Shown: positions 1 to 12,744 of the stretch, in pieces
How positions within the stretch are numbered: position 1 is the stretch's first letter
Layout of the letters: each line of letters starts with the position of its first letter
Source of the DNA: Holophagales bacterium
Lineage (GTDB): Bacteria; Acidobacteriota; Holophagae; Holophagales; Holophagaceae
Direction of reading: 5' to 3'
Length of the DNA stretch: 12,744 nucleotides
NCBI GenBank assembly: GCA_031281385.1
Contig: JAITFL010000080.1
Location: forward strand, 1-12,744
The notes under the pieces: generated by a model
Seen by the model: the letters and a program-made list of their open reading frames with translations, nothing else
The model's database searches: none
What the model was told of the DNA's origin: nothing
Position numbers and translations under genes: made by a program

Positions 1-1857
1 CCCCCAGTTCCTCCCACTCCGCCACGCCGCCCCAGCATAGACTTGCCGTCCGAGGCGTACCCTGTCATCAACGGCACTTGGGAGGGGACCGCTGGCGCGC
101 CCTACGATTGGAAAATCAAGTTGGACGTCTTCGCCAAAAACGGCATCCAGAAGGTGCTGCTCACCTGCATAGCCCCAAAGTTCCAGACCTTCTATTTCCC
201 CATCGAATATGGCTTTGAAGGCGACGCGGCACTGCTGTGGTGGAACGACGAGGACAACAGGGGGAAGATGGAGCTGCGGGTTGGCTGGGGCAACCAAGCC
301 GTGGGTACGTTTGAGCAAAAGAAGTGGGGCGGGCCCGTGCCAATCACGCTGTCCAAAACATCTAATGCACCAAAGGACGGCGCCGCGCCCTACCACGGCA
401 CATGGGAGGGCAAGCTGGGCGACCCATTCCAATGGAACGTGAGGTTCGACTGCTTTGCGGCAAACGGCTTGCAAAAAGTGTTGGCATCCATGACAGGAAA
501 TGGACCTGACGCCCTTTTTTTTGAAGTCAACCACATGCTAGAGGGCGACGGCCTATTGATATGGTTCAACGACAATGCCAACAGGGCAAAGATCAAGCTC
601 CAATTCAATGAGGCAGGCCAGTTGGCGGGCGAATACAGCCAAGTTGGGCTGGGAAAGGCGCATGGCGTTTTTTCAAAGACTGCGGCAGAGCCGACAGACG
701 GCGCAACGCCCTACCACGGCACCTGGGAAGGCAAGATGGGCGAACCATTTGGATGGGACATGAGGTTCGACTGCTTTGCGGCAGGGGGCTTTGAAAAAGT
801 GCTGGTCTCTATGACAGGGAATGGCCTGAACGACCGCTTTTTTGAAGTCAACCACACCCTAGAGAGCGATGGCCTGCTGCTGTTGTGGAACAACGAAGCA
901 GATAGGGTGACAGTGAAGCTTAGGTTCAACGAGGCCGGGCAGTTGGCGGGCGAATACAGCCACCGTAGGCTTGGAAAGGCGCAATGCGTCCTTTCAAGGA
1001 CAGCGGCAGAGCCGACAGATGGGAGAAAACCCGCAGGGTCGCAAAAGGGCTTTGCCCAAATTCTGAAAGATAATGGCGACTTTGCAAAACCGGTGAAATT
1101 TGAGTACGACTTTTCCCACCCCAAGCTGGCCGAGCTTAGGAATAAATATGGCTTTGCAAACATAGCCGGCAAAGGGGACACGCAGAGCAAGGCGATAAAT
1201 TTGCTCAACTGGCTGTGCAAGGGCACCCACCACAAAGGCTATGACAGCCACATAGAGTTGAACGCCTTGGCCCTATTGGAATACACATACAACAAGGGGC
1301 CAGAGAATGGCGTCAACTGCGCCAACCTTTCGGTGATCCTCAGCGAGATGTGCCTGTCTGTGGGCATACAGGCCCGCGCACTGTGGCTTTATCCGGCAAA
1401 CCCCAACGACTACGACAACCACGTCGTAGTTATGGTCTGGGCGCCCGAGCGAAGCAAGTGGATCATGCTTGACCCTTCATTCAACGTCTATTTCAGCGAC
1501 GAGGCGGGCAACGTGCTATCGCCGATGGAGGCAAGGGAAGGCATAGCCCAAGGCAGTAAGTTGAAGCTGAACCAAGATTCCAAAATAAGCTATGTGGAGT
1601 ACGTCAACTACATGGCCAAGGACATGTTCTACTTCAACAGCGCCACAAAGACCAGCTTCGGCACCTTTTCGGGCCAGTATGAACGTGCGTACCTGTGTCC
1701 AGGCAGCTTCGACCTGAAGGACTGGAGAATAAAGAACATGCGCTTCCGAAACACTCTCGGCAGCCCCCTCTCCGATGAAGAACTGGCAAAGCGCGAAGAG
1801 CGGATTATGCAGCAGAAATACCTGTTCGCTACGATGGAGAGTTTTTTTGGGAAGTGA
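1..1857 (+). CDS. Transglutaminase-like protein with three tandem N-terminal repeats (5' end cut by the window)
   Basis: The frame is open from base 1 to the TGA at 1855-1857 with no upstream stop, so the first in-frame start codon (TTG at 43) is unlikely to be the real start. The first codons read as a proline-rich linker (PPVPPTPPRRPS), which suggests more protein upstream. Three repeats of about 107-111 residues, each opening with a GTWEG motif, occupy bases 58-1032. A transglutaminase-like (papain-fold) domain follows, with the nucleophile in NCANLSVILSEMC (Cys codon 1318-1320), His in DYDNHVVVMVW (1420-1422) and Asp in WIMLDPSF (1471-1473). These match the family's Cys-His-Asp triad. Such domains act as proteases, amidases or crosslinkers, and the substrate cannot be read here. 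Any signal peptide would lie outside the window, so location is unknown. The gene downstream is convergent and unrelated. Confidence 0.85.
   Translation, partial: PPVPPTPPRRPSIDLPSEAYPVINGTWEGTAGAPYDWKIKLDVFAKNGIQKVLLTCIAPKFQTFYFPIEYGFEGDAALLWWNDEDNRGKMELRVGWGNQAVGTFEQKKWGGPVPITLSKTSNAPKDGAAPYHGTWEGKLGDPFQWNVRFDCFAANGLQKVLASMTGNGPDALFFEVNHMLEGDGLLIWFNDNANRAKIKLQFNEAGQLAGEYSQVGLGKAHGVFSKTAAEPTDGATPYHGTWEGKMGEPFGWDMRFDCFAAGGFEKVLVSMTGNGLNDRFFEVNHTLESDGLLLLWNNEADRVTVKLRFNEAGQLAGEYSHRRLGKAQCVLSRTAAEPTDGRKPAGSQKGFAQILKDNGDFAKPVKFEYDFSHPKLAELRNKYGFANIAGKGDTQSKAINLLNWLCKGTHHKGYDSHIELNALALLEYTYNKGPENGVNCANLSVILSEMCLSVGIQARALWLYPANPNDYDNHVVVMVWAPERSKWIMLDPSFNVYFSDEAGNVLSPMEAREGIAQGSKLKLNQDSKISYVEYVNYMAKDMFYFNSATKTSFGTFSGQYERAYLCPGSFDLKDWRIKNMRFRNTLGSPLSDEELAKREERIMQQKYLFATMESFFGK
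58..1032 (+). repeat. Three tandem in-frame coding repeats (about 107 residues each)
   Basis: The repeats span bases 58-390, 391-711 and 712-1032. The second and third are each exactly 107 codons and share about 73 of 107 residues by hand alignment, with long runs of matching DNA, so that duplication is fairly recent. The first is much more diverged but keeps GTWEG, an aromatic/acidic core and the final linker pattern (KDGAAP versus TDGATP and TDGRKP). Short alternating hydrophobic stretches suggest a beta-rich domain. I do not recognise the family; GxWxG motifs also occur in lipocalin- and avidin-like barrels, but that is only a resemblance. Confidence 0.85.
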
Positions 1858-1885
1858 TGTCAGGTACAAGTTACAAGAGGTCGCT

Positions 1886-2184
1886 GCGCGGCGAGGTTAT
1901 TCGCCTTGCGGTACCACCGGGCAGGATTGGTACCCGGTAGAGGTATTTGCTCGGCGCATTTCTTACGTACTCGGGAAGATGGCCCCGGTGACTTGACTCG
2001 TTCAATGCCGGTTCATGGAGCCCGCCCGGATGCTGAACTGGGGTGCGCTCGGTTGCATCGCTCGCAGGCTCGCGCTGCCCCGCTTGCACCCCAGACCCCG
2101 GGTACTCGCCTCGCCTACTGCCCTATGTAGGAACTGATACATGGACATGGCTTCGATGGGCGAGTGGATGCTCGGAGTGGCTCC
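1886..2184 (+). repeat. Intergenic structured repeat, copy A
   Basis: This fills most of the 357-base gap between two convergent genes. It shares three blocks with copy B at 3922-4164: a left hairpin (1887-1905, 18 of 19 bases matching), a 72-base core (2089-2160, about 65 of 72) and a right end finishing in GTGGCTCC (2177-2184). Visible structure includes GGCGA/TCGCC around a 6-base loop (1894-1905), a perfect 9-bp inverted repeat CTGGGGTGC/GCACCCCAG (2038-2046 with 2086-2094), CCTAC/GTAGG around TGCCCTAT (2114-2118 with 2127-2131) and GGAG/CTCC near 2175-2184. No ORF here has coding character. The strand is given as + because G-T pairs are retained better on that strand. Confidence 0.75.
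2114..2131 (+). other. Conserved hairpin in copy A
   Basis: The stem CCTAC/GTAGG encloses the 8-base loop TGCCCTAT. The equivalent hairpin in copy B (4091-4108) has the identical loop, but a stem with a T-A pair replaced by A-T and a C-G pair replaced by T-G. The loop is unchanged while the stem bases change in a pair-preserving way. Confidence 0.6.
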
Positions 2185-2214
2185 GATGGGTGCGATAGGG
2201 GAATTCAAGCCGCC

Positions 2215-3771
2215 TCATTTTTGCCTCAGCCTGCTCTTCCGCCTTCCGTAAACCGCATATATCACTAGCCCCGCGACCAGCCAGAGGGCAAAGCGTTTCC
2301 AAGTCAGGCCGGGGAGCCCCAAGGCGAGCCAGACGCAAGCCAGTATCCCCAAGGGAGCTGACAGCCAGACTAGGGGCATCCTGAATCTGCGCTGGACGTC
2401 GGGCCTTTTCAGCCTAAGAATTACAACGCCTATGCAGACCAGCGAAAAGGCGAACAGCGTGCCTATGTTGGTCAGCTCCACCACTTCGCTGATGTTCAAA
2501 AAGGCGGCGGGGATTGCCACCACTAGGCCAGTCAGCAGCGTCGCGTTTGCCGGGGTGGAGCGCTTTGCGCTGATCCTGCCAAACCAAGGACCCAACAGCC
2601 CGTCTCGACCCATCGCCATGAATATCCTTGGCTGGCCTATCTGAAAGACCAGCAGTGCAGCAGTTGTAGCAATAACCGCCCCCGCGCTTATCACGCCGGC
2701 CAAAACGGTATATCCTTTTTGCTCAAATATGTACGCCAGCGGGTCGGCTATGCCCTCTAGCTGGGTGTACTTCAGCATCCCGGTCACCACCAGCGCTATA
2801 AGGGCATAGATTATGGTGCAGACGGCCAATGACCAGAGTATGCCCCTTGGCAGATCCTTAGCGGGGTCGCGGCATTCTTCCGCCGTGGTGCTGACCGAAT
2901 CGAAGCCTATGAAAGCAAAGAAGATGATCGCGGCACCAGCCTGCACCCCTCTCCAGCCATTTGGGAAAAAGGGCTGGTAATTTTCGCCGCTGACAAACCT
3001 TGCGCCCGCGCCTATGACCAGCAAGAGGATCGCCACCTTGAGGATCACCATCCAGTTGTTTGCGCGGCTGCTCTCTTTTATCCCCCTATAGACTAGGTAC
3101 GTGATCACAATGGTGATGACGACTGCCAGCATGTTGAAGGTCAGCGGAAAGCCAAATAGCGTGGGGGCTTCTTTCAGGGCTTCCCAATTGGCGAACAATT
3201 CGCACTCTGGCCCCCCAGCCTTTGCCGATGCCAGCGCGGAAAGTTTTTCAGCCAATGGCGCAGTTCCCTCTCTATACATCAGCGCGGTGCGAGGATCCAT
3301 AGCCAGCCAGCCGGGGATGTTGACGTGGAAAACGTTTGACAGAAAGCTCCTTGCGTAGTCCCCCCAAGAGATGGCCACAGCCACGTTGCTGACGGCATAC
3401 TCCAGCAACAGGTCCCAGCCGATTATCCATGCCGCCAATTCGCCCATTGTGGCGTAGGCGTACGTATAAGCGGAGCCGGAAACTGGTATCATGCTTGACA
3501 TTTCCGCGTACGCCAAGGCCGTGAAGAGACAGGCGAAGGCGACTAGGATGATGCTGGCTACAAGGCCCGGCCCAGCAGCCAAGCGGCCATCCATGATATT
3601 TCCCGCAGCAGCGGTGCCTATTGTTGAAAAAATCCCCGCGCCAATGATGGCTCCAAGGCCAAAGAGAGCCAAGTCAAAGGCCGTCAGGTTGCGCTTCAGC
3701 TTGTGGCCCGGCGCGTCCACGCCGGCCTGGAGCTGCTCGATGGACTTTGTGCGAAATAGCTGCTTGAACAT
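2215..3771 (-). CDS. APC-superfamily amino acid permease (cationic amino acid transporter-like)
   Basis: A 518-residue integral inner-membrane transporter that probably imports amino acids by proton-coupled symport or exchange. The first membrane helix carries the APC signature GLGAIIGAGIF (residues 38-48). SGSAYTYAYATMGE (98-111) and the following WDLLLEYAVSN segment are typical of the CAT/YfnA subgroup. FFAFIGFDSVSTTAEE (284-299) with DPAKDLPRGI is the conserved helix 6-7 region. Around twelve or more hydrophobic segments fit the usual 450-520 residue length. The ATG at 3769-3771 is preceded by a weak AGG about 9 bases upstream and starts directly before the conserved N-terminal region. The gene is monocistronic, convergent with the transglutaminase-like gene and divergent from the DUF58 gene. 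Family assignment is firm; the substrate (Arg/Lys or small neutral amino acids) is not readable. Confidence 0.9.
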   Translation of the reverse strand: MFKQLFRTKSIEQLQAGVDAPGHKLKRNLTAFDLALFGLGAIIGAGIFSTIGTAAAGNIMDGRLAAGPGLVASIILVAFACLFTALAYAEMSSMIPVSGSAYTYAYATMGELAAWIIGWDLLLEYAVSNVAVAISWGDYARSFLSNVFHVNIPGWLAMDPRTALMYREGTAPLAEKLSALASAKAGGPECELFANWEALKEAPTLFGFPLTFNMLAVVITIVITYLVYRGIKESSRANNWMVILKVAILLLVIGAGARFVSGENYQPFFPNGWRGVQAGAAIIFFAFIGFDSVSTTAEECRDPAKDLPRGILWSLAVCTIIYALIALVVTGMLKYTQLEGIADPLAYIFEQKGYTVLAGVISAGAVIATTAALLVFQIGQPRIFMAMGRDGLLGPWFGRISAKRSTPANATLLTGLVVAIPAAFLNISEVVELTNIGTLFAFSLVCIGVVILRLKRPDVQRRFRMPLVWLSAPLGILACVWLALGLPGLTWKRFALWLVAGLVIYAVYGRRKSRLRQK

Positions 3772-3808
3772 TAGGAACCTACTTTATTTGTAAACGTACT
3801 TGCACTGC

Positions 3809-3851
3809 CCGCATCCACAATTGTCAATTGTCCTTCATCCATTGTCAATTT
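3809..3851 (+). repeat. 43-base inverted repeat, left copy (ATTGTCAATTG type)
   Basis: Read on the plus strand it starts CCGCATCCAC and contains two ATTGTCAATT units. The reverse complement of 5416-5458 matches it at 38 of 43 bases without gaps. The two copies therefore face each other across the DUF58 gene, repeat copy B and the structured spacer, about 1.65 kb in all. A third partial unit, CCATTGTCAATTTTGAT, follows copy B at 4163-4179. Confidence 0.8.
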
Positions 3852-3856
3852 GAGAC

Positions 3857-3867
3857 ACTTGCAAAAC
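3857..3867 (+). repeat. Short dispersed repeat ACTTGCAAAAC
   Basis: An 11-base unit immediately right of the left 43-base repeat. The same unit or its complement recurs at 4148-4158, 5160-5170 and 5175-5185, with near copies at 5304-5313 and 5372-5382, all inside the stretch bracketed by the 43-base inverted repeats. Confidence 0.65.
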
Positions 3868-3921
3868 CATCCCAAATTTTTTCCTATTACTGGGTGGCAA
3901 TTCCATCGTGCCTAATGGACA

Positions 3922-4164
3922 CGCGGCGAGGTCATTCGCCGCTTGAACCTCGGGGCTGAAACTTTTCGGCCTTCGGCGTTCAGCACCGGGGCATGGAAAA
4001 ACTTCCGAATGCTAACTGGGGATTCGCTCAGCACGGCCTCGCATGCGAGTCCGCACTTCGCTACTCCCCAGACCCCGGGTACTCGCCTCGCTAACTGCCC
4101 TATGTTGGGGCAGATACATGGACATGGCTTCGATGGACGGGCGGATAGTTTTGCAAGTGGCTCC
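3922..4164 (+). repeat. Intergenic structured repeat, copy B
   Basis: This lies in the 450-base divergent gap between the permease and DUF58 genes, and matches copy A in the left hairpin, the 72-base core (4066-4137) and the right end. In this copy the left hairpin is a perfect 7-bp stem GCGGCGA/TCGCCGC around GGTCAT. GCTGAA/TTCAGC forms a middle stem. The main stem is CTGGGGA/TCCCCAG (4016-4022 with 4065-4071), plus one further pair after a mismatch, with a 38-39-base interior as in copy A. CTCGCATGCGAG inside that interior is a perfect palindrome. CTAAC/GTTGG encloses the conserved TGCCCTAT loop. The rest of the gap holds the ATTGTCAATT units and no gene. Confidence 0.75.
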
Positions 4165-4221
4165 ATTGTCAATTTTGATAATCATGTTGCTCTTGCGGCG
4201 CATTGGCCATATTCTATCGCT

Positions 4222-5199
4222 ATGTACCTGTGGAAAGACTCCCGCCTTAAACTAAGAATCACGCGGCTTGGCGTTCAGTATGTCCTTGTTACCGGCGTGG
4301 TGGGGTTGCTGGGGCTTTTCACCAGCAACAATCTGCTGCATGCGATTTTCGGCATGATGATCGGCCTGCTGCTGGTATCTGGCTGGGCAAGCCGGGCCGC
4401 CATCTTGGGGATAGAACCCGAAAGCGTGGCCACAGGCACTTTTTTTGCCAAAGCCAAGGGCGGGCTTAGGTTGAGGCTCGTGGACAAATGCCCGACAAGG
4501 ACGCGCTGCCTAGAGATTTCGGCGGCGATTCCGGGTTGCCCATCGGATATCGCCTTTTACCAAGGGGGCCGCCGCATGGCAGAGAAACGGGGTAGGGGGG
4601 GCGAGCCGTCCGCAGTGCTTAAAATCTGGCCATCGAAGAGGGGAAGGGCAAAAATCGCCAGCGTTGATTTTTGCACGTCCTATCCATTTGGCTTTTTGGA
4701 AAAAACCGTGTCGTTCCCCTTCGATGCAGAGTTTTTGGTCGCGCCGCACCCGACGGGCTTTGACAGCTCAAATAGGGGCAGGGGGGATTATTCCGAGCCA
4801 AGCCCACTGTCTGGCTTTTCCAGCCCTGATGGGGCCAGACCCTTTGCCATCGGCGACTCGATCAGCAAAATATACTGGAAGCGCACGGCCCAGCGGGGCG
4901 AGCCTTGGTCGAGGAACATGGAGGGCGACCTGCCCAAAGGGCTGGAATTGGAATTAGACTTGGACGCATGGGCACCCGGCGATGATTTTGAACACGAGCT
5001 AGAAAGGCTGTCCGGCGCGATCCTTGAGGCGAGGCTTCTCAAATCCGCCGTGACGCTCCACATTTTCAAGGGCGGCAGATGCACGGACGCAGCTGGAGCC
5101 ATAGCCGCATGGAGGGTACTCTCCCTAGCGGAGGCCAACGGCCAACAATCACCAGAGCCACTTGCAAAACGTCAGTTTTGCAAGTCACCGGAGGTGTAG
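4222..5199 (+). CDS. DUF58 domain-containing protein
   Basis: A 325-residue protein. I chose the ATG at 4222 because the hydrophobic DUF58 N-terminus follows it at once (two membrane segments, about residues 17-56, RLGVQYVLVTGVVGLLGLF then HAIFGMMIGLLLVSGW). The in-frame codons upstream run through intergenic repeat copy B. No clear Shine-Dalgarno is visible. The family hallmark is present at about 210-236: GDSISKIYWKRTAQRG followed by an E.D pair, corresponding to the GDxxRxIxWxxTAR motif. DUF58 proteins usually sit beside a MoxR AAA+ ATPase, often with a membrane transglutaminase of the TgpA type, and are thought to act in envelope or metal-centre maturation. Neither partner is adjacent here. 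The last ~13 codons fall in a palindromic repeat (5160-5185), so the C-terminal tail LAKRQFCKSPEV is probably acquired sequence. The exact function is unknown. Confidence 0.85.
   Translation: MYLWKDSRLKLRITRLGVQYVLVTGVVGLLGLFTSNNLLHAIFGMMIGLLLVSGWASRAAILGIEPESVATGTFFAKAKGGLRLRLVDKCPTRTRCLEISAAIPGCPSDIAFYQGGRRMAEKRGRGGEPSAVLKIWPSKRGRAKIASVDFCTSYPFGFLEKTVSFPFDAEFLVAPHPTGFDSSNRGRGDYSEPSPLSGFSSPDGARPFAIGDSISKIYWKRTAQRGEPWSRNMEGDLPKGLELELDLDAWAPGDDFEHELERLSGAILEARLLKSAVTLHIFKGGRCTDAAGAIAAWRVLSLAEANGQQSPEPLAKRQFCKSPEV
5160..5185 (+). repeat. Perfect palindrome at the 3' end of the DUF58 gene
   Basis: Two head-to-head copies of the short repeat: ACTTGCAAAAC (5160-5170), a 4-base GTCA loop, then GTTTTGCAAGT (5175-5185). 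The stem is 11 bp without mismatch. It lies inside the last codons of the DUF58 frame, 12 bases before the stop codon ends it. It could act as a transcription terminator or mRNA-end hairpin, but no T-run follows, so I call it a repeat. Confidence 0.7.
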
Positions 5200-5205
5200 G
5201 CTGCG

Positions 5206-5286
5206 CCCGACCGGAGCGGCCTCTGGCGTGGAAGCACTATAAACAGGCAAGTTATAAAATCCAGCCAGAGACGGCGGAAGGTCGGG
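5206..5286 (+). other. Nested inverted repeats in the spacer (possible structured RNA)
   Basis: Three co-linear stems can be drawn: CCCGACC (5206-5212) with GGTCGGG (5280-5286), CTCTGGC (5221-5227) with GCCAGAG (5264-5270), and TATAA (5238-5242) with TTATA (5252-5256). All are perfect and properly nested, giving a long hairpin of about 80 bases with internal loops. It lies just after the DUF58 stop codon. There is no coding ORF and no match to an RNA family I recognise. Confidence 0.5.
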
Positions 5287-5375
5287 AGCAGACGTACCGC
5301 CAAGTTTTGCAAGAAGCTCATTGATTGTGCGAGAGACGAAAGAATCGGAGCGGCACCCTGCCGATGAATCTCTTG

Positions 5376-5394
5376 CAAAAACCTGATGTTTTTG
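5376..5394 (+). other. Short hairpin CAAAAAC/GTTTTTG
   Basis: A perfect 7-bp stem around the loop CTGAT, overlapping a near copy of the TTGCAAAA repeat. It is A/T-rich and lacks a following T-run, so a terminator role is not well supported. Confidence 0.4.
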
Positions 5395-5415
5395 AGCAGT
5401 AAGACTCTGATTATC

Positions 5416-5458
5416 GAATTGACAATTGATAATGGACAATTGACAATGGTGGATGCGG
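5416..5458 (-). repeat. 43-base inverted repeat, right copy (ATTGTCAATTG type)
   Basis: On the minus strand this reads CCGCATCCAC followed by ATTGTCAATTG units and matches 3809-3851 at 38 of 43 bases. It contains two TTGACA strings on the plus strand, but these belong to the repeat unit and no matching -10 box lies at the right distance, so I do not call a promoter. Confidence 0.8.
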
Positions 5459-5485
5459 CCTAGAGCCGCGCTGGTTTCCTTTATC

Positions 5486-5577
5486 GCAGTTCAACCTATT
5501 GTAGGTTGAACCGCTATGCAAAGATTTGCCGCTTATTGTCCGTAGGCGGGCTTTGCCCGACGTTAAGCGGACAATAA
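5486..5577 (+). other. Two strong hairpins upstream of the cytidine deaminase gene
   Basis: Hairpin 1: GTTCAACCT (5489-5497) and AGGTTGAAC (5503-5511) around ATTGT, extended by two GC pairs beyond one mismatch. Hairpin 2: TTATTGTCCG (5533-5542) and CGGACAATAA (5568-5577), with an inner CGGGC/GCCCG stem (5547-5551 with 5555-5559) and a TTT loop. The second ends 32 bases before the ATG at 5610. They may be leader-RNA regulatory structures, a terminator of upstream transcription (hairpin 2 ends in ATAAAAG, not a T-run), or palindromic repeats. Confidence 0.5.
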
Positions 5578-5600
5578 AAGTGCAAATTGCTATAACTACT

Positions 5601-5604
5601 GGAG
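5601..5604 (+). promoter_or_regulatory. Ribosome binding site of the cytidine deaminase gene
   Basis: GGAG five bases before the ATG at 5610. It decides the start, since the longer frame beginning at TTG 5526 runs back through hairpin 2. Confidence 0.75.
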
Positions 5605-5609
5605 AACAA

Positions 5610-6047
5610 ATGGCGGACATGGAAACAAACGCCCCTGAGTGGGAACCTTTGCTGGAGGCCGCATGGCACTCTAGGGAGGGAGCGCACGCGCCATATTCTG
5701 GCTTCAAGGTGGGGGCGGCATTGCTGCTTTCCGATGGGTCAATATTCCCAGGCTGCAATGTCGAAAACGCGGCCTATCCACTCTGCGTCTGCGCGGAAAG
5801 GGCCGCCCTTTGCTCCGCCGTCTCCTTGGTCGCCGCTAGGCCCGGGCAAGTGAAGGCCCTGGTCGTAGTGACTGAGGCAAATGAATTGACACCGCCCTGT
5901 GGAGCGTGCCGCCAAGCCTTTGCGGAGTTCTGCGCCGACTTGCCCATCCTTTTGGCAAACAGGGCAGGGCGCAAATTGTTCAACTTGAGTTTTTTGCTGC
6001 CAGAGGCTTTCACTTCCCAAAACCTTGCGCCCAACAGCCCTAGATAA
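5610..6047 (+). CDS. cdd: Cytidine deaminase
   Basis: A 145-residue zinc enzyme that deaminates cytidine and deoxycytidine to uridine and deoxyuridine in cytosolic pyrimidine salvage. The small tetrameric class is indicated by length (usual 130-140) and motifs: APYSGFKVGAAL near the N-terminus (substrate pocket), GCNVENAAYPLCVCAERAAL with the zinc Cys and catalytic Glu in CAE, and PCGACRQ with the other two zinc cysteines. The E. coli-type enzyme is about twice as long and uses HAE. The start is fixed by the GGAG site. The C-terminus after the core (LLPEAFTSQNLAPNSPR) is the usual variable tail. The gene follows a hairpin-rich leader and is 81 bases upstream of the TPR gene on the same strand, so cotranscription is possible. 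Confidence 0.93.
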   Translation: MADMETNAPEWEPLLEAAWHSREGAHAPYSGFKVGAALLLSDGSIFPGCNVENAAYPLCVCAERAALCSAVSLVAARPGQVKALVVVTEANELTPPCGACRQAFAEFCADLPILLANRAGRKLFNLSFLLPEAFTSQNLAPNSPR

Positions 6048-6128
6048 GGCTAAAATAATCCTTGGAACGCGCTGACGTTCTTTCCGACACAGCCCTAAAG
6101 CGATACGGGCATCGCAGCATCGAGGCAA

Positions 6129-8768
6129 ATGATGGCCATAGACCGCACTAAGCTAACAAAACAGGCCGAAGGGCAATTGTCGTCTGGACACACAGCAAAA
6201 GCGATAAAAATCTTGCTGGAGCTGCTGGAGGACAACCCCAAAGACCTGAACCTGACCAATAGGATTGGCGACCTCTATCTGCAGGTCAACGGAGAGAGCG
6301 AAGCGATTGCCATGTTCAAGCGCGCTGCCGTTGGATTTGAAGAAGACGGCTTTCTCCACAAGGCTATCGCCGTTTTCAAAAAAGCGCTGAGATCCTGCCC
6401 TGAAGATACGGACGTCGCCACGCGACTGGCCGATCTTTACAAGCGCATCAAGATGCCAAAAGATGCCATCCAAATGCACGTCCAGCTTGCGGATGCTTTT
6501 TCCAAAAAAGGCGACTTTCAAAGGGCGCTCAAGGAGCTGGCCGAAGTTGCCTCGCTAGACCCAAGGAACATAAAAAACAAAATACGGCTGGCAGAGCTAT
6601 TTGCCAGTGAGGGGATGAATGAGCAGGCCGAAAAAGTATTTCTTGAATCGGCAGAAATGCTTGCCACGGAAAATATGCCACAAGAAGCCGAACAAGTGCT
6701 GGACAGGGCCAAATCCATCGCTTCCACGGCGCTGGTGTTCCTCACCCAATTCCGCATTTCGGTAATCCAAAAAGACTTTGAGGGGGCCATCGGCCACTTG
6801 GACGAAGGCCTGAACGCGTTTCCCCAAGATGCCGACTTGCTTGGCGCAAAGGCCGAAGCGCTGATCCAACTCCAGAAGCCCTTGGACGCGCTGAAAATGC
6901 TGGCGGAAATCCCCACCCTGCCTGAGAGAACACTGCCCGCCTGCGAAAAGGCGTTGAAGGAATGCCAGGCAAAGGGGATGGCCCGCGAAGGGCTGGAAGC
7001 ATTCGCAGCAGCCGCTGTTGAAGCCACCAAGATGGGACTCGGCGGGTCTGTCAGGAGGACGCTGCACAACGCCCTGAACCCGCAAGGTGACAACGCCTTG
7101 GCCGATTATTGGCTGCTTCAGGCTGAAATCGCTAACCACGGCGGTTCCCAAGAAGACCGCATTGAATCACTGAAGTACGCTCTTGGGCTGATGGAACCCG
7201 GCGACAGCCGCGTTGAAGCCACGCGCAAAGGGCTGCAAGATTTGGGCATCAGCGACACAGACATGACGGCCGCTGCCCCACCAAACCTAATGAAGCTGGA
7301 CGAATCGGCGCCGAGGACACTACCGCCCGAACTAGCCTCGCGGGTCGCAGAGCTCACCAGCGAGGCCGAGCAGCACGAGAGCAATTCCAAGTTCGACAAA
7401 GCCATCGAGGCGTACCAAGGCGTATTGGTCATTGATCCAAAAAATGCAAACGCGATTGACAAAATCACCGAGATACACAAAACAGCAGGCATGGTGACCA
7501 AGGCCCAGGCCCATCTGTGCGCCGCCGCCGAAAAACTTGCGTCCTTGGGCGAACCCCAACTGGCGACGCATTACCTCGACAAGGCCGAATCTCTTTTGCC
7601 AGGTTCTACGAGGGTGTACAGGCTGACCTTGGGGCTGCTCGATGAACCCGCTTCTGATGCGCCCCCAACCCAGCCCCCCGATTTTGATGAGGCTGACGCG
7701 GCACTGCTCGGAGAAATGGCAACTCCCGCCGAAAAGTCCGTCAGCCAAAATGAGCTAGACGAATCCGACCTTGCGCTTGCCGACGCACCTTCGCCCCTAG
7801 ATCAAGCACTAGAAAAACTTGTGGAACAAGACGAGCCGCTGATCCCGCTGGAGGCTATGGCCGAACAACAAGAAACAACAGAAGAGCTGGCCGATGAACC
7901 TATGCATGATGTGGAGCCACAGACAGAGCAACAGGAAGAGGCTGGGGAAGAAATAGAACAAACTGAACAAATCGAGCAGCCAGACCAACCAGAGGCGCAG
8001 ATCGAGCAACAGGAAGAAACGGAGGGGCTAGCCGAGGAGGTCGAGCCGCCACAGACTCCAGATGTACCCGATATGCAGGATGGCGGGCCAGATCTGGCCG
8101 AGCTAAACCAAGCACTAAGCTCCATTGACTTCCAATTGGGGTTTGGAAGCCCGCTTGAAGCCAAGGCCGAAATAGAACGCACCCTCGCAATTTTCCCAGA
8201 CAGCCAAGAGCTGACGAACAGGCTTGAGATCACCGAAGAAAAGATAAAATTGCGTCAACACGCCGAGCCAAAAGAAAAAGACCTTGCTTCTTCCCTCGAC
8301 CTCTCCGATATGCTGGCCCCTGCCCAAAGCACCGAAGTGCTCAATGACAACACAACGGCTGCCGAAGCAACGCAAACCGCAGAAGAACTATTCAACGCCT
8401 TTAGGGACGGAGTAGCGGCAAAGGTTGGGGGCGATGACTACGACACCCACTACAACCTTGGAATTGCCTACAAGGAAATGATGCTGGCCGACCCGGCCAT
8501 AGAAGAGTTCAAAAAGGCGATGGTTGACCCGGAGCGCACATTGGATTGCTGCTCGATGCTGGCAATGTGCGAAAAGATGAAGGGAGACGTTGACGCCGCC
8601 GCCAATTGGCTGCGCGTCGGCATTGCCGCGCCGGGCTTCCCGCCGATTGACAGCAGGGGCCTGCGGCTCGACTTGGCTGCGCTCTTGGAAGAAATGGGTC
8701 GCCACGATGAATCCGAGGAGCTTCTAGAGGAAACCAGAAATTTGGACGGTGCGCTTTGGGTGAATTAA
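6129..8768 (+). CDS. Large TPR-repeat protein with acidic Glu/Gln-rich linker
   Basis: An 879-residue protein of unknown specific function. Helix-pair TPR units are visible at about residues 10-260 (for example AIKILLELLEDNPKDLN, AIAVFKKALRSCPEDTD, ALKELAEVASLDPRN), again at 405-490 (AIEAYQGVLVIDPKNAN), and at the C-terminus, where DYDTHYNLGIAYKEMMLADPA (about 770-790) precedes a final pair of repeats. Residues about 570-645 are a disordered-looking stretch dominated by Glu, Gln and Asp. There is no signal peptide or membrane segment, so it is probably cytosolic, a scaffold for a multiprotein assembly. Tandem ATGs occur at 6129 and 6132. GAGG at 6122-6125 sits 3 bases from the first and 6 from the second, so the second may be used. 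Only 20 bases separate its stop from mnmE, which is convergent. Confidence 0.85.
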   Translation: MMAIDRTKLTKQAEGQLSSGHTAKAIKILLELLEDNPKDLNLTNRIGDLYLQVNGESEAIAMFKRAAVGFEEDGFLHKAIAVFKKALRSCPEDTDVATRLADLYKRIKMPKDAIQMHVQLADAFSKKGDFQRALKELAEVASLDPRNIKNKIRLAELFASEGMNEQAEKVFLESAEMLATENMPQEAEQVLDRAKSIASTALVFLTQFRISVIQKDFEGAIGHLDEGLNAFPQDADLLGAKAEALIQLQKPLDALKMLAEIPTLPERTLPACEKALKECQAKGMAREGLEAFAAAAVEATKMGLGGSVRRTLHNALNPQGDNALADYWLLQAEIANHGGSQEDRIESLKYALGLMEPGDSRVEATRKGLQDLGISDTDMTAAAPPNLMKLDESAPRTLPPELASRVAELTSEAEQHESNSKFDKAIEAYQGVLVIDPKNANAIDKITEIHKTAGMVTKAQAHLCAAAEKLASLGEPQLATHYLDKAESLLPGSTRVYRLTLGLLDEPASDAPPTQPPDFDEADAALLGEMATPAEKSVSQNELDESDLALADAPSPLDQALEKLVEQDEPLIPLEAMAEQQETTEELADEPMHDVEPQTEQQEEAGEEIEQTEQIEQPDQPEAQIEQQEETEGLAEEVEPPQTPDVPDMQDGGPDLAELNQALSSIDFQLGFGSPLEAKAEIERTLAIFPDSQELTNRLEITEEKIKLRQHAEPKEKDLASSLDLSDMLAPAQSTEVLNDNTTAAEATQTAEELFNAFRDGVAAKVGGDDYDTHYNLGIAYKEMMLADPAIEEFKKAMVDPERTLDCCSMLAMCEKMKGDVDAAANWLRVGIAAPGFPPIDSRGLRLDLAALLEEMGRHDESEELLEETRNLDGALWVN

Positions 8769-8788
8769 TTCGGGCTAAACTTTCAGTG

Positions 8789-10084
8789 TCACTTCCCCAA
8801 ACAAAACTCTGAAAACATCGCATCTAATGACAGGCCCGCCCTGTCTTCCCCGGTCAGCCGGGCAAAAAGTCCAAGGGCCCCTTGGAGAAGGCTTGCGGGA
8901 AGTTCTAGCGGAACGCCATCGGGCAAGCCCGCCAGCAACTCCATCTGGCTGGACAGATCTGCCAACAGCTCCCTCTGCCGCTCGGTCGCAAGGGCACCTA
9001 GACAGGCATCTGGCGAAAATTCGCCCAAAAAGTGCTGCCTGATGGCGTCCTCTAGCGGGCCAAGAATTCCGTTCTTGGCGGAAATGCAGATTCCTTCGGC
9101 TTGGGCTAGGTCGCATTGGTTGCGAACCGTCAATGTTTTTTCGGAATATGGGTTCAGGCGGCTCATCATTTCTGGGTCTGGACGGTCGTCCGTGGCCGGA
9201 ACCAAGTGCAGGATCATGTCTGCTTCTTGAAGCACGGGGGCTATCTTGGCGATGCCCTTCTTCTCAACTGGGTCGCAGGTCTCCCTAATGCCCGCCATGT
9301 CGAATATTAGCAACGGCAATCCGGCCCACTCGCACCTTGCTTCCAGAATGTCCCTTGTGGTGCCTGGGCCCTCGGACACTATAGCCCTGTCTTCGTTGGC
9401 CAGCGTATTGAACAGCGTGCTTTTCCCTGCATTGGGCCTTCCCGCTATCGCTATCTTTATCCCGTCCCTAAGCCAGCGGGCAGAGGCCGAGCGCTTTTGT
9501 TCCACGTGGAACTTTGCGGCAAGCGCTTTTGCTTCCTCTCTTAGACCGCGCACATCAAAAGACATGCCCTCGTCTTCGCCATAGTCAACGCAGGCTTCGA
9601 TACTGGCTGCCAAAGAAGCGATTTTCGCCTTTGACTGTGCGACCCATGCTGGAACCCCTCCAGACCGTGCTTGGGCTTGGCGCAACTGGGCATCGGTGGC
9701 GGCGCCCATCAAATCCTTCAGGGCTTCAACGTCCAAAAGGCTCTGCTTGCCGTTCAAAAGGGCCCTCTTGGTAAATTCGCCGGGCTGGGCCAAGCGGACG
9801 CCAATTTGGCCTAAGCGCTCCATCAGTCGCGCCGCCAGCAGGGGATTGCCGTGGATATGGAACTCCACCACGTCCTCGCCTGTATAGGAGCTCGGGGAAG
9901 GAAAATACAGAACCAGCGCCCGCTCCGAAAACCCATCCCACTTCAATTGGCGCAGTTCAGCTCGCCTTGGTTCCGGCAGTTCCAGTAGCTGCCCCATGAT
10001 TTCGCCCAAGCCGTCCCCAGACACCCTTATCACCGCAATGGACGATCTCAACAGCGGCGTCGCGGGTGCGCATATCGGCTCCAT
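8789..10084 (-). CDS. mnmE: tRNA uridine-5-carboxymethylaminomethyl modification GTPase MnmE
   Basis: A 431-residue K+-activated GTPase that, with MnmG, modifies U34 of certain tRNAs. The N-terminal tetrahydrofolate-binding domain starts correctly (MEPICAPATP...IAVIRVSG) and contains YTGEDVVEFHIHGN and PGEFTKRALLNGK. The G domain within the helical domain has G1 GRPNAGKS (215-222), including the potassium-ligand Asn, G2 GTTRD (241-245), G3 DMAG (262-265) and G5 SAK (335-337). It ends FCLGK, keeping the catalytic Cys (428) of the C-x-GK motif. Two motifs deviate: G3 is normally DTAG, and G4 reads NQCD (322-325) instead of NKxD. Length is slightly below the usual ~450. The gene begins 5 bases after the jag stop; mnmG is not in the window. 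Confidence 0.95.
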   Translation of the reverse strand: MEPICAPATPLLRSSIAVIRVSGDGLGEIMGQLLELPEPRRAELRQLKWDGFSERALVLYFPSPSSYTGEDVVEFHIHGNPLLAARLMERLGQIGVRLAQPGEFTKRALLNGKQSLLDVEALKDLMGAATDAQLRQAQARSGGVPAWVAQSKAKIASLAASIEACVDYGEDEGMSFDVRGLREEAKALAAKFHVEQKRSASARWLRDGIKIAIAGRPNAGKSTLFNTLANEDRAIVSEGPGTTRDILEARCEWAGLPLLIFDMAGIRETCDPVEKKGIAKIAPVLQEADMILHLVPATDDRPDPEMMSRLNPYSEKTLTVRNQCDLAQAEGICISAKNGILGPLEDAIRQHFLGEFSPDACLGALATERQRELLADLSSQMELLAGLPDGVPLELPASLLQGALGLFARLTGEDRAGLSLDAMFSEFCLGK

Positions 10085-10089
10085 CGCGG

Positions 10090-10554
10090 CTAGGCCCTGA
10101 GCGACACCTTTAGGCTCTTGAGTGCGCCTGTGCCTTCGCTGGCAGTTTCCAGGTCAGGCTCGCTGCCGATGGTCAGGTGCACCCACCTGCGTTCTTTGGG
10201 GGTGAGAGAAGAAAATACAAAGCTGCCATTGGCCCTCGCCTTTTTTGCCGCCAGACTGGCCATTGCGACCAGCTCGCGCATCCGGAAAAGCCTAGTACCC
10301 TGCACGTCGAGATAGACCAGCTTTGATTCCTCTTTTTCGCCCTGCGTTTCGTGTAAAAGGAACTGGAGCGCGTCCAGCGCCTGAGGCTTGCCAGCCAGCA
10401 TAAGAGACGAGTCTTGGCCCGAAAGCGACAGCCGGTTCGGGAACAGCAATTCATTGCCAGACGGCTCAAAAGCCGCCTCTATGTCCAAACCAAGCATGGC
10501 GCACCATTTTTTGGTTAGGGCGGGTACTTCATCAAGGGGTGTTCGGTTCCTCAT
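10090..10554 (-). CDS. khpB: Jag/KhpB-type KH-R3H RNA-binding protein
   Basis: A 154-residue cytosolic RNA-binding protein expected to act with KhpA and to be linked to YidC by gene order. I chose the ATG at 10552-10554 because GAGG lies 5 bases upstream and overlaps the yidC stop region; a longer frame from TTG at 10572 adds six residues and overlaps yidC. The KH-like part ends in ALDALQFLLHET, matching the LDALQ helix of Jag, followed by LVYLDVQGTR and FRMRELVAMASLAAKKA. The R3H part has LTPKERRWVHLTI, with the Arg-x-x-x-His signature, then ETASEGTGALKSLKVSL, the T-SEG ending of the family. Oddities: no N-terminal Jag_N domain, and the KH GxxG loop reads GKPQ, lacking the second Gly. Placement between yidC and mnmE is the standard order. 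Confidence 0.85.
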   Translation of the reverse strand: MRNRTPLDEVPALTKKWCAMLGLDIEAAFEPSGNELLFPNRLSLSGQDSSLMLAGKPQALDALQFLLHETQGEKEESKLVYLDVQGTRLFRMRELVAMASLAAKKARANGSFVFSSLTPKERRWVHLTIGSEPDLETASEGTGALKSLKVSLRA

Positions 10555-10561
10555 AAACGCC

Positions 10562-12232
10562 TCAAATGACAACCGGCCGGGGCTTGTACCTGAGCTTCAA
10601 AACCCAGAACTGCCCCATCCCGACAATGTTGAACATTAGGTAGTATAAGTTCAGGCCAGCAGGCAGCGAGGCAAAGATGAAACCCATTATGGCGGGCATC
10701 ATAACCATCATCATCTTCCGCTGCTGGGGGTCTCCTGTGGATGGCGTGGCGGCCTGTTGGATAATCATGGAGCCTACCAACAGGGCAGGGAGAATGTAAA
10801 ATGGGTCGGCGCTTGACAAATCCTTGATCCAAAATATCCATGGGGCGTGCCTGAGCTCAAAGACATTTTGGAGCATTGACCACAGTGCCATAAAGACAGG
10901 CATCTGGACTAGCATCGGCCAGCAGCCGCCCATTGGGTTGTGTCCATTTTTTTTGTAAAAGGCCATCAGCTCTTTCTGCATTTCTGCCTTTTTGGCCATG
11001 TCGCTACCGAATTTGGCATACTTGGCCTGAATCTGCTTTTGGTAGGGCTCTAGGTCTTTCTGTCGCAGCATCCCCACAGTGGTCTTGGTGTTCAAGGACC
11101 AGAGCGAAGCCCTAACCAACAGTCCGAACACTACCAGCGCCCAGCCCCAGTTGGGGATGTATTTTTGGATGAGCTTTAGCACCAAGAAAAAGAACTTTGC
11201 GATTAGGCCAAAAAAACCAAAGTCCATGACCTGCAAGAAAACTTTGCCTTTCTCAGGCTGCCCTTCGGGGTGGAACGCCGATAGGTACTCATCCTGCTTG
11301 GGGCCCAAGTAAAGCCTGGCCAGCCCGCGGCCATCGGGGCCGGGAAACGAGTGGTAGCCGGGGGCCGCTGCTGTGTCCCTGAGCGGCGCCTGGCCCAAAT
11401 CCCATATAGCTGCAAAGTAGTGGGTGGTCTGCCTCTTGGAAGCCTCTAAACCCGCGTCCATGCCCACCCGGGGGGCACTTGGGGGAAGCTCTTTGCGCCT
11501 GCGCCCCAGAAACATGAACCATGGATCCGTTAGCATCTTGTCCCAAGTTACTGCATGGATTGTTTTGTCCTCTAGCGAGAAGACCCGCCCACTGTCCAGC
11601 CCTTGAAACGGATTGGTTTTGTACTGCTTGCCGGACATGTCGTAGGCAGTCGGGAAATCCAATAGGCTGCGGATGGCGTACAGGCTTTTCATGTTTGGCG
11701 AATGCCACTCTACGTCCAAGATGTGGCTACCTTTGGGCAAAAAATACGTCAGCCTGTCGCCGCCGGGTCCGGAAAAGGCCACCAGCAGCCCATCTTCGTT
11801 GTCCGTAACCTCTGGCCTGTCTGGAAAGCCCGCGCCCGAAAGCCCGCCGATGCCCAAAAAATCTGCAGATGCCAACCTGCCGTCCGTGCCAATTGCTTCT
11901 GTGGGAAAAAAATGCGTGCCGTCCTGCTTCCAGACCGCTTGGAGCAGTGCGCCGTCGTGCTGTCTCCAAGTCAGTTCCAGTAAATCGCCTGCAGCGACAA
12001 AGGTGGCCCGCCTGTCAATGGACACTGCGACCTCGCTGGCTTCAATTTGCGGGGCGGGGCTTGGAGAGTTCGGGATGGTTGGCGGCGGCGCGGGTAGGGC
12101 CTCTGGCGCGGAGATGGCGGCGGGAACGGCCTCTGGGGGGGGCGGCATGTACTTCTTGGTCAACCAAGAGTATGCAAAGAGCAGCGCCGCGCTGCAAAGC
12201 ACAAATGCAATGAGATTCTTGTTGTTGTTCAT
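10562..12232 (-). CDS. yidC: Membrane protein insertase YidC
   Basis: A 556-residue inner-membrane insertase and chaperone, with or without SecYEG. The ATG at 12230-12232 was chosen over a start 22 codons upstream because the first membrane helix (NLIAFVLCSAALLFAYSWL) follows at once and the ATG overlaps the rnpA stop as ATGA, indicating translational coupling. A proline-rich linker (about 27-65) leads to a large periplasmic P1 domain (to about 320), the Gram-negative form. The conserved core begins near FGFFGLIAKFFF; Arg374 in GLLVRASLW corresponds to the essential groove arginine (Arg366 in E. coli). GCWPMLVQMPVFMALWSML and the final hydrophobic helices follow, ending in a basic tail LRYKPRP. 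It is next to rnpA with no yidD between, and jag follows 7 bases later. Confidence 0.96.
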   Translation of the reverse strand: MNNNKNLIAFVLCSAALLFAYSWLTKKYMPPPPEAVPAAISAPEALPAPPPTIPNSPSPAPQIEASEVAVSIDRRATFVAAGDLLELTWRQHDGALLQAVWKQDGTHFFPTEAIGTDGRLASADFLGIGGLSGAGFPDRPEVTDNEDGLLVAFSGPGGDRLTYFLPKGSHILDVEWHSPNMKSLYAIRSLLDFPTAYDMSGKQYKTNPFQGLDSGRVFSLEDKTIHAVTWDKMLTDPWFMFLGRRRKELPPSAPRVGMDAGLEASKRQTTHYFAAIWDLGQAPLRDTAAAPGYHSFPGPDGRGLARLYLGPKQDEYLSAFHPEGQPEKGKVFLQVMDFGFFGLIAKFFFLVLKLIQKYIPNWGWALVVFGLLVRASLWSLNTKTTVGMLRQKDLEPYQKQIQAKYAKFGSDMAKKAEMQKELMAFYKKNGHNPMGGCWPMLVQMPVFMALWSMLQNVFELRHAPWIFWIKDLSSADPFYILPALLVGSMIIQQAATPSTGDPQQRKMMMVMMPAIMGFIFASLPAGLNLYYLMFNIVGMGQFWVLKLRYKPRPVVI

Positions 12233-12609
12233 GGGTGCCCCAGAAGGCTCAGTGAATGCTCTATCAAATTGACAATTTCCCGGTACCCTACCCTGCACCC
12301 GTTGGCACTGCCTCGCGTTGGCCTCACGGACACGGCGAAGCTGGAAGCGGCTTCGGCTGGCATTTTTCGTAGAGCTTCCAAAAGCGCCATCCTCACTCTC
12401 CGCCTGAATGTGTTTCTTTCCACGGCGGAGCCAGTTTTGCGGGGAGCACTCACCAAGAGGAGGGGCGGCGGCAAAGACCTAGTGTCCTGGCCCAGCCAAA
12501 AAACCTTGATGTCCAAGGGGCCGCATGTGGAAGGCCGGGGCCTGCGCGGAGCGGCGGGGACTACATGATCCTTTTGCCGGACGACGCTAAAGCGCCCAGC
12601 GATTCGCAT
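12229..12609 (-). CDS. rnpA: Ribonuclease P protein component
   Basis: A 126-residue basic protein that binds the RNase P RNA and assists 5' trimming of pre-tRNAs. The core signature is KTGSAVERNTFRRRVR, matching the family's K-x-G-x-AV-x-RN-x-x-(K/R)RR-x-R helix that holds the RNA-binding face. Before it, GRFSVVRQ resembles the start of the family fold, and LDIKVFWL with PPLLLVSAPRK gives the central beta strands. Length is normal. The ATG at 12607-12609 is 12 bases after rpmH; no strong Shine-Dalgarno is visible, so coupling with rpmH translation is likely. The stop codon overlaps the yidC start by 4 bases as ATGA. A Pro/Arg-rich stretch (AAPRRPRPSTCGP) sits in the loop after the first helix. 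Confidence 0.93.
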   Translation of the reverse strand: MRIAGRFSVVRQKDHVVPAAPRRPRPSTCGPLDIKVFWLGQDTRSLPPPLLLVSAPRKTGSAVERNTFRRRVRMALLEALRKMPAEAASSFAVSVRPTRGSANGCRVGYREIVNLIEHSLSLLGHP

Positions 12610-12621
12610 CGGTCTGCGAGC

Positions 12622-12744
12622 CTATAGCGCAAGGACGTGCCGACCTTTTGCGCGGCGCCTTTTTAGCACCAGTCGGCCATTCTTTGTTTTCATGCGGGTC
12701 AAAAAGCCGTGGGTCTTGGCTCGGCGGCGATTGTTTGGCTGGAA
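12622..12744 (-). CDS. rpmH: 50S ribosomal protein L34 (5' end outside the window)
   Basis: The last 40 codons and TAG stop (12622-12624) of L34. The visible part starts [18 protein letters not shown] and continues [22 protein letters not shown], matching the highly conserved L34 pattern (FQPSxRxRxxxHGFxxRMxTxxGRxVLxxRRxKGR). Comparison with the usual 44-46 residues suggests only about four N-terminal codons (MKRT-like) are missing beyond base 12744. As the first gene of the minus-strand operon, its promoter lies outside the window. Confidence 0.97.

Follow-up and report, generated by a model that had tools for sequence, protein, structure and literature searches.

Two related non-coding repeats on either side of a transporter gene, in a 12,744-nucleotide stretch of DNA from a Holophagales bacterium (the window), raise the question of whether the paired changes in their stems reflect selection. 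The first-pass annotation proposed a structured RNA or a folding repeat family; the evidence below bears out a repeat family and does not sustain an RNA under selection. On balance, the two copies probably represent a lineage-restricted, non-coding, non-autonomous, MITE-like dispersed DNA element with internal hairpins.

Two related repeats and further copies

Copy A occupies positions 1887-2184 and copy B positions 3922-4164, both on the plus strand, and their similarity is far above chance level. The 5' block (CGCGGCGAGGTYATTCGCC; block I, CGCGGCGAGGTTATTCGCC in copy A) is identical at 18 of 19 positions between 1887-1905 and 3922-3940, the segments 1990-2037 in A and 3975-4015 in B are similar at a score matched by none of 1000 shuffle pairs, and the 81-nucleotide core (block III; 2089-2169 in A, 4066-4146 in B) is identical at 72 positions (E 3e-27). 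The copies also have a common right-end 9-mer, AGTGGCTCC, at a nearly equal offset from the core. Conserved blocks alternate with variable segments in the alignment, and block lengths differ. The kinship first described, a core with flanking blocks, was correct in its letters and coordinates. The covariance-model search suggested at that stage, run in the window with a two-sequence model (R1) whose alignment misplaces one stem 2 column and whose RNAalifold structure differs from the annotated one, recovered A and B and yielded no third copy, the next match having an E value of 0.42.

Beyond the two copies in the window, two more were counted solely as predicted proteins on other contigs. P0121 is the translation of a third repeat copy (E 4.1e-15), which by our own reading of the sequence comparison has about 112 extra nucleotides at the stem 2 apex, opposite A 2066-2070. 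P0122, encoded by an HI1420-type antidote gene, appears to carry the stem 2 module at its terminus; 22 of 24 residues match, the final 20 fit stem 2 of copy B at every codon position, and the search match is weak (E 0.22). P0121 illustrates how such repeats enter databases as predicted proteins, and P0122 probably how they extend the ends of genes.

Predicted ORFs overlap copies A and B, copy A is missing its left end and block lengths are unequal, all of which would suit the remnant of a larger element or gene (an intron, an insertion sequence or a protein gene) whose coding part is gone. However, Rfam gave no intron match, P0121 has no match in Pfam, NCBIfam or PADLOC, and P0122 matches just its own antidote family in family searches. 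The plus-strand frame through the core is open in B and stopped in A. The Pfam scan over the copies took in four minus-strand ORFs, and its best match had an E value of 0.14. The decayed protein-coding gene that the first-pass annotation had named as its rival was rejected on this Pfam result and the unmatched P0121, and we regard a remnant of any of these kinds as very improbable.

Paired changes in the hairpins

Hairpin 1 lies inside the core at 2114-2131 in A (CCTAC/GTAGG) and 4091-4108 in B (CTAAC/GTTGG), with identical loops (TGCCCTAT). The stem 2 hairpin occupies 2038-2094 in A (arms 2038-2046/2086-2094) and 4016-4071 in B, where positions 1-7 and 9 are paired and position 8 is T-C. Both stems are present in both copies as annotated, including a T-A to A-T flip and a C-G to T-G change in hairpin 1, and a T-A to A-T flip and the uncompensated T-C mismatch in stem 2. 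The further claim, that two independent stems covary and thereby indicate selection on folding, is not supported. Covariation is judged here from two DNA sequences only, A and B. The interiors of stem 2 cannot be aligned between them (223 of 1000 shuffles score equally well), so the paired changes in this stem are not countable as compensatory substitutions; they look like the product of hairpin replacement. The alignable changed pairs number two, both in hairpin 1, and one of these is a true double change. When the 81 columns were shuffled, a stem of at least five pairs (loop of at most 12) with a double change arose in 6.6% of 20,000 trials, two or more changed pairs arose in 2.0% of 20,000 under the same loop limit, and loops of up to 60 gave two or more changed pairs in 6.7% of 3,000.

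Folding gives a mixed picture. Hairpin 1 alone has a z score of -1.76 in A (11 of 200 shuffles equal it) and -0.05 in B (87 of 200), and stem 2 has -2.49 in A and -3.65 in B. The interior of stem 2 in A folds worse than its shuffles (z +2.0), so a palindromic interior is not a general feature. Against dinucleotide shuffles, copy A scores -0.02 on the plus strand and -2.00 on the minus strand, and copy B -2.62 and -3.47, respectively. The plus strand had been favored as the RNA. Copy B breaks one hairpin 1 pair on the minus strand, and in P0121 the closing pair is lost on the plus strand, as deduced by hand from degenerate codons of the predicted protein rather than from DNA; thus, neither strand retains every hairpin 1 pair in A, B and P0121. 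This plus-strand break, and a copy A that is no more stable than shuffles on that strand, argue against the strand assignment.

A multi-copy structured noncoding RNA, in which the conserved blocks form a core and the variable segments are peripheral helices differing in length, would fit the alternation of conserved and variable segments, the retained ends of stem 2 around an altered interior, the identical hairpin 1 loop with its one true double change, and the folds that surpass shuffles for B on both strands and for A on the minus strand. Against it stand the 2-7% of column shuffles that reproduce the joint hairpin 1 changes, a hairpin 1 in B that is as stable as shuffles and not more so, the failure of either strand to keep all pairs, and the plus-strand fold of copy A. 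The comparison with Rfam that had been called for brought no covariance-model match, either at the gathering score of Rfam 15 across the whole window or up to an E value of 5 in 1850-4230. A simple promoter scan of 1800-5650 placed five sites, none within copy A or B, and no tRNA or tmRNA was found. By our reading, copy A is not a leader, because the two genes around it converge, with their 3' ends facing it, and the next likely plus-strand gene is 2 kb away; a riboswitch or leader was rejected, as no likely gene is placed as a downstream partner on either strand. So small a number of paired changes cannot establish selection on an RNA; this interpretation is weak, and we consider such a noncoding RNA unlikely.

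A 312-bp unit around copy B

Copy B is held within a MITE-like unit of 312 bp (3852-4163), with base 4164 being the first after the unit. The left terminal inverted repeat (GAGACACTTGCAAAACCATCC, 3852-3872, plus strand) is complementary at 19 of 21 positions to the right one (4143-4163; GAGCCACTTGCAAAACTATCC in minus-strand reading), and under a simple base-composition model only 0.004 pairs of this quality within 500 nucleotides are expected in the whole window. The 12-bp direct repeat CATTGTCAATTT abuts both ends of the unit, at 3840-3851 on the left and, flush with the right terminal inverted repeat, at 4164-4175, and may be a target-site duplication. Folded as single-stranded DNA, the unit has a z score of -5.30 against shuffles, which, together with the further copy P0121 and the weaker P0122 match, upholds the annotated folding repeat family. 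No transposase family appeared in Pfam scans of the ORFs over the copies, and a transposase domain was absent from the eight ORFs of the window that were scanned. Terminal inverted repeats of 15-30 bp with a flush, putative target-site duplication, the criteria for MITEs, are found at copy B and not at copy A, where the best left inverted repeat within 1700-2300 matches at 12 of 21 positions and no flanking direct repeat exceeds 6 nucleotides.

The surroundings of the unit are themselves repetitive. A paralogue of the repeat that hosts the unit lies inverted at 5400-5458 (minus strand) and is continuous across the corresponding site, as a paralogous empty site would be. Against the reverse complement of the 5360-5480 paralogue, the two flanks joined through a single direct-repeat copy reach a score of 80, compared with 70 for the left flank by itself; 109 of 24,122 random right flanks score as well as the joined flanks or better, with the best random join, at 87, exceeding the observed value. 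An earlier, less careful version of this test gave 40 of 2,000. Extending the right flank gives a score of 72 when both direct repeats are kept, 82 when 12 bp are dropped and a peak of 86 when 13 bp are dropped. The empty site thus appears to lend modest support to insertion. Reading the direct repeat as a target-site duplication depends on a single presumed insertion, within a repeat-rich array in which ATTGTCAATT is present three times.

The same array contains palindromes of the terminal type that lack the core. One, at 5155-5190, includes a perfect 11-bp inverted repeat (5160-5170/5175-5185) and carries an exact copy of the terminal 16-mer GAGCCACTTGCAAAAC at 5155-5170. Less well-conserved ends of this kind lie within 5304-5381, matching at 14 of 16 positions at 5304-5319 (minus strand) and 12 of 16 at 5366-5381 (plus strand). 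Such core-less palindromes would be expected if the core were an older repeat captured in a separate, functionally unlinked inverted-repeat element with TTGCAAAAC ends. The core in copy A, which is present without a left terminal inverted repeat, is also in keeping with two families, as is the absence of AGTGGCTCC from the homologous place in P0121, read by hand. However, A and B both have this outer end, at an almost equal distance from the core, so the inverted-repeat end seems to be part of the shared unit. We therefore hold a capture of one family by another to be fairly unlikely.

Proposed origin and implications

For a dispersed MITE-like element, the unit holding copy B would have landed in a different intergenic repeat present in this genome, with the paralogous empty site as support and the 12-bp direct repeat as the resulting target-site duplication. 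A transposase encoded elsewhere, none having been seen, would move the unit by acting on the inverted repeats. Copy A would then be an older or truncated copy in which the right end is kept and the left inverted repeat lost. Hairpins inside the element may simply be a property of palindromic DNA, and whole-hairpin replacement or hairpin-templated correction could keep the stem ends around an unalignable interior without selection on an RNA. Read-through transcripts would contain the hairpins; function need not be assumed.

In a little-studied lineage of Acidobacteriota, the copies are likely to represent a new family of small mobile DNA. They also illustrate clearly how palindromic repeats can mimic RNA covariation, with stems compensated and an interior apparently replaced rather than mutated pairwise. 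It is quite unlikely that they are an undescribed small mobile element of Holophagaceae carrying a structured RNA with a conserved core and a swappable stem-loop. If this were true, transposition would spread RNA modules with exchangeable hairpins to gene ends.

Database searches

Searches with blastn against phages and plasmids found no match to copy B at an E value of 1e-5 or to copy A at 0.1, and positions 3800-5620 matched nothing among plasmids. The single tblastn match among plasmids (E 0.3) is within a glp gene, and a 39-nucleotide terminal-inverted-repeat query returned six plasmid records, all with E values of 2 or worse. Scans of viral contigs gave 29, 9, 1 and 5 stretches for four patterns and none for four others; blastn aligned pieces of at most 29 nucleotides in these stretches, so the pattern matches are taken as chance. 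An exact 20-mer scan of genome contigs gave three matches, all in Dehalococcoidia and apparently in one type of gene by sequence, which we take to be an enoyl-CoA hydratase gene; one of the three was examined at the ORF level. A four-frame translated query had no matches, and none of the literature titles listed describes this family. By its similarity in MnmE, the window falls close to Holophagaceae.

Comparison with known systems

Like integron attC sites, copies A and B are imperfect palindromes in the same orientation on either side of one gene. The attC consensus boxes are GTTRRRY (R') and RYYYAAC (R''), and attC was rejected because both boxes are absent from 1860-2214 and from 3852-4191 on both strands. 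A GTAG-type REP was rejected as well: GTAG occurs in A twice on the plus strand and once on the minus strand and in B once on the minus strand, at places that are not shared, so that the copies, in contrast to REP/RAYT systems, whose GTAG tag marks one end of a palindrome of 20-40 bp, have no such tag at a common palindrome end. To our knowledge, target-site duplication is not expected of HUH transposases. REP/RAYT repeats and the inverted repeats associated with TIRYTs are likewise palindromic and extragenic, and such systems are known in Acidobacteriota, which have a distinct transposase group according to portions of PMC3733652.

In PMC8841776, the term MITE is confined to the reference list. 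Yersinia YPAL/RU-2 elements, in the excerpted account of PMC2229807, are about 168 bp long, not A+T-rich, and contain internal inverted repeats, a feature in common with the copies here; copy B adds terminal inverted repeats, and the likeness is one of description. The same excerpts report small mobile repeats fused to genes for bacterial MITEs. As portrayed in portions of PMC2229807, PMC10969869 and PMC3733652, bacterial MITEs are short, intergenic elements without a transposase that have terminal inverted repeats of about 15-30 bp, direct repeats and strong folding. The 312-bp unit is slightly beyond the length range of 70-300 bp given in PMC3733652, its direct repeat is 12 bp long, both terminal inverted repeats are found in just one of the two copies in the window, and its inverted repeats and core matched nothing in the searches. 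In its terminal inverted repeats, direct repeats, folding and lack of a transposase, the unit around copy B is like Correia/NEMIS, RUP, ERIC and QMITE2.

Two related intergenic repeats

Copies A (1887-2184) and B (3922-4164) are related intergenic repeats that flank an amino-acid permease gene (2215-3771, minus strand). Copy A lies between convergent gene ends, those of the permease and of a transglutaminase-like gene (43-1857, plus strand). The genes around copy B are divergent, the second being a plus-strand gene at 4222-5199 (start chosen by us) with a weak match to DUF58 (E 0.027, below the Pfam cut-off). Other genes in the window encode cytidine deaminase, a TPR protein, MnmE, a Jag-like R3H protein and YidC. 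The window MnmE has 7,997 relatives; within the 120 listed, it is 95% identical to P0001 (from a 37-kb JGI contig), 68% to P0012 (named Holophagaceae bacterium) and 61-62% to P0076 and P0092 (named Holophaga sp.). This places the source organism, an uncultured member of the Acidobacteriota, close to Holophagaceae. The transglutaminase-like gene contains two in-frame 300-nt repeats (376-675 and 697-996; 78% identical, offset 321 nt), which precede its catalytic domain.

Both copies, and both of their stems, were found where the first-pass annotation had placed them. The core (2089-2169 in A, 4066-4146 in B), which includes hairpin 1, is identical at 72 of 81 positions (E 3e-27), and a 5' block matches at 18 of 19. 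The segment preceding stem 2 is also alike in the two copies (0 of 1000 shuffle pairs equal it). Likeness in the 5' region minus its first 19 nt is marginal (38 of 1000).

The 312-bp unit around copy B

Copy B is contained in a 312-bp unit (3852-4163) whose ends form a 21-nt terminal inverted repeat (TIR) matching at 19 of 21 positions. A simple composition model predicts 0.004 such pairs within 500 nt in the window. Both ends are directly adjoined by CATTGTCAATTT, a 12-bp direct repeat. Folded as single-stranded DNA, the unit has a z of -5.30, and 0 of 100 shuffles are as good.

The left flank of the unit is part of a repeat that recurs inverted at 5414-5458 (45 nt, 89%). With the unit and one direct repeat taken out, the flanks, now joined, track this inverted paralogue across the junction into GATAATCA, scoring 80 versus 70 for the left flank alone. 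Random right flanks score as well or better in 109 of 24,122 draws (best 87); in an earlier version of the test, whose draws could include the repeats themselves, 40 of 2,000 were as good or better. When the right flank is lengthened, keeping both direct repeats gives a score of 72, dropping 12 bp gives 82 and dropping 13 bp gives the maximum of 86, a gain that target-site duplication predicts. These comparisons support insertion of the 312-bp unit into a pre-existing repeat.

The most economical account of A and B is a non-autonomous, palindromic, MITE-like mobile DNA repeat. Copy B would be a complete element, mobilized perhaps by a transposase acting in trans, itself unseen. In copy A, neither a left TIR nor a flanking direct repeat of more than 6 nt was found, and this copy may have decayed or been truncated. 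Both copies have AGTGGCTCC, the right TIR's outer end, 6 and 9 nt behind a shared GGAT, and this speaks for a common origin of TIR end and core. Alternatively, the core may be a separate repeat that was captured inside a TTGCAAAAC-type element. The terminal 16-mer recurs without the core, exactly at 5155-5170 and more weakly at 5304-5319 (14/16) and 5366-5381 (12/16).

The 45-nt inverted repeat (3809-3853 and 5414-5458) consists of TTGTCAATTG-type units and brackets gene 4222-5199. A simple promoter scan lists TTGACA/GACAAT in both of its arms.

Further copies among predicted proteins

Among 31 candidates from a collection of 5.8 billion entries, two proteins matched a profile built on the minus-strand frame of both copies at E <=1. 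The first, P0121, is a 111-aa 'hypothetical protein' from a 3,667-bp JGI contig (E 4.1e-15). Across the core plus the first half of stem 2, its codon positions are compatible with A at 85 of 90 and with B at 77 of 90. Its later part includes ASDATERTPV, found letter for letter in another frame of A, followed by SIRAGSM and onward sequence as in A's first frame. Because the frames shift, the ungapped score of this part against A is low (60 of 87 codon positions, about 42 being expected by chance). P0121 is thus most likely a third copy of the repeat, present in public data as a spurious translation. By our frame reading, its DNA has about 112 nt that A lacks, right at the tip of stem 2 (residues KTALN to YREV), perhaps a nested insertion.

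The second, P0122, is an HI1420-type antidote protein. Taken alone, its E value of 0.22 is weak; it agrees with B at 22 of 24 residues. Its last 20 residues, with a stop assumed behind them, are compatible with stem 2 of B at 60/60 codon positions. At the gene end there is probably a fused hairpin module or else a truncated repeat copy. Four other reading frames used as query gave no match among 6 candidates, so the repeat family seems to be uncommon in the data searched.

The last codons of gene 4222-5199 (region 5155-5199) read across a perfect 11-bp palindrome together with the terminal 16-mer GAGCCACTTGCAAAAC. Because these codons cross the palindrome, the C-terminus (..LAKRQFCKSPEV) looks repeat-derived, as does that of P0122.

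Covariation and folding

The first-pass annotation had proposed covarying stems in a structured RNA or folding repeat family, with the plus strand favoured as the RNA. Two pairs of hairpin 1 differ between A and B: one is a double change, and the other goes from C-G to T-G. When the 81 alignment columns are shuffled, stems of at least 5 pairs that include a double change and enclose a loop of at most 12 arise in 6.6% of 20,000 shuffles, and at least two changed pairs in 2.0% (6.7% of 3,000 when loops reach 60). Alone, hairpin 1 folds slightly above shuffles in A (11/200 as good) and not above them in B (87/200).

The paired changes of stem 2 do not stand as compensatory substitutions. Its interior aligns between A and B no better than shuffles (223/1000 as good), so the flips at positions 7 and 9 cannot be given that name; the entire hairpin appears to have been swapped. 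The complete stem 2 folds better than shuffles (z -2.49 in A, -3.65 in B) and the interior alone does not (z +2.00 and -1.12), which locates the folding signal in the stem ends. Besides the repeat, TIRs and direct repeats, the sequences thus contain an unalignable hairpin interior between kept stem ends, which might have been kept through hairpin replacement or templated correction.

The preference for the plus strand is not upheld by folding of the complete copies: z is -0.02 on the plus strand (no better than shuffles) and -2.00 on the minus strand in A, and -2.62 and -3.47 in B, so the minus strand folds somewhat better in both. Moreover, the closing pair of hairpin 1 in P0121 is C-A on the plus strand and T-G on the minus, and a different pair in B is T-G on the plus strand and C-A on the minus. 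Therefore, neither strand keeps every hairpin 1 pair in all three copies. A functional RNA, a less likely alternative, gains no independent support: its strand is not consistent, Rfam has no match, and the promoter scan lists no promoter-like site inside either copy.

Comparison with known systems

Blastn of copy B (E 1e-5) and copy A (E 0.1) found no match in phages and, with region 3800-5620 as a further query, no nucleotide match in plasmids. The genome-collection scan consisted of one exact 20-mer only. Titles of the literature searched include no comparable repeat family in Holophagaceae. The boxes of integron attC sites are absent from both copies.

Target-site duplication is not expected of REP/RAYT systems or of TIR-associated tyrosine transposases. 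Excerpts of published work describe both, the latter with an acidobacterial group (PMC3733652). Unlike REP/RAYT sequences, copies A and B have no GTAG tag at a shared palindrome end. Bacterial MITEs are described as short elements with TIRs and direct repeats, whose transcripts fold strongly and which occur fused to genes (PMC10969869, PMC2229807, PMC3733652), and the traits published there fit copy B.
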